Positions 1-64,000 of a stretch of 64,000 bases of DNA are shown piece by piece. Source of the stretch: Tistrella mobilis (GTDB taxonomy: Bacteria > Pseudomonadota > Alphaproteobacteria > Tistrellales > Tistrellaceae); contig NZ_CP121017.1 in NCBI RefSeq assembly GCF_041468085.1, positions 496,001-560,000 of the forward strand. Reading direction: 5' to 3'. The translations under genes were made by a program, and so were the position numbers. Position 1 is the stretch's first letter, and every line of letters begins with the position of its first letter. The notes under the pieces are model-generated. The model was not told where the DNA came from, did no database searches, and worked only from the letters and a program-made list of their open reading frames with translations.

Positions 1-2949
1 GCCAATGGCCGGGGGGCGGCGCGCACCCCCTTCGACGGCCTGCCCGGCCCGGTGCTGCAGGTGGTGCTCTCCGGCGCATCCGAGGCCGCCTGGGCCGGCA
101 GCAGCCGGGGGCTCGGGCCATCCGACCTTGCCATGCATGTGGCCCTGCCCGAGATCGACGGCCGGGTGCTGACCCGCGCCGTCGCCTTCAAGGCCGAGGC
201 GCGCTGGGACGAGGCGACCGAATGCCCGATCCTGGTCCAGCAGCCCCGGCCCGACCGGATCGACCATGTGGCGGCGCTTGCCGCCGCCTGGGTGCGGCTT
301 GCGCGCACGGCGGCGGCCGATCGCCGGGTGCTGCTGGTCATCGCCAATTATCCCAACCGCGACGGGCGGCTTGGCAACGGCGTCGGCCTCGACACGCCCG
401 AGAGTGTGGCCAGGATCCTGGCGGCACTGAAGGATGCGGGCTATGACACCGGCGATGCGCCCACCGACGGGGCGGCGCTGATGGCCCGCCTGCTGGCCGG
501 GCCGACCAATGATCTTACCCGCGATCGTGATGGCGGTGTCGCCTGGAGCCTGGACAGTTACCGGTCACATTTTGGAACCCTGTCTCCCGGCGCCGCCGGC
601 CGGATAAGTGACAGATGGGGAACTCCGGACGCCGATCCCTTCGTCGCCGACGGCGCCTTCCGCCTGCCGGTGCATCTGTTCGGCAAGGTCGCGGTGGCGG
701 TGCAGCCGGCCCGCGGCTACAACATCGACCCGTCCGAGAGCTATCACGACCCGGCCCTGCCGCCGCCCCATGGCTATGTCGCCTTCTATGGTTGGGCCCG
801 GCGGGATTTTGATGCCCATGCCATCGTCCATGTCGGCAAGCATGGCAATCTGGAATGGCTGCCGGGCAAGGCGCTGGCGCTTTCGGCCGACTGCCTGCCC
901 GAGGCGGTGCTGGGCCCCGTGCCCAATCTCTACCCCTTCATCGTCAATGATCCGGGCGAGGGCTCGCAGGCCAAGCGTCGGATCGGGGCGGTGGTCATCG
1001 ACCATCTGACCCCGCCGCTGACCCGCGCCGGCATCTACGGTCCGCTCGGCCGGCTGGAAGCGCTGGTCGACGAATATTACGAGGCGGCGGGCATGGACCC
1101 GCGCCGTCTGCCCGAGCTGGGCCGCGGCATCGTCGCCGAGGCGGCGAGGCTGGGGCTCGACCGGGATTGCGGCGTGGAAACCGGCATGGCCGAAGAGGCG
1201 GCGCTGGCCCGGATCGACGCCCATCTCTGCGACCTCAAGGAACTCCAGATCCGCGACGGTCTGCACATCTTCGGCGCCAGCCCCGATGCGGCGCGGCGCC
1301 TGGATCTGCTGGTCGCGATCCTGCGCAGCCCGCGCCATGCGGGCGAGGGCGGCGATGCCTCCATCCTGCGCGCGCTCGCCCGCGATCTGGGGCTGATGGC
1401 CGACGGCTTCGACCCGTTGTCCCGCGATTTCGGCGCCCCGTGGACGGGGCCGCGTCCGGCGGTGCTGGGCCCCTCTGCCGGCTGGCGCAGCCTGGGCGAT
1501 ACGGTCGAGCGGCTGGAGACCCTGGCGCGGGCGCTGGTGGCGGGAGAGATCGCCTGCGATCCCGGCTGGACGGAGACCGCAGCCGTGCTGAAGACGGCGG
1601 AGACGGTGATCGGCCCCGCCCTCGATGCCTGCGGGACGGCCGAGATGGCGGCACTGCTCGCCGGGCTCGCCGGGCGAGCAGTGCCCCCGGGCCCCTCGGG
1701 GGCGCCGACCCGCGGCCGGCCTGAAGTGCTGCCGACCGGGCGTAATTTCTTCTCGGTCGACAGCCGGGCGCTGCCGACGCCGGCGGCCTGGGCGCTGGGC
1801 TGGAAATCGGCCGGCATGCTGGTCGACGCCCATGTCCAGGAACAGGGCGACTGGCCGCGGCGGATGGTGTTGACCGCCTGGGGCACCGCCAATATGCGCA
1901 CCGGCGGCGACGATATCGCCCAGGCGCTGGCCCTGATCGGGGCCCGGCCGCGCTGGGACGACGCCTCGGGCCGGGTGGTCGGTTTCGAAGTGCTGCCGGC
2001 GGGCGTCCTCGGGCGGCCGCGGGTGGATGTCGTGCTCCGCGTCTCGGGTTTCTTTCGCGATGCCTTTCCGGCCCAGATCGACCTGTTCGACAGCGCAGTG
2101 CGCGCCGTGGCGGCGCTGGATGACGAAGATGACGAGACCAACCCGATCGCGGCCGCCGTGCGCGACGAAGCCGCGGGTTTCGCGGCCGAGGGCATGGAGC
2201 CCGCCCTTGCCCGTCGGGCTGCGGGGTTCCGGGTGTTCGGGTCGGCCCCCGGTGCCTATGGCGCCGGCCTTCAGGCCCTGATCGACGAGGGTGGCTGGTC
2301 CGGCCGCGCCGATCTGGCCGAGGCCTATCTGACCTGGGGCGGTCATGCCTATGGCGCCGGCGCCGAGGGGGAGGGGGCGAAGGCGCTGTTCAGGGCGGCT
2401 CTGTCGCGCGCCGATGCGGTGGTGCAGAACCAGGACAATCGCGAGCACGACCTGCTCGACAGCGACGATTATTACCAGTTCGAGGGCGGGGCGGCCGCCG
2501 CGGTCGAGGCGCTGTCGGGCAAGGCGCCGGCGGTCTGGCATCCCGATCACAGCCGGCCCGATCTGCCGGTGATCCGCAGTCTGGATGCCGAGATCGGCCG
2601 GGTGGTGCGCGGCCGCGCCGCCAACCCGAAATGGATCGAGGGCGTGATGCGACACGGCTACAAGGGCGCCTTCGAGATGGCGGCGACGGTGGATTATCTC
2701 TTTGCCTTCGCCGCCACCACCGACGCCGTGAAGGGCCACCATTTCGACCAGCTCTACGATGCCTATCTGGGCGATCCGCGGGTGCGTGGCTTCATCGCCG
2801 ACGCCAACCGCCCGGCGCTGGACGAGATGGCCGCGCGCTTTGCCGAGGCCATCGAGCGCGGGCTCTGGCAACCCGCCCGCAATGCCGTTCAGGACGAACT
2901 CACCCAACTCCGCGCCGAGGGGCGCGCCATCAGGGAGACCAATCCGTGA
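1..2949 (+). CDS. cobN: Cobaltochelatase subunit CobN (5' truncated by window edge)
   Basis: This is the large subunit of the aerobic, ATP-dependent cobaltochelatase, which with CobS and CobT inserts Co2+ into hydrogenobyrinic acid a,c-diamide in the cytoplasm. The frame is open from base 1 with no start codon, and 982 C-terminal residues are visible. CobN proteins are usually about 1,250-1,400 residues, so the N-terminal quarter lies outside the window. CobN/magnesium chelatase H features include the segment YGWARRDFDAHAIVHVGKHG, the stretch LEWLPGKALALS, and the C-terminal QNQDNREHDLLDSDDYYQFE region. The stop overlaps the next start by 4 bp (GTGA), so translation with cobO is probably coupled. 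The family assignment is secure; BchH/ChlH is less likely because a cobalamin adenosyltransferase follows directly. Confidence 0.95.
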   Translation, partial: ANGRGAARTPFDGLPGPVLQVVLSGASEAAWAGSSRGLGPSDLAMHVALPEIDGRVLTRAVAFKAEARWDEATECPILVQQPRPDRIDHVAALAAAWVRLARTAAADRRVLLVIANYPNRDGRLGNGVGLDTPESVARILAALKDAGYDTGDAPTDGAALMARLLAGPTNDLTRDRDGGVAWSLDSYRSHFGTLSPGAAGRISDRWGTPDADPFVADGAFRLPVHLFGKVAVAVQPARGYNIDPSESYHDPALPPPHGYVAFYGWARRDFDAHAIVHVGKHGNLEWLPGKALALSADCLPEAVLGPVPNLYPFIVNDPGEGSQAKRRIGAVVIDHLTPPLTRAGIYGPLGRLEALVDEYYEAAGMDPRRLPELGRGIVAEAARLGLDRDCGVETGMAEEAALARIDAHLCDLKELQIRDGLHIFGASPDAARRLDLLVAILRSPRHAGEGGDASILRALARDLGLMADGFDPLSRDFGAPWTGPRPAVLGPSAGWRSLGDTVERLETLARALVAGEIACDPGWTETAAVLKTAETVIGPALDACGTAEMAALLAGLAGRAVPPGPSGAPTRGRPEVLPTGRNFFSVDSRALPTPAAWALGWKSAGMLVDAHVQEQGDWPRRMVLTAWGTANMRTGGDDIAQALALIGARPRWDDASGRVVGFEVLPAGVLGRPRVDVVLRVSGFFRDAFPAQIDLFDSAVRAVAALDDEDDETNPIAAAVRDEAAGFAAEGMEPALARRAAGFRVFGSAPGAYGAGLQALIDEGGWSGRADLAEAYLTWGGHAYGAGAEGEGAKALFRAALSRADAVVQNQDNREHDLLDSDDYYQFEGGAAAAVEALSGKAPAVWHPDHSRPDLPVIRSLDAEIGRVVRGRAANPKWIEGVMRHGYKGAFEMAATVDYLFAFAATTDAVKGHHFDQLYDAYLGDPRVRGFIADANRPALDEMAARFAEAIERGLWQPARNAVQDELTQLRAEGRAIRETNP

Positions 2950-3608
2950 CCGACGCTTCCGAGACCCCCGCCGCCGGCTCTGCCACCCCTTCGGCCGACG
3001 TGCTGCCCGAGGATCAGGATCGCCGCCATGCCGAAAAGATGGCCAAGAAGAAGGCGGTGCGCGACAAGATCGTCGCGGGCAAGACCATCGAGAAGGGGCT
3101 GCTGATCGTCCACACCGGCAAGGGCAAGGGCAAGTCGACCGCCGCCTTCGGCATGGTGCTGCGGGCGATCGGCCACGGTTTCAAGGTCGGCGTCGTCCAG
3201 TACGTCAAGGGCGCCTGGGACACCGGCGAGCGCACGGTTCTGGAGCGCTTCCCCGATCAGGTGACGATCAAGGCACTGGGCGAAGGCTTCACCTGGGAAA
3301 CCCAGGACCGCGCCCGGGATATCGCCGCCGCCCGCGCCGCGTGGAACGCGACGCTGGAGATGCTGGCCGATCCGTCCTGCCGCATGGTGCTGATGGACGA
3401 GATCAACATCGTGCTCCGCTATGGCTATCTGCCCGTCGAAGAGGTGGTGGAGGGCCTGTCGCGCCGCCACCCTGACACCCATGTCATCGCCACCGGCCGC
3501 AACGCCCCCGATGCGCTGATCGAGGCCGCCGATCTGGTGACCGAGATGACCATGATCAAGCATCCCTTCCGCGATGGCGTGAAGGCGCAGGCGGGCGTTG
3601 AGTTCTGA
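2946..3608 (+). CDS. cobO: Cob(I)yrinic acid a,c-diamide adenosyltransferase
   Basis: The enzyme transfers the adenosyl group of ATP to the reduced cobalt of cobyrinic acid a,c-diamide (CobA/BtuR family), the step after cobalt insertion. The protein has 220 residues, with a lysine-rich N-terminal helix (residues 30-50), the family P-loop GKGKGKST at 58-65, and a later LMDEINIVLRYG block containing the Walker-B-like acidic residues. The C terminus MIKHPFRDGVKAQAGVEF is typical of CobO. Translation starts at GTG 2946, inside the cobN stop. It is the last recognisable gene of the cobalamin operon here; nothing cobalamin-related follows. Confidence 0.96.
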   Translation: MTDASETPAAGSATPSADVLPEDQDRRHAEKMAKKKAVRDKIVAGKTIEKGLLIVHTGKGKGKSTAAFGMVLRAIGHGFKVGVVQYVKGAWDTGERTVLERFPDQVTIKALGEGFTWETQDRARDIAAARAAWNATLEMLADPSCRMVLMDEINIVLRYGYLPVEEVVEGLSRRHPDTHVIATGRNAPDALIEAADLVTEMTMIKHPFRDGVKAQAGVEF

Positions 3609-3983
3609 GGCCGCGGCCGGGATCAACCGTTGTAAACGTCATGGATGCCGTCTCTTTCCCTTGGCGCGGGTGGCGTCGGGTGACGGAATGTTCCGGTCAG
3701 AGGCCGGCCGGCCGCCGGTCTTTCGTCGCAGGGGATGTTCCATGGCTCTCTGGTTCAGGCGGATCTTCGGCGGTGTCAGCCCGACAAGCGGCGGTGGAAA
3801 GCAGCCGTTCCAGTCACTCTTCGTGCTGGTCCGCGGGTTCGATGGCGCATTCCGGCGCAGCTTGCGGGCTGATGTCATGGCATGCGCGGCGGAGGTTCTG
3901 CGCGAGCCTGGACCTGCGCGGAAGCAGCCTTGACGACAAGGCGAGATCCGCCGATCCCCAGCCTCCGGATCGGCTGACCCCGC
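3609..3983. other. Gap between convergent cobO and smc; possible hairpin, no convincing gene
   Basis: This 375 bp gap separates cobO (plus) from smc (minus). An 8-bp perfect inverted repeat (GCCGATCC, 9-nt spacer, GGATCGGC) at 3950-3974 lies just beyond the smc stop and could end smc transcription, but no T-run follows it. A 63-codon plus-strand frame at 3742-3933 starts MALWFRRIFGG. It has no recognised domain and only a loose purine-rich stretch upstream, so I do not call it a gene. Confidence 0.4.
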
Positions 3984-6900
3984 TCAATCCACCATCCGTT
4001 CCGCTTCGGTCAGATCCACCGAGACCAGGCGGCTGACGCCGCGGTCGACCATGGTGACGCCATAGAGCCGGTCCATCCGGGCCATGGTCATGCGGTGGTG
4101 GGTGACGACCAGGAAGCGGGTGCGGCCGGCGGCGGCGATGTCTTCCACCAGCGACAGGAAGCGGTCGACATTGGCGTCGTCGAGCGGCGCGTCGACCTCG
4201 TCCAGCACGCAGATCGGTGCCGGGTTGGACAGGAAGACGGCAAAGAGCAGGGCCAGGGCGGTCAGCGCCTGTTCGCCACCCGAGAGCAGGCCCAGCGACT
4301 GAAGCTTCTTGCCCGGCGGGCTCGCCAGGATTTCCAGCCCGGCATCGAGCGGATCATCCTTCTCCACCAGCTCCAGCCGGGCCCGGCCGCCGCCATAGAG
4401 CCGCTCGAACAGGCGGCCGAAGGCGGCGTCCACCTCTTCGAAGGCGGCAAGCAGCCGGGCGCGGCCGTCGCGGTTGATGTCGGCGATCGCCCGGCGCAGC
4501 CGGTCGATGGCGCCCTGGACATCCTCGCGCTCGGCCAGCGTCTCGTCATGGGCGGCCTTCGCCGCGGCATATTCCTCGGCGGCCCGGAGGTTGACGGCGC
4601 CCAGTGCCTCGCGGCGGCGGGTGAGATCCGCCACCCGGCGGACCAGCACCGGCTCTTCGGCCGATGGCAGCACCGGTGCCACGAAGCGTGGTCCCGTCTC
4701 CGCCACGGGCGGAGGCGGAGCAAGCGGCAGTTCAGGCTCTCCGTCGTCGGACCCGCCGTCATCCTCGTCGTCGCCCGCCTCGCCGATGGCGCGGCGTTCG
4801 GCGCGCACCGCATCCTCCAGTGCATCCGGGCCCAGGTTGAGCCTCTCGCGCAGATCGGCGACGAAGGCGTTCCAGGCCTCGCGGACCTGATCGCGCTGAC
4901 CGCCGGCACGGGTGCCGGCCTCGCGCGCTTCGGCGAGCTTCTGATCGGCGGCGCGTTCCTCGGCTGCGGCGGCGGCACGGGCCGCCTCTGCCTGACGCAG
5001 GGTCTCGGTCGCGGCGTCCAGCCGGACCGACGCCTCGGCGAGCGCGGTTTCGGCTGCGCGGGCGGCCGCCTCCAGCGCCTCGGGCTGCCCTGCAATATCC
5101 TGGGCGCGCCGGTCGAGATCGGCGGCCCGCCGGTCCAGGGCCGCGCGCCGCTCCAGGGCGGCGCGCGCCCGTTCCGCCGCCCGGGCCCGATCGGCGGACA
5201 GCCCCTCGCGCCGGCGGAACAGGGCCTGAAGTTCCGCTGCATGGCCGGCCCGGCGCCGGGCGATGTCGTCGCGGGCCGCACGGACCGGCGCAAGCGCGGC
5301 CTCGGCGCGGGTCACGGCGGCACGGGCCTCCTCTACCGCCGGATCGGCAGCCAGGCGGGCGGCAAGCTCGTCATGGCGGGCAACCGCCGTCCGGGCCTCT
5401 TCATCGGCGCGGGCGGCGGCCGCTTCGGCCTGTTCCAGGCGTCGCGCCAGGGCCTTGCGTTCATTCTCCACCCGGTCCAGCTGGCCACGGGCCTCGGCGG
5501 CCTGGCGGTCGAGCTGGCGCAGCCGGCCATCCGCCGTCCGCAGGGTCTGATCGGCTTCGCTGCGCCCGCGGCGGGCCTCGGCCAGCGCCCGGTCTGCCGC
5601 GGCGAGCGCCGCTCTGGCGCGCGCCTCTTCGGCGGTGGCCTGCTCGACCGCAACCCGCGCCGGGTCGAGCACCGCATCCGGATCGACCGCCTCCGCCAGG
5701 GCCCGGGCAGCGGCCGCCGCTTCGGCCAGATGCTCATCGGCTGCGGCCAGCCTGTCGCGTGCGAGCGTCGCGCGGGCCTCGGCATCGCGGGCGGCGCCCT
5801 GGGCCTGCGATGCGGCTTCGGCCGCAGCGGTCACCTGGCGCCGTGTCCCGGCCACAGCCTTGCGCGCGGCATCGCGCCGGGCCAGGGCGGCGCTCTGGGC
5901 CGCGGTTGCGGCGTCAGTGGCGGTTCCGGCCGCGGCGCATGCGGCTTCGGCCGCGGCGATGTCGATGTCGAGCTGCCGGCGTCGCGCCCGACGGCGCAGA
6001 TCCGCAGTGCCGGCGTCCTCTACCGACCCGCCCCGGCGGCGATAGCCGTCCCAGCGCCACAGCCCGCCATCGGGCGTCACCAGTGCAGCCCCGGCCGGAA
6101 GCAGGGCCGCGAGCCTTTGCGCGGTGGCGGCATCCGCCACCAGCCAGCAGGCGGCAAGGACAGGCGCCAGCACCGCCGGCCCCCGCACCAGCTCCAGCAG
6201 TGGCCGGGCGCCGGCATCGATGATCGCCTCGGGCATGGCCGGGGCGGCCGTGCCCGCCACCCAGTGGCGTCGCGCCGCGTCATCCAGCCCGGCGGTGAGC
6301 CCCTCGCCGAGTGCCGCAGCCAGGGCCGCTGCATGGGCATCGTCGAGCGTCAGGATCGCCGAGACCGGCCCTTTTCCCCCTGGTCCACCCTCGGCCTCGG
6401 CCGCGATCAGCCGGTCGAGAGAGGCGGCCTCGGCGCGCAGGGCCGACAGCGCCGCCTCTGCCTCGGCGCGCTGGCGGCGGGCGTCGCGGAGCCTGGTTTC
6501 CGCCGCGGCAAAGCCGGCCTCGGCCTCTGCCTCGGCGGCATCGGCCGTCGCCTGCGCCTCTGCGACGGAGGCGGCCCTCCGCCCGGCCTCTGCCGCGGCG
6601 GCGGCAAGTCCGGCCGGGTCGGGCAGGGCCGCCAGTGCGGCCCGCGCCTGATCGCGCCGCGTGGTCGCCGCCGTCAGCCGGGCCTCGGTTTCCCGCGCGC
6701 GGCGCCGGGCGGCCTCGGCGGTGGCGCGGGCCTCGTCCAGGGCCCGTTTGCAGGCAGCCAGAACCTGGCCGGCTTCGGCTGCGGCGGAAACCGCCGGGTC
6801 GCGTGCCGCTTCCGCATCGCGCAGCACCGCATCGGCGGCGGCAAGGGCGGCCTCCGCCGCGTCGCGGGCGGCCGCGGCGCGGGCCGCGTCGGCCTCCATA

Positions 6901-8243
6901 CGGCCCAGACGGGTCTCGGCTTCTTCAAGCCTGCGGCGGTCCTCCAGCCGGCGGCGCAGATCCTCGTGCTCGCGTGCGGCCGCGCGCGCTGTCTCCTGCA
7001 GCCGGTCGCGGTCGCGGGCGAGTGCGGCAAGGTCGCGTGCCGCGGCTGCGGCGGCCGCTTCGGCGGCACTTTGCGCGGCCTGGGCCTTCGCGTGGTCGGC
7101 CTCGGCCCGGGCAAGGGCGCTCTCGGCCTCCGCCGCTGCGGCATCGTCTGCTGCGGCTGCCGCCGCGGCCTGCTCAACTTCCGTTTCCAGCGTCCGTGCC
7201 TCGGCGGCAAGGCGGCCGGCTTCCGCCTCGGCCAGCCCGGCATCCCGCAAGGCGGCGGCCCGGTCCTCGTCGAGGGCGGTGCGGGCGCGGTCCAGTTCCT
7301 GGGTCAGCGTATCGATCCGCGCCCGTTCGGCCGCGATGCGGGCCCGTTCCGCCTGGGCAAGGTCGCGGGCAGCGCGGGGGCCGTCGAGCGCGGCGCGGGC
7401 CGCATCTGCGGCGGCACCGGCTGCCGCGGCGGCGCGGGCTGCACGTTCTGCGGCGGCGGTGGCCTGGGCAAGCCCGGCCTCGGCCATCGCCTCGCGCTCG
7501 GCCGCCCGTGCCCGACGCTCCACCAGCGCGATGCGGCGGGCGAGCATCAGCTCGGCCTGGGCCAGGCGCAGGCGCTGCGACAGGCGGCCATAGCGCCGGG
7601 CCTCGCGCGCCTGCTGGCGGAGCGCCGTCACCCGGGCAGCCAGGGTGGTGATGATGTCGTCGAGCCGGGTGAGATTGGCCTCGGCGGCGCCGAGCCGCTG
7701 CTCGGCCTCGCGACGGCGGGCATGCAGCCCGCCGATGCCGGCCGCTTCTTCCAGGATCGCGCGCCGGTCCGAGGCGCGGGCGGAAATGATCTGGCCGATC
7801 TGGCCCTGGCCGACGATCGCGGTGGAGCGGGCGCCGCTGGCGGCATCGGCGAACAGGATCTGGACGTCGCGGGCGCGGGCCGGGCGGCCGTTCACCCGAT
7901 ACTGCGTGCCCTGGCCGCGTTCGATCCGGCGGCGGACCTCGATGGTCTCGGCCTCGGTCCAGGGTGGCGGCGCCCGGCCGTCGCCGTTGTCGAGGACGAG
8001 CGTCACTTCGGCAAGGTTCCGCCGGCCGCGGCCTTCGGCCCCGGCGAAGATCACGTCGTCCATTTCGGTACCGCGCAGGGTGCGGGCGGAGGCCTCGCCC
8101 ATCACCCAGCGCAGCGCCTCGGTGAGGTTGGATTTGCCGCAGCCGTTCGGGCCCACCACGCCGGTCATCCCCGGCGCGATCTCGACCGTGGTCGGATCGG
8201 CGAAGGATTTGAACCCGCTCAGGACCAGGCGGACGAAATGCAT
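3984..8243 (-). CDS. smc: Chromosome segregation protein SMC (unusually long)
   Basis: SMC is the ATPase core of the bacterial condensin, working with ScpA and ScpB on the nucleoid. The 1,419-residue protein has the N-terminal head with Walker A GPNGCGKS at 31-38 and a Q-loop region, then two very alanine/arginine-rich coiled-coil arms. A hinge lies near the middle (the block around PVSAILTLDDAHAAALAAAL). The C-terminal head has the signature LSGGEQ at about 1320 and Walker B with VLDEVDA at about 1347-1353. Typical SMC is about 1,150-1,200 residues, so this copy is some 220 longer, mostly in coils of low complexity. An acidic, proline-rich insert (around GDDEDDGGSDDGE) precedes the C-terminal head. 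It is downstream of dsbA on the same strand, 27 bp away, the usual alphaproteobacterial arrangement. Confidence 0.96.
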   Translation of the reverse strand: MHFVRLVLSGFKSFADPTTVEIAPGMTGVVGPNGCGKSNLTEALRWVMGEASARTLRGTEMDDVIFAGAEGRGRRNLAEVTLVLDNGDGRAPPPWTEAETIEVRRRIERGQGTQYRVNGRPARARDVQILFADAASGARSTAIVGQGQIGQIISARASDRRAILEEAAGIGGLHARRREAEQRLGAAEANLTRLDDIITTLAARVTALRQQAREARRYGRLSQRLRLAQAELMLARRIALVERRARAAEREAMAEAGLAQATAAAERAARAAAAAGAAADAARAALDGPRAARDLAQAERARIAAERARIDTLTQELDRARTALDEDRAAALRDAGLAEAEAGRLAAEARTLETEVEQAAAAAAADDAAAAEAESALARAEADHAKAQAAQSAAEAAAAAAARDLAALARDRDRLQETARAAAREHEDLRRRLEDRRRLEEAETRLGRMEADAARAAAARDAAEAALAAADAVLRDAEAARDPAVSAAAEAGQVLAACKRALDEARATAEAARRRARETEARLTAATTRRDQARAALAALPDPAGLAAAAAEAGRRAASVAEAQATADAAEAEAEAGFAAAETRLRDARRQRAEAEAALSALRAEAASLDRLIAAEAEGGPGGKGPVSAILTLDDAHAAALAAALGEGLTAGLDDAARRHWVAGTAAPAMPEAIIDAGARPLLELVRGPAVLAPVLAACWLVADAATAQRLAALLPAGAALVTPDGGLWRWDGYRRRGGSVEDAGTADLRRRARRRQLDIDIAAAEAACAAAGTATDAATAAQSAALARRDAARKAVAGTRRQVTAAAEAASQAQGAARDAEARATLARDRLAAADEHLAEAAAAARALAEAVDPDAVLDPARVAVEQATAEEARARAALAAADRALAEARRGRSEADQTLRTADGRLRQLDRQAAEARGQLDRVENERKALARRLEQAEAAAARADEEARTAVARHDELAARLAADPAVEEARAAVTRAEAALAPVRAARDDIARRRAGHAAELQALFRRREGLSADRARAAERARAALERRAALDRRAADLDRRAQDIAGQPEALEAAARAAETALAEASVRLDAATETLRQAEAARAAAAAEERAADQKLAEAREAGTRAGGQRDQVREAWNAFVADLRERLNLGPDALEDAVRAERRAIGEAGDDEDDGGSDDGEPELPLAPPPPVAETGPRFVAPVLPSAEEPVLVRRVADLTRRREALGAVNLRAAEEYAAAKAAHDETLAEREDVQGAIDRLRRAIADINRDGRARLLAAFEEVDAAFGRLFERLYGGGRARLELVEKDDPLDAGLEILASPPGKKLQSLGLLSGGEQALTALALLFAVFLSNPAPICVLDEVDAPLDDANVDRFLSLVEDIAAAGRTRFLVVTHHRMTMARMDRLYGVTMVDRGVSRLVSVDLTEAERMVD

Positions 8244-8270
8244 CGGCGCGGACGGCGGCGGTCTGCCGCC

Positions 8271-8969
8271 TTAGGGCAGCTTGTCGTCGATCACCTTGGC
8301 GAAGGTGTCGATCGGCTGGTCGCCCACCACCTTCTCGCCATTGACGATGAAGGTCGGCGTGCTGTTGATCTCGAAGACGCGCGAGCCTTCCAGGCGCTGG
8401 TTCAGGATCTTCTCCTCGATGGCGCCGTCAGTCAGGCAGGCCTGCATCTGATCGTCGCTGAGGCCGGCGAGGCGGCCGTAACGCTTCAGCCCCTCGGTCG
8501 GGTCCTGCATCACGCCCCATTCGGCCTGCGAGCGGAACAGCACGTCGACGAAGCCGGCATAGCGCTCGGGCTGGACGCATTCGGCGAGCTTCGCCGCGAC
8601 CAGCGCCGGCTCGTTCAGCGGGAAGTGACGGATCACCAGCTTGGCCTTGCCGGTGTCGATATAGCGGGTCTTGAGCTCGGGCAGGGTGCCGGCATGGAAG
8701 GCGGCGCAATGCGGGCAGGTCAGCGACGAATACTCGATGATCGTCACCGGGGCCGCCGGATCGCCGACCACATGATCGCCGGGCATCGCCTGGGCGAGCT
8801 GGGCCGCGGCATTGCCGCCCGTGGCGGGGCTCTGGCTGGCCTGGCCCTGCTGGGCGGCCGGCGCCGCTGTCGGTGTCGGGGCCTCGTCCTTCAGGGCGAA
8901 CTGCCAGGCACCGAGGCCGACGACGGCGACGGCGGCGATGCCGATCAGGCCATAGGTCAGATTGCGCAC
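8271..8969 (-). CDS. DsbA-family thiol:disulfide oxidoreductase
   Basis: A periplasmic thioredoxin-fold protein of the DsbA/DsbG-like group that probably oxidises or isomerises cysteines in exported proteins. The 232-residue product has an N-terminal signal anchor (residues 4-24, LTYGLIGIAAVAVVGLGAW) and a low-complexity Ala/Gln/Pro linker (about 30-60). The thioredoxin fold carries active-site CPHC at 85-88 and a cis-proline loop with STPTFIVNG near the C terminus. The start is GTG at 8969. The gene lies between the DUF721 gene and smc, all on the minus strand, a conserved neighbourhood in alphaproteobacteria. Which Dsb function it has cannot be told from sequence alone. Confidence 0.93.
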   Translation of the reverse strand: MRNLTYGLIGIAAVAVVGLGAWQFALKDEAPTPTAAPAAQQGQASQSPATGGNAAAQLAQAMPGDHVVGDPAAPVTIIEYSSLTCPHCAAFHAGTLPELKTRYIDTGKAKLVIRHFPLNEPALVAAKLAECVQPERYAGFVDVLFRSQAEWGVMQDPTEGLKRYGRLAGLSDDQMQACLTDGAIEEKILNQRLEGSRVFEINSTPTFIVNGEKVVGDQPIDTFAKVIDDKLP

Positions 8970-9138
8970 CGGACGACGAAGCTCCCTAACAACTGGACAT
9001 AGCGGAGGTGTTTGCGACGGGACCCGCCGCGCGACCGGAGTTTAGTGCGGGACGGCGCTGCAAACCAGTCTCGATCCTGCGCGGGCGGGCCGCACCCGAC
9101 GCATGACGGTGCGGAACCTCACAGGACCGCGCCACGCA

Positions 9139-9732
9139 TCAGGCCCGCTGGCGGGCCGCCTTGCTGAACACCGCCCGGCCCAGCCGTTCCAGCCGGGCGG
9201 CCAGATCGGCATCGGGCACGGTGGCGACCAGCTGCCCCAGCCGGTGCTCTTCCGCAGCCGGCAACGGCCCGGCCACCGGATGGGGCCGGGCCCGGGGTGC
9301 CGGGATCGGCCCCTGCTGGATGCGCAGCCGTTCGACCGCACCATAGCCGAAATAGGCGTTCACCCGCTCGATGACCAGATGGCTCAGCATCTGGATCTCG
9401 GTTGCGAAGGGGCCGGCCACCTTGACGATCAGCGTGCCGCCGGCCCGGCGACCGGGCGGGAATTTCAGCTCCAGCGGCATGGTGACCCGGTCGAGCGGCC
9501 GGCCGATGATCTGCGGCCAGTCCGTGACGATACGCCCGGCCATGAAGCCCCGGCGCCGCAGGTCGCGGTCCAGGAGCCCCGGCACCAGATCTGCCAGCCT
9601 GCGTTCCGCCCGGATGCGATCAGCTTCCCCGTCCTTGCGCATCCCGTCCTTGCGCATGCCGGCGGATCGCGTCGCCGCGCGGGAGGCGGCGCGGCGGCGG
9701 TCGGTCGCGGTATCGCTTGCTGTCTCTGCCAT
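9139..9732 (-). CDS. DUF721 / DciA-like protein
   Basis: A 197-residue member of the DUF721 family, which includes DciA, the ancestral loader of the replicative helicase in bacteria without DnaC. The DUF721 core runs from about residue 40 to 135: LVPGLLDRDLRRRGF, then DWPQIIGRPLDRVTMPLELKFP, then LIVKVAGPFATEIQMLSHLVIERVNAYFG (shown in parts; total core about 95 residues). The N-terminal 40 residues are basic and low in complexity and contain a perfect tandem MRKDG-MRKDG, encoded by a 15-bp duplication at 9628-9657. It heads the DUF721-dsbA-smc group. Family membership is clear; the helicase-loading role is inferred from the family. Confidence 0.85.
   Translation of the reverse strand: MAETASDTATDRRRAASRAATRSAGMRKDGMRKDGEADRIRAERRLADLVPGLLDRDLRRRGFMAGRIVTDWPQIIGRPLDRVTMPLELKFPPGRRAGGTLIVKVAGPFATEIQMLSHLVIERVNAYFGYGAVERLRIQQGPIPAPRARPHPVAGPLPAAEEHRLGQLVATVPDADLAARLERLGRAVFSKAARQRA
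9628..9657. repeat. 15-bp perfect tandem duplication inside DUF721 gene
   Basis: The unit CCCGTCCTTGCGCAT occurs twice in direct succession, keeping frame and giving MRKDGMRKDG in the basic N-terminal tail. It looks like a recent slippage event and may vary in copy number between strains. Confidence 0.9.
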
Positions 9733-9803
9733 CGGTGCTCCGGCGGCTGGCGGGGGGCGGCACTCATTCTAGCCCCCTGCGGCCCGGAAGGCGAACCGCA
9801 TCG

Positions 9804-11084
9804 TCAGGCGGCGCAGGCGGCGGCGCGTGCCAGAAGGAAATCCCGTTCTCTCGGATTGCCCGCAAGCGAGGCGGCGCGGGTGAAGCGGGCATGGGCTTCC
9901 GCCGGCTGTCCGGCCCGGGCGAGCATGTCGCCGATCGCCGCCTGCAAGGGCGCATAGCCCGCAAGTGCCGCGAGCCCGTCGAGCGGTGCCAGAAGGGCGA
10001 GCCCGGCCCCGGGACCGAAGGCCATGCCATGGGCCACCGCCCGGTTCAGCTCCACCACCGGCGAGGGCAGCACGGCGGCCAGCCGGTCATAGAGCCCGGC
10101 AATCCGGGGCCAGTCGGTATCCTCCGCCCGGCCGGCGCGGGCATGGCAGGCGGCAAGGGCCGCCTGGAGGGCATAGGGGCCGTCGGCGCCGCCGGATGCG
10201 TCTGCCCGGGAGAGAGCGTCGAGCCCCCGGCGGATCAGCGTCCGGTCCCAGAGGCGCCGGTTCTGTGCGGTCAGCGGCACGGGGGAGCCGTCCTCGGCCA
10301 GCCGGGCCGCGAAGCGCGAGGCCTGCAGATCCATCAGCCCGCAAAGACCGTGGATTTCCGCCTCCCCCGGCATGGCCGCCGCCAGGATCCGCCCCAGCCG
10401 CCGGGCCTCGTCGGCAAGCGCCGGCCGGATCAGGTCTTCGCCCGAGGTCGCGGCATAGCCTTCGTTGAAGATCAGGTAGATCACCTCCAGGACCGAGGCG
10501 AGCCTGGGTTTGAGGTCGTCGCCGCGCGGGATCTCCCAGGCGAGACCCGCAGCCCCCAGCGCCTTCTTCGCCCGCAGAATCCGCTGGGCGATCGCCGGCT
10601 CTTTCGCCAGGAAGGCGCGGGCGATCTCGTCGGTGGTGAGCCCGCCGATCAGGCGCAGGGTCAGTGCCACCCGGGCCTCGCGGGAGAGCAGGGGGTGGCA
10701 GGCGGTGAAGATCAGTCCCAGGGTCTCGTCGCCGAGATCGTCATCCATGGCCGCCTCTGCCGCGCTTATCTGTGCGGCCCCGTCATCCTCGGGCGCGTGG
10801 CCGAGTTCGGCGAGCTTCAGGGCCCGCATCCGCCGGTGGCGGAAACGGTCGATCGCCCGGCGCTTCGCCGTTGCCGTCAGCCAGGCGCCGGGTCTGGCCG
10901 GAATGCCGGTGCGCGGCCAGTCGGCGAGGGCGGCAAGCAGGGCGTCCTGTGCCAGCTCCTCGGCCAGATCGAGATCACGCACCAGCCGGGCGAGCCCGCC
11001 GATCAGGCGGGCCCGTTCCATCCGGAACACGGTTTCGACCGCGCGGCGAACCGCCGCGTCGGGGTCAGCGTCCGGCGAGGTCAT
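9804..11084 (-). CDS. ECF42-type RNA polymerase sigma factor with C-terminal TPR-like domain
   Basis: An extracytoplasmic-function sigma factor of about 426 residues, roughly twice the usual ECF length. Region 2 is seen as DLAEELAQDALLAALADWP, followed by GIPARPGAWLTATAKRRAIDRFR (written here as overlapping parts). Region 4 is GGLTTDEIARAFLAKEPAIAQRILRAKK in the family alignment (two adjoining parts). The remainder is an alpha-helical SnoaL-free, TPR-like extension ending RERDFLLARAAACAA. This architecture plus an upstream DGPF/YCII gene defines the ECF42 group, where the C-terminal domain replaces an anti-sigma factor. ATG 11084 is chosen because it limits overlap with the preceding gene to 20 bp; a start at 11111 is possible. 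The regulon is unknown. Confidence 0.9.
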   Translation of the reverse strand: MTSPDADPDAAVRRAVETVFRMERARLIGGLARLVRDLDLAEELAQDALLAALADWPRTGIPARPGAWLTATAKRRAIDRFRHRRMRALKLAELGHAPEDDGAAQISAAEAAMDDDLGDETLGLIFTACHPLLSREARVALTLRLIGGLTTDEIARAFLAKEPAIAQRILRAKKALGAAGLAWEIPRGDDLKPRLASVLEVIYLIFNEGYAATSGEDLIRPALADEARRLGRILAAAMPGEAEIHGLCGLMDLQASRFAARLAEDGSPVPLTAQNRRLWDRTLIRRGLDALSRADASGGADGPYALQAALAACHARAGRAEDTDWPRIAGLYDRLAAVLPSPVVELNRAVAHGMAFGPGAGLALLAPLDGLAALAGYAPLQAAIGDMLARAGQPAEAHARFTRAASLAGNPRERDFLLARAAACAA

Positions 11085-11487
11085 GGCGGACCCGGTCGTG
11101 GATCGCCGCAACGTCGGGGGTCAGCACTTCGGCGAAATCGGCCATCTCGTAGAAGGGCCGGATTTCGAGTTCGCTGGGGCCGGGCATCGGGTTGGGGCAG
11201 CGCCTGGCCCATTCGACCGCCTCGGCCATGTCCTTCACCTCCCAGATCCAGTAGCCGGCGACCAGTTCCCGCGTTTCGGCGAAGGGGCCGTCGACCACCG
11301 TACGGGTGGGGCCGTCGAAGGCCATCCTTTTGCCTTCGGCGGAGGGCTTCAGGCCGTCGCCCGACAGCATGATGCCGGCTGCGACCAGTTCCTCGTTGAA
11401 TCGGCCCATCGCTTCGAACAGCTCGACCGAGGGCATGATGCCCGCCTCGCTGTCGGCCGTCGCCTTCACCAGAACCATGACACGCAT
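11065..11487 (-). CDS. DGPF/YCII-domain protein, partner of ECF42 sigma factor
   Basis: A 140-residue YCII-related protein (ferredoxin-like alpha/beta fold). The diagnostic DGPF tetrapeptide occurs in VVDGPFAETRELVAGYW, preceded by DGPTRT. Such proteins are the standard genomic partners of ECF42 sigma factors; their biochemical role is not settled. Its 3' end overlaps the sigma gene by 20 bp, so the two are translationally coupled and transcribed together from the minus strand. No binding site for the sigma factor could be assigned upstream. Confidence 0.88.
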   Translation of the reverse strand: MRVMVLVKATADSEAGIMPSVELFEAMGRFNEELVAAGIMLSGDGLKPSAEGKRMAFDGPTRTVVDGPFAETRELVAGYWIWEVKDMAEAVEWARRCPNPMPGPSELEIRPFYEMADFAEVLTPDVAAIHDRVRHDLAGR

Positions 11488-11562
11488 CGTCTCGTCTCCG
11501 TCATCGATGGAGGCTTGATCGCCCCCCTGACATGACGACGATCCGCGTCGGCCGCAATCGAC

Positions 11563-11592
11563 AGCGCCCGCGGTTTTTTTAACCCGGGCGCT
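11563..11592. terminator. Hairpin with poly-T loop at the end of the isochorismatase-like gene
   Basis: AGCGCCCGCGGTT and AACCCGGGCGCT can pair over about 12 bp with one bulged base, with a run of T between them. The structure touches the stop codon of the minus-strand isochorismatase-like gene. It lacks the usual T-tract after the stem on that strand, so it may be a processing or pausing hairpin rather than a classical terminator. Confidence 0.4.
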
Positions 11593-12209
11593 CAGCCGCC
11601 CCAGCTGGCGGCATCCGGCACCACCGCGGCGAAGCGGTCGGCGAGCGCCGCCAGCGTTGCGCGATGCAGGATTTCGGCCGGAACCGGTTCCGTTTCCCCG
11701 GCCGCCGCGGGCAGGTCGCGGGTGGCCGAAGCCCTGCCGACCACGGTCGGGGTGAACCCCAGATGCAGGGCGGCGCGGGTGGTGCTGGAGACGCAGAGAT
11801 GGGTCATGAAGCCGGCGAAGACCGGCTGATCGCGGCCAAGCGCCCGCAGCCGTGCCGCCAGATCGGTGCCGGTGAAACCGTCGGGGAGGGATTTGTCGAT
11901 CACCACTTCACCGTCACGCGGACCGGCAGCGGGAATGATCAGCGATCCGGTGGCCCCTGGATTGAACAGCGCGTCGCCGGCCCGTCCGAGGTGCCGGAGA
12001 TGGATCACCGGCACCTCCAGGCGGCGCATGCGGTGCAGCAGACGACAGATCTCGTCGAGTGCCGCATCGACACCCACCAGGGGCAGACGGCCATTGCGGT
12101 ACTCCTCCTGCACGGCGACCAGCACCAATGCCGCCCGTGCCGGATCGGCCGGCTGAAGCGGGGTGCCGGCATGGGCAAGCAGGGTGGTGGCCGGGGCAGT
12201 CAGCGGCAT
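11592..12209 (-). CDS. Isochorismatase-fold cysteine hydrolase-like protein lacking the catalytic Asp
   Basis: A 205-residue protein of the isochorismatase-like hydrolase superfamily, whose members (nicotinamidase, biuret hydrolase, isochorismatase) use an Asp-Lys-Cys triad. The Lys is present in VVIDKSLPDGFTGTDL (K106) and the Cys in GFMTHLCVSSTTRAALHLGF (C139). The Asp that normally sits in the first strand (xDxQ) is replaced by Ala: the segment reads LVLVAVQEEY, with A32 encoded by GCC. ATG 12209 is chosen because family homology begins soon after it, with a purine-rich AAGGGAAAG upstream; a longer frame reaches 12308 but its extra residues are basic and low in complexity. It follows a small gene on the same strand and lies opposite a divergent LysR regulator. 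Substrate unknown; it may be inactive or use a different mechanism. Confidence 0.85.
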   Translation of the reverse strand: MPLTAPATTLLAHAGTPLQPADPARAALVLVAVQEEYRNGRLPLVGVDAALDEICRLLHRMRRLEVPVIHLRHLGRAGDALFNPGATGSLIIPAAGPRDGEVVIDKSLPDGFTGTDLAARLRALGRDQPVFAGFMTHLCVSSTTRAALHLGFTPTVVGRASATRDLPAAAGETEPVPAEILHRATLAALADRFAAVVPDAASWGG

Positions 12210-12255
12210 CGGTATGGCTTTCCCTTGGCGGAGGGGAGGTGGCGGGACATGACCG

Positions 12256-12468
12256 TCAGAACGGCCAGACCGGCCGCGGCGTTTCGGGATGCGGATCGCC
12301 GAGACCATAGGCCTGGCGTTCGGCTGCAGGCATGCGGCCGGGGCGGTCGCTCCGGACCACGCGGTTCAGGAGCCGGAAAAGAGGGATCAGGGCCGCGGAC
12401 AGCGGTGCCACCGACGGAAAGACGGCGCGCCGCCGGTCCATGCAGGGGGCCGACGGGGAAGGGGACAT
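12256..12468 (-). CDS. Small protein of unknown function, divergent from lysR-type gene
   Basis: A 70-residue, basic and proline-rich product (starts MSPSPSAPCMDRRR, ends PETPRPVWPF) with one hydrophobic stretch, AALIPLFRLLNRVV. I recognise no family. Support for it being real is a GGAG ribosome-binding site about 8 nt before the ATG, the 46-bp gap to the following isochorismatase-like gene on the same strand, and the classical LysR layout in which the target operon diverges from the regulator. It could instead be leader sequence. Confidence 0.45.
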   Translation of the reverse strand: MSPSPSAPCMDRRRAVFPSVAPLSAALIPLFRLLNRVVRSDRPGRMPAAERQAYGLGDPHPETPRPVWPF

Positions 12469-12563
12469 GGTTCGTCTCCGGAGTTCATGATACGGTCCTG
12501 AGACTACGGCGAGCCGGCCCCGGCCGCGACGGAGCCTTTCTCGCCCATAGCCTCAATCAGGCT

Positions 12564-12596
12564 GAGCCTGGGTCGGGCAGGACCGGACCCAGGCTC
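12564..12596. promoter_or_regulatory. 11-bp perfect inverted repeat upstream of lysR-type gene
   Basis: GAGCCTGGGTC and GACCCAGGCTC face each other around an 11-nt spacer, ending 24 nt before the LysR GTG start. A shorter CTCA-N7-TGAG motif of T-N11-A form lies immediately before it at about 12552-12566. Either may be the LysR autoregulatory site in the divergent control region; the long repeat could also fold in the lysR leader RNA. Confidence 0.5.
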
Positions 12597-12620
12597 GCCT
12601 CCAGGACGGGACCCACCTGC

Positions 12621-13571
12621 GTGAGCCAGCCGCCGCTTCGCCGTCGCCGGTTACCGCCTTTGCTGGCGCTGCGTCACTTCGAGGCCGCCGCCCGCCTCGG
12701 CGGCTTTTCCCGCGCGGCCGAAGAGCTGGGGGTGACGGCGGCAGCCGTCAGCCAGCAGGTCCGCCAGCTTGAAGACTGGCTGGGCCGGCCGCTCTTCGCC
12801 CGCCATGCCCGCGGGGTGGAGATGACCGAATATGCCCGCCGCCTGCAGCCGGCGCTGACCGACCAGTTCGACCAGCTGGAGACCGAAATCCGGCGGGTGC
12901 AGGAGGTCACCTCCGAATTCGGCCTGACCGTTTCGACGCTCGCGAGCTTTGCCGGTCGCTGGCTGCTGCCGCGGATGGAGCGCCTGACCACGGCGCTCGG
13001 CGGCCGGCAGGTCAGCCTGCTTGCCGCCTCGACGCTGGCCGATTTCAACCGCGACGGTGTCGACGTCGCGATCCGCTATGGCGGCGGCCGCTATCCCGGC
13101 CTTGCCGCACACCGGATCCTGCCCGGGCGGATGGTGGTGGTCTGCGCGCCGGCCATGGCCGAGCGGCTGCGCAGCCCGGCGGATCTGGCGAAGGTCACCC
13201 TGCTGCATGACGAGATCGACCCGGCCGGCAGTTTCGTCGATCCGGGCTGGACCGATTTTCTGCGCCATCATGGGCTTTCCGGCATCGATGGCGGCCGGGG
13301 GCCGCGCTATGGTCTGACCTTTCTGTGCCTGGATGCGGCGGCGGCCGGCATGGGGGCGGCAATCGTGCCGCTTGGCCTGGCGGTCGACGCGCTGGTGACC
13401 GGCGCGCTGGTCCGGCCCTTCGCCGAAAGCCTGGACGTCCCCCATGATTATTGGGTGGTCTATCCCGAGGATCGCGAGGGCGCGCGGCCGATCCGGGATT
13501 TCCTGAGCTGGATTCAGGCCGAGGCGGCGGGCCAGCTGGAGGCCCTGCCGCCGCCGCGGGCCGGCGGCTGA
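12621..13571 (+). CDS. LysR-family transcriptional regulator (GcvA-like)
   Basis: A 316-residue DNA-binding regulator. The N-terminal winged helix-turn-helix is typical: LPPLLALRHFEAAARLGG, then FSRAAEELGVTAAAVSQQVR, then QLEDWLGRPLFARH. The effector domain has the GcvA-group features (STLASFAGRWLLPRMERL; DVAIRYGGGRYPGL). The start is GTG 12621, which places the HTH at the normal distance from the N terminus; the frame is open much further upstream but with no homology. It is divergent from the small gene and isochorismatase-like gene, which are its likely targets. Confidence 0.92.
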   Translation: MSQPPLRRRRLPPLLALRHFEAAARLGGFSRAAEELGVTAAAVSQQVRQLEDWLGRPLFARHARGVEMTEYARRLQPALTDQFDQLETEIRRVQEVTSEFGLTVSTLASFAGRWLLPRMERLTTALGGRQVSLLAASTLADFNRDGVDVAIRYGGGRYPGLAAHRILPGRMVVVCAPAMAERLRSPADLAKVTLLHDEIDPAGSFVDPGWTDFLRHHGLSGIDGGRGPRYGLTFLCLDAAAAGMGAAIVPLGLAVDALVTGALVRPFAESLDVPHDYWVVYPEDREGARPIRDFLSWIQAEAAGQLEALPPPRAGG

Positions 13572-13669
13572 ACCATCCGGGCGAGGCCTTGCCGTCTCTG
13601 CCGCCCCGGTCTATGTCAGGGCCTTCCATGTGATGGCCTTCGCCCGTTCAGCCAGGATGCCCGCCGCCC

Positions 13670-14845
13670 ATGCCCCGAGGCCGCCCGCCCAAGACCCGGA
13701 TCGCTGCCGGCCCTGCCGTGCCGCCGATCGACCCCGCGCGCCGCGACCGGCTGCGCATGCGGCTGCTGCACTGGTACGACCACAACCGACGGGTGCTGCC
13801 CTGGCGGGCGGAACCGGGGGAGACCGCCGACCCTTACGCGGTCTGGCTGTCCGAGATCATGCTTCAGCAGACCACGGTCGCCGCGGCCGGCCCCTATTTC
13901 CGCGCCTTTCTGGACCGCTGGCCGCGGGTGACCGATCTGGCCGCGGCCCCCAGGGAAGAGGTGCTGGCGCGCTGGGCGGGGCTCGGCTACTACGCCCGGG
14001 CCCGCAACCTGCATGCCTGCGCCCAGGCGGTGGCGGACCATCATGGCGGCCGCTTCCCCGACACCGAGGCGGGGCTGCTGGATCTGCCGGGGGTCGGGCC
14101 CTATACCGCGGCGGCGGTGGCGGCGATCGCTTTCAACCGACCGACCGTGCCGGTGGACGGCAATGTCGAGCGGGTGACCGCGCGGCTGTATGCCGTGACC
14201 ACGCCGCTGCCCGATGCCAAGCCGGAATTGCGCGCCCGCGCCGCCCAGTTCGCCCACGATTATCGGCCGGGCGATTTCGCCCAGGCGATGATGGATCTGG
14301 GCGCCACGCTCTGCACCCCGCGCCGGCCCGCCTGCCATCGCTGCCCCTGGACCGGCGAATGCGCCGCCGAGGCCCGGCGGATCGCCGACGACCTGCCCGC
14401 CCGCCTGCCGAAGGGGGAGCGGCCGGTGCGCCATGCCGTGGCCTTCGTGGCCCTGGCTCCGGGGGATGCGCTGCGCATCCGCACCCGCCCCGAAGGCGGG
14501 TTGCTTGGGGCGATGACCGAGGTGCCGGCCACCCCCTGGCGCGAGGGCGACCCCTGGGACGAGGCCGAGGCCCTGACCCATGCCCCCCTCGGCCCCACCG
14601 GCTGGCGCATGCTGCCGGGCACCGTGGTTCATGTCTTCACCCATTTCCGGCTGGAGGCGCGGGTGATGCTGCGCCGGATGACCCGGGCCGAAGCCGCGGC
14701 GCTGGATGCGGCCGAAGCGGGGGAGGCGGGCGATCCGCGCTGGTGCAAGCCCGAACATCTGGGCATCGCCGGCCTGCCGAGCGTGATGGCCAAGCTGGTG
14801 GAACATGCCGGTGTCGGCAGCCGCCAGCAGGGGCTGCCCTTCTGA
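13670..14845 (+). CDS. mutY: A/G-specific adenine DNA glycosylase MutY
   Basis: MutY removes adenine mispaired with 8-oxoguanine in base excision repair. The 391-residue protein has the glycosylase core with VWLSEIMLQQTTVAA (catalytic Glu in the SEIMLQQT motif), and the helix-hairpin-helix LLDLPGVGPYTAAAVAAIAF followed by VDGNVERV with the catalytic Asp. The 4Fe-4S cysteines are in CTPRRPACHRCPWTGEC (C-x6-C-x2-C-x5-C). A C-terminal NUDIX-like domain recognises the oxoG, with VFTHFRLEARV visible. In many alphaproteobacteria mutY sits next to DUF721-dsbA-smc; here about 3.9 kb of accessory genes lie between. Confidence 0.96.
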   Translation: MPRGRPPKTRIAAGPAVPPIDPARRDRLRMRLLHWYDHNRRVLPWRAEPGETADPYAVWLSEIMLQQTTVAAAGPYFRAFLDRWPRVTDLAAAPREEVLARWAGLGYYARARNLHACAQAVADHHGGRFPDTEAGLLDLPGVGPYTAAAVAAIAFNRPTVPVDGNVERVTARLYAVTTPLPDAKPELRARAAQFAHDYRPGDFAQAMMDLGATLCTPRRPACHRCPWTGECAAEARRIADDLPARLPKGERPVRHAVAFVALAPGDALRIRTRPEGGLLGAMTEVPATPWREGDPWDEAEALTHAPLGPTGWRMLPGTVVHVFTHFRLEARVMLRRMTRAEAAALDAAEAGEAGDPRWCKPEHLGIAGLPSVMAKLVEHAGVGSRQQGLPF

Positions 14846-14991
14846 TCCCGCCTGCCGGATCAACTGGCTGCGGCAAACGGAACCCTTGATCCGCCGGGTC
14901 CCGCACGCCCAGACTGATCGGGCAATGGCGGGGCAGGGGCGCCAGCCTCGACCACCGCCAGCCTCAGCGCGACAGCAAGGGATGCCTGGAC

Positions 14992-16383
14992 ATGCCGATC
15001 AGCCGACAGACCGACCGTCTCGACAATGCCGTCACCACCGGCCGGTCGGGCACCATCGACGGCATCGACGCCTTCATCGGCGGCTTTCTGGGCTACAGGA
15101 CCGAGGCGGTGGATCTGCTGCCCGCGGCGGATGCCGATCATGATTCGGCCCTGGCCCAGGCCTATGCAGCGGCCCTGCACATGTTTGCCGAAACCCCCGA
15201 TGCGGTCGCCAATGCCACCCCTTATCTGGCCCGTGCCGAGGCGGCGGCCGGTGACGCCACCCCGCGCGAACGGCTGACGGTGGAGGCGGTGGGGGCCTGG
15301 GTCCGGGGCGACATGCCGCGGGCGATCCGGCTGCATGAAGAGACGGTGAGCCGCTTCCCGCGCGACCTGGTCGCGGCCAAGCTCGGCCAGTATCACGCCT
15401 TCAATCTGGGCGACAGCCCGACCATGCTGCGCATCGTCGACCACGCCGTGCCCCATGCGTCCGAGGTTGCCGAGCTGCACGGCATGCGCGCCTTCGCGCT
15501 GGAACAGTGCCACCTGATCGACGAGGCGGAGGCGGAAGCGCGCGAGGCGATCCGCCTGCGTCGCGACGAGCCCTGGGCCCATCACGCCATCGCCCATGTC
15601 TGCCTCAGCCGCGGCCGCACCGACGAGGGCCTGGCCTTCATGCGTGAGATGAGCGAGACCTGGGTCGGGCTCAACTCGTTCATGTCGACCCATAATTGGT
15701 GGCATCTCTGCCTGTTCCTGCTCGACCGCGATCGGGTGGACGAGATTTTCGACATCTATGACGGCCGGGTCTGGGGCGTGTGGAAGGAATATTCCCAGGA
15801 CCAGATCAATGCCGTCTCGCTGCTGATGCGGCTGGAACTGGCCGGGATCGATGTCGGCGACCGCTGGGCCGATCTCGGCACCTATCTGGCGGCGCGTACC
15901 GGCGACCATGTCCAGCCCTTCCTGGACCTGCAATATCTCTATGGCCTGGCCCGCGCCGGGCTGACGGAGAAGGCGGAGGCGCTGCGGCTGGCGATCCATG
16001 CCCATGCCCGCGCCGTGCCGTCCTTCCTGGTCCCGGCCTGGGCGGAGGTGGCCGTTCCGGCCGCCGATGGCCTGCTGGCCCATGCGAAGGGCGAATGGCA
16101 GGGGGCGATCCGCGGCCTGGGTCAGGCCCTGCCGCGGATGACCGAGATCGGCGGCAGCCATGCCCAGCGCGACCTGTTCGAGCAGGTCTATCTGGATGCC
16201 CTGATCCGGGCCGGCCGGCTGGTCCCCGCCCAGCAGATGCTGGAACTGCGCCGGGCGGCCACGCCCGAGGTGCCGGCGACGCTGCGCGCGCTGTCCGATG
16301 TTTACGGCAGGCTTGGTCTGGACGCCCGCGCCCAGGCGCTGCTGACCCATGCCGATGCCCTGACCCGCCGCTATCGCGGCTGA
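14992..16383 (+). CDS. TTC38-like tetratricopeptide repeat protein
   Basis: A 463-residue soluble protein made of helical repeats and matching the TTC38 (tetratricopeptide repeat protein 38) pattern. TPR-like helices are visible around residues 110-230, including GDMPRAIRLHEETVSRFPRD, EAREAIRLRRDEPWAHHAIA and the conserved THNWWHLCLFLLD block. No signal peptide or membrane segment is seen. The function of bacterial TTC38 proteins is not established. It follows mutY after a 146-bp gap on the same strand and ends 3 bp from the convergent ccrM. Confidence 0.85.
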   Translation: MPISRQTDRLDNAVTTGRSGTIDGIDAFIGGFLGYRTEAVDLLPAADADHDSALAQAYAAALHMFAETPDAVANATPYLARAEAAAGDATPRERLTVEAVGAWVRGDMPRAIRLHEETVSRFPRDLVAAKLGQYHAFNLGDSPTMLRIVDHAVPHASEVAELHGMRAFALEQCHLIDEAEAEAREAIRLRRDEPWAHHAIAHVCLSRGRTDEGLAFMREMSETWVGLNSFMSTHNWWHLCLFLLDRDRVDEIFDIYDGRVWGVWKEYSQDQINAVSLLMRLELAGIDVGDRWADLGTYLAARTGDHVQPFLDLQYLYGLARAGLTEKAEALRLAIHAHARAVPSFLVPAWAEVAVPAADGLLAHAKGEWQGAIRGLGQALPRMTEIGGSHAQRDLFEQVYLDALIRAGRLVPAQQMLELRRAATPEVPATLRALSDVYGRLGLDARAQALLTHADALTRRYRG

Positions 16384-16386
16384 CCG

Positions 16387-18452
<2,066 letters not shown>

Positions 18453-18464
18453 CGGCTCTGCCGT

Positions 18465-18869
18465 TCAGATATGGGCGTAGCGGGCGCGGACGCCGCGTTC
18501 GATCGCAGCCGCGATCAGGCGATCGATGTTCAGATGATGGCGCAGGATTTCGAGCAGACGCATCACCTCCTGGCTGACCGAGCCGTTGGCGGCGGCCACT
18601 TCGCAGGCCAGCGCATAGGCGGTCTCGCGCAGCTTGGCCGGCAGGTCGGCGGCCAGATGGTCGAGCACGGCATCGAGCCCGTCCTCGTTCTGGAGCATGC
18701 CGACGCAATCCGACGCGATGGCGGGGAGCGTGGTCGCGTCGAAATCGCGGAACACGGGCAGGCCCTGAACCGTGTCGCCGATCGCTTTCATCTCGAAATC
18801 GGTCATCTCGCGATCGGCGGCGGAGATCAGAACCATGGTGTGGATCAATGCGGAATGATGAGCAGCCAT
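18465..18869 (-). CDS. TerB-like (tellurite-resistance family) protein
   Basis: A 134-residue all-helical protein with the TerB/DjlA-N-like fold. The first helix carries ALIHTMVLISAADREMTDFE, which includes the acidic pair expected to bind a metal ion, and a second repeat-like half has CEVAAANGSVSQEVMRLLEI. TerB proteins occur in stress and phage-defence contexts, but single short copies like this are widespread and of unknown function. It sits between the DinG-like helicase and rnhB on the minus strand, probably in one transcript. Confidence 0.8.
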   Translation of the reverse strand: MAAHHSALIHTMVLISAADREMTDFEMKAIGDTVQGLPVFRDFDATTLPAIASDCVGMLQNEDGLDAVLDHLAADLPAKLRETAYALACEVAAANGSVSQEVMRLLEILRHHLNIDRLIAAAIERGVRARYAHI

Positions 18870-18918
18870 TTACCGTCAACCGTCGAGGGGCGGGATGTGC
18901 GATGAGGAGGTCGTGTCG

Positions 18919-21900
18919 TCAGCCGGGGATGTCGTCCGGGCGCCGGTTGTCCCGTTGCCGGTCGCCCGGTTGCCGGGCGCCCGGCACCGCCGGTCCCCGA
19001 TTGTTACCGGAAGCCTCGGGCAGGGGCAAGCCGGCCCCGTCCCGCCGGTCCCGATCCTGGCCGGCTTGCGGGTGCAGGAAGGCACGGGTGCGACGGATTG
19101 CCTCGGCGATGCCGACCCGCTCCACCGTCACGCCTTCGGGAAAGGCGGTGGTCAGGCGTGTGGGCAGGGCACCATCCAGCAGCACGAAGACGCCGCGATC
19201 CTCCCGCGCCCGGATCAGCCGGCCGAAGGCCTGGCGCAGCCGCAGCCGGACGATGGCGTCGTCGTAATGGCTGCCACCGAAGGCCAGGCGGCGGGCGCGA
19301 TGCAGGATATCGGGCCGCGGCCAGGGCACGCGGTCGGCGACCAGCAGGCGCAGCGACCGCCCGGGCACGTCGACGCCGTCGCGCACCGCATCGGTGCCGA
19401 GCAGGCAGCTTTCCTCTTCGGCGCGGAAGATGTCGACCAGGGTCGCGGTGTCCAGCGGGTCGACATGCTGGGCATAAAGCGCAAGCCCCGCCTCTTCCAG
19501 TGCCGGCGCGATCCGGTCATGCACCACCCGCAGCCGGCGCACGGCGGTGAACAGGCCGAGCGCGCCCCCCTCTGCCGCCAGGAACAACTCGCGATAGGCG
19601 GCCGAGATCTGGTCGGCCGAGGAGCGGCGCAGATCGGTCACCACCAGGGCCAGTGCCGAGGCGCCGTAATCGAAGGGCGAGGGCAGGCTCAGCGTCTGCG
19701 GCGTGCCGGGAATGTGGCGGGCGCCGGAGCGGGTGAAGGCCGTCCGCCAGTCGAGCCCGTCACGGGTCTCCGGCCCATCACGGGTCTCGGCCGTGGCCGG
19801 CGGCTCGCCATCGCCGTCGGGCGCCGTCGCTTTGGCCCGTGCGGGCAGCCGGCCGCCGGTCAGGGTGGCGGAGGTGACCAGCAGGCCGCGGGCGCGTTCG
19901 CCGAACACCCGCGCGAAGGGCAGCATCGGGTCGATCCAGCGCCGCTTCAGGGCGACGTCGACATCGCGGCCGAAGGCGCGGTCGATCGCCAGCCAGTCGA
20001 CATGATGGGCGGGCGGGCCCTCTTCCACGGCACCCAGCATCTCGCGCCAGGCTTTGACCAGACCGGCGGCGCGACGGCTGATCGCCCGGGCGGTGGCATC
20101 GATCCGCGCCCGGTCGCCCGGCTCCAGCGTGTCGGCCTCTTCATCCAGCATGCCGGCCAGGGCTTCCGACAGCCGGCCGAGCGGCACCTCCAGCAGGCGC
20201 AGGGCGGCTTCAAGCTCTGTGGCCGCCGCGACGAAATCGGGGGAGGGCGGTCCAACCGGCGCCTCCAGCCCATAGGGCGCATCGGCATCGCCGGCGGCAC
20301 GGGCAAGCACGGTGCCGCGGGCGCGGGCCAGGAACACCTCGAACGGCCCCTCGGGCAGGCCGTCTTCCAGCCGCTGGCGCCAGCCTTCGGCCGGCAGGGC
20401 ACGGGCGGCGCGCATCGCCTCGGCCAGGGCCTCTTCGGCGGCCGGACGGCCGGCGACCAGATCGCCCACCCGGTCGCGCAGGCCGCGCGCACGACTGCGG
20501 CGCTGGGTCTCGCGGCCGCCGATCCAGCGGCGCAGCTCTTCTCCCTCGCGGCCGGACAGGTCGACGGCGAAGGCGGCATCGGCCGCGTCGAACAGGTGAT
20601 GGCCTTCATCGAACACGAAACGGTCCGGACCATACTGGTCATCGCCGCCGGTCGCCGCCTGGACCATGACCAGGGCATGATTGGCGACCACGATCCGCGC
20701 CCGGCGCGAGCGGCGCTGGGCGCGTTCGATGAAACAGCGGCGATAATGCTCACAGGCCGAGTAGATGCATTCGCCCCGGTGGTCGGTCAGGTCGAGCGTC
20801 GCCCGCCGGCCGACCAGTTCCGACAGCCAGCCCGGGAAGTCGCCGCCATAGAGCGCACCGTCGCGGGTGGCGCCGATCCAGCGGGCGGTCAGCACCAGCC
20901 CCGCCCGGTCGGGGCCGGTATCGGTGCGGCGCATGGCCTCCTGATAGTTCAGCAGGCAGAGATAGTTCTCGCGGCCCTTGCGCACCACCACGCGCCGCGC
21001 CTTCTCGTCCGGATCGGGATAGAGCCGGTCGAGTTCGTCATCGATCTGCTTCTGCAGATTCTTGGTATAGGTGCTGATCCAGACCGTGCCGCCGTTCTTT
21101 TCGGCCCAGAGGCTGGAGGGCGCGATATAGCCGAGCGTCTTGCCGGTGCCGGTGCCCGCTTCGGCCAGCACCAGGGCCGGACCCTGGCCTTCATGGCGGG
21201 CGGCGAAGGCCAGGCTGGCATGCATGGCATAGCGGCGCTGTTCCGGGCGGGGCTCGGCGCCGGCGCCGGTCAGCCGCTCCAGCCGCTGTACCGCCTCTTC
21301 GGGCAGCACGCCCAGCTGGGTGGGGCGGCCTTCGGGCGGCTGTTCCTGCCATTCGGGCAGCCGCCCCCAGACCTTCAGCCCCCAGCTGTCGGCGGGCGGC
21401 ACCGCGCCCGAGGCCTGGATCAGCGGCCGGGCCCAGATCCAGCCGGCCTGGGCCGCCTCGTGCAGCAGGGTGGCGGGTTCGGGCAGGCGCAGCTTGATCG
21501 AGGCGACCTTGAGCAGCCGGCGGGCGATCGCGCGGATGCAGGCGATCTCGCCCGCAGGATCGGCGCCCGGCAGTTCCACGTCGAGCGCGGCGGCAAGGCC
21601 GCGCGCGGTGGGTGGCGGCGTCTCCGCCGGATTGATGAAGGCGAAGAGTTCCAGCAGGTCGAAGGCTTCGAGCTGCATGGGATCCAGCCCCAGCCGTCGC
21701 GCCGTCGCCGGTTTGTGGATCACCAGCGGCTGGTGGTTGTGCCAGGCGGTCGCCACACGGTCGGGGCGCAGTGCCCGCGAGGTCTCGCCCGGGCGCGCGC
21801 TCCAATAGCCGCGGCCGCGGCGCGCCACCAGAACGGGCGCGTTCAGCGGGTCGGTGCGGGCGGGATCGAGACCCCGGAAGGCGTCGTCTTGGGCTGGCAT
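18919..21900 (-). CDS. DinG/XPD-like iron-sulfur DNA helicase
   Basis: A superfamily 2 5'-3' helicase of the DinG/YoaA type, acting on damaged or structured DNA. The 993-residue protein has an N-terminal region of about 220 residues without a clear catalytic motif, then Walker A AGTGTGKT at 248-255. Iron-sulfur cluster cysteines are visible in NYLCLLNYQEAM and GECIYSACEHYRRCF, then the DEAH-type box DEGHH, and motif VI in LRQAFGRLIRAREDRGVF. E. coli DinG is 716 residues; the longer N-terminal part is common in alphaproteobacterial homologues. It is the first gene of a likely minus-strand group helicase-terB-rnhB-ccrM. The ribosome-binding site at ATG 21900 is weak, so the start is less certain. 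Confidence 0.92.
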   Translation of the reverse strand: MPAQDDAFRGLDPARTDPLNAPVLVARRGRGYWSARPGETSRALRPDRVATAWHNHQPLVIHKPATARRLGLDPMQLEAFDLLELFAFINPAETPPPTARGLAAALDVELPGADPAGEIACIRAIARRLLKVASIKLRLPEPATLLHEAAQAGWIWARPLIQASGAVPPADSWGLKVWGRLPEWQEQPPEGRPTQLGVLPEEAVQRLERLTGAGAEPRPEQRRYAMHASLAFAARHEGQGPALVLAEAGTGTGKTLGYIAPSSLWAEKNGGTVWISTYTKNLQKQIDDELDRLYPDPDEKARRVVVRKGRENYLCLLNYQEAMRRTDTGPDRAGLVLTARWIGATRDGALYGGDFPGWLSELVGRRATLDLTDHRGECIYSACEHYRRCFIERAQRRSRRARIVVANHALVMVQAATGGDDQYGPDRFVFDEGHHLFDAADAAFAVDLSGREGEELRRWIGGRETQRRSRARGLRDRVGDLVAGRPAAEEALAEAMRAARALPAEGWRQRLEDGLPEGPFEVFLARARGTVLARAAGDADAPYGLEAPVGPPSPDFVAAATELEAALRLLEVPLGRLSEALAGMLDEEADTLEPGDRARIDATARAISRRAAGLVKAWREMLGAVEEGPPAHHVDWLAIDRAFGRDVDVALKRRWIDPMLPFARVFGERARGLLVTSATLTGGRLPARAKATAPDGDGEPPATAETRDGPETRDGLDWRTAFTRSGARHIPGTPQTLSLPSPFDYGASALALVVTDLRRSSADQISAAYRELFLAAEGGALGLFTAVRRLRVVHDRIAPALEEAGLALYAQHVDPLDTATLVDIFRAEEESCLLGTDAVRDGVDVPGRSLRLLVADRVPWPRPDILHRARRLAFGGSHYDDAIVRLRLRQAFGRLIRAREDRGVFVLLDGALPTRLTTAFPEGVTVERVGIAEAIRRTRAFLHPQAGQDRDRRDGAGLPLPEASGNNRGPAVPGARQPGDRQRDNRRPDDIPG

Positions 21901-22039
21901 CGGGGTCCGGTCGCGGGGCTCGTTCGTCGGGGGTGATGGCTGCGATCGCGCGGGCGTGCCCGTAGGTTATAGGTGTTGTTCGCGTCTTGTACCAGTTTGG
22001 CCATGCGGATGAAGCCGGCCTTGTATGAGATCGGCTCGA

Positions 22040-22068
22040 TTGACCCTTGCCGCGGCTGCGCATACCTT
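22040..22068 (+). promoter_or_regulatory. Possible sigma-70 promoter for lysS
   Basis: TTGACC at 22040-22045 and TACCTT at 22063-22068 are 17 nt apart, about 50 nt before the lysS start. The -35 is good and the -10 is weak. Confidence 0.3.
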
Positions 22069-22114
22069 CGCCGCGTTTCCATCCATCAACCCCTTCGCAG
22101 GGATGCGTCCCATC

Positions 22115-23701
22115 ATGACCGTCGATCGCCGTCTCGCGGCCGAGGCCAAGGCCTGGCCGTTCAAGGAAGCCCAGGATCTGGCAAAGCGGCTGGACGGCAA
22201 ACTGCCGGCGAAGGGCTATGTGCTGTTCGAGACCGGCTACGGCCCCTCGGGCCTGCCCCATATCGGCACCTTCGGCGAAGTGGCCCGCACCACCATGGTG
22301 CGCCGGGCCTTCGAGCAGCTGACCGGCATGCCCACCAAGCTGATCGCCTTCTCCGACGACATGGACGGGCTGCGCAAGGTTCCCGACAACATTCCGAACC
22401 AGGAACTGGTACGCGGCGCGCTGGGCAAGCCGCTGACGGCGGTGCCGGATCCGTTCGGCACCCATGCGAGCTTCGGCGCCCACAACAATGCCCGGCTGCG
22501 CGCCTTCCTCGATGCCTTCGGCTTCGAGTACGAATTCCGCTCGGCGACCGACTGCTACCGCTCGGGCGCCTTCGACGACGCGCTTCGCCGGGTGCTGGAG
22601 CGCTATGACGAGATCATGAAGGTCATGCTGCCGACCTTGGGCGAGGAGCGGCAGAAGACCTACAGCCCGATCCTGCCGGTCAGCCCCTCGACCGGCCGGG
22701 TGCTGCAGGTGCCGATCCTGTCCTATGACGCCGCCGCCGCCACCATCGTCTTCGAGGACGAGGACGGCACGAAGGTCGAGCAGCCGGTGACCGGTGGCCG
22801 GGCTAAGCTGCAGTGGAAGGCCGATTGGGCGATGCGCTGGGTGGCGCTCGATGTCGACTACGAGATGTACGGCAAGGATCTGATCCCCTCGGCCGAGCTG
22901 TCTGGCAAGATCGCCCGCATCCTGGGCGGCCGCCAGCCGAACGGCTTCGCCTATGAACTGTTCCTCGATGCCGAGGGCCAGAAGATCTCGAAGTCGAAGG
23001 GCAACGGGCTCAGCATCGAAGACTGGCTGCGCTATGGCTCGCCCGAGAGCCTCTCACTGTTCATGTTCCAGCAGCCCAAGCGCGCCAAGCGGCTCTATTT
23101 CGACGTCATCCCGCGGGCGGTGGACGACTATTATGCCCATCTCCGCGGCTTCCACGCCGCGGACGAGCCGGCGAAGACGCTGGAGAACCCGGCCTGGCAC
23201 ATCCATGGCGGCAATCCGCCGGCGGGCGAGCCGCCGGTCGGTTTCTCGATGCTGCTCAACCTGGCCAGCGCCTGCAATGCCGAGGACAAGTCGGTGCTGT
23301 GGGGCTTCATCACCCGCTACGCCCCCGAAGCGACGTCCGAAACCCAGCCCGATCTGGACCGGCTGGTCGGCTATGCGGTGAACTACTATCAGGATTTCGT
23401 GAAGCCGCAGAAGCGCTACAAGCTGCCGGATGCGGCCGAGCGCGCGGCGATCGAGGCCCTGGCGGCGAAGCTCGGCGAGCTGTCGGACGATGCCACGGCC
23501 GAGGCCATCCAGGACGAGGTCTACGAGGTCGGCAAGGCCCATGGCTTCGAGAATCTGCGTGCCTGGTTCAAGCTGCTTTATGAAGTGCTGCTCGGCCAGG
23601 AACAGGGCCCGCGCATGGGCTCGTTCATCCAGCTCTACGGCCGGCCCGAGACCATCCGCCTGATCGAAGACGCCCTGGCCGGCAAATTCGCCACCGCCTG
23701 A
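22115..23701 (+). CDS. lysS: Lysyl-tRNA synthetase, class I
   Basis: This enzyme charges tRNA-Lys. It is the class I form, found in archaea and many alphaproteobacteria, not the class II LysRS of E. coli. The 528-residue protein has the HIGH-like motif in [11 protein letters not shown] (PHIG at 48-51) and the KMSKS-like KISKSKG at 290-296, followed by the anticodon-binding helical domain. ATG 22115 is chosen because homology starts at [14 protein letters not shown]; the frame runs upstream to 22025. It is divergent from the helicase operon and ends in a strong hairpin terminator. Confidence 0.96.
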
Positions 23702-23726
23702 CCGCGGGGGCGGAGATCCGCAAGCA

Positions 23727-23758
23727 AAGGGCCGGACGGGGTGACCTGTCCGGCCCTT
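23727..23758 (+). terminator. Rho-independent-like terminator after lysS
   Basis: An 11-bp perfect stem (AAGGGCCGGAC / GTCCGGCCCTT) with a 10-nt loop lies 26 bp after the lysS stop, followed by CTTC. It separates lysS from the toxin-antitoxin pair. Confidence 0.8.
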
Positions 23759-23802
23759 CTTCGCCAACACCTTGACGGCTGCTGCGTCAGCGTCTTGGTG
23801 AG

Positions 23803-23838
23803 CGGCGTATTGACGATGTAGATACGCCGAGCCATATT
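23803..23838 (+). promoter_or_regulatory. Promoter and palindromic operator of the TacAT-type operon
   Basis: A perfect inverted repeat CGGCGTAT-N11-ATACGCCG occupies 23803-23829. It overlaps a -35 TTGACG (23810-23815), and 17 nt further lies CATATT (23833-23838) as a candidate -10. A palindrome inside the promoter is what is expected for autorepression by a ribbon-helix-helix antitoxin. The predicted transcription start falls close to ATG 23845, so the mRNA may be nearly leaderless or translation may begin at the in-frame ATG 23869. Confidence 0.65.
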
Positions 23839-23844
23839 CGGATC

Positions 23845-24189
23845 ATGACCAGGATCCGCAGACCCGCCATGCATGATGCTTCGGATGCCTTCGCGACCAC
23901 AGTTGCGGAGCGTGGCGCTGCGCCGGATGCCAAGGCCAGCATCAATCTCAGGATTGATGCCGGAACCCGGCAGCTCATCGACGAGGCAGCGCAGGCACTG
24001 GGCAAGACCCGCACCGAGTTCATGGTCGAAAGTGCCCGCAGTCTCGCCATTGACGTGATCCTCGACCAGCGGCTCTTTCTGCTCGATCCGGCGCGTTACG
24101 ACGCCTTTCTGCAGGTGCTCGACAATCCCCCCGCGCCCGGACCGAAGCTCCGCAAACTCGTCAAGCGGACACCGGCATGGGAGAAATAG
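23845..24189 (+). CDS. tacA: DUF1778 (TacA-type) antitoxin
   Basis: A 114-residue ribbon-helix-helix antitoxin. The DNA-binding part, KASINLRIDAGTRQLIDEAA, followed by LGKTRTEFMVESA, matches the DUF1778 pattern, and the C-terminal tail (DPARYDAFLQVLDNPPAPG) is the part that binds and blocks the toxin in this family. The first eight residues may be leader if ATG 23869 is the real start. The gene overlaps the toxin gene by 13 bp. Base composition around the pair is less GC-rich than its neighbours, which fits a mobile module. Confidence 0.9.
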   Translation: MTRIRRPAMHDASDAFATTVAERGAAPDAKASINLRIDAGTRQLIDEAAQALGKTRTEFMVESARSLAIDVILDQRLFLLDPARYDAFLQVLDNPPAPGPKLRKLVKRTPAWEK

Positions 24190-24704
24190 GCGGCGAGATC
24201 GAGGGTGGAGAGGCGCTGACCTCTCCCCAGCCCATCAGCCCTGAGCATGATTTATCAACTTTTGGTTGCGGATCGCCTGAGCTGGATGCCTGGCTGCGGC
24301 ATCGTGCCCTCCGCAACGAAGGCCGTTTCTCAAGAACCTATGTGATGTGCCGCGGCCGGAAGGTGGTTGGCTATTACTGCATTTCAGCGGGGGCTCTCGG
24401 GCGTGCTGCCGTTCCCGGCAAGCTGCGTCGGAATGCCCCCGACATGATACCTGTGTCGGTCATCGGCCGTCTGGCGGTCAGCCTGGATCACGCCGGGCAG
24501 GGCCTCGGCGCCGATCTGTTGTTGGACGCGTTTGGTCGTATCGCCGCCGCATCTCGCACCCTTGGCATAAGTGCCGTGCTCGTACAGGCGAAGGACGAAC
24601 GCGCGAAGCGCTTCTACCTGAACTGCGCTGATTTCATCGAGTACCCGGAAGAAAGCCGCCTGCTCCTGCTTCCGATCGAGACGGTCATCGCGGCCTTCAG
24701 CTGA
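24177..24704 (+). CDS. tacT: GNAT-family (TacT-type) toxin acetyltransferase
   Basis: A 175-residue GNAT acetyltransferase of the TacT/AtaT type; such toxins acetylate the amino acid on charged tRNA and stop translation. The opening block contains FGCGSPELDAWLRHRAL, and the acetyl-CoA loop is present as HAGQGLGADLLLDAF (Q-G-x-G-A form). The catalytic tyrosine lies in AKRFYLNCADF near the C terminus. It overlaps the DUF1778 antitoxin gene and, at its 3' end, the convergent reductase-like gene by 8 bp. The specific tRNA target cannot be predicted. Confidence 0.9.
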   Translation: MGEIGGEIEGGEALTSPQPISPEHDLSTFGCGSPELDAWLRHRALRNEGRFSRTYVMCRGRKVVGYYCISAGALGRAAVPGKLRRNAPDMIPVSVIGRLAVSLDHAGQGLGADLLLDAFGRIAAASRTLGISAVLVQAKDERAKRFYLNCADFIEYPEESRLLLLPIETVIAAFS

Positions 24705-25866
24705 CGCTGACTGGACGTGTCGGAGAGGCTGAGGAGGGCAGCTCGTCCGCCTCTTTGATCGCCAGCCGGAAACTCTCCACCGGCCGCCCGAAACAGCGTG
24801 GTGCCGGGGGTTCGAAGCCGATGCCGGTCATCAGGGTTTCGACCTCGGCGAGGTTGGCGTCGTCGATGACGAACCAGTCGCGTGCGGCAAGCTCGGTGCG
24901 GCCCTGGCGGTGGATGGCGTGGTGCAGGGTCATGGCTTCGGCGAAGCAGCCGAAGACCACGCCGCGCGACAGGGTGAGCTTGCGCCACGAGAAGGCGCCC
25001 AGCACGTAACGCAGCCGCCGGGCATGGCCGTTGCCGGCATCCTGGCGCACCACCACCGCCTTCTCGCGTTCATAGACCGCCTGATCCAGATTGGCGGGCT
25101 CCGCCACATCGACCACCAGCAGGCGGCGGCCGGGGCGGCGTAGCATCGCGATGCCCTCGGCCGTCAGCTTCGAGGCGTCGTTATGGGTGCAGGCGATCAC
25201 CGCATCGACCCGGCCGACCCGGTCGAGATCGGTGGTGGTGGCGATGCCGAAGCCCGAGGCGGTCTCTGCCAGCGCGGCCGGGTTGGCGCCGTAGCCAACC
25301 ACCTCGAAGCCGTCGTCGACCAGCCGGCGGGTGATCATCGTGCCCAGAATGCCATAGGGGCAGATCACCATCACCCGCGCCCGGCCGGGGGCGAGATCCG
25401 CGCGGGTGAGGGCCGCACGAACATCCCGGGCCAGCAGGCTGGAGGTGCCGTTGTCGCCGATGGTGAAGACCAGGTTGGGGAACATCTCCTTCAGCGCCCG
25501 GCCGTCGCGGCCGAACAGCCGCTTGGTGGAGGCGGCGAGCAGCACCGTGCGGGCGCCGCGGGCCTCTGCCCACTGGCAGGCGGCGATGAAGCGGTCGCGG
25601 GCGTCGCGGCGGCCATCCTTGGTCATCATCTCGGCCGCGGTCACGTAGATCCCCCGCACCCGGCCGGCGACACCGTCCAGATGCATGCGCGGGCCGTTGG
25701 CATGACCCAGCACCGGCGCCCTGCGGCCGAAGAAGCGCCGCCGGTCGGCCTCGTCGCGCAGATTGGTGATGAACACCACATCGACCTCGGGCCGCCCGGT
25801 CGCGATCCGCAGCCAGCCCCGCCAGTCCGCAAGGGCGACCAGTCCCCGCCAGATGTCACTCAACAT
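24697..25866 (-). CDS. Acyl-ACP-reductase-like (AAR-like) Rossmann-fold protein
   Basis: A 389-residue protein resembling long-chain acyl-[acyl-carrier-protein] reductase, the cyanobacterial enzyme that makes fatty aldehydes. Shared features, judged by eye from memory of the cyanobacterial sequence, are the mid segment FTIGDNGTSSLLA, a nucleotide-binding strand-loop with CPYGILGTMITRRL at 169-182, and VVFGCFAEAM with C307 where the catalytic Cys lies in cyanobacterial AAR (FACFAEAM). The N terminus diverges and the protein is about 50 residues longer. No aldehyde deformylating oxygenase gene is nearby. The gene stands alone on the minus strand. It could be a different thioester reductase or a shikimate-dehydrogenase-like enzyme. 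Confidence 0.6.
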   Translation of the reverse strand: MLSDIWRGLVALADWRGWLRIATGRPEVDVVFITNLRDEADRRRFFGRRAPVLGHANGPRMHLDGVAGRVRGIYVTAAEMMTKDGRRDARDRFIAACQWAEARGARTVLLAASTKRLFGRDGRALKEMFPNLVFTIGDNGTSSLLARDVRAALTRADLAPGRARVMVICPYGILGTMITRRLVDDGFEVVGYGANPAALAETASGFGIATTTDLDRVGRVDAVIACTHNDASKLTAEGIAMLRRPGRRLLVVDVAEPANLDQAVYEREKAVVVRQDAGNGHARRLRYVLGAFSWRKLTLSRGVVFGCFAEAMTLHHAIHRQGRTELAARDWFVIDDANLAEVETLMTGIGFEPPAPRCFGRPVESFRLAIKEADELPSSASPTRPVSVS

Positions 25867-25992
25867 CGTTCTCGTCCCCGTCTGTCCGCGACGCCGGTCG
25901 CGTCGTCATGGCCGCAGACTAGGCGCCGGACCGGGCGCGATGAATACGCTCAGGCGCGTAATTCGCGGGGCCGGACGGCGGTTTTCCGCGCC

Positions 25993-27759
25993 TCAGCGGC
26001 CGCGGTGGGGAATGCTGATGGTGAACACGCTGCCACGCCCGGGCCGCGCCCGGATATCGAGCCCGAAGCCGGACTGCGCCGAGAGCCGCTGGACGATGTG
26101 CAGGCCCAGGCCGAAGCCCTCGACCTCGGCTGCATGGCTGCCGCCCTGGACGAAGGGGGCGAGCAGGCGGTCGCGCTGCGCGGGGTCGATGCCGGGTCCG
26201 TCGTCATGGACCTCGATCAGGATCGCGTCCGGCCGATGCCGTACCCCGGCCACCACACGGCTGCGGCCATAGCGCAGCGCATTGCCGATCAGATTGTCGA
26301 GGATCCGGGTCAGGACCAGCTGCGAGGCCTCGATCCGGGCGGAGGTGGGCATCAGGCGGAGCCGCATCCGCTTCGCCGCGGCCTGGGAAGCGTGGCGTTC
26401 GGCCAGATCCTCGAAGACCTCGGCCAGGTCGAGCGGCAGCACACCCGGCGTGCGCCGCGCGCCCTGGATCAACTCGTCGAGCATCAGCCGGGTGAGATCG
26501 AGCGCCCGGTCGACATGGGCCCGGACCCGGCGGTTGTCCTCGTCGTCGCGCATGGCGGTGAGGGCCAGGCGGATCGATTGCAGGGGTTGGGCGAGATCAT
26601 GGCCCGAGGCGGCGAGTTCCAGCTGTCGGTCATGGGCGATGCGCAGTGCCTGATACTTGTCGACCTCGGCGCGGGCGAGTTCCTCGGCATCGATCAGCCG
26701 CAGCCGCAGCGCCGTTTCCGCCTGTGCACGCGCAACGCGCACCCGGTCGGCCAGGGCGCCGGCGAAACAGGCGGCCTCGATCAGATAGCCGAGTTTGGGA
26801 TAGAGGAAGACATCGCCGCCGGGAAGCGGGACGCCCCCGACCACCCCGGCCCCGAAGGCGAGGTTCACGAACAGCACCAGGGCGGCGGCGCCGGCCAGGA
26901 AGAAGCGGGCGCCGGCCACCCCGTCCCGCACGGCACCCAGCCCTGCGATCAGCAGCAGGGGCGTGTAGAGCACCGAGAGCGCGAAAAGCGGCGCCAGCTC
27001 TCCGGTCAGGAAGAAGGCCGCAAAGCCTGCGGGCACCGCGGCCACGATCAGAAGCATGGCCCGGCGCAGCCGCGGCGCCCGCCGGCGCAGATCGAGCAGA
27101 CGGATGGTGAAGGCCAGATGGGCGAGTTGAACCCCGCCCGTGAACAGGATCGGCGCCACCTGGTTCCAGGCGGGTGCCTGCGGCCAGAGATACATGAAGC
27201 CATAGCCGCCGATCTGCGCCAGAAAGGCCAGCACCATGGCGCAGGTCGCCACATAGAGCAGATATTCGGGGCTGCGCAGGGTGAAAAAATGCAGCAACGC
27301 CACCACGATCATCGCCACGAACAGGCCGAGCAGCACGCCGTCGAGCAGGTGCCGCGCCGCCTGCCAGCGGTCGTACTCCGCCGCGGGGCGGAGCCGGAGC
27401 TGCAAGGGCGTGTCGGCATGCAGCCGGTAGCCGACCACCAGCGTCGACGCCCCGGCCTGAAGCTGCACGGGCAGGGCCAGCATCGGTGCCGCGATCGGCC
27501 GTGTGGCGAAACCGCTGTCGGGGGTCTGGACCAGCAGCAGGCGGCTCTGCCCGCCGTGATCGAGCCGGACCAGCAGCGCCTCGACATCGGCGACCCCGAA
27601 GCTCAGGACGAAATCCCCTGGCGCCGTCGCCTCGACGGGCAGGGAAATCCAGCGCAGCGGCCCGGTTGCAGGGGAGGCGGCGGCGGTGCCGGTGGCGACG
27701 AAGACGAGCGGCAGCAGGCGGAAGATCACCGCGAGCACCCATCCCGCCCGGCCGGCCAT
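25993..27759 (-). CDS. 7TM-type sensor histidine kinase
   Basis: A 588-residue membrane sensor kinase. It has a signal-like N terminus, an extracytoplasmic domain of about residues 30-135 resembling 7TMR-DISMED2, seven membrane segments between about 138 and 335 (7TMR-DISM type), a short coiled region, the phosphoacceptor H387 in ASGHDLAQPLQSI, and an HATPase domain with the N box DNLIGNALRYG and G boxes DDGPGIDP and GFGLGLHIV. It starts 2 bp after the response regulator stop, so the two form a two-component pair. Ligand unknown; DISMED2 domains often bind carbohydrates. Confidence 0.9.
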   Translation of the reverse strand: MAGRAGWVLAVIFRLLPLVFVATGTAAASPATGPLRWISLPVEATAPGDFVLSFGVADVEALLVRLDHGGQSRLLLVQTPDSGFATRPIAAPMLALPVQLQAGASTLVVGYRLHADTPLQLRLRPAAEYDRWQAARHLLDGVLLGLFVAMIVVALLHFFTLRSPEYLLYVATCAMVLAFLAQIGGYGFMYLWPQAPAWNQVAPILFTGGVQLAHLAFTIRLLDLRRRAPRLRRAMLLIVAAVPAGFAAFFLTGELAPLFALSVLYTPLLLIAGLGAVRDGVAGARFFLAGAAALVLFVNLAFGAGVVGGVPLPGGDVFLYPKLGYLIEAACFAGALADRVRVARAQAETALRLRLIDAEELARAEVDKYQALRIAHDRQLELAASGHDLAQPLQSIRLALTAMRDDEDNRRVRAHVDRALDLTRLMLDELIQGARRTPGVLPLDLAEVFEDLAERHASQAAAKRMRLRLMPTSARIEASQLVLTRILDNLIGNALRYGRSRVVAGVRHRPDAILIEVHDDGPGIDPAQRDRLLAPFVQGGSHAAEVEGFGLGLHIVQRLSAQSGFGLDIRARPGRGSVFTISIPHRGR

Positions 27760-27761
27760 GG

Positions 27762-28367
27762 TCAGATCAGCCCCAGTTCGGTGGCGCGGTTGATCGCCTG
27801 GGCGGCGCTGCCGACGCCGAGCTTGCGGAACAGGTTCTCGCGATGCTTGGCGATCGTGCGGTCCGACAGGTTGAAGCGGGCGGCGATCTCGGCATTGCCC
27901 AGCCCCTGGCAGACCAGCCGCAGCACCTGGTATTCGCGCTGGGTCAGCGAGAGCGCGTCGGCTCCCGCCGCGATCCCCTCGCGGATCGCCTCGGGCAGCA
28001 CCTGCCGGCCGGCGGCGACCGCCTCCAGCGCCCGGAGCAGCGTGTCGGCATCGCCCGCCTTGGGCAGCACGGCATCGGCACCGGCCTCGACCAGCCGGGC
28101 ATGCAGCACACCCGATGTGGTGCCGGTCAGGATCACCACCTTCAGCGCGGGAAACCGCTTCTTGAGCCAGGCGGTGACCGAGGTGATCTCGGCGCCCGGC
28201 ATCTGGTAGTCCAGCACCGCCAGATCCGGTTCATGCGCCTGGACCAGGCGCCCGATCTCGCTGCCCGATGCGGTTTCGCAGACGATACGATGCGGGGTGC
28301 GCGCCTCGATCAGCATGCGGATGCCATCGCGGAAGATCTCGTGATCATCGGCGAGAAGAAGCTTCAT
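27762..28367 (-). CDS. NarL/LuxR-family response regulator
   Basis: A 201-residue response regulator with a receiver domain (acidic pocket LLADDHE at 4-10, phosphoacceptor D53 in AVLDYQMPG) and a LuxR-type helix-turn-helix (LTQREYQVLRLVCQGLGN, then EIAARFNLSDRTIAKHREN). ATG 28367 is chosen because the receiver fold starts there; the frame continues upstream through the next gene without homology. It lies 53 bp after sitD and directly before the histidine kinase, so it may be cotranscribed with the metal transporter. Confidence 0.92.
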   Translation of the reverse strand: MKLLLADDHEIFRDGIRMLIEARTPHRIVCETASGSEIGRLVQAHEPDLAVLDYQMPGAEITSVTAWLKKRFPALKVVILTGTTSGVLHARLVEAGADAVLPKAGDADTLLRALEAVAAGRQVLPEAIREGIAAGADALSLTQREYQVLRLVCQGLGNAEIAARFNLSDRTIAKHRENLFRKLGVGSAAQAINRATELGLI

Positions 28368-28420
28368 GCGCGCGCTGCACCCCGGGTCCTGGTCGCGGCA
28401 CCGGGCGGGCCGCGGGATGT

Positions 28421-29290
28421 TCACGATAGCCGTATGCCGTGATCTGCGCCATGCCGGCCGCGTGCTGCCATCGCCGCCCGTTGACCGGATATCGTGAAGG
28501 CCGCCACGAAGCCGGCCGCCAGCAGCAGCACGATGGTCGGGGCCGGCGCCGCATCGATGTAGAAGGCGGCAAGCAGCCCCGCGACCGAGGCGGCGGCCGC
28601 CACCGCCACGGCCACCAGCAGCATCCGCCCAAGGCTGCGGGTGACGAGCAGCGCAATGGCACCGGGGGCGATCAGCAGGGCGATCACCAGAATGATGCCG
28701 ACGGCGGCCAGGGCGCCGACCACGGTGGCCGAGATCAGGCAGAGCAGGCCGTAATGCAGGAACCGGGTCGGCAACCCGACCGCCCGTGCCTGCACCGGGT
28801 CGAAGGCATGAAGCTGCAGGTCGCGCCACCTGACGACGATCGCCCCGGTCGTCACCAGCGCGATCGCCGCCGCAAGCAGGATGTCGGCACGCGCGACGCC
28901 CAGCATGTCGCCGAACAGGATATGGTCCAGATGCACATCCGGGCGGATCCAGACATGGAGCACCAGCCCCGCGCCGAACATGCCCGAATAGACCACGCCC
29001 ATCACGGTGTCGGGCTTCACCCGCGAATGTTCGCGGATATAGCCGGTGCCCGCGGCACAGGCCATGCCGGCGGCAAAGGCACCTGCGACATAGGGCAGAC
29101 CCAGCGCGTAGGAGACGACCACCCCCGGCAGCACGGCATGGGAGATGGCATCCCCCAGCAGCGACCAGCCTTTCAGCACCAGAAAGCAGGAGAGCAGCGC
29201 CGCCGGCACCGCCACCAGCAGAGAGATGACCAGGGCATCGGCCATGAAGCCGAAGCGGAAGGGGCCGATCAGGGCATCGATCGCGGTCAT
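28421..29290 (-). CDS. sitD: Mn/Fe ABC transporter permease (SitD-like)
   Basis: A 289-residue ABC-3 family permease with about eight hydrophobic segments and the family motif LLGDAISHAVLPGVV near residues 44-58. It pairs with the SitC-like permease to form the membrane channel. Its start overlaps the sitC stop by 4 bp. It is the last transporter gene before the two-component pair. The permease family is certain; the metal is inferred from the binding protein. Confidence 0.9.
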   Translation of the reverse strand: MTAIDALIGPFRFGFMADALVISLLVAVPAALLSCFLVLKGWSLLGDAISHAVLPGVVVSYALGLPYVAGAFAAGMACAAGTGYIREHSRVKPDTVMGVVYSGMFGAGLVLHVWIRPDVHLDHILFGDMLGVARADILLAAAIALVTTGAIVVRWRDLQLHAFDPVQARAVGLPTRFLHYGLLCLISATVVGALAAVGIILVIALLIAPGAIALLVTRSLGRMLLVAVAVAAAASVAGLLAAFYIDAAPAPTIVLLLAAGFVAAFTISGQRAAMAARGRHGADHGIRLS

Positions 29291-30147
29291 GCGGCATCCC
29301 CTCGGGCAGACGACATCCGGCGCCGCCGGGCGGCGATCAGCCCGTGGCGGGGGGCGGACAGGAAGGCGGCCAGAAAGACCAGGGTCTGCAGCACCACGAT
29401 GATCCCGCCGGTGGCGCCGTCCAGGAAATAGCTGGCATAGGCGCCGATCAGGCTGGTGAGGGACCCGATCAGGGCGGCGATGATCAGCAGCCTTGGGAAG
29501 CGGTCGGTGAGCAGGAAGGCCGTCGCGCCCGGCGCCACCACCAGCGAGATCACCAGGAAGGCGCCGACGGTCTGGAGTGCCGCCACGGTGGCGGCGGCGA
29601 GCAGGGTGAAGAAGACGAGCTTGAGCCGGGTGACCGCAAGCCCGATCGAGCGGGCATGGACCTCGTCGAAGAACACCACCATCAGGTCCTTCCAGGTCAC
29701 GGCCAGCACGGCAAGCGTGACGGCTGAGATCAGCACCAGCTGGAGCGTGTCGTCGGGCGTCACCGCCAGGATGTTGCCGAGCACGATCGCCTGCACATCC
29801 ACCGGGACCGGCGAGACCGAGACCATGAACAGGCCGAGCCCGAAGAAGGCGGAAAAGATCAGCCCGATCACCGCATCTTCTTTCAGGCGGCTGCGGCGGC
29901 GGATGAACAGCATCGCGCCGGCCGCGAGCCCGCCGGCCAGGAAGGCCCCCAGCGAGAAGGGCAGGCCGATCATGTACGCGCCGGCCACCCCCGGCACGAT
30001 GGCGTGGGAGAGCGCATCGCCGATCAGCGACCAGCCTTTCAGCATCAGATAGCAGGAGAGCAGGCCGCAGACCCCGCCGACCAGGGCCGAGACCCAGATC
30101 GCGTTGACCATGTAGTCATAGGCGAAAGGGGCGAGCAGGGCGGTCAT
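29287..30147 (-). CDS. sitC: Mn/Fe ABC transporter permease (SitC-like)
   Basis: A 286-residue ABC-3 permease, paralogous to the following gene, with [20 protein letters not shown] in the conserved loop and about eight membrane segments. It overlaps sitB upstream by 4 bp and sitD downstream by 4 bp, so the transporter subunits are translationally coupled. Confidence 0.9.
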
Positions 30148-31058
30148 CGCGGCACCTCCACATCCCCTGAGCCGTCGCGGCGGGTGGCGGCGCGGCCGCC
30201 ACGCAGCAGCAGCGGCCGCTCGTCATCGGTGATCACGCCCAGCGACCGGCCATCGGCACTGGCCGCTTCCAGCACCACATGACGGAGCGCGCCGCCGAAC
30301 GCCGCTTCCAGATTGCGGCGGGTGAAGACGTCGGCCGTGGGGCCTGCCGCCAGGACGGTTCCCCTGACCAGCACGCAGCGGTCGCAGAATTCGGGCACGC
30401 TGCCCAGATTATGGGTGGAGACCAGCATCACCCGGCCCTCGTCGCGCAGGGCTTCGAGCAGGGCGATGATCTGGTCTTCGGTGCCGACATCCACCCCGGT
30501 CATGGGCTCGTCGAGCAGGATGACCCGGGCATCCTGGGCGATGGCGCGGGCCAGGAAGACCCGCTTCTTCTGCCCGCCCGACAATTCGCCGATCTGGCGG
30601 CGGCGCAGACCGGTCATGCCCACCCGTTCGAGTGCGGCCGCGACGGCGGCATGGTCCCGCGGTTTCGCCCGGCGCATCGGCCCCATATGGCTATAGCGGC
30701 CCATCATCACCACGTCCTCGACCAGCACCGGAAAGGTCCAGTCGACCTCCTCGCTCTGCGGCACATAGGCGACCAGATTGGCCTTGAGTGCCTCTGAAGC
30801 CGGCCGGCCGAGGATGCTGATCCGCCCGGCTCGCGGCCGGACCAGCCCCATGATCGCCTTGAACAGCGTCGACTTGCCGGCACCGTTGACGCCGACCAGC
30901 GCGGTGATGCTGCCGGTGGGGATGCGGAAGCCGGCATCATGGAGCGCGGTGAGGCCGTTGCGATAGGTGACGGTCACGCCCTCGACCTCAAGGCCGGCGG
31001 TGGTCACCGGAAACCGGTCGCGGGCACGCGCGGCGGTGCGCGGGAAGGGGAAGTTCAT
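30144..31058 (-). CDS. sitB: Mn/Fe ABC transporter ATP-binding protein (SitB-like)
   Basis: A 304-residue ABC ATPase powering the metal importer. Walker A is GVNGAGKST, the signature is [16 protein letters not shown], Walker B is [12 protein letters not shown], and the switch His is in VSTHNLG. A C-terminal extension of about 40 residues follows the ATPase fold. It lies 20 bp after sitA and overlaps sitC by 4 bp. Confidence 0.92.
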
Positions 31059-31078
31059 CGCACGGGCATCCTGTCGGA

Positions 31079-31978
31079 TCAGGGACGGGAGAGTTCGTCG
31101 GCGATGCGGCCGGCGGTGACGCGAAGCAGGTCCAGATAGGTGGGCACCGGTCCGCCGGAGTCGGTCAGCGAATCGACATAGAGTACGCCGCCATAGCGCG
31201 CGCCGGTCTCTCGCGCCACCTGACGGGCGGGATCGGGTGAGACGGTGCTTTCCGAGAAGACCACCGGAATCCCATGTTCACGCACCGTGTCGATCACCCG
31301 ACGGACCTGCCGGGGTGTCCCCTGACCATCGGCGTTGATCGGCCAGAGCCAGACCTCTTTGAGGCCGAAGTCGCGGGCGAGATAGGAAAAGGCGCCCTCG
31401 CTGGTCACAAGCCAGCGCCGGTCCGCGGGCAGGGCCGCCAGCCTTTCGCGGATCGGGGCCGCCACCGCATCGATCCGGGCCATATAGGCCGCCGCATTCG
31501 CGGCATAGGTTCCGGCATGGACCGGATCGGCGGCCGACAAGGCGTCGCGGATATTGGCGACATAGATCTTCGCCGCGTCGGGCGACATCCAGGCATGGGG
31601 GTTGGGCTTGCCCTCATAGGGCCCCTCGGTGATGCCGATCGGGGCGATCCCGTCGGAGACGGTCACCGACGGCACATCCCCCAGATTGCGCAGGAACTTC
31701 TCGAACCAGAGTTCGAGGTTCAGCCCGTTGCGCAGCACCAGACCGGCCCCCATCGCCCGGCGGATATCGCCGGGGGTCGGGCTGTAATTGTGGATGTCGG
31801 CGCCGGGTCTGGTGATCGAGACCACCTCCGCCGCTTCGCCGGCGACATTGGCGGCGATGTCGGCGATCACCGTGAAGGTCGTCAGAACCTTCAGCTTTTC
31901 CGCGGCACGTGCCGGCTGGGCGACGGTGCCCAGCATCAGAAGGATGACCAGAACGGCGGCGAGGGGGCGCGTGCCCAT
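31079..31978 (-). CDS. sitA: Mn/Fe ABC transporter periplasmic binding protein (SitA-like)
   Basis: A 299-residue cluster A-I metal-binding protein with a signal peptide (residues 1-26, cleavage after ARA). The four expected ligands are H63 (ADIHNY), H128 (NPHAWM), E194 (SEGAF) and D269 (YVDSL). The His-His-Glu-Asp set is that of Mn2+/Fe2+ binders (SitA, MntC, PsaA); zinc-specific ZnuA has a third His and a His-rich loop, which are absent. It is the first gene of the operon, and a strong Fur-type box lies 16 bp before its start. Confidence 0.92.
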
Positions 31979-31993
31979 GGCGAGGCCTCATCA

Positions 31994-32012
31994 GAGAATG
32001 ATACGCATTCTC
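31994..32012. promoter_or_regulatory. Fur-type box upstream of sitABCD
   Basis: GAGAATGATACGCATTCTC is a perfect 7-5-7 inverted repeat and agrees with the classical 19-bp Fur consensus at 15 of 19 positions. It lies between a plausible minus-strand promoter (TTGCAA, then TAGATC after 16 nt) and the sitA start. In alphaproteobacteria Fur homologues often act as the manganese regulator Mur, so control by Mn or Fe is likely. Confidence 0.85.
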
Positions 32013-32101
32013 AGATCTACGCCTCTCTCCGGGATTTGCAAGTTAGAATTATTCTTAAAATATGATGTGCATCTGCCCCGAAGGGCGACCTGCCGCGAAG
32101 G

Positions 32102-32121
32102 GCGGGGGCTTATGCCCCCGC
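32102..32121 (-). terminator. Hairpin spanning the stop codon of the M14 peptidase gene
   Basis: GCGGGGGC-TTAT-GCCCCCGC is an 8-bp perfect stem whose loop includes the TAA stop. It may end the peptide-transport operon before the sit promoter, though no T-run follows. Confidence 0.5.
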
Positions 32122-33876
32122 AATCTCCTGCCAGGCATCATAGGCGGCCAGCACCGCCCGGGCCTGGGCCTCATGGGCCAGCCGGAAGGCATCGCCATAG
32201 ACGGTTTCGTCGGGATATTCGGTGATCAGCGTGACGGCGGGCACCTGTGCCGGCTGTTCCGAGACCATGCAGGGGAAGCCGTCGATGACCTCGAAACCCA
32301 GCCGGCCGGCATGGATTTCGTAGAGCGCGATCTGTCGGGCGTTGAGCGCCGCCAGTTCGGGCAGGCGGGCGAGTTCGGCGGTCACCCGGGTCAGCAGCCG
32401 GCGGGCACGCTCTTCCCAGCCCGGATGATGGCGCAGGATCAGGAAGAAGCCCTTGGGCACCGTCCACATCTCGAAACCGCGCGGCACATAGCCGGTCAGC
32501 GGCCGGGTCCATTCATGGGACGGATAGCCGTGCAGGTTGAGATGAAGATCGGCGCCGGTCCGCGCCCGCGCCTCGGCGCGGATTGCGGCCTCGTAGAGCG
32601 GCCCGGTCTGGCCGCGCCCCGTCTGCTTGCGATATTCCAGATCGTCGCCCAGCGCCGTATAGCGCGCCGCATGATGCATATGGCGGGGCTGGCTCTGCGT
32701 CAGCTGCCGGTGCATGGCATAGCCGTCGGGGTTCTCGACCGGGGCGATGGTGAAATGCGCGGTCGGTCGGGCGGCGAGCAGGGCGGCGGCACGGATCGCC
32801 CCGGCGACGCCCGAGACCTCGTTGGCGTGCTGGCCGCCGCTGATCATCACCGGATGATCGCTGCCCCGGCGATGCCGGGCGAGCACAGGCCGGCCTGCGC
32901 GGGATCCGGCGACGAAGACCTCGCCGCCGATCCGGTCGAGTTCGGCGCGGAGCCGGGCCATGCCGAAGGGGGCTTCGGCCTCGTGCAGCGGCTGGTCGGG
33001 CCAGTCAGCCTCGCCGGTATCCAGTGGCCGGGTCTCGATCCTGAGGCGCACGGACCCGTCGGAGCCGCGTATGTCGGGCAGGATCCGGCCGGGCTGAAGG
33101 TCGCGGGCGCCGATCGGCCGGCCGGAATGGCGCTGGAAATGTTCCAGCAGCGAGAAATACAGCTCCTCGTGCAGCGCCTCGTGCAGGCTGATCACCTCTT
33201 CGCCGACCGGCAGGCGGGTATCCTGGCCCGGCAGATCGACGCGGATCTCCAGGGTTTCGAAGAAGGGCTCGTCCGCCCCCCAGTCCCAGGCCGCGATCAC
33301 CGCCATGGCGCGGTGAAAGAGGGCCTCGTAATCGGTTTCCAGCCGCTGGTCGATCCGCCGGCCGTCGGGATGGGCAAGCTTCAGCCAGCCGGTGGGCGAC
33401 AGCCGCATCTGGCCGACATGGTCTTCCGCCAGATGGTTGGGGGCGGGCAGGGTGAGGTCGGTAAGGCTGCCATCGGCCGCTTCCAGCCGCAGCCGGTAGG
33501 CGGGCATGGCGCCCGCCGCCACGGCTTCGGGCACCAGATCCAGCCGGGCATCGCCGATCATGCCGGCCAGGGGATAGGCCTCCAGCCGGAAGCGGTTCTC
33601 GCCCGCGTCCGGCACCACCGGATAGCCGAGTTCGACCCGGGCGAAGGGGCCGGCGGCGCGGGCATCCTCGACGAAGAAGCCGATCAGCGGCTTGTAGGCC
33701 GGGTGCAGCCGGGCATCCACCCCCGCCGCCCGGAAGCGCGCCTCGGCGGCGCGGCGCTGGCCGGCATCCTCGAACAGCCAGGCATCCAGGCTGGCGCCCC
33801 GCCAGTCGGGGGTGGCGTAGGTGGCGAGCAGCCGGTCGAGGGTGCGCTCGAAGGTCTGGTCGATGAGCAGCGTCAT
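32110..33876 (-). CDS. M14-family zinc carboxypeptidase
   Basis: A 588-residue metallocarboxypeptidase-like enzyme. The zinc-binding H-x-x-E is seen in ISGGQHANEVSGV, with further conserved parts VENPDGYAMHRQ, LHLNLHGYPSHEW (third His ligand region) and a late ITEYPDETVYG stretch that could supply the catalytic Glu. The first 300 residues are an additional domain of unknown role. No signal peptide is seen, so it probably acts in the cytoplasm. It is the last gene of the peptide ABC transporter set, which suggests it trims imported peptides or an amidated/peptidic compound. Confidence 0.8.
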   Translation of the reverse strand: MTLLIDQTFERTLDRLLATYATPDWRGASLDAWLFEDAGQRRAAEARFRAAGVDARLHPAYKPLIGFFVEDARAAGPFARVELGYPVVPDAGENRFRLEAYPLAGMIGDARLDLVPEAVAAGAMPAYRLRLEAADGSLTDLTLPAPNHLAEDHVGQMRLSPTGWLKLAHPDGRRIDQRLETDYEALFHRAMAVIAAWDWGADEPFFETLEIRVDLPGQDTRLPVGEEVISLHEALHEELYFSLLEHFQRHSGRPIGARDLQPGRILPDIRGSDGSVRLRIETRPLDTGEADWPDQPLHEAEAPFGMARLRAELDRIGGEVFVAGSRAGRPVLARHRRGSDHPVMISGGQHANEVSGVAGAIRAAALLAARPTAHFTIAPVENPDGYAMHRQLTQSQPRHMHHAARYTALGDDLEYRKQTGRGQTGPLYEAAIRAEARARTGADLHLNLHGYPSHEWTRPLTGYVPRGFEMWTVPKGFFLILRHHPGWEERARRLLTRVTAELARLPELAALNARQIALYEIHAGRLGFEVIDGFPCMVSEQPAQVPAVTLITEYPDETVYGDAFRLAHEAQARAVLAAYDAWQEIAGA

Positions 33877-33907
33877 GTCCGGCTCCGGGGGACGGTGGGG
33901 GAGGGGG

Positions 33908-33971
33908 CAGGCCAGATTCGGGTCAGGCCAGATTCGGGTCAGGCCAGATTCGGGTCAGGCCAGATTCGGGT
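33908..33971. repeat. Four perfect copies of a 16-bp tandem repeat
   Basis: The unit CAGGCCAGATTCGGGT is repeated four times without change, followed by a partial fifth (CAGGCC). It fills the gap between the DppC-like gene and the M14 gene and abuts the DppC stop codon. Read on the transcribed minus strand each unit contains TGA. It is not obviously able to fold, and probably varies in copy number. Confidence 0.95.
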
Positions 33972-34816
33972 CAGGCCTGGGTGCGGCCGGTGGGATCCAG
34001 GCGGTCGCGCAGCCAGTCGCCCAGCAGGTTCAGCCCCAGCACGGTCAGCAGGATGGCAAGGCCGGGGAAGACGCTCACCCACCAGGCGTTCTGCAGATAG
34101 GTGCGGCCGTCGGCGAGCATGCCGCCCCAGCTGGGGATGGTCGGATCGACCCCCAGCCCGAGGAAGGTGAGCGAGCTTTCGAGCAGGATGTTGGTGGCGA
34201 CGTTCAGCGTCATCAGCACCACCACCGGCCCGGCCAGATTGGGCAGCAGGTGGATGAACAGGATCTTCGCATCGCGCACCCCGATCGCGCGGGCGGCATG
34301 GATGAATTCGCGGTCGACCAGAGAGAGCACCGAGCCGCGGACCAGGCGGGCATACTGTACCCACTGGGCGGCGATCAGCAGGATGATGGTGTTGGTGAGC
34401 CCGCCGCCGACGATGGCGATGAAGGTGATGGCGAGCAGGATGAAGGGCAGGGCCAGCTGCACATCGGCGAAGCGCATCACCACCATGTCCCAGAAGCCGC
34501 GGTAGTAGCCGGCGACCAGGCCCATCACCACGCCGATCACCACCGCGCCGACCACCGAAGTGAAGCCGACCAGCAGCGAGATCTTGCCGCCGGTGATCAC
34601 CCGGGCGAGCACGTCGCGGCCGAGCGGGTCGGTGCCGAGCGGATGAGCCCAGCTCTGGAAGGGCAGGGTCAGCCGGGCCATCAGGTTGATTTTTTCGCCG
34701 CCGTCGGGGAAGAGCAGCGGCGAGAGCAGCACCGCGGCGGTCATGCCGCCGGCGAGCAGGAGGCCGAGGACCAGCTCCAGCTGCGGGCCGCTTTTATGTG
34801 TGCGGGCGCGTGCCAT
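33971..34816 (-). CDS. Peptide ABC transporter permease (DppC-like)
   Basis: A 281-residue permease of the DppC/OppC type with an N-terminal membrane segment, the OppC-like N-terminal region (WAHPLGTDPLGRDVLARVI) and the binding-protein-dependent permease fold with the EAA-like loop HAARAIGVRDAKILFIHLLP. It starts 12 bp after the DppB-like gene and ends at the tandem repeat. Confidence 0.92.
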   Translation of the reverse strand: MARARTHKSGPQLELVLGLLLAGGMTAAVLLSPLLFPDGGEKINLMARLTLPFQSWAHPLGTDPLGRDVLARVITGGKISLLVGFTSVVGAVVIGVVMGLVAGYYRGFWDMVVMRFADVQLALPFILLAITFIAIVGGGLTNTIILLIAAQWVQYARLVRGSVLSLVDREFIHAARAIGVRDAKILFIHLLPNLAGPVVVLMTLNVATNILLESSLTFLGLGVDPTIPSWGGMLADGRTYLQNAWWVSVFPGLAILLTVLGLNLLGDWLRDRLDPTGRTQA

Positions 34817-34828
34817 GGGTCTCGTCTC

Positions 34829-35752
34829 CTAGCGGGTGCGGATGCGCGGATCGATCAGGCCATAGGCGATGTCGACCAGCAGGTTGATGGCAACGATGAG
34901 CAGGGCGAGCACGGTGATCACCGCCTGCAGCACCGGATAGTCGCGGCCGGCAACGGCATCGAAGGCGAGCGTGCCGAGGCCCGGCCAGTTGAACACCCGC
35001 TCGATGACCACGATGCCGCCGAGCAGCCCGCCGAACTGAAGGCCGAAATAGGTGATCAGCGGGATGGCGCAGTTCCTGAGCGCGTGCTTGTAGAGCACCT
35101 TGCTCTCGCTCAACCCCTTGGCGCGGGCGACCTGGACATACTGGGCGCGGAGCGTTTCCAGCATGGCGGTGCGCACCAGGCGGACATTGGTCGCGGTCAG
35201 GATGATGCCCATGGTGACGGCCGGCATCACGAAACTCAGGATCCCGTCCATGCCCGAGGGCGGCAGCCAGCGCAGCGTGATCGAGAAGACCAGCACCAGC
35301 ATGATCGCCAGCCAGAAATTCGGGAAAGACAGGCCGGTCAGCGACAGGATGCGGATCACCTGATCGGCCGGCCGGCCGCGATTGACCGCGGCATGGATGC
35401 CGAGCGGGATGGACAGCGCGATCGAGACGATCATTGAGGTGAAGGCCAGCGCCAGCGTCGCCGGCAGCGCCTTGGAGACCAGCAGCGAGACGGAGGTGCC
35501 GCCCAGGAAGCTGCGGCCCAGATCACCGGTGACGAGACCGGTGACGAAATCGAGATATTGCGACAGGAAGGGCTCGTTCAGACCCAGCGCCTGCCGGATG
35601 TTGTCGAGGTCCTCCTGGGTGACGCTGCCCGCCCCCTGCGCCAGCATCAGCGCCGGATCGCCGGTCAGGCGGATCGCGAAGGACACCGTCAGCGTCACGG
35701 CGAAGAGGACGAAGATCGCCTGCAACAGGCGCTTGAGGAGAAAGCCGGCCAA
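34829..35752 (-). CDS. Peptide ABC transporter permease (DppB-like)
   Basis: A 307-residue permease of the DppB/OppB type: it begins with a membrane helix (LKRLLQAIFVLFAVTLTVSF), has the family segment DPALMLAQGAGSVTQEDLDN, and an EAA loop VARAKGLSESKVLYKHALRN. It forms the channel with the following DppC-like protein. A 249-bp gap with repeats separates it from the binding-protein gene. Confidence 0.92.
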   Translation of the reverse strand: MAGFLLKRLLQAIFVLFAVTLTVSFAIRLTGDPALMLAQGAGSVTQEDLDNIRQALGLNEPFLSQYLDFVTGLVTGDLGRSFLGGTSVSLLVSKALPATLALAFTSMIVSIALSIPLGIHAAVNRGRPADQVIRILSLTGLSFPNFWLAIMLVLVFSITLRWLPPSGMDGILSFVMPAVTMGIILTATNVRLVRTAMLETLRAQYVQVARAKGLSESKVLYKHALRNCAIPLITYFGLQFGGLLGGIVVIERVFNWPGLGTLAFDAVAGRDYPVLQAVITVLALLIVAINLLVDIAYGLIDPRIRTR

Positions 35753-35877
35753 GGGTCAGCCTCCGGAGGATGGATCGACGAAAGACCCGCCGGACCCGAA
35801 GGCCCGGCAGATCCGCGATGGTACTTGTCGTCAGGCGCCGTGCTGCCCCGAAAGCTGCCGGGCGCTTCGCGCCCCAG

Positions 35878-35987
35878 CCGCCATTGAGGCGGCGGCCAAG
35901 GGTGCGGAGCACCCGCCCGGCGAGGGCCACACAGACCCCCGCCATTGAGGCGGCGGCCAAGGGTGCGGAGCACCCGCCCGGCGAGGG
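35878..35987. repeat. Two 47-bp direct repeats, each with two small hairpins
   Basis: The 47-bp units at 35880-35926 and 35941-35987 are identical and are separated by 14 bp. Each carries CCGCC-ATTGA-GGCGG (the first pair begins at 35878) and GGGTGC-GGA-GCACCC. They fill most of the space between the binding-protein gene and the permease genes, resembling REP/BIME-type intergenic elements. They may protect the upstream message or lower read-through, giving more binding protein than permease. Confidence 0.9.
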
Positions 35988-36001
35988 ACTGAACTAACGA
36001 C

Positions 36002-37540
36002 TCACTCCACCGTCACGCCGGTCAGGCGGATGCGGTTGTCCGGCGGGGCCACGAAGCCCTTGACGCGCTTGGAGACGCCGTAGATTTCGTTCAGGGTGAA
36101 CAGCGGCATTTCCAGGGCGCGGTCGGCGGCATAGGCGGCGATGCCCTGCAGCACCTTCTCACGCGCCGGTACGTCGGTCATCGACCGCTGGCGCTCCAGC
36201 AGCGCATCCAGCTTCGGATCGCTGTCATAGGGGTTCCAGCGCTCGCCGGTGTGGTACATCAGATAGGCGGTGTTGTCGTAGTCGAGCGTCCAGCCGCCCC
36301 ATTTCTGCTGGAACATCGCGCCGGTCTTGCCCTGCGGGATGATGTCGTTCAGCAGCACATTGGTCTCGTAGGGCTTGATGGTGGCGTTGATGCCGACCAT
36401 GCCCAGATAGCTGGCGACCGCCTGCGACACCTCGGCGAAGGTCGCGTCATTGCCGCGGATGTCGATCTGCACCTCGGCACCCGGCTTCACGCCGGCGTCC
36501 TTCAGCAGCTCCTTGGCCTTGGTCTGATCGAAGGGCAGCGGCTTCATGTTCGGGTCGTAGCCGAAGGACAGCTCCGACTGGAAGCTCGCGATCTGCTTGG
36601 CCTGGCCGCCCAGGATCGCATCGATGATCGCGCCGCGATCGACCGCCATGATCATCGCCTTGCGCACGCGCGGATCGGCGGTGATGCCGTCGCGGGTGTT
36701 GAAGCGCAGCGCATAGACCGTCGGGCTGGTGACGCTGACCAGGTTCAGGTTCTGATCGGCCTTGATGGTGTCGACCATCGAGATCGGGATGGTCGGCGGG
36801 ATCACCACGTCGACCCGGCCGGCCTGGAGTTCGGCAACCGCGGTCGCAGGCTCGGCGATGAAGCGGTAGGTGACCTTGTCGAGGGCGGGCGCCCCGTCCC
36901 AATAGTCGGCGAAGGGCTCCAGCGTGACCGAGACCTTGGGGTCATAGGCGGTCATGCGGAACGGGCCGGTGCCGACGGGATGGGCGTTGACATAGGCCTC
37001 GTCGTGTTCGGCCGTATATTTCGGCGGCACGATCATCGCGCCATAGCCGGCGAGCTTGGTGATCAGCACCGGATCGGGCTGCTTCAGCACCAGGTCGACG
37101 GTGTGGTCGTCGATCACGTTGACCCGGTCGATGACCGCGTAGTTGGAACGCTGCGGACCCTTCTTGCCTTCCTCGCCCAGCAGGCGGTCGAAGGTGAACT
37201 TCACCGCCTGAGCGGTGAAGGGCTCGCCATTGTGGAAGGTGACGCCGTCGCGCAGCTTGAAGCGCAGCCGCTTGCCCTCGTCCAGAATCTCCCAGCTGGT
37301 GGCCAGCGCCGGCACGATCTTCAGATCGGGCGTGCGATAGACCAGGCCTTCATAGACATTGGTCGCAACCGACGACCAGTTGACCAGGAAGGTGTCGATC
37401 GGGTCCCAGCTGCCGGGATCCTGGGGCGAGGACAGCGTCAACGTGCCGGCGGCAGTGGCGGAAGCGGCCATCCCGAAGGGCAGGGCCGCTGCCAGCGCTG
37501 CCGTCAGCAGCAGGCGCTTCGTGGTCTGAAGATGTCTCAT
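36002..37540 (-). CDS. Peptide/nickel-type ABC transporter binding protein (DppA/OppA family)
   Basis: A 512-residue cluster C (SBP_bac_5) binding protein with a signal peptide (about residues 1-31, ending TATAAG). Family features are LATSWEILDEGKRLRFKLRD, then GVTFHNGEPFTAQAVKFTFD (adjoining parts), and VGTGPFRMTAYDP. Members bind peptides, glutathione, opines or nickel. It is located between the fused ATPase gene and the permeases. The ligand cannot be assigned, but the M14 peptidase at the operon end favours a peptide-like compound. Confidence 0.9.
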   Translation of the reverse strand: MRHLQTTKRLLLTAALAAALPFGMAASATAAGTLTLSSPQDPGSWDPIDTFLVNWSSVATNVYEGLVYRTPDLKIVPALATSWEILDEGKRLRFKLRDGVTFHNGEPFTAQAVKFTFDRLLGEEGKKGPQRSNYAVIDRVNVIDDHTVDLVLKQPDPVLITKLAGYGAMIVPPKYTAEHDEAYVNAHPVGTGPFRMTAYDPKVSVTLEPFADYWDGAPALDKVTYRFIAEPATAVAELQAGRVDVVIPPTIPISMVDTIKADQNLNLVSVTSPTVYALRFNTRDGITADPRVRKAMIMAVDRGAIIDAILGGQAKQIASFQSELSFGYDPNMKPLPFDQTKAKELLKDAGVKPGAEVQIDIRGNDATFAEVSQAVASYLGMVGINATIKPYETNVLLNDIIPQGKTGAMFQQKWGGWTLDYDNTAYLMYHTGERWNPYDSDPKLDALLERQRSMTDVPAREKVLQGIAAYAADRALEMPLFTLNEIYGVSKRVKGFVAPPDNRIRLTGVTVE

Positions 37541-37663
37541 GCGTCGTCTCCGCGTGGAAGTGCGAGTGGACGTTGGCCTCAGGGCCGGCCGGGCCGTATC
37601 GGTCAGGTCAGGTCGGCCGGCTGCTGGTCAGGACGTGGCCCCGGCCCTTGATGCGGGCGCGGT

Positions 37664-39511
37664 TCATGCCGTTTCGGCGACCTTGTGGTCGGGGGCCACG
37701 GATTTGAGGGGCAGGATCCTGGGCGCATCGCCGACCCGGCGGACCGGGCTCGGGATCTCGCCGTCGAGCATCGGGCGGTCGGGGCGCCGGGTCGGATCGG
37801 CGACCGGCACGGCCGACAGCAGTTTGCGGGTATAGGGGTGCATCGGGCGTTCGAACACCGCGGCGCGCGAGCCGATCTCGACGATCTGGCCCAGATAGAG
37901 CACCGCCACCCGATGGCTGATCTTTTCCACCACCGCCATGTCGTGGCTGATGAACAGATAGGCCAGCCCCTCTTCGGCCTGCAGCTCCATCATCAGATTG
38001 ATGATCTGCGCCTGGACCGAGACGTCGAGTGCCGACAGCGCCTCGTCGGCGATGATCAGCCGCGGCTTCGATGCCAGCGCGCGGGCGATGCAGATCCGCT
38101 GGCGCTGCCCGCCCGAGAATTCATGCGGGTAGCGGTCGGCGAATTCCGGCTTCAGCCCCACCCGTTCCAGCAGTTCGGCGACGCGGCTGCGGATCGCCTT
38201 CGCACCGTCGATCAGCCCGTGTGTGGTGATCGGCTCGGCGATCGAAAAGCCGATGGTGCGGCGCGGGTCGAGCGAGGCGAAAGGATCCTGGAACACGTAC
38301 TGCACCTGGCGGCGCAGCTTCCGGCGTTCACCCGCCGACATCTCCGACATCGGCCGGCCTTCGAACCGCACCTCGCCGCCGGTCGGATCCTGAAGCTGCT
38401 GGATGGTGCGGCCGATGGTCGACTTGCCCGAGCCGCTTTCGCCCACCAGCGACAGGGTCTCGCCCGGCCAGAGGTCGAGGTCGACGCCCTCCACCGCATG
38501 CACCCGATGGGTGACCCGGCCGAACAGGTTGCGGCGCACGTCGAAGCGCGCCTCCAGCCCGCGCAGGCTCAGGATCGGCGCCTGATCATAGCGGGCGGTG
38601 TCCTGGACGCTTTCCACGCCCACCACCCGCGACTGTTCGCCCTCCATCACCGTCAGCGGCAGGCGCTTGGGGAAGGGCTCGCCGCTCATGGAGCCCAGCG
38701 CCGGCACGGCCGAGAGCAGGGCCCGGGTATAGGCATGGGCGGGGCGGGCGAAGATCTCTTCGACCGGGCCTTCCTCGACCTTGCGGCCGCGCCACATCAC
38801 CACCACCCGGTCGGCGATCTCTGCCACCACGCCCATGTCGTGGGTGATGAAGATCACCGCCATGCCCAGCTTCTTCTGCAGGTCGCGGATGATCGACAGG
38901 ATCTGGGCCTGGATGGTGACGTCGAGCGCCGTGGTCGGCTCGTCGGCGATCAGCAGTTTCGGCCGGCAGGCCAGCGCCATGGCGATCATCACCCGCTGGC
39001 GCATGCCGCCCGACAGCTGATGCGGATAGCGCTTCAGCATCGCGGCGGCATCCGGCAGGCGCACCATCTCCAGCAGCTCCTGTGCCGCGGCCAGGGCCCG
39101 GGATTTCGACAGACCCTCGTGCAGCATCAGCACCTCGGCGATCTGGTCGCCGATGGTGAAGACCGGGTTGAGCGAGGTCATCGGCTCCTGGAAGATCATC
39201 GCGACGTCCTTGCCGCGGATCCGGCGCATCTCGTCCTGGGATGCGCGAGCGATGTCGACCGGATCCCGCCCCTGGCCGAAGCGGATCTCACCCTGATCGA
39301 TGGTGCCGTTCATGTGGTCGATCAACCGCATGATCGCGAGCGAGGTGACCGATTTGCCCGATCCGCTTTCCCCCACGATGGCAAGCGTCTGTCCGGGCGC
39401 CACGGCAAAGGAGACGTCGTCCACCACCCGGTTCGATCCGAAGCGGACGCTCAGGGAGCGCACGTCGAGCAGGGGGCCGTCGAGCTGGTGATCTCGGCTC
39501 AGTTGCGTCAT
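37664..39511 (-). CDS. Fused two-domain peptide ABC transporter ATPase (DppD-DppF)
   Basis: A 615-residue protein containing both ATPases of a peptide importer. Domain 1 (about residues 10-270) has Walker [11 protein letters not shown], signature [16 protein letters not shown] and Walker [13 protein letters not shown]. Domain 2 (about 310-560) has [27 protein letters not shown] and [12 protein letters not shown], where Glu-Ala replaces the usual Glu-Pro. Each domain ends with an oligopeptide-type C-terminal segment. ATG 39511 is chosen because GGGAG lies 6 nt before it. It is the first gene of the operon, a 123-bp gap before the binding protein. Confidence 0.94.
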
Positions 39512-39872
39512 CGGTGCTCCCATGAAACCCGGCATCCTGACCCGCCCCGGTCGGATGCATCGCACCGCCCCGTCCTGGCGGTGCTGGCCGGCGTCCGATC
39601 GGACACCTCCCCCTGACGAAATTGTTTTCCCGACATTTTGTCAATAAATTCTCATCGTTATGTCTCATCTTTCCAATATAGGGCGTTCTGCGGCCACCGG
39701 CCGCGACGCTCGGACGCGGTGGCATGCACTGGCGGACAGATCAGGCAGCAGGCATACTTATCTGCATGTCACGCGGTCCCTGCCTGATCTCGCAGCCCGC
39801 GCCTCCGCTTGTGCCGATGGCTGTCCTCGCGCGTCTCCCCCATTGTTCGGGCACCACAGGAAACCTGCCTCC
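39512..39872. other. Divergent control region between peptide operon and CYTH-CHAD gene
   Basis: This 361-bp region has an AT-rich core at about 39618-39682, in contrast to its surroundings. On the minus strand a perfect TTGACA lies at 39644-39639 within a small palindrome (GACATTTTGTC at 39632-39642), but no good -10 follows at the right distance. GCGGCC-ACC-GGCCGC forms a short hairpin at 39690-39704. Promoters for both directions probably lie here; none can be fixed. Confidence 0.45.
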
Positions 39873-41570
39873 ATGCATCGCGTCGAACTCGGGCTGAAAT
39901 TCGCCCTCGATCCTGCCGGCCTGAAGGGCCTCCGGCAGCACCGCGCCCTGCGTGACCTCAGGCTTGCCAAGCCGGTGACCCGGTCGCAGAGCGCCGTGTA
40001 TTTCGACACCGACGACCGGCAGCTTCATGCCCGCGGGGCGGTGGTGAAGGTGGTCACCATCGGCCGCCGCCATGTGCAATCGGTGAAATGCGCGATGGAG
40101 CCGCCGGCGGGCTCGGCCCTGATCCGGCGCGATGCCTTCGAGGATGCGGTGGCCGACGAGCGGCCGGATCTCAGGCTGCTGACCGGCACGCCGCTGGGGG
40201 CGCTGGGCACCGAGACCGAACTCGCCGCCGCGCTGAAACCGGTTTTCGTGTCCGAGGTTCGGCGCAGCCTCCACCGGCTGGGCGATGCCGGCTGGGCGGT
40301 CGAACTGGTGATCGACGAGGGCAGCATCGCCGATGCCGAAGATCCGGAGCACCGGCTGCCGGTCGCCGAACTTGAACTCCGCCTGCTGGATGGCACACCC
40401 GACCGGCTCTATCTGGTGGCGCTCACCCTGCTGGACCGGGTGCGGCTGCAGCCCTTGCTGCCCCCCAAATCCGAGCGTGGTTTCGCCCTGATCGCCGGGG
40501 CCGCGGCCGCAGACGAGGTGACGGCGGAAAAGGCCGCACCGGTCGATCTCACGCCTGACATGACCGCGGCCGAGGGGTTCCGGGCGATCGCCCGGGCCTG
40601 TCTCGGCCAGCTGGTCGCCAACGAGCCGGCGGTCCGGGCGGGGCTGCCCGAGGGCGTGCACCAGATGCGGGTTTCGGTGCGACGGCTCAAATCGGCGCTC
40701 TCTACCTTCACGGACATTTTCGGTGCGGCGACCGGGGCGACCGTCGCCGATCCGCTGGCACCGGGTGTCGATCCGGCACTGCTCACCCCCGGTGACGTGA
40801 AGGCGGCGCTGGGCTGGCTGATGTCGGTGCTGGGCCCGGCGCGCGATGCCGATGTCTTCGTGGGCGAAACCCTGGCCGAGGCGGAAAAGCTGCTGGGCGC
40901 CGGGCCGCTCGCGGCGCTGCGGGGGGCGGTGGAAGACGACCGGCGGGCGGCGTGGGATGCCGTTGCCGCAGCGCTCGACGATCCGCGCTTCGCCCGGCTG
41001 CCGCTGGTGCTGGGGGCCTGGATCGAGGCCGGGCATTGGCTGGCCGACGGCGGCGTGGCACCCGAACCTTTCGCGGGGCTGGCGCTGTCCGACGGCAATC
41101 TCGATGCGGCTGCGCCCGAGGAAGAGCTCGTGCCGGCAGTGCATCTGTCCCCGGCGCCCGGTCTGGAACCGCTGGGGGCCTTTGCGGCCCGTGTGCTCGA
41201 CAAGCGGCTGCGCAAGGTGCTGCGCCGGGGCCGCGGTCTCGGCAAGCTGGCGCCCGAGGCCCGGCACGAGGTGCGCATCCAGGTCAAGAAGCTGCGCTAT
41301 GCCTGCGAGTTCTTCGGCGGGCTTGCCACCGACCCGAAGCAGGCGACCCGCTTCGGCAAACGGCTGAAGGCGCTGCAGGACTCGCTCGGCCTGCTCAACG
41401 ACATCGCCGTTGCCCGCGGCCGGCTGGAAGAGCTGGCGGCGCGGCCGGCGCTCGCCTTCGGCGCCGGCATGATCGCGGGCGCCCATGCGGCAGGGCAGGA
41501 CGAAGTCTTGCGCACAGGGGTGAGTGCCTGGAAACGTTTCGTGAAGGATGCCGACCCCTTCTGGTCCTGA
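39873..41570 (+). CDS. CYTH-CHAD domain protein (triphosphate/polyphosphate-related)
   Basis: A 565-residue protein. Residues 1-210 form a CYTH domain: it starts MHRVELGLKFAL, close to the ExExK-type entry but with only the first Glu in place, then SAVYFDTDDRQLHARG and a late acidic strand VAELELRLLDG. Residues about 230-560 form a CHAD domain with the conserved HQMRVSVRRLKSALSTF and HEVRIQVKKLRYACEFF helices. CYTH enzymes hydrolyse inorganic triphosphate; CHAD domains bind polyphosphate. ATG 39873 is chosen as the start of the CYTH fold; the upstream open frame has no homology. Function is inferred from domains. Confidence 0.88.
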   Translation: MHRVELGLKFALDPAGLKGLRQHRALRDLRLAKPVTRSQSAVYFDTDDRQLHARGAVVKVVTIGRRHVQSVKCAMEPPAGSALIRRDAFEDAVADERPDLRLLTGTPLGALGTETELAAALKPVFVSEVRRSLHRLGDAGWAVELVIDEGSIADAEDPEHRLPVAELELRLLDGTPDRLYLVALTLLDRVRLQPLLPPKSERGFALIAGAAAADEVTAEKAAPVDLTPDMTAAEGFRAIARACLGQLVANEPAVRAGLPEGVHQMRVSVRRLKSALSTFTDIFGAATGATVADPLAPGVDPALLTPGDVKAALGWLMSVLGPARDADVFVGETLAEAEKLLGAGPLAALRGAVEDDRRAAWDAVAAALDDPRFARLPLVLGAWIEAGHWLADGGVAPEPFAGLALSDGNLDAAAPEEELVPAVHLSPAPGLEPLGAFAARVLDKRLRKVLRRGRGLGKLAPEARHEVRIQVKKLRYACEFFGGLATDPKQATRFGKRLKALQDSLGLLNDIAVARGRLEELAARPALAFGAGMIAGAHAAGQDEVLRTGVSAWKRFVKDADPFWS

Positions 41571-41601
41571 TCTTCTCTCCATTTGCGGAGCCTGTGCCCC
41601 C

Positions 41602-42291
41602 ATGACCCGGACCGATACCGATCGCTGGCAGGCGGTCGACCTCTGGTTTGCCGGCCACCTGCTGCCGGCGGATCCGGCGGGAGAGGCGGCCCTTGCCGCC
41701 AATGCCGCGGCCGGCCTGCCGCCCCACGACGTCTCGCCGCTTCAGGCCCGCTTCCTGGGGCTGGTCGCGAAGATGATCGGCGCGCGGCGGGTGCTGGAGA
41801 TCGGCACGCTCGGCGGCTACAGCACACTCCACCTGGCCCGCGCGCTGGGCCCGGCGGGGCGTGTGGTCACGCTTGAATTCGATCCGCACCATGCGGCCGT
41901 GGCCCGGGCCAACCTCACGGCTGCCGGGGTGATGGACCGGATCGACCTCCGCGTCGGCCCCGCTCACGACCATCTGCCCGATCTTGCCGCGGCGGTCGAA
42001 GACGGGTCGGAGCCGCCTTTCGACCTGATCTTCATCGACGCAGACAAGCCGTCGAACCCGATCTATCTCGACTGGTCGATGATGCTGGTGCGGCCCGGGT
42101 CGGTGATCCTGGCCGACAATGTGGTGCGCGACGGCCGGGTCACCGATCCCGACGGCGATGCCTCGGTTCAGGGCGTGCGCAGCTTCACCGGCATGGTCGC
42201 GGCCGATCCGCGGCTGGAGGCGACGGTGCTGCAGACCGTGGGCGTCAAGGGCCATGACGGCTTCATGCTGATCCGGGTGACGTCCGTCTGA
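41602..42291 (+). CDS. SAM-dependent O-methyltransferase (class I, family 3)
   Basis: A 229-residue methyltransferase of the catechol/caffeoyl-CoA O-methyltransferase type. SAM motif I is VLEIGTLGGYSTLHLARAL, the acidic residue follows in VVTLEFDP, and the metal-site region has LIFIDADKPSN and ILADNVVRDG. ATG 41602 is used because homology starts there and GGAG lies upstream. It lies 31 bp after the CYTH-CHAD gene on the same strand. Natural substrate unknown. Confidence 0.9.
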   Translation: MTRTDTDRWQAVDLWFAGHLLPADPAGEAALAANAAAGLPPHDVSPLQARFLGLVAKMIGARRVLEIGTLGGYSTLHLARALGPAGRVVTLEFDPHHAAVARANLTAAGVMDRIDLRVGPAHDHLPDLAAAVEDGSEPPFDLIFIDADKPSNPIYLDWSMMLVRPGSVILADNVVRDGRVTDPDGDASVQGVRSFTGMVAADPRLEATVLQTVGVKGHDGFMLIRVTSV

Positions 42292-42306
42292 CTGATGAGA
42301 TTGAAG

Positions 42307-43764
42307 CTAGCTGACCGGCAGGTGCAGGGTGAAGCGGGTGCCCTCGGGGCCCGTGCGGTCCAGGGTCAGGTCGCCGCCATGGGCGCGGGCCAGTTCACGG
42401 GCGATCACCAGCCCCAGCCCCGTGCCGCCGGGCCGGGCGGAGCCGGTGAAGGGCTCGAAGAGATGGGCGGCAGCCTTGGGGGGCAGGCCGGGGCCGGTAT
42501 CCTCGACCCGGATCGCGACCTCGTCGCCCGTGCTGCGGCCGATGGCGATCACCAGCCGGTGGCCATCGGGCGGCGGGGCTGCCGCCTGCATGGCCTCCAG
42601 CGCGTTGCGCACCAGATTGGCCAGGATCCGGTAGAGCAGATCATGATCGGCCAGCACCGTGGTTCCGGGCGGCACGGCCCCGATCCTGGCGATCGGCCCC
42701 GGGTCGGCGGCCGGCAGCAGCGGATCGTCCGGCGCGGCCGGCGGATCGGGCTCCACCGTTGCCAGCACCTCTGCCACCACCTGCGCCAGATCGAGCCGCG
42801 TCTTGTCCGGTGCCGGCATCTGGGTGGTTGCAAAGCCCAATGACCGGCCGCAGAGGGTGATCGCCCGGTCGAGGGCGGTGATCATCGGCGGCAGCAGCCG
42901 GCGCACCGCGGGGCTCGCCTCGCGCTCGATCCGGTCGGCGTTGAGCAGGGCGGTCGAGAGCAGATTGCGCAGATCATGGTTCAGCCTGGCGACCGCAGCT
43001 CCCAGCCCCGCCAGGCGGCTTTTCTGCTCCAGCGCCCGGCGCACGCTCTGCTGCATCATCGCCAGTTCCCGCTGGACGATGCCGATCTCGTCGCTCCGGC
43101 GCGAGGTCGGCATCATCCGGGCCGGATCTTCCGGCGCTTCGCGGAAGGCGATCACCGCCGCCGCCATCTGACGCATCGGCCGCACCATCAGCCGTTCGAT
43201 GGCGGCGTAGAGCAGGGCGGCGACGATCGCCGACAGCACGATGGTCAGGGTCAGGATACGGATGGAATAGGCGCGCATTTCATCGCGCAGATCCCGTTCC
43301 TGGAACAGCACGTCGACCACCATCTCGGGCGCCATCGGGGCGGGGCCGATCACCCGGATCAGCCGGGGTTGGGTTTTCAGCAGGCAGTCGAGCGCGTCGC
43401 GAATCAGCGTGAAGGGTGTCTGCTGGCGCAGATCCACGGTCCGGGCGGCGGGCGCCAGTTCGCCCAGCATCAGATCGGGCCGGCCCGGCCGGCTGAGCGT
43501 CACGGCGACCACCATGGAATTGTCGAGCAGCACCTTTTCCAGCCCCGGCGTGACCTCCATGTCGCGATCTTCCAGCGCCAGGCTCGCCAGATGGGCCGAG
43601 GCAAGGCGGGCCTCCAGGAAGACCAGGCGAAAACGGGCGATGGAGGGCAGGTAGATCAGCACCTCGCCCAGGATCACGAAGATCACGGTCAGCAGCAGCA
43701 GCCGGCCGGACAGGCTGTCGACGAAGGGCAGGCGGAGACGGCGCCGCGGTCTGCTGTCGGGCAT
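42307..43764 (-). CDS. Sensor histidine kinase (orphan)
   Basis: A 485-residue kinase with a membrane helix at about 20-40, a periplasmic domain of about 125 residues, a second helix at about 167-190, a HAMP-like linker, phosphoacceptor H263 in LNHDLRNLLSTALLNADRI, and an HATPase domain (N box NLVRNALEAM, G boxes DTGPGLPP and GGTGLGLVIA). No response regulator gene is adjacent. It follows the MerA-like reductase by 17 bp on the same strand, so its signal may concern redox state or metal handled by that group. Confidence 0.9.
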   Translation of the reverse strand: MPDSRPRRRLRLPFVDSLSGRLLLLTVIFVILGEVLIYLPSIARFRLVFLEARLASAHLASLALEDRDMEVTPGLEKVLLDNSMVVAVTLSRPGRPDLMLGELAPAARTVDLRQQTPFTLIRDALDCLLKTQPRLIRVIGPAPMAPEMVVDVLFQERDLRDEMRAYSIRILTLTIVLSAIVAALLYAAIERLMVRPMRQMAAAVIAFREAPEDPARMMPTSRRSDEIGIVQRELAMMQQSVRRALEQKSRLAGLGAAVARLNHDLRNLLSTALLNADRIEREASPAVRRLLPPMITALDRAITLCGRSLGFATTQMPAPDKTRLDLAQVVAEVLATVEPDPPAAPDDPLLPAADPGPIARIGAVPPGTTVLADHDLLYRILANLVRNALEAMQAAAPPPDGHRLVIAIGRSTGDEVAIRVEDTGPGLPPKAAAHLFEPFTGSARPGGTGLGLVIARELARAHGGDLTLDRTGPEGTRFTLHLPVS

Positions 43765-43781
43765 GAGGATCGCGTCTCCCC

Positions 43782-45242
43782 TCAGGGCAGCCGCAGCAGC
43801 AGCCGCACCAGACGGCGGCTGCGACTGCCGAACAGCAGCTCGGTGAAGGCCTGGCCGGCGGCGCGTTTCGACGCCTCGGCGCGGGTCGGATAGGCCGTGA
43901 TCAGGCCGGCCATGGCACCGATCTTCAGCTTTTCGCGGATCGCGAGTTCCCAGCTCTGCAGCAGTTCGCCCGCGCCCTCGCCCACGATGCCGGCGCCCAG
44001 AATGCGGCCGCGGCGGCCGACCAGCACCTTGACCAGCCCGTCGCGGCGCCCCTCGGTGCGGGCGCGGTCGATCTCGTCGAAAGGCCAGCGCAGCACCCGG
44101 ACATCGCCATGGGCGGCCCGTGCCTCGGCTTCGGTCGGCCCGACGCGGGCAAGCTCGGGATCAGTGAAAATCACCCGCGGCACCGCCCGGGTCTCCACCC
44201 GGGCCGGCAGGCGGAACAGGGCCTGGCGGATCACCACGCCGGCATGATGGCCGGCCATATGGGTGAAGCGTTGCGGCGGTGCGCCGTCGATCCCGCCGAT
44301 GCAGTCGCCGATGGCGAAGATCCGGGCATTGCTGGTCCGCAGCCGCGCATCGACGCGGATGCCGCCGGCATCGACCTCGACGCCGGCCGCCGCAAGATCG
44401 AGCCCCCCGGTCACGGGCCTGCGGCCGGTTGCGACCAGCAGCTGGTCCCCCTCCACCACCTGCCCCGCGCCGCCGGATCCCGCCAGATGCAGCCGCACGC
44501 CGTCGCCGGTGGCCCGGGGGGCGGCGGCCACGGCGCGGGTCTGCTCCAGCACCACCACGCCTTCGGCCAGCAGGCGGGCGCGGATCACCGCCACCAGTTC
44601 CGGATCCTCCGAGGGCAGCAGGCTGCCCGAGGTGACAAGGGTCACCGCCGATCCCAGCCGGCGATGGGCCTGGGCCATTTCGACCCCGACCGGCCCGCCG
44701 CCCAGGATCACCAGATGCTCGGGCTGCATCCGGTCGCCGAAGATCGTCTCGTTGGTATGGACCACCACCCGCTCCAGCCCTTCGATCGGCGGCAGCGCGG
44801 GGCGGGAGCCGGTGGCGATCACGAACCGCCTGGCGGTGACGATCCGCTCGCCCGCCATCAGCCGGTTGCGGTCCAGAAACCGGGCATCGGCTTCGATCAC
44901 CTCGACACCCAGGCTGCGGAAGCGTTCGGCCGAGTCATGGGGGGCGATGCCGGCAATCACCTCTGCGATCCCGTCCTTGATCCGGCCGAAATCGGCCAGG
45001 GGCGGTGTGCCCCGAAGCCCCAGCTCCGGCCATCGCGCGGCTTCGGCCATCGCACGCGCCCGGGCGATCAGCGCCTTCGAGGGAATGCAGCCGACGTTCA
45101 GGCAGTCGCCGCCCATGCGGCCGCGTTCGACCAGCACCACCCGCGCGCCCATCTGCACGGCGCCTGCGGCGACGCTCAACCCCGCGGCGCCGGCGCCGAT
45201 CACGCAGATGTCGGTGGCGAGCATCCGCTCGGGGCTGGTCAT
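43782..45242 (-). CDS. MerA-like FAD-dependent pyridine nucleotide-disulfide oxidoreductase
   Basis: A 486-residue class I flavin disulfide reductase. FAD-binding GAGAAG is at 16-21 and the redox pair C47/C52 lies in GGDCLNVGCIPSKAL. A second dinucleotide site is LGGGPVGVEMAQ, and FAIGDCIGG completes the FAD site. The C-terminal interface has ITAYPTRAEASKRAA where lipoamide dehydrogenase and glutathione reductase carry the His-Pro-x5-Glu active-site motif; this loss is shared with mercuric-reductase-like proteins, but the MerA C-terminal Cys pair is absent. ATG 45242 overlaps the TVP38 stop by 4 bp. Proteins of this type often pair with TVP38 membrane proteins. Substrate unknown. Confidence 0.85.
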   Translation of the reverse strand: MTSPERMLATDICVIGAGAAGLSVAAGAVQMGARVVLVERGRMGGDCLNVGCIPSKALIARARAMAEAARWPELGLRGTPPLADFGRIKDGIAEVIAGIAPHDSAERFRSLGVEVIEADARFLDRNRLMAGERIVTARRFVIATGSRPALPPIEGLERVVVHTNETIFGDRMQPEHLVILGGGPVGVEMAQAHRRLGSAVTLVTSGSLLPSEDPELVAVIRARLLAEGVVVLEQTRAVAAAPRATGDGVRLHLAGSGGAGQVVEGDQLLVATGRRPVTGGLDLAAAGVEVDAGGIRVDARLRTSNARIFAIGDCIGGIDGAPPQRFTHMAGHHAGVVIRQALFRLPARVETRAVPRVIFTDPELARVGPTEAEARAAHGDVRVLRWPFDEIDRARTEGRRDGLVKVLVGRRGRILGAGIVGEGAGELLQSWELAIREKLKIGAMAGLITAYPTRAEASKRAAGQAFTELLFGSRSRRLVRLLLRLP

Positions 45243-46009
45243 GGGCGTCTCCGTGCGGCGCGGCGGGCCTTCACATGCGACACCAAAGCCGGCAGCAGGG
45301 CAAGCACGGCAAGCCCCGACAGCCCGGCCATGATCTCGACCGTCATCAGATCGCCAAGCTCCGGCACCCGGCCTTCGGCGACCACCCCGCCCAGCCCGGC
45401 GCCGAGCGACACAAAGACCAGCGCCCCCGGCACGATGCCGATCAGTGTCACTGCCGCATAGGACAGAAGCCGCATGCCGAACAGGGCCGGGGCGACATTG
45501 ACCAGAAAGAAGGGGAAGACCGGCATCAGTCGCAGGAACAGCAGATAGCTGACGGCATTGCGCCGGAACCCGGCCTCCATGCGGCAGAGTTTCGCACCGG
45601 CATGACGCAGCATCAGCGGCCTCAGCGCGCCCCGCGCCGCCAGGAAGACCGCAACGGCGCCGGCGGTCGCCGCCACCAGCACGATGGCGAGACCCAGCGG
45701 CACGCCGAAGAACAGCCCGGCCGCCAGGCTCAGCAGGGCCGCCCCCGGCAGCGAAATCGCGACCGAGACGGCATAGACAAGGCCGAAGCCCGCGATCGCG
45801 ACCAGCGGATGGGCCTCGATCAGCCCGGTGATCCGGTCGTGATGACGGGCGAGTGCGTCGAGTGTGAGCTGATGATGCAGCCCGCCCGCCAGGGCGAGCA
45901 CCAGTGCGGCCACCAGGATCGCGAAGGGCAGGCAGCGCAGCAGCGGGCGGCGGCCACCTGTCTCGGGATGCGGGGGTTTGCGGCACATGGTCATCGGCGG
46001 CGGGTCCAT
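45239..46009 (-). CDS. TVP38/TMEM64-family membrane protein
   Basis: A 256-residue DedA/VTT-domain protein with about six membrane segments. The family core is visible as ISLPGAALLSLAAGLFFG, and the second half-repeat has LRLMPVFPFFLVNVAPALFG, the conserved R-x-x-P-x-x-P/F pattern. VTT proteins are thought to move lipids or ions across the inner membrane. ATG 46009 is the longest plausible start; 45994 and 45988 are alternatives. It overlaps the reductase gene by 4 bp. Confidence 0.88.
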   Translation of the reverse strand: MDPPPMTMCRKPPHPETGGRRPLLRCLPFAILVAALVLALAGGLHHQLTLDALARHHDRITGLIEAHPLVAIAGFGLVYAVSVAISLPGAALLSLAAGLFFGVPLGLAIVLVAATAGAVAVFLAARGALRPLMLRHAGAKLCRMEAGFRRNAVSYLLFLRLMPVFPFFLVNVAPALFGMRLLSYAAVTLIGIVPGALVFVSLGAGLGGVVAEGRVPELGDLMTVEIMAGLSGLAVLALLPALVSHVKARRAARRRP

Positions 46010-46131
46010 CGGCGGGCGGCCGGAATGGCCGCCCTGATCCAGATGTAACGACGGCCCCGCCCGCCCGCCAATAAACTTGCCGTGATCGCCCCGCGAGCCC
46101 GGCCGGTATCGGCATGTCAGCGCGGCTGGGA

Positions 46132-48870
46132 TCAGTGCCGGCCGGTCACCAGCCGCGTGATCCGCTTTTCGATCTCGATCACCGCGAAAAGGGCGACACC
46201 GGCGCCGGTGGCGATCAGGATCTCGACCGGACCCAGCGGCACGGTCTGGAACAGCCGGTTCATCGGCGGCCACCAGGTGAAAGCCGCCTGGGCGGCGACG
46301 GTGACGGCGATGCCCGTCAGCACCGCCCGGGTGCCCATGATGCCGGTGAGCGTGAGCGAGGGGCCGGCCATGTAGCGCACGGCGAAAAGATAGAAGATCT
46401 CCATCGCGACCACCGCATTCACCACCAGCGTGCGCGCCCCGTCCAGCCCCAGACCGCGCGCCTCGCCCAGATGAAAGACCGCGAAGGTACCCAGCACGAA
46501 CAGGAAGGAGACGAAGCCGATCCGCCAGAACAGGAAGGGTGTCACCAGCGGCGCATCGGCGGCGCGCGGCGGCCGGCGCATGGCCGCGGGCTCCGTCGGC
46601 TCGAAAGCCAGCGTCAGGCCAAGCCCCACGGCGGTGATCATGTTGATCCACAGGATCTGCACGGCCGTCAGCGGCAGGGTCAGGCCCAGCAGGATGGCGG
46701 CCACGATCGCCATGGCCTCGCCGCCATTGGTGGGCAGGGTCCAGGCGATCACCTTGCGCAGATTGTCATAGACCGTGCGGCCCTCGCGGATCGCCGCCAC
46801 GATCGAGGCGAAATCGTCGTCGGCCAGCACCATCTGTGCCGCCTGCTTGGCGGCCTCGGTGCCCTTGTTGCCCATGGCGACGCCGACATCGGCCCGCTTC
46901 AGCGCCGGGGCGTCGTTGACGCCGTCGCCGGTCATCGCGACCACGGCGCCCTTCGCCTGCAAGGCCTCCACCAGCCGCAGCTTGTGTTCGGGGCTCACCC
47001 GCGCGAAGACCTGGCGCTCCTGGGCCAGCCTTGCGAAGGTTTCGGCATCGGCGGCATCCAGCTCGGCGCCGGTTGCCGGCGGATGGGTGACGTCCATGCC
47101 CATGTCGCGGGCGATGGCCGCGGCGGTGGCCGCATGATCGCCGGTGATCATCTTGACCTTGATGCCGGCGCTGCGGGCCGCGGCCAGCGCCTCCACCGCC
47201 GCCGGACGCGGCGGATCGATCATGCCGACCAGCCCCAGCAGCACCAGCCCGTGGCCGATCTCGCCCGCCGCCGGCATCGCGGCGCCGGGGGCAAGCCTGC
47301 GGGCGGCAATGGCCAGAACGCGGCGCCCGCGCCCGGCCAGTGCCGCCACTTCGGCTTCCCATGCCGCCCGATCGATGGGGCGGGTACCGATTCCGGCCTC
47401 GATGCCGATCGCCTCCGCCTCGCACATCCCGATCAGCACTTCGGGGGCGCCCTTCACGCAGAGCAGCGGCCCGGGATCATCCGTTCCGGCATGCAGGCTT
47501 GCCATCCAGCGATGGCGGCTGTCGAAGGGGATCAGCCCGATGCGCGGCCGGGCGGCCCGGGTTTCGTCGGGATCGAGCCCGGCCTTCGCGGCCAGCCGGA
47601 CCAGGGCCGCTTCCATCGGGTCGCCCTCGACCAGCCAGCGGCCCTGGTCATCGGCGAACAGCCGGGCGTCGTTGCACAACAGCCCGGCCAGGGCCAGATC
47701 GGCGAGTACGGTTGCCACGGCCGTGGCGGGATCGTCGCCGGCCTCGGTCGCCACCCGCCCCTCAGGGCCGTAGCCATGCCCCTCGACCGAGAGGCGGCCG
47801 TCGGCCAGCACGCAATCCCGCACCGTCATCTCATTGGCGGTCAGCGTGCCGGTCTTGTCGGAGCAGATCACTCCGATTGCACCCAGGGTTTCGACCGCCG
47901 GCAGGCGGCGCACGATCGCGCGGCGCCGGGCCATGCGCTGCACGCCGATCGCCAGCGTGATCGTCATGACCGCCGGCAGTCCTTCGGGGATCGCCGAGAC
48001 GGCGAGGCCGACCACGGCCATGAAGGCTTCGTCGAAGGTATAGCCGCGCAGGCCCACCGCAACCACAAATACCAGCGCCGACACCGCCAGGATCACCGCC
48101 GACAGACGGCGCCCGAAACCCGCCATCTGGCGGACCAGCGGGGTCTCCAGTGTTTCCACCGTCTCAATCATCCGGCCGATGCGGCCGATTTCGGTGGTGG
48201 AGCCGGTCGCCACCACCAGCCCGCGCGCCTGACCGGCGGTGGTCATCGTGCCCGAATAGGCCATGCAGACACGGTCCGCCAGGGCGGCATCGGGGCGGGT
48301 GGGGGTGGTCGATTTCGCGACCGGCACCGATTCGCCGGTCAGCGCACTTTCATCGACATGCAGCCCGGCCGCATCCAGCAGGCGCAGATCGGCGGGCACC
48401 CGGTCGCCGGCCTCGATCAGCACCACATCGCCCGGCACCAGTTCCGCGGCATCGACGCCCACCCGCATGCCGCCGCGCAGCACGGCCGCCCGCGGCGCGA
48501 TCATGTCGCGGATCGCCGCCAGCGCCTTTTCGGCCCGGCCTTCCTGCACGAAGCCGATGACCGCGTTGATCACCACCACACCCAGGATCACCCCGGCATC
48601 GACATAATGCCCAAGCAGGATGGAAATCGCGGCCGATACCAGCAGCACGTGAATCAGCACATCGCGGAACTGGCCGGCGATGCGTGCCATCACGCTGCGC
48701 CCGGCTTTCGCCTCCAGGCGGTTCGGGCCGAAAGCGGCCAGTCGGCTGGCGGCCTCGTCGCCGGCAAGGCCGTCGGGACCGGTGTTGAGTGCGGCGAGGG
48801 CCGCCTCCGGGGGCACCGCGTGCCAGGCGGTCTCGGCGATGGTTTCGGGGCCGGGGCTCTGTCTGGTCAT
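46132..48870 (-). CDS. P-type cation-transporting ATPase (Ca2+-ATPase-like, P2 type)
   Basis: A 912-residue P-type ATPase with the cation ATPase N domain at 10-80, actuator loop LTGES at 177-181, phosphorylated D338 in CSDKTGTLT, and hinge GDGVNDAPALKRADVGVAMG. Membrane segment 4 has IPEGLPA (294-300), the pattern of Ca2+ pumps (SERCA/PMR1 group). In segment 6, ILWINMITAVGLGLTLAFEP has Ala where SERCA has the Ca2+-binding Asp of NLVTD, a change common to many bacterial homologues, so the ion is uncertain (Ca2+, Mn2+ or Na+). The HMA-type CPx motif of heavy-metal pumps is absent. ATG 48870 is chosen from homology; the frame runs on upstream. Confidence 0.92.
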   Translation of the reverse strand: MTRQSPGPETIAETAWHAVPPEAALAALNTGPDGLAGDEAASRLAAFGPNRLEAKAGRSVMARIAGQFRDVLIHVLLVSAAISILLGHYVDAGVILGVVVINAVIGFVQEGRAEKALAAIRDMIAPRAAVLRGGMRVGVDAAELVPGDVVLIEAGDRVPADLRLLDAAGLHVDESALTGESVPVAKSTTPTRPDAALADRVCMAYSGTMTTAGQARGLVVATGSTTEIGRIGRMIETVETLETPLVRQMAGFGRRLSAVILAVSALVFVVAVGLRGYTFDEAFMAVVGLAVSAIPEGLPAVMTITLAIGVQRMARRRAIVRRLPAVETLGAIGVICSDKTGTLTANEMTVRDCVLADGRLSVEGHGYGPEGRVATEAGDDPATAVATVLADLALAGLLCNDARLFADDQGRWLVEGDPMEAALVRLAAKAGLDPDETRAARPRIGLIPFDSRHRWMASLHAGTDDPGPLLCVKGAPEVLIGMCEAEAIGIEAGIGTRPIDRAAWEAEVAALAGRGRRVLAIAARRLAPGAAMPAAGEIGHGLVLLGLVGMIDPPRPAAVEALAAARSAGIKVKMITGDHAATAAAIARDMGMDVTHPPATGAELDAADAETFARLAQERQVFARVSPEHKLRLVEALQAKGAVVAMTGDGVNDAPALKRADVGVAMGNKGTEAAKQAAQMVLADDDFASIVAAIREGRTVYDNLRKVIAWTLPTNGGEAMAIVAAILLGLTLPLTAVQILWINMITAVGLGLTLAFEPTEPAAMRRPPRAADAPLVTPFLFWRIGFVSFLFVLGTFAVFHLGEARGLGLDGARTLVVNAVVAMEIFYLFAVRYMAGPSLTLTGIMGTRAVLTGIAVTVAAQAAFTWWPPMNRLFQTVPLGPVEILIATGAGVALFAVIEIEKRITRLVTGRH

Positions 48871-48881
48871 GATCGCTCGGT

Positions 48882-48926
48882 CGTCCACAGGGAGGGGCGT
48901 CCACGAGGGGCGTCCACAGGGAGGGG
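48882..48926. repeat. Short imperfect triple repeat upstream of P-type ATPase gene
   Basis: CGTCCACAGGGAGGGG occurs at 48882-48897 and 48911-48926, with a shortened copy CGTCCACGAGGGG between them. It begins 12 bp before the ATPase start, in its leader, where it carries CTCCC on the transcribed strand rather than a ribosome-binding site. Confidence 0.8.
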
Positions 48927-49068
48927 AGAGGGGCGCGTCGCGTAAACGCCAGGATAGCATGATGCGGTGCAGCATTCTTCGCCTTGATCCAGGGCAAGTC
49001 GCCGCACTTGCCCGCATCGGGCGAAGCCGCCACACTTGCCGGACAACCGGCCTACACGGAGAACCGCC

Positions 49069-49563
49069 ATGCGCCCGGTGCTTGTCGCCAGTCTTCTTGC
49101 GGGTCTCGCTGCCGCGGCCTGCTCGCCTCATGATTTCGGCACCCGGTCCACTCTCGCGCGGGTGGAGCATCGCTATCATGTCGGCGATCAGCCCACCGCC
49201 GACGGCATGGGGCCGGTGGTGATGTCGCTGGAGCCGGCGGATCGCGACTGCGCCGGGGGGCGCCACTGGTCCTATCGCTATCCGGATGATCATTTCGCGG
49301 GTTACGGCTATGCCATCCGCGACGGCCATGGCCGCGCTGCCGGTTTCTGCCCGCCGCTCACCGCCATGCGCCCCTTGCATCAGGCGGCGCCGGACCTCCC
49401 TGAAGAGGCGCTGACGGCCCTGCACGCGGCGCGGGCTGCACAGGGGGACGACCGCATGCGGCAGGAACGCCTGTCCGAACTGGACCACCTGCTGGCCCGC
49501 GGCCGGATCGATGCCGACTATCACGGCCGGCGGCGGGCGGAGATCCTGAGCGGGGATTTCTGA
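49069..49563 (+). CDS. Lipoprotein with C-terminal SHOCT-like domain
   Basis: A 164-residue predicted lipoprotein: the signal VLVASLLAGLAAAAC ends in a lipobox with C18. The middle part has two further Cys (ADRDCAGG and AAGFCPP) that may form a disulfide. The last 32 residues (RLSELDHLLARGRIDADYHG, ending ILSGDF) match the SHOCT helix-turn-helix oligomerisation pattern. GGAG lies 8 nt before ATG 49069. It is divergent from the P-type ATPase. Function unknown. Confidence 0.75.
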   Translation: MRPVLVASLLAGLAAAACSPHDFGTRSTLARVEHRYHVGDQPTADGMGPVVMSLEPADRDCAGGRHWSYRYPDDHFAGYGYAIRDGHGRAAGFCPPLTAMRPLHQAAPDLPEEALTALHAARAAQGDDRMRQERLSELDHLLARGRIDADYHGRRRAEILSGDF

Positions 49564-49615
49564 GGCACCCGCAACCCACCTGCCCGCAACAGATGATCCT
49601 GGCCCCTGCTTGCGA

Positions 49616-49644
49616 TTGACAGGCAGGGGACGTGCCCGTATAAG
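49616..49644 (+). promoter_or_regulatory. Sigma-70 promoter of rpmH-rnpA-yidD-yidC
   Basis: TTGACA at 49616-49621 and TATAAG at 49639-49644 are separated by exactly 17 nt, about 120 nt before the rpmH GTG start. It is the best consensus promoter in the window, as expected for a ribosomal protein gene. Confidence 0.85.
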
Positions 49645-49763
49645 CCCGTGGTTATTCGGGTTTCGCCGGCAGGCGCGGCCCGCCCGGCGCGTGCGTGACC
49701 CGCATGGAAAGGCGCCGGTATCGGGGCCTTAGTGCCGGTCACAGCAGATATGGAGTTCCTACC

Positions 49764-49898
49764 GTGAAGCGGACTTATCAGCCGAGCAAGCTCGTTCGCA
49801 AGCGCCGTCATGGCTTCCGGTCGCGCATGGCGACCGTCGGTGGCCGCAAGGTGCTGGCCAACCGTCGTTCGCGCGGCCGCAAGCGCCTGAGCGCCTGA
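49764..49898 (+). CDS. rpmH: Ribosomal protein bL34
   Basis: A 44-residue, very basic protein starting [19 protein letters not shown] and ending RGRKRLSA, the complete bL34 of the large ribosomal subunit. The GTG start has GGAG 9 nt upstream. It is followed by rnpA, the near-universal arrangement. Confidence 0.98.
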
Positions 49899-49980
49899 CC
49901 GGACCGTCTTCGTCGGGCCGCGCGCCCCGGACCATCCGGTTCCGGCGGTGGCGCGGCCCCGATCGTTCGAGGGCCGGGTC

Positions 49981-50439
49981 GTGAAGGCGGGTGCAGCCGG
50001 GTTGAAGCGCCGCGGCGAGTTCCTCGCCGCCGCGCGCAGCGGGATGAAGTGGGCGACGCCGGGTGTCGTGGTGCAGGCCCGTCCCTGGACGGCGGCCGAA
50101 TGTGACGCCCGTGCCGCCGAACGGATCTCGGTCCGGGTCGGTTTCACCGCCAGTCGCAAGGTCGGCAATTCGGTGGCCCGCAACCGGGCCCGTCGGCGTC
50201 TGCGCGCCGCGGTCGATGCCTGCATCGCCGAGGCGATGCCGGCTCACGACTATGTGCTGATCGCGCGCACCCAGACCGTCGACCGCGACTATGACCGCCT
50301 GCTTGCCGATCTGGCCGAGGCGCTGCGCAAGGCGCCGCGGCCCCGGCGCAGCGGACGCGGAGACGGGGGCGGGGCGAAGGGCCGGGCCCCTGCGGCAGCG
50401 GTATCTGCACCGGGCGCGGTGGGGGACGGCAACGCATGA
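49981..50439 (+). CDS. rnpA: Ribonuclease P protein component
   Basis: The protein subunit of RNase P, which matures the 5' ends of tRNAs. It has [12 protein letters not shown] near the N terminus, [20 protein letters not shown] with the RNR motif, and [18 protein letters not shown] 49981 is chosen because GAGGG lies about 8 nt upstream and the length before LKRR then fits the family; GTG 49948 is an alternative. The C-terminal 35 residues are a basic Gly/Ala/Pro tail beyond the usual fold. It overlaps yidD by 4 bp. Confidence 0.95.
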
Positions 50440-50846
50440 GCGGCCATCTCCACCACGCCGGCTGCGGCTGCCGGGTTGCGACGGCAGACGGACAATCCGG
50501 TTCCGGCCATTCAGGACCCGGCCATCCGGGCCCTGGCGACATGGGCCATCAGCCCCGGCAGGGCATCATCGGTCGTGGCGTCGCCACGCTGATGATCGTC
50601 TTCGTCCGGGGCTATCAGCTTGTGATATCACCCTATCTGCCGCCCCGATGCCGGCATCTGCCGACCTGTTCGGCCTATGCGATCGAGGCGGTGCAGCTTC
50701 ACGGACCCGTCCATGGCGCCTGGCTGGCGCTCCGACGGATCCTGAGGTGTCATCCGTGGGGGACGTCGGGCTATGACCCGGTGCCGCCGCGCCCCGGATC
50801 CGGTGCTGAGCCAGGCGCCGGCAAATCAGGTGAGGCCGATGCCTGA
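50436..50846 (+). CDS. yidD: Membrane protein insertion efficiency factor YidD, with long N-terminal extension
   Basis: YidD helps insertion of membrane proteins by YidC. The core [20 protein letters not shown] and [20 protein letters not shown], then [17 protein letters not shown], is complete, with the conserved cysteines. Typical YidD is 70-100 residues; this product has 136 because of a His/Gly/Cys-rich N-terminal stretch of about 45 residues ([21 protein letters not shown]). It overlaps rnpA by 4 bp and yidC by 8 bp. Confidence 0.95.
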
Positions 50847-52545
50847 ACAGCGCAACCTGATGATCGCGATGGTCCTGATGATCGCGATCCTCTTCGGTTA
50901 CTACCTCCTGGTCCCGCAGCCGAAGCCGCAGCAGCCAGCCCAGACCGTGTCGACCGAAGCGCCGGCGACCGCCGGCAGCACGGCGCCTTCGGCCCCCGGT
51001 GCGATGCCTGCAGCCCCCGCGCCGCTCGACCGCGAAGCGGCGCTGGCCCGTGATCCGCGGGTGAAGATCGAGGCGCCGCGCGTGTCGGGCTCGATCAGCT
51101 TGGAAGGCGGGCGGATCGACGATGTGGCGCTGGTCGATTATCACGAGACCGTCGATCAGACCTCGCCGCGCATCGAACTGCTCTCGCCGCTCGGCACCCG
51201 GGCTGCCTATTACACCCAGACCGGCTGGGTCGCTTCGTCGAACGACGTGAAGCTGCCCGGCGCCGATACGGTCTGGACGCCGGCCGACGATCGCCCGCTG
51301 AGCCCTGAGCATCCCGTGACCCTCACCTGGGACAACGGCCAGGGGCTGGTGTTCGAACGCCAGATCTCGATCGACGCCAACTACATGTTCACCGTCACCG
51401 ACAAGGTGTCGAACACCGGCGATGCGGCGGTCACCCTCTATCCCTATTCGCTGGTCTCGCGCAGCGGCACGCCCCAGACGCTCGGCTACTACATCCTGCA
51501 TGAAGGTCCGCTCGGCGTCGTCGACGGCACCCTCAAGGAATACAAATACGACGATCTGGCCGAACAGCGGCAGCCGGTCTCGGCCACGTCGACCGGCGGC
51601 TGGTTCGGCATCACCGACAAGTACTGGCTGGCGGCGGTGATCCCCGATCAGTCCGAGGCGGTGACGGCGCGCTTCGGCCATTCGGTGGTCGGCAACACGC
51701 CGAAATATCAGGTCGACTATCTGGGCACCGCCCGCGAGGTCGCACCCGGTGCCACGGCCAGCACCGTGTCGCGGGTCTTCGCCGGGGCCAAGGAACTCGA
51801 CGTCCTCGACGGCTACGGCGATGCACTCGGCATCAAGAACTTCGACCTCGCCATCGATTTCGGCTGGTTCTACTTCCTGACCAAGCCGATCTTCCTGGTT
51901 CTGCTCTGGATCGAAGGCATCGTCGGCAATCTCGGCATTTCGATCCTGATCCTGACGCTGCTGACCAAGGCGCTCTTCTTCCCGCTCGCCAACAAGTCCT
52001 ATGTGGCGATGAGCAAGATGAAGAAGCTGCAGCCTGAGCTGGTGAAGCTGCGCGATCGCTACAAGGACGACAAGGTCCGTCTCAATCAGGAGATGATGGG
52101 CCTCTACAAGAAGGAGAAGGTCAATCCGGCCGCCGGCTGCCTGCCGATCCTGGTCCAGATCCCGGTCTTCTTCGCACTCTACAAGGTGTTGTTCGTGACC
52201 ATCGAGATGCGGCACAAGCCCTTCTTCGGCTGGATCCACGACCTCTCCGCACCGGACCCGCTCTACATCACCAATCTCTTCGGCCTGCTGCCCTATACCC
52301 CGCCGCATTTCCTGGCGATCGGCATCTGGCCGGTGCTCATGGCCTTCACCATGTTCCTTCAGCAGAAGCTGAACCCCGCGCCGGCCGATCCGACGCAGGC
52401 GAAGATCATGATGTTCCTGCCGGTGATGTTCCTGTTCCTGTTCGCGGGCTTCCCCGCCGGTCTGGTGATCTACTGGACCTGGAACAACCTGCTCTCGATC
52501 GGCCAGCAGTGGCTGATCATGCGGCGGATGGGCGTCAAGGTCTGA
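50839..52545 (+). CDS. yidC: Membrane protein insertase YidC
   Basis: The 568-residue inner-membrane insertase/foldase. It begins with a membrane helix ([20 protein letters not shown]), then a Pro/Ala/Thr linker, a periplasmic beta domain of about 280 residues, and the five-helix YidC core starting at about residue 345 ([16 protein letters not shown]). The core includes [20 protein letters not shown], the coiled loop [20 protein letters not shown] and [28 protein letters not shown] lies before ATG 50839. It overlaps yidD by 8 bp. Confidence 0.97.
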
Positions 52546-52586
52546 CGACGTCCGCCACCACCCCAACCATCCGAGGAATGCCGGAG

Positions 52587-53387
52587 ATGAACGCCGGACC
52601 AGATCAGACGCGGGACGGCGGTCCCGACATCTCCCCGGAGACCGTTGCGACCACCCCGACCCCGGCCGCGGAAGCGGCCGGGGTTCCGGTTTCCGGGGCC
52701 CGGGAGGCGGCGGAGCCCGATGCCGTCGACCGTGCGACAGAGGCTCTGGATCCCGAACTGGTCCAGGCCGGCCGCAGCCTGCTGCTGGGCCCGGTCTCCT
52801 TCGTCATGGGCGCCGCCGGGCTGCGCGACCTGCCGCCCGACGATCTGCCCGAAATCGCCTTCGCCGGCCGGTCCAATGTCGGCAAGTCGAGCCTGATCAA
52901 CGCGCTGACCGAGCGTGGCAACCTTGCCCGCGTGTCGAACACCCCCGGCCGCACCCAGCAGCTGAACTTCTTCCGTTTCGCCGACCGGCTGATGATGGTC
53001 GACATGCCCGGCTACGGATATGCCGAGGCACCCAAGGCCATGGTCAAGGCCTGGCAGAAGATGGTGTTCTCGTATCTGCGCGGCCGCAGCAATCTTGCCC
53101 GGGTCTATGTCTTGATCGACGGCCGCCACGGGGTGAAGGAGAACGACCGCGAGGTGTTCAAGCTGCTGGACGATGCGGCGGTGAGCTATCAGGTGGTCGT
53201 GACCAAGGCGGACAAGGAAAAGGCGCCGGTGCTGGAGAAGCGGCTGCAGGCGATCGAGGCCGAGCTGCGCCGTCATGTGGCGGCGTATCCGGAGGTGATC
53301 GTCACCAGCAGCCGTAAGATGCGCGGCATGGAGACGCTGCGCGCGGCGATCGCCCGGCTTCTGCTTGAGAACAATCAGGGCGGCTGA
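52587..53387 (+). CDS. engB: Ribosome biogenesis GTPase EngB (YihA)
   Basis: A TrmE-Era-EngA-EngB-Septin-type GTPase needed for large-subunit assembly. The G1 P-loop is GRSNVGKSS at 94-102, followed by NTPGRTQQLNFF (G2), DMPGYGYAEAP (G3), TKADK (G4) and TSSRKM (G5). The protein has 266 residues, against about 200 in the family; the first 60 are an acidic Pro/Ala/Thr-rich extension. ATG 52587 is chosen for its GAGGA 9 nt upstream; 52578 is possible. It is 41 bp after yidC. Confidence 0.95.
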   Translation: MNAGPDQTRDGGPDISPETVATTPTPAAEAAGVPVSGAREAAEPDAVDRATEALDPELVQAGRSLLLGPVSFVMGAAGLRDLPPDDLPEIAFAGRSNVGKSSLINALTERGNLARVSNTPGRTQQLNFFRFADRLMMVDMPGYGYAEAPKAMVKAWQKMVFSYLRGRSNLARVYVLIDGRHGVKENDREVFKLLDDAAVSYQVVVTKADKEKAPVLEKRLQAIEAELRRHVAAYPEVIVTSSRKMRGMETLRAAIARLLLENNQGG

Positions 53388-53561
53388 GCCACCGGCCGGC
53401 CGGCTTGTGTATTTTCCGGCGTGTGTATTTTGTCGTCATCCGGCGGTTTCCGTGCCGCCCGGTTCGGCGTATGGTCCCGGCTTGGAAAAGGCCGGCCTCT
53501 CAGGGCCCGGCCGTCACGAACCTTGGGCCTGCCACCCGCAGTCTTTCAGGAGCGCCGCCGC

Positions 53562-54479
53562 ATGAGCACCTCCAAGACCCCCAATTCGATCTCGGACACC
53601 AAGCACTGGCTGCGGACGGCCGCGACGATCTCGGACGCGCTGCCTTATTTGCGCCGCCATTCCGGCAGCACCTTCGTCATCAAATACGGCGGCCATGCCA
53701 TGGGTGACGAAAGCCTGGCCGAGACCTTTGCGCGCGACATCGTGCTGCTGAAGCAGGTGGGCATCAATCCGGTGGTGGTGCATGGCGGCGGGCCGCAGAT
53801 CGGCCAGATGCTGGAGCGGCTGAAGATCGCCTCCAGCTTCGTCGACGGGCTGCGCGTCACCGACAAGGCGACGGTCGAGGTGGTCGAGATGGTTCTGGCC
53901 GGCTCGATCAACAAGCAGATCGTGGGGGCGATCAACGCCGCCGGCGGCACCGCCATCGGCATCTGCGGCAAGGACGGCAACCTGATCCGCGCCGAGAAGC
54001 TGCGTCGTACCAAGCGCGACCCGGACAGCAATATAGAGCGGATCCTCGACCTGGGCTTCGTGGGTGAGCCGACCGAGATCAATGACAAGGTCATCACCAC
54101 CATCGCCCAGTCCGACATGATCCCGGTGATCGCGCCGGTGGGCGTGGGCGCCAAGGGAGAGACCTTCAACATCAATGCCGATACCGCGGCCGGCGCCATT
54201 GCCGCCGCCGTCCAGGCCCGCCGGCTGCTGATGCTGACCGATGTGCCGGGCGTGCTCGACAAGGAAGGCAATCTGATCTCGGATATGAGCGTGGCGGAGG
54301 CCCGTCGCTACATGGCCGACGGCACCATCACCGGCGGTATGATCCCCAAGGTCGAGACCTGCATCGCCGCGGTGGAGGGATCCACCGAAGCGGCCGTGAT
54401 CCTGGATGGCCGGGTTGCCCACGGCATGATGCTGGAGACTTTCACCCATCGCGGCATCGGCACGCTGATCCACGCCTGA
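53562..54479 (+). CDS. argB: Acetylglutamate kinase
   Basis: ArgB phosphorylates N-acetyl-L-glutamate in arginine biosynthesis. The 305-residue protein has [11 protein letters not shown] (ATP-binding Lys), [14 protein letters not shown] and the late segment [15 protein letters not shown], which contains the second conserved Lys. The N-terminal helix [20 protein letters not shown] is of the hexameric, arginine-inhibited type. AGGAG precedes the ATG. It ends at a strong bidirectional terminator. The engB-argB order is usual in alphaproteobacteria. Confidence 0.97.
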
Positions 54480-54529
54480 CGGCGGTTCAGGGCGCCACGG
54501 CAGCACGAGCCGTAGCCATATGAAAAGAG

Positions 54530-54562
54530 AGAGGGGTGCCGACGGATCGGCACCCCTCTTTT
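54530..54562. terminator. Bidirectional terminator between argB and the chemotaxis gene
   Basis: AGAGGGGTGCCGA-CGGA-TCGGCACCCCTCT is a 13-bp perfect stem with a 4-nt loop, followed by TTT on the plus strand and preceded by AAAAGAG, which gives T-rich sequence on the minus strand. It serves the convergent argB and the transducer gene. Confidence 0.92.
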
Positions 54563-54595
54563 CGGTTCATGCAGCCGGTCGGTCCCGGTTCGTGC

Positions 54596-55948
54596 TCAGG
54601 AGGCCTTGCGAACCTCGTCGAGGAAGTCGTCCACCGCCCGACGCAGATGGCGCGACTGATCGTTCAGCATGGCCATGGCCGTGTTCACCTCGCCGGCCGC
54701 GGCGCGGCTGGTGCCGGATCCGGCCTGCAGCCCGTCCATCAGTTCGGACACGCGGCGGTTGCCCTGGGCGGCATCTGCCACGGCCCGTGCGATTTCGCGG
54801 GTGGTTGCAACCTGTTCCTCGACCGCCGCGGCCACCGAGGTCGAGATGGCGTCGATCTCGCCGATGCCGCTGGTGATGGCGCTGATCGCCTCCACCGCAT
54901 CACGCGTCGCCTGCTGGACCTGGGCGATCTGGCGGCCGATATCATCGGTGGCGGTTGCGGTCTGATTGGCCAGGGTCTTCACCTCGCCGGCGACCACGGC
55001 GAAGCCCTTGCCGGCTTCGCCGGCCCGTGCCGCTTCGATGGTGGCGTTCAGCGCCAGCAGATTGGTCTGCTGAGCGATGCTGTTGATCAGCGAGACGACT
55101 TCGTCGATCCGCTGGGTGGTCTCGGCCAGGGTGCGGACCACTGCATCGGTGCGCTTCGCATCCTCGACCGCGCGTGCCGCCATGCCGGCAGACTGTGCCA
55201 CGCGGCTGCCGACCTCGGCGACGGAGGCCGCAAGTTCCTCGGTGGCGCTGGCCACGGCCTGGACGTTGCCGGCAGCATCGCGGGCGATATCGGCGGCCTG
55301 CGAGGCGCCGTCGAGGGCCTGAACCGCCGTCTCGGACATCCGCCGGGTCGCGGCTTCGGCATCCTGCGCCGCCTGGCCCATGGAGGTGGCCACCCGCCCC
55401 ATCTGCCGATCGAAACTGTCGGCCAGTCTGCCGATCACCTCGGTACGTTTTGCCGCTTCGGCTTCGGCATAGGTTTCGAGCAGAAGTTCCAGATCCAGCC
55501 AGGCCATCTTGGACAGGGCCGTCCGGAAGGCGGCGTCGTCATTGCGGCGGCGGTTGTGGCCGAACAGGCCGCTGGAACCGGCGTTGCAGAGATCGTTGAT
55601 AATGGCGCGCGAGACCGTGGAATGGCAGATCGCAACCGCATAGCCCGGCACGCCGTGGTCGTAGAAGGCCGAGGCGAGCCTGCGCGCCGAGGCGGCGAAG
55701 CCGTCACCGATCTGGCCACCGGCGGCCCGGCCCCAGTGGGCCAGCCGGACGGCGTGGACCTCCGGGTCTTTGAGCGCCGCCTGAATTTCAGGCCAGGGGG
55801 CAAACCGCTCATGCAGGGCGTCAAGCAGGGCGGGCAGCCGCTGCTGAACCCGCGCCCGATATGCCGCCAAGGCGTTCAGATCGTCATCGTTCAGGTCGAA
55901 TGCCGCACAGCGGCGGCGCTGATCGGCATCAAGCGTCTGTAGGCTCAT
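54596..55948 (-). CDS. Globin-coupled-sensor-like methyl-accepting chemotaxis protein
   Basis: A 450-residue soluble transducer. Residues about 20-170 resemble the protoglobin domain of HemAT-type oxygen sensors ([31 protein letters not shown]). The rest is an MCP signalling domain: a coiled coil, then the hairpin tip [20 protein letters not shown] and [19 protein letters not shown]. No membrane segment is seen. At the position where HemAT has its proximal haem His (HVHLRIGL), this protein appears to read SAFYDHGV, so haem binding is doubtful. ATG 55948 is preferred over the TTG at 55969. It may sense oxygen, redox state or a different ligand. Confidence 0.82.
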
Positions 55949-56247
55949 GGGCCCGGTCCCGTCTCGCAACTTGAAAGGTCTGCCCTATCGGACGGTGCTG
56001 AGATTGTTCGACGCCGCAACATGGCAAGGTCGATGTACATATGTCATCGAAAAACCGTCGGCCGTGGCGATTTGCCGATGACTCACCCAGGAGAGCAGTT
56101 CCTGGTCATCTCAACCAAATTCGGGGGCGCAGAGTTTCAACATGTCATCCAGGTGACGGTTTTCATTTAAGGCTAAAAAGCTTGCAAAAAAATGAATGCG
56201 CTATTTTGGATCACTACCCGACAAAAAAATCCGACGGGGAATTTGTC
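55949..56247. other. AT-rich upstream region of the chemotaxis gene
   Basis: This 299-bp gap is clearly AT-richer than its surroundings, especially 56150-56245, with A/T runs (CAAAAAAATGAATG, GACAAAAAAATCC). It should hold the promoter of the chemotaxis gene on the minus strand and the end of the EAL gene transcript. No clear -35/-10 pair or hairpin could be fixed, and no convincing gene is seen. Confidence 0.5.
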
Positions 56248-57924
56248 TCACTTGCGCGGGGGCGTCTGCTCGTGAAAATCCGAGATGTCCACCGACGGCC
56301 GTCCGAACAGATAACCCTGTCCGTATTGGACGCCATTGGAGCGCAGGAAGTTCGCCGTCGCTTCGTTCTCGATCATTTCACCGACGGTGATGATGCCCAG
56401 ACTGTTGCACAATTGAATGATCGCGCGCAGGAACTTGCGGTCGTCATCCGTCTTGAGTGCATTGCGGACATAGGAACCGTCGATCTTGACCAGATCGACC
56501 TTCAGCGATCGCAGATACTGGAACGAGGCCTGGCCTGATCCGAAGTCGTCGAGGCAGACCCGGTGCCCGGCACGGCGGAGATCCTGCAGGAAGGCGTTGG
56601 CCCGGCCCAGATCGTCGATCCGCGCGGTTTCCGTCACTTCGAACATCAGCCGATCGCGCATTGGCCCCAACGTTGCCAGCAGCTTATTGAAGGCGATCAC
56701 GAAGCTCTCGCTCTCGATCGACCGCGCCGACAGGTTGACCGCCAGCCGCAGCACCTGGCTGCGCTGCTCCGCCCGCTTGATCTTGTCGATCACCATCCGG
56801 CAGATGGCGAGGTCGAATTCTTCGATGAAGCCGGCCTGCTCGGCGAAGGTGATCACCTCGAACGGGCTTTCATCGACCCGCTTCAGCCGCAGCAGCGCTT
56901 CATAATGCTCGACCTGACGGGATGCCAGATCGACGATGGGCTGCAGCGCCACCCGGAAATCCCGGCGGCGGATGATGCCGCGATATTCCGAGATCCGCCG
57001 GGCGGTATCGTCGACCATCTCGCCATGCTGGCGGCGCAGGCTGTTGATCCGGCCCGACAGCTTGCGCTCCTTCAGCTGTTCGGCCACGAAGCTGATCGCC
57101 CGGGCGACGTCGGTTGAGCCCAGTTCGGCGCCGTCGAGCGGCATGGTCGCCATGCGCAGGCCCAGCACATCGCCCTTGGGATCGACGGTGCGGGCCAGCC
57201 TGCTGACCTGTTCGCGGAGCTTGGCGACATCGGTCTCGGCGCCGTGGATGACGCTGTAGGTGTCCTGATCCAGCCGGGCAGCGCTGTCGCCCACCACCGA
57301 ATTGGCGCGCAACAGGCTGGTCAGGTTGGCCATGAACTCGTCGGTCAGTGACCGGTCGAGCTGCTGACGCAGCAGGCCGAAGCGTTCAAGATGTAGCAGG
57401 GTCATCTCGTAGCTGGAGCCGATATCATTGGCTTCCTGCTGGCGGTGCTTGGCGATCTGGGCGAAGGACCGGGCCGAAATCAGGCCGGTCTCAACATCGC
57501 GCGCCTCGGTCGCGACATCGGTTGCGACCATGTATTTGGGCAGGGACAGGGCCAGAAAGTAATGACCACCCAGATCCGGCAGCCGGTAGCCGCTCACGAT
57601 CGCCCGCCGGGTGACGGTGGAATGCGGGTTGGCCAGCCGCACCATCACCGCTTCGAAGCGGCCGGCGACGCCGGGGCGATCCAGCACGGCGGTGATCATC
57701 CGCCGATCGTCTTCTGCCACCAGCTCATCCAGGGCCACGCCGATCAGCCGGTCCTGCTCACGGCCGAGCAGGCCCGTGGTCGCACCGGCCACGAAACGGA
57801 TGATCCGCGCCTCGTCCAGTTCGAGCAGGATATCGGCAGCCGTAAAGGCCAGCGCGACGAAACGGTCGCGTTCCTGCTTCAGGCTGCGAATGGGCTCTGG
57901 CGTCTGCACGCTCTGCCGGGACAT
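56248..57924 (-). CDS. PAS / degenerate GGDEF / EAL cyclic-di-GMP phosphodiesterase
   Basis: A 558-residue soluble signalling protein. A PAS-like domain is at about 15-130 (FTAADILLELDEARIIRFVAG). The middle 150-310 corresponds to a GGDEF-like fold without the active motif (DQDTYSVIHG at the expected place). The EAL domain covers about 323-550: EAL at 342-344, NLSAR (N397), EVTE (E429), DDFGSG (D459, D460), VKIDG (K480), GEMIEN and QGYLFGRP (Q536). All catalytic positions appear intact, so c-di-GMP hydrolysis is expected. ATG 57924 has AAGGG 6 nt upstream; a longer frame starts at 57990. It may act with the neighbouring chemotaxis protein in motility. Confidence 0.9.
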   Translation of the reverse strand: MSRQSVQTPEPIRSLKQERDRFVALAFTAADILLELDEARIIRFVAGATTGLLGREQDRLIGVALDELVAEDDRRMITAVLDRPGVAGRFEAVMVRLANPHSTVTRRAIVSGYRLPDLGGHYFLALSLPKYMVATDVATEARDVETGLISARSFAQIAKHRQQEANDIGSSYEMTLLHLERFGLLRQQLDRSLTDEFMANLTSLLRANSVVGDSAARLDQDTYSVIHGAETDVAKLREQVSRLARTVDPKGDVLGLRMATMPLDGAELGSTDVARAISFVAEQLKERKLSGRINSLRRQHGEMVDDTARRISEYRGIIRRRDFRVALQPIVDLASRQVEHYEALLRLKRVDESPFEVITFAEQAGFIEEFDLAICRMVIDKIKRAEQRSQVLRLAVNLSARSIESESFVIAFNKLLATLGPMRDRLMFEVTETARIDDLGRANAFLQDLRRAGHRVCLDDFGSGQASFQYLRSLKVDLVKIDGSYVRNALKTDDDRKFLRAIIQLCNSLGIITVGEMIENEATANFLRSNGVQYGQGYLFGRPSVDISDFHEQTPPRK

Positions 57925-58079
57925 CGGACCCTTGTTTCGAAAACCTTGTCCCCGATCTTCCGACAGGAACGTGGTCAAGTATATCTCCAACGTGCGTCAA
58001 GGAAGCCTTAACGTCGTATCCGGGATGTGCGGGCGGCGGGCCCGTGCAGGATCTCCTTCGCTTCGAGGAACCGCAGCTG

Positions 58080-58847
58080 ATGACTCATACCCCATCCACC
58101 CCTTCGGAGGACAGCCTGCTTGGGCCCGTCGCTCTGAAACCGGGCCTCGACTGGTCGGCGCTCGACCATGTCGACACCTGGATCTTCGATCTGGACAATA
58201 CTCTTTATGCCGCCGGCTCGCGCCTGTTCGACCAGGTCCACCGCCGCATGACCGCCTTCATCATGGAGAGCTTTTCGCTCGATCGCGAGGCGGCGCTGAC
58301 CCTTCAGCGCGATTATTTCCGCGCCCACGGCTCCACCCTGCGCGGGCTGATGCTCCGCCATGGCCTGGATCCGCATGATTATCTGAACTATGTCCACGAC
58401 ATCGACGTCTCGGTGCTGCCGCCGGCGCCCGGGCTTGGGGTGGCGATCGACCGGCTGCCGGGGCGCAAGCTGGTGTTCACCGCCGGCTCCACCGCCCATG
58501 CCGACCGCATCCTGACCCGCATGGGCATCGCCGACCGGTTCGAGGCGATCTTCGACATCGTGGCCGCCGACTTCGTGCCCAAGCCTGCGCCCGAAGTCTA
58601 TGATCTGTTCTGCAGCCGCTATGGCGTCGACGCGGCGACATCGGTGCTGTTTGAAGACAGCGCCCGCAATCTGGCCCCGGCGGCGGCGCTGGGCATGCGC
58701 ACGGTCTGGATCAATACCGGCGAGCCGTTCTCGCTGCTGGGATCGAAGGGCGACCATATCGACTGGGTGTCGCCGGACCTCTCGCTCTGGCTGGAGGCCT
58801 ATCTCGCCCATCTGGATACGGTGGGGCGGGACCGGAGCGCACGTTGA
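58080..58847 (+). CDS. HAD-family pyrimidine 5'-nucleotidase
   Basis: A 255-residue haloacid-dehalogenase phosphatase of the SDT1/pyrimidine 5'-nucleotidase type. Motif I is IFDLDNTLY (both Asp present), motif II is [10 protein letters not shown], the Lys is in VPKPAPEVY and motif III is LFEDSARNL. The cap is helical (subclass I). ATG 58080 has GAGGA upstream. Its stop region contains the -35 of the dapD promoter. Confidence 0.88.
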
Positions 58848-58871
58848 CACCCGCCCCGCGCGGCCTAAACT
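58844..58871 (+). promoter_or_regulatory. Sigma-70-like promoter for dapD
   Basis: TTGACA at 58844-58849 and TAAACT at 58866-58871 are 16 nt apart, about 50 nt before the dapD start. The -35 overlaps the stop codon of the HAD gene. Confidence 0.7.
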
Positions 58872-58921
58872 GCGATCCGTGCGCGCCTGCGCGCCCCCCA
58901 ACCTGTCCCGAGGGAGACGAC

Positions 58922-59788
58922 ATGACCGCGACCGCCGCACCCGCCACGGCAGAACTGGCCGCCGTGATCGAGGCCGCCTGGGAAAACCGCGCCGAGATCG
59001 GCATCGCCACCAAAGGCGAGGTCCGCGATGCGGTCGATGCCGCGCTTGAGGCGCTGGATGGCGGCGTTCTGCGCGTCGCCGAAAAGGCGGCCGACGGCAA
59101 CTGGGTGGTGCATCAGTGGCTGAAGAAGGCGGTTCTGCTGTCCTTCCGCCTGAACGACATGGCGCCGATCCCCGGCGGCCCCGGCGGCAATGCCCCCTGG
59201 TTCGACAAGGTGCCGTCGAAGTTCGAGGGCTGGGACGATGCCCGCTTCCGCGCCGCCGGCTTCCGCGCCGTGCCGAATTGCGTGGTGCGCCGCTCCGCCT
59301 ATATCGCCCCCGGTGCCGTGCTGATGCCGAGCTTCGTGAACATCGGTGCCTATGTGGGCGAGGGCACCATGGTCGATACCTGGGCGACCGTCGGTTCCTG
59401 CGCCCAGATCGGCCGCAATGTTCATATCTCGGGCGGTGCCGGTATCGGCGGCGTGCTGGAGCCGCTGCAGGCCGGCCCCGTGATCATCGAGGACGGTGCC
59501 TTCATCGGTGCCCGCTCGGAAGTGGCTGAAGGCGTGATCGTGGGCGAGGGCGCTGTGCTCTCGATGGGCGTCTTCCTGGGCGCCTCGACCAAGATCGTCG
59601 ACCGCGAGACCGGCCAGATCCATATCGGCAAGGTGCCGCCCTTCGCGGTGGTGGTGCCGGGTGCCCTGCCCGGCCGGCCGCTGCCCGACGGCACCCCCGG
59701 TCCCAGCCTCTATTGCGCCGTGATCGTGAAGACGGTCGATGCCCGCACCCGCGAGAAGACCGGCATCAACGAGCTGCTGCGGACCTGA
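58922..59788 (+). CDS. dapD: Tetrahydrodipicolinate N-succinyltransferase
   Basis: DapD transfers succinyl from succinyl-CoA to tetrahydrodipicolinate in the succinylase branch of lysine and meso-diaminopimelate synthesis. The 288-residue protein has the left-handed beta-helix repeats ([40 protein letters not shown]) and the DapD segment [27 protein letters not shown] lies before ATG 58922. dapE follows after 53 bp. Confidence 0.97.
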
Positions 59789-59841
59789 TGGCGGCCTGTG
59801 CCGCCTCCTGCCCCCTCTAAACTTGACCGGATTCCCGCCCC

Positions 59842-61023
59842 ATGGCCGTCATCGACACCCTCGACCTCGCCCGCGACCTGATCCGCCGGCCGAGCGTGAC
59901 CCCGGCCGATGCCGGCGCGCTCGACGTGCTCCAGGCGGCACTTGAGGGGCTGGGCTTCACCTGTCACCGGCTGCCTTTCGAACAGCCCGGCTGGGATCCG
60001 GTCGACAATCTTTATGCCACGATCGGTGATCGTGACGGTGATCTGCCGGTGCTGGGCTATGCCGGGCATACCGACGTGGTGCCGGTGGGTGATGCCGCCG
60101 GCTGGACGGTCGATCCCTTCGGTGCCGAGGTGATCGACGGCCATCTCTACGGCCGCGGGGCGGTCGATATGAAGGGCTCGATCGCCGCTTTCGTGGCGGC
60201 GGTCTCGCGCTACATTGCAGAGGGCGGCAAGCCCCGGCTGGCGCTGGTCATCACGGGCGACGAGGAACGCGACGCGATCAACGGCACGGTGAAGATGCTG
60301 GGCTGGATGCGTGATCGCGCCGAGCGCATGGATCACTGCCTGGTGGGCGAGCCGACCAACCCGATGCGACTGGGTGAGATGATCAAGATCGGCCGGCGCG
60401 GCAGCGTCACCGGCCATCTGACGGTTTATGGCATGCAGGGCCATGTGGCCTATCCCCATCTGGCCGACAATCCGGTGCCGCGGCTGCTGAAGATGCTGTC
60501 GAGCGTGGTGGAGCACGAGCTGGACCAGGGGACGCCCTATTTCCAGCCGTCGAGCCTTCAGGTCACCACCATCGATATCGCCAACCCGGCGACCAACGTC
60601 ATTCCGGGGATCGCGAAGGCGAGCTTCAACATCCGCTTCAACGATCTGCACACCCCGGCCAGCCTTGAAGCCTGGCTGCGGCGCAGTTTCGATGCAGTCG
60701 GCGGGCGCTGGGAGATGGATTACCGGATCACCGGCGATGCCTTCGTCACCGAGCCGGGGCCGTTCTCCTCGCTGGTGGCCCATGCGGTCAAGGCCGAAAC
60801 CGGGCTCGATCCGGATCTTTCCACCACCGGCGGCACCTCGGATGCGCGGTTCATCAAGGATTACTGCCCGGTCTGCGAGTTCGGCCTGATCGGCCAGACC
60901 ATGCACAAAACCGACGAGCGGGTGGCGGTTGCGGCGCTGGAAGCGTTGTCGCGCATCTATGAGCGGGTGATCGCCGATTACATGGCGACGCCGCCCGCCC
61001 GGATCGGCGCGGTCGGAGCGTGA
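59842..61023 (+). CDS. dapE: Succinyl-diaminopimelate desuccinylase
   Basis: DapE removes succinate from N-succinyl-L,L-diaminopimelate, two steps after DapD. The 393-residue M20 metallohydrolase has zinc ligands H76 and D78 in GHTDVVP, the bridging D109 in GRGAVDMKG, and the catalytic Glu pair E141/E142 in TGDEERDA. The dimerisation domain starts at about 180, and GGTSDARFI and GLIGQTMHK complete the site. It overlaps the next gene by 4 bp. Confidence 0.97.
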   Translation: MAVIDTLDLARDLIRRPSVTPADAGALDVLQAALEGLGFTCHRLPFEQPGWDPVDNLYATIGDRDGDLPVLGYAGHTDVVPVGDAAGWTVDPFGAEVIDGHLYGRGAVDMKGSIAAFVAAVSRYIAEGGKPRLALVITGDEERDAINGTVKMLGWMRDRAERMDHCLVGEPTNPMRLGEMIKIGRRGSVTGHLTVYGMQGHVAYPHLADNPVPRLLKMLSSVVEHELDQGTPYFQPSSLQVTTIDIANPATNVIPGIAKASFNIRFNDLHTPASLEAWLRRSFDAVGGRWEMDYRITGDAFVTEPGPFSSLVAHAVKAETGLDPDLSTTGGTSDARFIKDYCPVCEFGLIGQTMHKTDERVAVAALEALSRIYERVIADYMATPPARIGAVGA

Positions 61024-61625
61024 GCGCTGGCGGCGGCGATCTGCTCCGCGGCATTCGCGGAGGCCTGGGCCTCGCCCGCTTCGACCGGCGGGCGCTGGAT
61101 CTGTTGCGGATCGACGTCACCGGTTTCTGGCACTCCTTCACGGCCCTGCTGCTCGCGGTACCGGGCTATCTGCTGCTCTACAGCCTGCCGGTGCCGGGCG
61201 AAGGGGCGACGCCTCCCTCGCCCGGCGAAGAGGCAGCCGCCGACGTCATCGCGACCATGGCGACTGGCACGGATCATTTCGGCCTGCTGGGCGATGTGCT
61301 GGTCGATCTCCTTGCCTGGGCGAGTTTCCCGCTCCTGCTGCTGATCCTGGCCCGGCGCACCGGTATCGCCCGGGGCTTCGTGCCCTATGTCGTTGCCCGC
61401 AACTGGCTGTCGATGGTCCAGGTCTATGTGATGGTGGCGGTGATCGCGACCGCCGGCGTGCTGCCGGCGCCGCTTGCCGGCCTGCTCACCACCTTGGCGC
61501 TTGCGGCGCTGATCGGCATGGAATGGTTCATGACCCGGCTGACGCTCGGGCTCAATTCCGGGGCGGTGACCCTGATCGTGCTGCTGGCGATCCTCTGGCC
61601 GATCCTCCTGGCCCGCCTCGTCTGA
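61020..61625 (+). CDS. Inner-membrane protein of unknown function downstream of dapE
   Basis: A 201-residue protein with about four to five membrane segments (about 40-57, 90-112, 133-153, 155-172, 180-200) and a basic N-terminal cytosolic part (RGIRGGLGLARFDRRALDLL). The GTG start overlaps the dapE stop by 4 bp, so it is translated with dapE. Homologues of this type after dapE are seen in related alphaproteobacteria as far as I recall; no function is known to me. Confidence 0.8.
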   Translation: MSAGGGDLLRGIRGGLGLARFDRRALDLLRIDVTGFWHSFTALLLAVPGYLLLYSLPVPGEGATPPSPGEEAAADVIATMATGTDHFGLLGDVLVDLLAWASFPLLLLILARRTGIARGFVPYVVARNWLSMVQVYVMVAVIATAGVLPAPLAGLLTTLALAALIGMEWFMTRLTLGLNSGAVTLIVLLAILWPILLARLV

Positions 61626-61654
61626 TGGTGCTGCCTCTTCGGCCGGACCGGATG

Positions 61655-61672
61655 GTGAAACGATCATTTCAC
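61655..61672. promoter_or_regulatory. Near-perfect palindrome upstream of fecI-like gene
   Basis: GTGAAACGATCATTTCAC has 6-bp perfect arms around a GATC centre, with one mismatched pair. It lies just before the Fur-type box and may be a second operator or part of the promoter region. Confidence 0.45.
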
Positions 61673-61674
61673 CC

Positions 61675-61693
61675 GATATTGATACGCACTCGC
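61675..61693. promoter_or_regulatory. Probable Fur-type box upstream of fecI-like gene
   Basis: GATATTGATACGCACTCGC agrees with the 19-bp Fur consensus at 13 positions, and its core ATTGATACGCACT matches the sitA box core AATGATACGCATT at 11 of 13. It ends 24 bp before the sigma factor start. It is less symmetrical than the other two boxes. Confidence 0.6.
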
Positions 61694-61717
61694 ATTCAGG
61701 CTAGGGTTCGGCCCTGA

Positions 61718-62263
61718 ATGATCTCCGGTGCGGGTGCATTGACCCACGATCTCGGCAAACTGGCGCTGTTCATGGCCCATCGCGCGGACCTGATCGACTA
61801 TGCGACGTCGATCACGGGTGGTGATCGCGCGCGTGCCGAGGATGTCGTCCAGGATGCCTTCCTGCGCTTCGTGCCCGCAGGCCAGACCGATGCGGCGCTG
61901 GATCAGCCGCTGGGCTATCTGTACCGGATCGTGCGCAATCTGGCGCTGGACTGGAGCCGCCGGCGGGCGGTGGAGGTCCGCAACCAGGACGAAGGCGCCC
62001 CCTGGTGGATGCTGCCGGCGGTGCCGCGCACGCCCGAGGAAGAGGTCACCCATCGCCGCACGCTGGCGCGGATCGTGACGGTGCTGAACCGGCTGGAGCC
62101 CGATATCCGCATCGCGGTGGAGATGCACCGGTTCGGCGGCCATACGCTGGGCGAGATTGCCGCAAGGCTGGGGGTGTCGGTGCCGACCGCCCATCGGATG
62201 GTCCGCGGCGCCCTGATGCAGATCGCCGCGGCGATCGGGCCGGATGATGCCGGCCATGGCTGA
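61718..62263 (+). CDS. fecI: FecI-type ECF sigma factor
   Basis: A 181-residue iron-starvation sigma factor. Region 2 includes GDRARAEDVVQDAFLRFV and the -10 recognition stretch PLGYLYRIVRNLALDWSRR. Region 4 has the HTH HTLGEIAARLGVSVPTAHRM. It would be held by the FecR-like protein and released when the TonB receptor binds its siderophore, then transcribe the receptor gene. It overlaps the fecR-like gene and has a Fur-type box upstream. Confidence 0.92.
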   Translation: MISGAGALTHDLGKLALFMAHRADLIDYATSITGGDRARAEDVVQDAFLRFVPAGQTDAALDQPLGYLYRIVRNLALDWSRRRAVEVRNQDEGAPWWMLPAVPRTPEEEVTHRRTLARIVTVLNRLEPDIRIAVEMHRFGGHTLGEIAARLGVSVPTAHRMVRGALMQIAAAIGPDDAGHG

Positions 62264-63266
62264 GGATCCGGTGCTCGAAGCGGCATTCGACTGGCTGCTG
62301 CGCCTGCAGGACACCCCGGAGGATCCGGCGGTCCGGGCCGGCTGGCAGGCCTGGCGGCGGTCCGATCCGGCGCATGAGGCCGCCTGGGCGCGGGTCTGCG
62401 CGACCTGGCGCGATCTGGGGGAGGCGGGGCCCCTGCGGGTGGTGCCTGTGCAGGCCGATACCCTGCCGCCGGTTGGCGATACCAGGCCGCAACCGCCGCG
62501 CCGCCCCATGCAGCCCCGGCCCATGCGGCACAGGGCCTTGCGCCGCGGGGCCATGATGGCGGCGGCCGCCGCGGTCGTTGCGATGGTGGCGGTCGCGAGC
62601 GTCAGGCCGGGCGGCTTTGCCGGTCTCGGCGCCGATGCCGCGACCGGTGTGGCCGAGACCCGCCGGGTGGTGCTGGCCGATGGCAGCCGGGTGGAACTCG
62701 ACGGCCGCACCGCGATCCGCAGCCGCTTCGACGACGGCCGGCGCGAGGTGACCCTGATCGATGGCGGCGCCTTCTTCGACGTGATGCCCGATCCCGCCCG
62801 GCCCTTCATCGTTCGGGCCGGCGATGTCGCGGTCACCGTCACCGGCACCGCCTTCGACGTGGCCGCCGATGGCGGCCGGGTGGTGGTGGAGGTGGCGAGC
62901 GGCACCGTCCGGGTGGCGCCGGCCAGGGGCCGACGCGTGGAGCAGCTGGCGGCCGGCGACCGGCTGGCGGTCGATACCGCAAGCGGCGCCGTCACCCGGG
63001 GGCGACTGGCGCCCGAGGATGTCGGTGCCTGGCGGGACGGCCGGCTGTTCGTCTCCGATGCCACGGTCGCCGAGGTGGTGGCGGAATTGCGGCGCCACCA
63101 GCCGGGCTGGATCCTGATCACCGATGCGGCACTCGGCGCCCGCCGGGTGACCGGGCTTTACGATCTGCGCGATCCGCAGCGCGCGCTGAAGGCGATGATG
63201 CGGCCGGTCGGCGGCGAGGTCCGCGCCTTCGGCCCGCTTCTGACGCTGGTCACCGCCGCGGGCTGA
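62256..63266 (+). CDS. fecR: FecR-type anti-sigma factor / signal relay protein
   Basis: A 336-residue inner-membrane protein. The N-terminal DUF4880/anti-sigma part has EAAFDWLLRLQDTPEDPAVR and the conserved Trp-rich stretch GWQAWRRSDPAHEAAWARV. One membrane helix follows (GAMMAAAAAVVAMVAVASV), then the periplasmic FecR domain (RRVVLADGSRVELDGRTAI; GTAFDVAADGGRVVVEVASG), ending in an STN-like segment (LYDLRDPQRALKAMM). It receives the signal from the TonB receptor's own STN domain. ATG 62256 overlaps fecI by 8 bp; ATG 62244 is an alternative. Confidence 0.92.
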   Translation: MAEDPVLEAAFDWLLRLQDTPEDPAVRAGWQAWRRSDPAHEAAWARVCATWRDLGEAGPLRVVPVQADTLPPVGDTRPQPPRRPMQPRPMRHRALRRGAMMAAAAAVVAMVAVASVRPGGFAGLGADAATGVAETRRVVLADGSRVELDGRTAIRSRFDDGRREVTLIDGGAFFDVMPDPARPFIVRAGDVAVTVTGTAFDVAADGGRVVVEVASGTVRVAPARGRRVEQLAAGDRLAVDTASGAVTRGRLAPEDVGAWRDGRLFVSDATVAEVVAELRRHQPGWILITDAALGARRVTGLYDLRDPQRALKAMMRPVGGEVRAFGPLLTLVTAAG

Positions 63267-63324
63267 GAGGCCCGGTCATTTTTTCCTGAAAAGAAAAATC
63301 GAGCCGTCCGTTGTTGGGATGAGA

Positions 63325-63347
63325 ACGCAAATGATCCGCATTTGCGT
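63325..63347. promoter_or_regulatory. Fur-type box upstream of TonB-dependent receptor
   Basis: ACGCAAATG and CATTTGCGT are perfect 9-bp arms around ATCCG. The central 19 bp, GCAAATGATCCGCATTTGC, agree with the Fur consensus at 12 positions, and the core AATGATCCGCATT differs from the sitA box core at one base. It lies 33 bp before the receptor start. The preceding stretch 63278-63300 is AT-rich and likely holds the promoter. Confidence 0.82.
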
Positions 63348-63380
63348 GAGATGGTCTCCGACGAGGAAGGGTTCGACGGT

Positions 63381-64000
63381 ATGCGGGATGGGGCAGGGCG
63401 GGTAACGATCGCCGCCGGGGTCGGCTTCGGGCTGATGACGGTGCTGGCGCCGGTCGGGCTGGTGGCCCTGACGGCCGTGGCGTCGGTGGCGGTGGCCGCC
63501 GGCATGGACCGGATCGCCTTCGACATCCCGGCCCGGCCGCTGGACGAGGCGCTGGCCGCCTTCGGCCGCCAGGCCGGGGTTCAGGTCAGCGGCGCGGCCG
63601 AGGTGGTCGCGGGCCGGCGGGGCGGCGCTGTTCAGGGGCAGTTCAGCGTCGACGAGGCGCTGGGCCGGTTGCTCGCCGGCACCGGCATCGGCTGGATCAC
63701 CGAGGCGGACGGCACCGTGACCCTGCTGCCGGCGCCGCCATCCGACGGGACCACCCGGCTCGACCCGCTGACCGTCACCGGCAGCCGCCGGGCAGTTGAG
63801 ACGGCGACCGGCCCCGTCGAGGGCTATCTCGCCACCCGCAGCTTCACCGCAACCAAGACCGATGCGTCGATCCTGGAGACCCCGCTCTCGGTGCAGGTGG
63901 TGCCGCGCGACGTGATCGAGGATCAGGGGTCGCTCAACCTCAAGGACGTTTACGAGAATGTGAGCGGTGTCCAGCAGGCCGGCAACACGCTGAACGCCCA
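63381..64000 (+). CDS. TonB-dependent siderophore receptor with STN signalling domain (3' truncated by window edge)
   Basis: An outer-membrane transducer of the FecA/FpvA/FoxA type; only 206 residues are visible and the frame is open at base 64000. A signal peptide is at about 1-40 (VGLVALTAVASVAVAAG). An STN domain follows at about 43-118 (FDIPARPLDEALAAFGRQAG; ALGRLLAGTGIGW), then a TonB-box-like DPLTVTGSR and the plug start TPLSVQVVPRDVIEDQG and LKDVYENVSGVQQ. AGGAAGG lies about 10 nt before ATG 63381; an in-frame ATG at 63351 is less well placed. With fecI and fecR it forms a cell-surface signalling system. The siderophore is unknown. Confidence 0.93.
   Translation, partial: MRDGAGRVTIAAGVGFGLMTVLAPVGLVALTAVASVAVAAGMDRIAFDIPARPLDEALAAFGRQAGVQVSGAAEVVAGRRGGAVQGQFSVDEALGRLLAGTGIGWITEADGTVTLLPAPPSDGTTRLDPLTVTGSRRAVETATGPVEGYLATRSFTATKTDASILETPLSVQVVPRDVIEDQGSLNLKDVYENVSGVQQAGNTLNA

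Follow-up and report, generated by a model that had tools for sequence, protein, structure and literature searches.

The reductase locus and its neighbours

The window, as we call the whole stretch of 64,000 nucleotides analysed here, comes from a Tistrella genome of 6.3 Mb. At positions 24697-25866 it contains an ATG-start open reading frame for a protein of 389 amino acids, which a family profile, an AlphaFold (AF2) model and a Foldseek search identified as an AAR (acyl-ACP reductase)-superfamily thioester reductase-like protein. The coordinates given in the initial annotation were exact; the coding strand is the minus strand, the plus-strand frame being broken by stops. The sequence features listed in that annotation were all found in the protein. 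The motif VVFGCFAEAM (residues 303-312; 24931-24960, minus strand) holds the candidate catalytic cysteine, Cys307, encoded at 24946-24948. The nucleotide-binding segment includes a dinucleotide loop, CPYGILG (residues 169-175; 25342-25362, minus strand), which takes the form GxxGxxG in most relatives, and the segment FTIGDNGTS (residues 134-142; 25441-25467, minus strand) aligns with FTTGNTHTA of the cyanobacterial enzyme SeAAR. An orthologue with 95% identity to the window reductase is present in T. mobilis KA081020-065.

Using a family alignment and profile of 12 sequences including the window reductase (A1), we found that Cys307 is invariant in 12 of 12 members, as are His228 and, within the loop, the final two glycines. 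G137, D138, N139, G140 and T141 of the FTIGDNGTS segment are likewise invariant, and the first loop position (169) is C in the window and T. mobilis rows, A in one relative and G in nine. Three homologues beyond A1 (G956, G988 and G1113) also have the cysteine and the active-site motifs intact.

The reductase gene is preceded on the minus strand by the genes of a two-component system. A 588-residue 7TMR-DISM sensor histidine kinase is encoded at 25993-27759 (PF07695, 1e-30; PF02518, 1.6e-20; a weak HisKA match), and a 201-residue LuxR-type response regulator at 27762-28367 (PF00072, 2.2e-17; PF00196, 3.6e-18, both scored with this frame extended slightly). The order of transcription is thus regulator (28367-27762), kinase (27759-25993) and reductase (25866-24697), with the regulator stop codon ending 2 bases before the kinase ATG.

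Other genes flank these three. Plus-strand genes at 23845-24704, for a TacA-like antitoxin (PF08681) and a GNAT protein, form an apparent toxin-antitoxin pair that is convergent with the reductase gene and shares 8 bases with its 3' end. The genes of a Zn/Mn-type ABC transporter, comprising a ZnuA-like binding protein, an ATPase and two ABC-3 permeases, lie at 28421-31978 on the minus strand, immediately upstream of the regulator gene.

Distant relationship to cyanobacterial AAR

To curated profiles the protein is only weakly similar. TIGR04058, the AAR model, gave 17.6 bits (E 0.0018), far below its curated cut-off of 449.7 bits, and reached an E value of 2.1e-14 against the best member of the reductase family. 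In a search with the single window sequence the PigE profile matched residues 67-365 (3.9e-5), glutamyl-tRNA reductase and prephenate dehydrogenase matched the mid-domain only, and PDB chains gave no significant match. The A1 profile searched against PDB chains ranked SeAAR first (E 4.7e-7). Its alignment places GCFAEAM over ACFAEAM of SeAAR, so that Cys307 corresponds to the catalytic Cys294, and in PDB entry 6jzz, a C294S variant, the mutated residue aligns at the same position.

The predicted structure led to the same relative. With the AF2 model (pLDDT 89.2) as query, Foldseek put SeAAR 6jzu at the top (E 1.2e-14, TMq 0.66, 17% identity over 361 aligned columns), followed by carmabin TAD structures, one of them titled with a disulfide between Cys and dephospho-CoA. 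As both the A1 profile and Foldseek rank SeAAR first, the AAR-superfamily assignment is right, and the protein is a distant member of that superfamily, not an AAR in the sense of TIGR04058. The profile and structure comparisons proposed in the initial annotation had AAR, and not an unrelated dehydrogenase family, as their best match, with Cys307 on the catalytic cysteine. Its description of an AAR-like protein with an active-site cysteine stood on profile, fold and alignment; a strict AAR is contradicted by the TIGR04058 cut-off, by the arginine columns described below and by the missing oxygenase.

A plain dehydrogenase was rejected, because the best Pfam and NCBIfam matches (Shikimate_DH, prephenate dehydrogenase and glutamyl-tRNA reductase) cover the nucleotide-binding stretch only, while AAR comes first by both profile and fold. 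The weak likeness to glutamyl-tRNA reductase includes a DVAEP-type stretch of the mid-domain, to which it is limited, whereas the cysteine of the window reductase sits at the AAR position. A second AAR candidate in the same genome (L004; TIGR04058, 21.5 bits) was discarded, as the match is confined to a short nucleotide-binding stretch.

The protein shares with cyanobacterial AAR (TIGR04058; SeAAR structures 6JZQ, 6JZU and 6JZY) the fold, the cysteine in (G/A)CFAEAM, the FTxG segment and, apart from its first glycine, the dinucleotide loop. It differs in its low structural-alignment identity (~17%), the unconserved arginine columns, the lack of an aldehyde-deformylating oxygenase (ADO) partner and the linkage to a two-component system. 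The earlier view that AAR-like proteins are mainly cyanobacterial proved too narrow, since PigE (prodigiosin), TamH (tambjamine) and KecF (koreenceine) contain AAR-like reductase domains in proteobacteria (PMC8341465, PMC9594044, PMC6498172). A conserved cysteine is reported for PigE and TamH. In these proteins, however, the reductase is fused to an aminotransferase and belongs to a natural-product cluster, whereas the window reductase is a standalone protein beside a kinase and a regulator. Pfam detected no aminotransferase domain in its 389 residues, neither of the fused type nor of the CqsA/LqsA type of PLP-dependent synthase.

Predicted chemistry and cofactor

In AAR the acyl group is bound on the cysteine and the aldehyde is freed upon hydride transfer (PMC7089970), and similar acyl-Cys/aldehyde chemistry has been proposed for the PigE and TamH domains, which are described as thioester reductases (PMC8341465, PMC9594044). 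Because the cysteine, most of the loop and the fold are kept, we infer that AAR-type chemistry is likely for the window reductase. SeAAR holds the NADPH phosphate by R189, R193 and R314 (PMC7089970). The equivalent columns are unconserved in A1 and read A194, A198 and A327 in the window protein, the R314 equivalent being the weakest of the three since it was placed by its offset from the cysteine rather than by profile alignment. Strict use of NADPH is therefore doubtful. For comparison, the thioester reductase domain of PtTamH is described as NADH-dependent (PMC9594044).

The initial annotation noted that no partner oxygenase is present in the window. This held genome-wide: at the PF11266 threshold no ADO was found in any of 13 carrier genomes (the genome of the window and 12 others), and the positive control, Synechococcus elongatus, matched in the same search.

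A kinase and regulator that accompany the reductase

Fourteen loci, drawn from alpha-, beta- and gammaproteobacteria, have an orthologous kinase adjoining the reductase (the window, L008, L009, L010, L011/L050, L012, L014, L015, L017, L039, L047, L048, L049 and L072; L011 and L050, both of 6407 bases and with the same gene content, were counted as one contig). The regulator lies next to the kinase wherever the contig reaches, L012 and L050 stopping short of it. In Tistrella all three genes are co-directional. Elsewhere the regulator is divergent from the kinase, and the reductase lies downstream of the kinase or is convergent with it (L009, L010 and L072); in L015 kinase and reductase are separated by two open reading frames, one of them for a HAD-type hydrolase. 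There were two departures from this arrangement. The 21-kb locus of a Vibrio carrier (L013) has no kinase or regulator of the cassette type, and the reductase of a putatively assigned Patescibacteria MAG (L016) has as neighbours a double receiver protein and a HisKA_7TM/GAF kinase unrelated to that of the cassette.

To examine co-inheritance we searched one family, represented by 251 genomes, with a kinase profile (A2). A score of at least 786 bits was reached in exactly those six genomes that have a reductase homologue (in one case the Cys-less pair described below), and the next-best genome reached 215 bits. Random placement would give six of six among 251 with a probability of 3e-12, a figure that describes linkage and is no independent test, since linked genes move together and co-transfer inflates co-occurrence. 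The reductase belongs to a rare and patchy cassette of LuxR-type regulator, 7TMR-DISM kinase and reductase, and this conserved linkage, the main feature of the locus, was missed in the initial annotation. The open-access literature search found no title or abstract describing such a cassette, though a description may exist elsewhere.

An MMPL/RND-like protein is encoded in 7 of 17 carriers, each time at the reductase locus, and the other 10, including Tistrella, have no MMPL match of that type. It is followed by a LolA-like protein (PF17131) and, in six of the seven loci, by an outer-membrane-type protein, an assignment based on one weak DUF1302 match and on similarity among the loci; the contig of G1016 ends inside the block. 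The Vibrio carrier has the reductase with all three transport-type proteins and without the cassette kinase and regulator. Overall, the kinase is linked to the reductase more tightly than the transport part is. No description of the MMPL/LolA-like/DUF1302 combination was found in the open-access literature searched.

Distribution and a lineage without the cysteine

The family is rare, with 4 matches, of which two are short and low-scoring, among 398 Pseudomonadota genomes. It was present in 1 of 369 genomes of the class of G178, 6 of 301 of the family of Ideonella and 3 of 43 of the family of Chitinibacter. Peptide patterns, a search method that favours close relatives, retrieved 10 loci from the GTDB contig collection. 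In a tree suited to placement only, with two very long-branched outgroup rows and no cyanobacterial AAR row, the Tistrella reductase groups with those of Chitinibacteraceae, with which it shares 63-64% identity. This grouping of an alphaproteobacterium with betaproteobacteria suggests horizontal transfer. A tblastn search of PLSDB found no match on plasmids. Carriage by phages was rejected: the sole match was weak (29% identity over residues 88-363) and lies on an unverified fecal scaffold labelled 'Bacteriophage sp.' (L073, MT835709.1), whose phage origin is doubtful.

One lineage departs from the family pattern. At L049:8478-10786, G1039 carries two tandem homologues of 380 and 381 amino acids, with the cassette kinase and regulator adjoining them. 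Neither has the cysteine, the full GxxGxxG loop or GDNGT, and the lineage is nested within the Inhella clade. The frames are open, with position-3 GC of 0.91-0.92 and a codon-position GC like that of the neighbouring genes. The first homologue was predicted to fold with the same order of elements as the family (pLDDT 83), although the alignment behind this prediction held intact homologues and was biased toward the family fold. The G1039 genome gave no MMPL match. Since the same kinase stands beside homologues without the cysteine, conservation does not always extend to catalysis, and in this lineage something else seems to have been retained.

Possible roles of the cassette

The reading we favour, at a probability of about 60%, is that the protein is a standalone AAR-superfamily thioester reductase in a horizontally spreading cassette and is functionally coupled to its two-component system. 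By homology, Cys307 would accept an acyl group delivered by ACP or CoA, and the enzyme thioester would be reduced with NAD(P)H to an aldehyde, probably with no strict preference for NADPH. Because the cassette joins the reductase to a 7TMR-DISM kinase and a LuxR-type regulator of its own, the enzyme's acyl-derived product or acyl-bound state may be coupled to them, in a direction that the alternatives below place differently. The evidence for this coupling consists of gene linkage and co-inheritance. Counting against it are the Cys-less pair of G1039, the Vibrio carrier and the Patescibacteria locus with its unrelated kinase.

The direction of coupling could be that of ordinary regulation, in which the kinase monitors the state of the envelope or of lipids and acts through the regulator to switch the reductase on. 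The product, a fatty aldehyde or a fatty alcohol, would then go into an envelope lipid, which in some lineages the MMPL, LolA-like and outer-membrane-type proteins would export, and no cell-cell signal would be involved. We consider this a serious possibility at somewhat less than even odds: the Vibrio carrier retains the reductase and transport genes without the kinase and regulator, and MMPL, where present, is always at the reductase locus, yet most carriers (10 of 17) have no MMPL and the kinase is the more tightly linked partner. The reverse direction, in which the reductase makes a diffusible signal derived from a fatty aldehyde that the 7TM kinase detects, appears rather unlikely. It would explain why an acyl-thioester enzyme, a dedicated membrane kinase and a regulator travel together between distant bacteria, and the lqs/cqs clusters are likewise described as combining an enzyme, a membrane kinase and a regulator and as spreading by transfer (PMC3376566). 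The likeness to CqsA/CqsS and LqsA/LqsS/LqsR is one of layout only, however, as the enzyme family and the sensor domain differ and no signal is known for the cassette; free aldehydes are reactive, G1039 retains kinase and regulator with Cys-less homologues, and synteny alone cannot tell a signal system from ordinary regulation. A fuller version of the signal idea, to which we give little weight, is an undescribed cell-cell or self-sensing system in which an enzyme of the AAR type, and not of the CqsA, RpfF or LuxI type, makes an aldehyde-derived lipid signal for the 7TMR-DISM kinase and LuxR-type regulator, with envelope transport as an option and a side lineage in which a Cys-less tandem pair has replaced the enzyme.

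In another reading the protein would be a binding partner that reports the state of acyl-ACP/CoA or NAD(P)H to the kinase, with catalysis secondary or absent. In its favour, both frames of the G1039 pair, which lack the cysteine and the dinucleotide motif, are open and adjoin the kinase and regulator, and the first keeps the predicted fold; against this, all 12 A1 members and the three further homologues keep the cysteine and active-site motifs, pointing to catalysis in those lineages, and we regard such a role for the family as improbable. A cyanobacterial-type alkane enzyme that feeds an ADO is disfavoured to the point of being highly improbable: it would fit the fold and catalytic cysteine that the protein shares with SeAAR, but PF11266 matched none of the 13 carrier genomes. 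The linkage within the cassette suggests that the reductase serves in sensing or signalling and not in making fuel-type alkanes.

In the papers cited here, AAR-like reductases of proteobacteria occur as domains within enzymes of natural-product pathways (PigE, TamH and KecF). A standalone branch with its own kinase and regulator would tie acyl-thioester reduction to signal transduction, and strict co-inheritance offers a concrete ligand hypothesis, namely that the kinase may bind what the enzyme encoded next to it makes. If the cassette is a signal system, the reductase would be a new enzyme class among the makers of lipid autoinducers; if not, the cassette would still pair sensor and enzyme in one compact unit, with transport as an option. 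Its interest lies in the strict linkage of sensor and enzyme and in the Cys-less side branch.

Further AAR-like proteins

The Patescibacteria locus (L016:1098-5508) encodes an intact reductase homologue with 43-45% identity. TIGR04058 also detected further AAR-like proteins in Pseudomonadota. The protein at L021 is standalone (387 amino acids), that at L018 carries its reductase part ahead of an aminotransferase-like region, and the matches at L019, L020 and L022 lie in large proteins.
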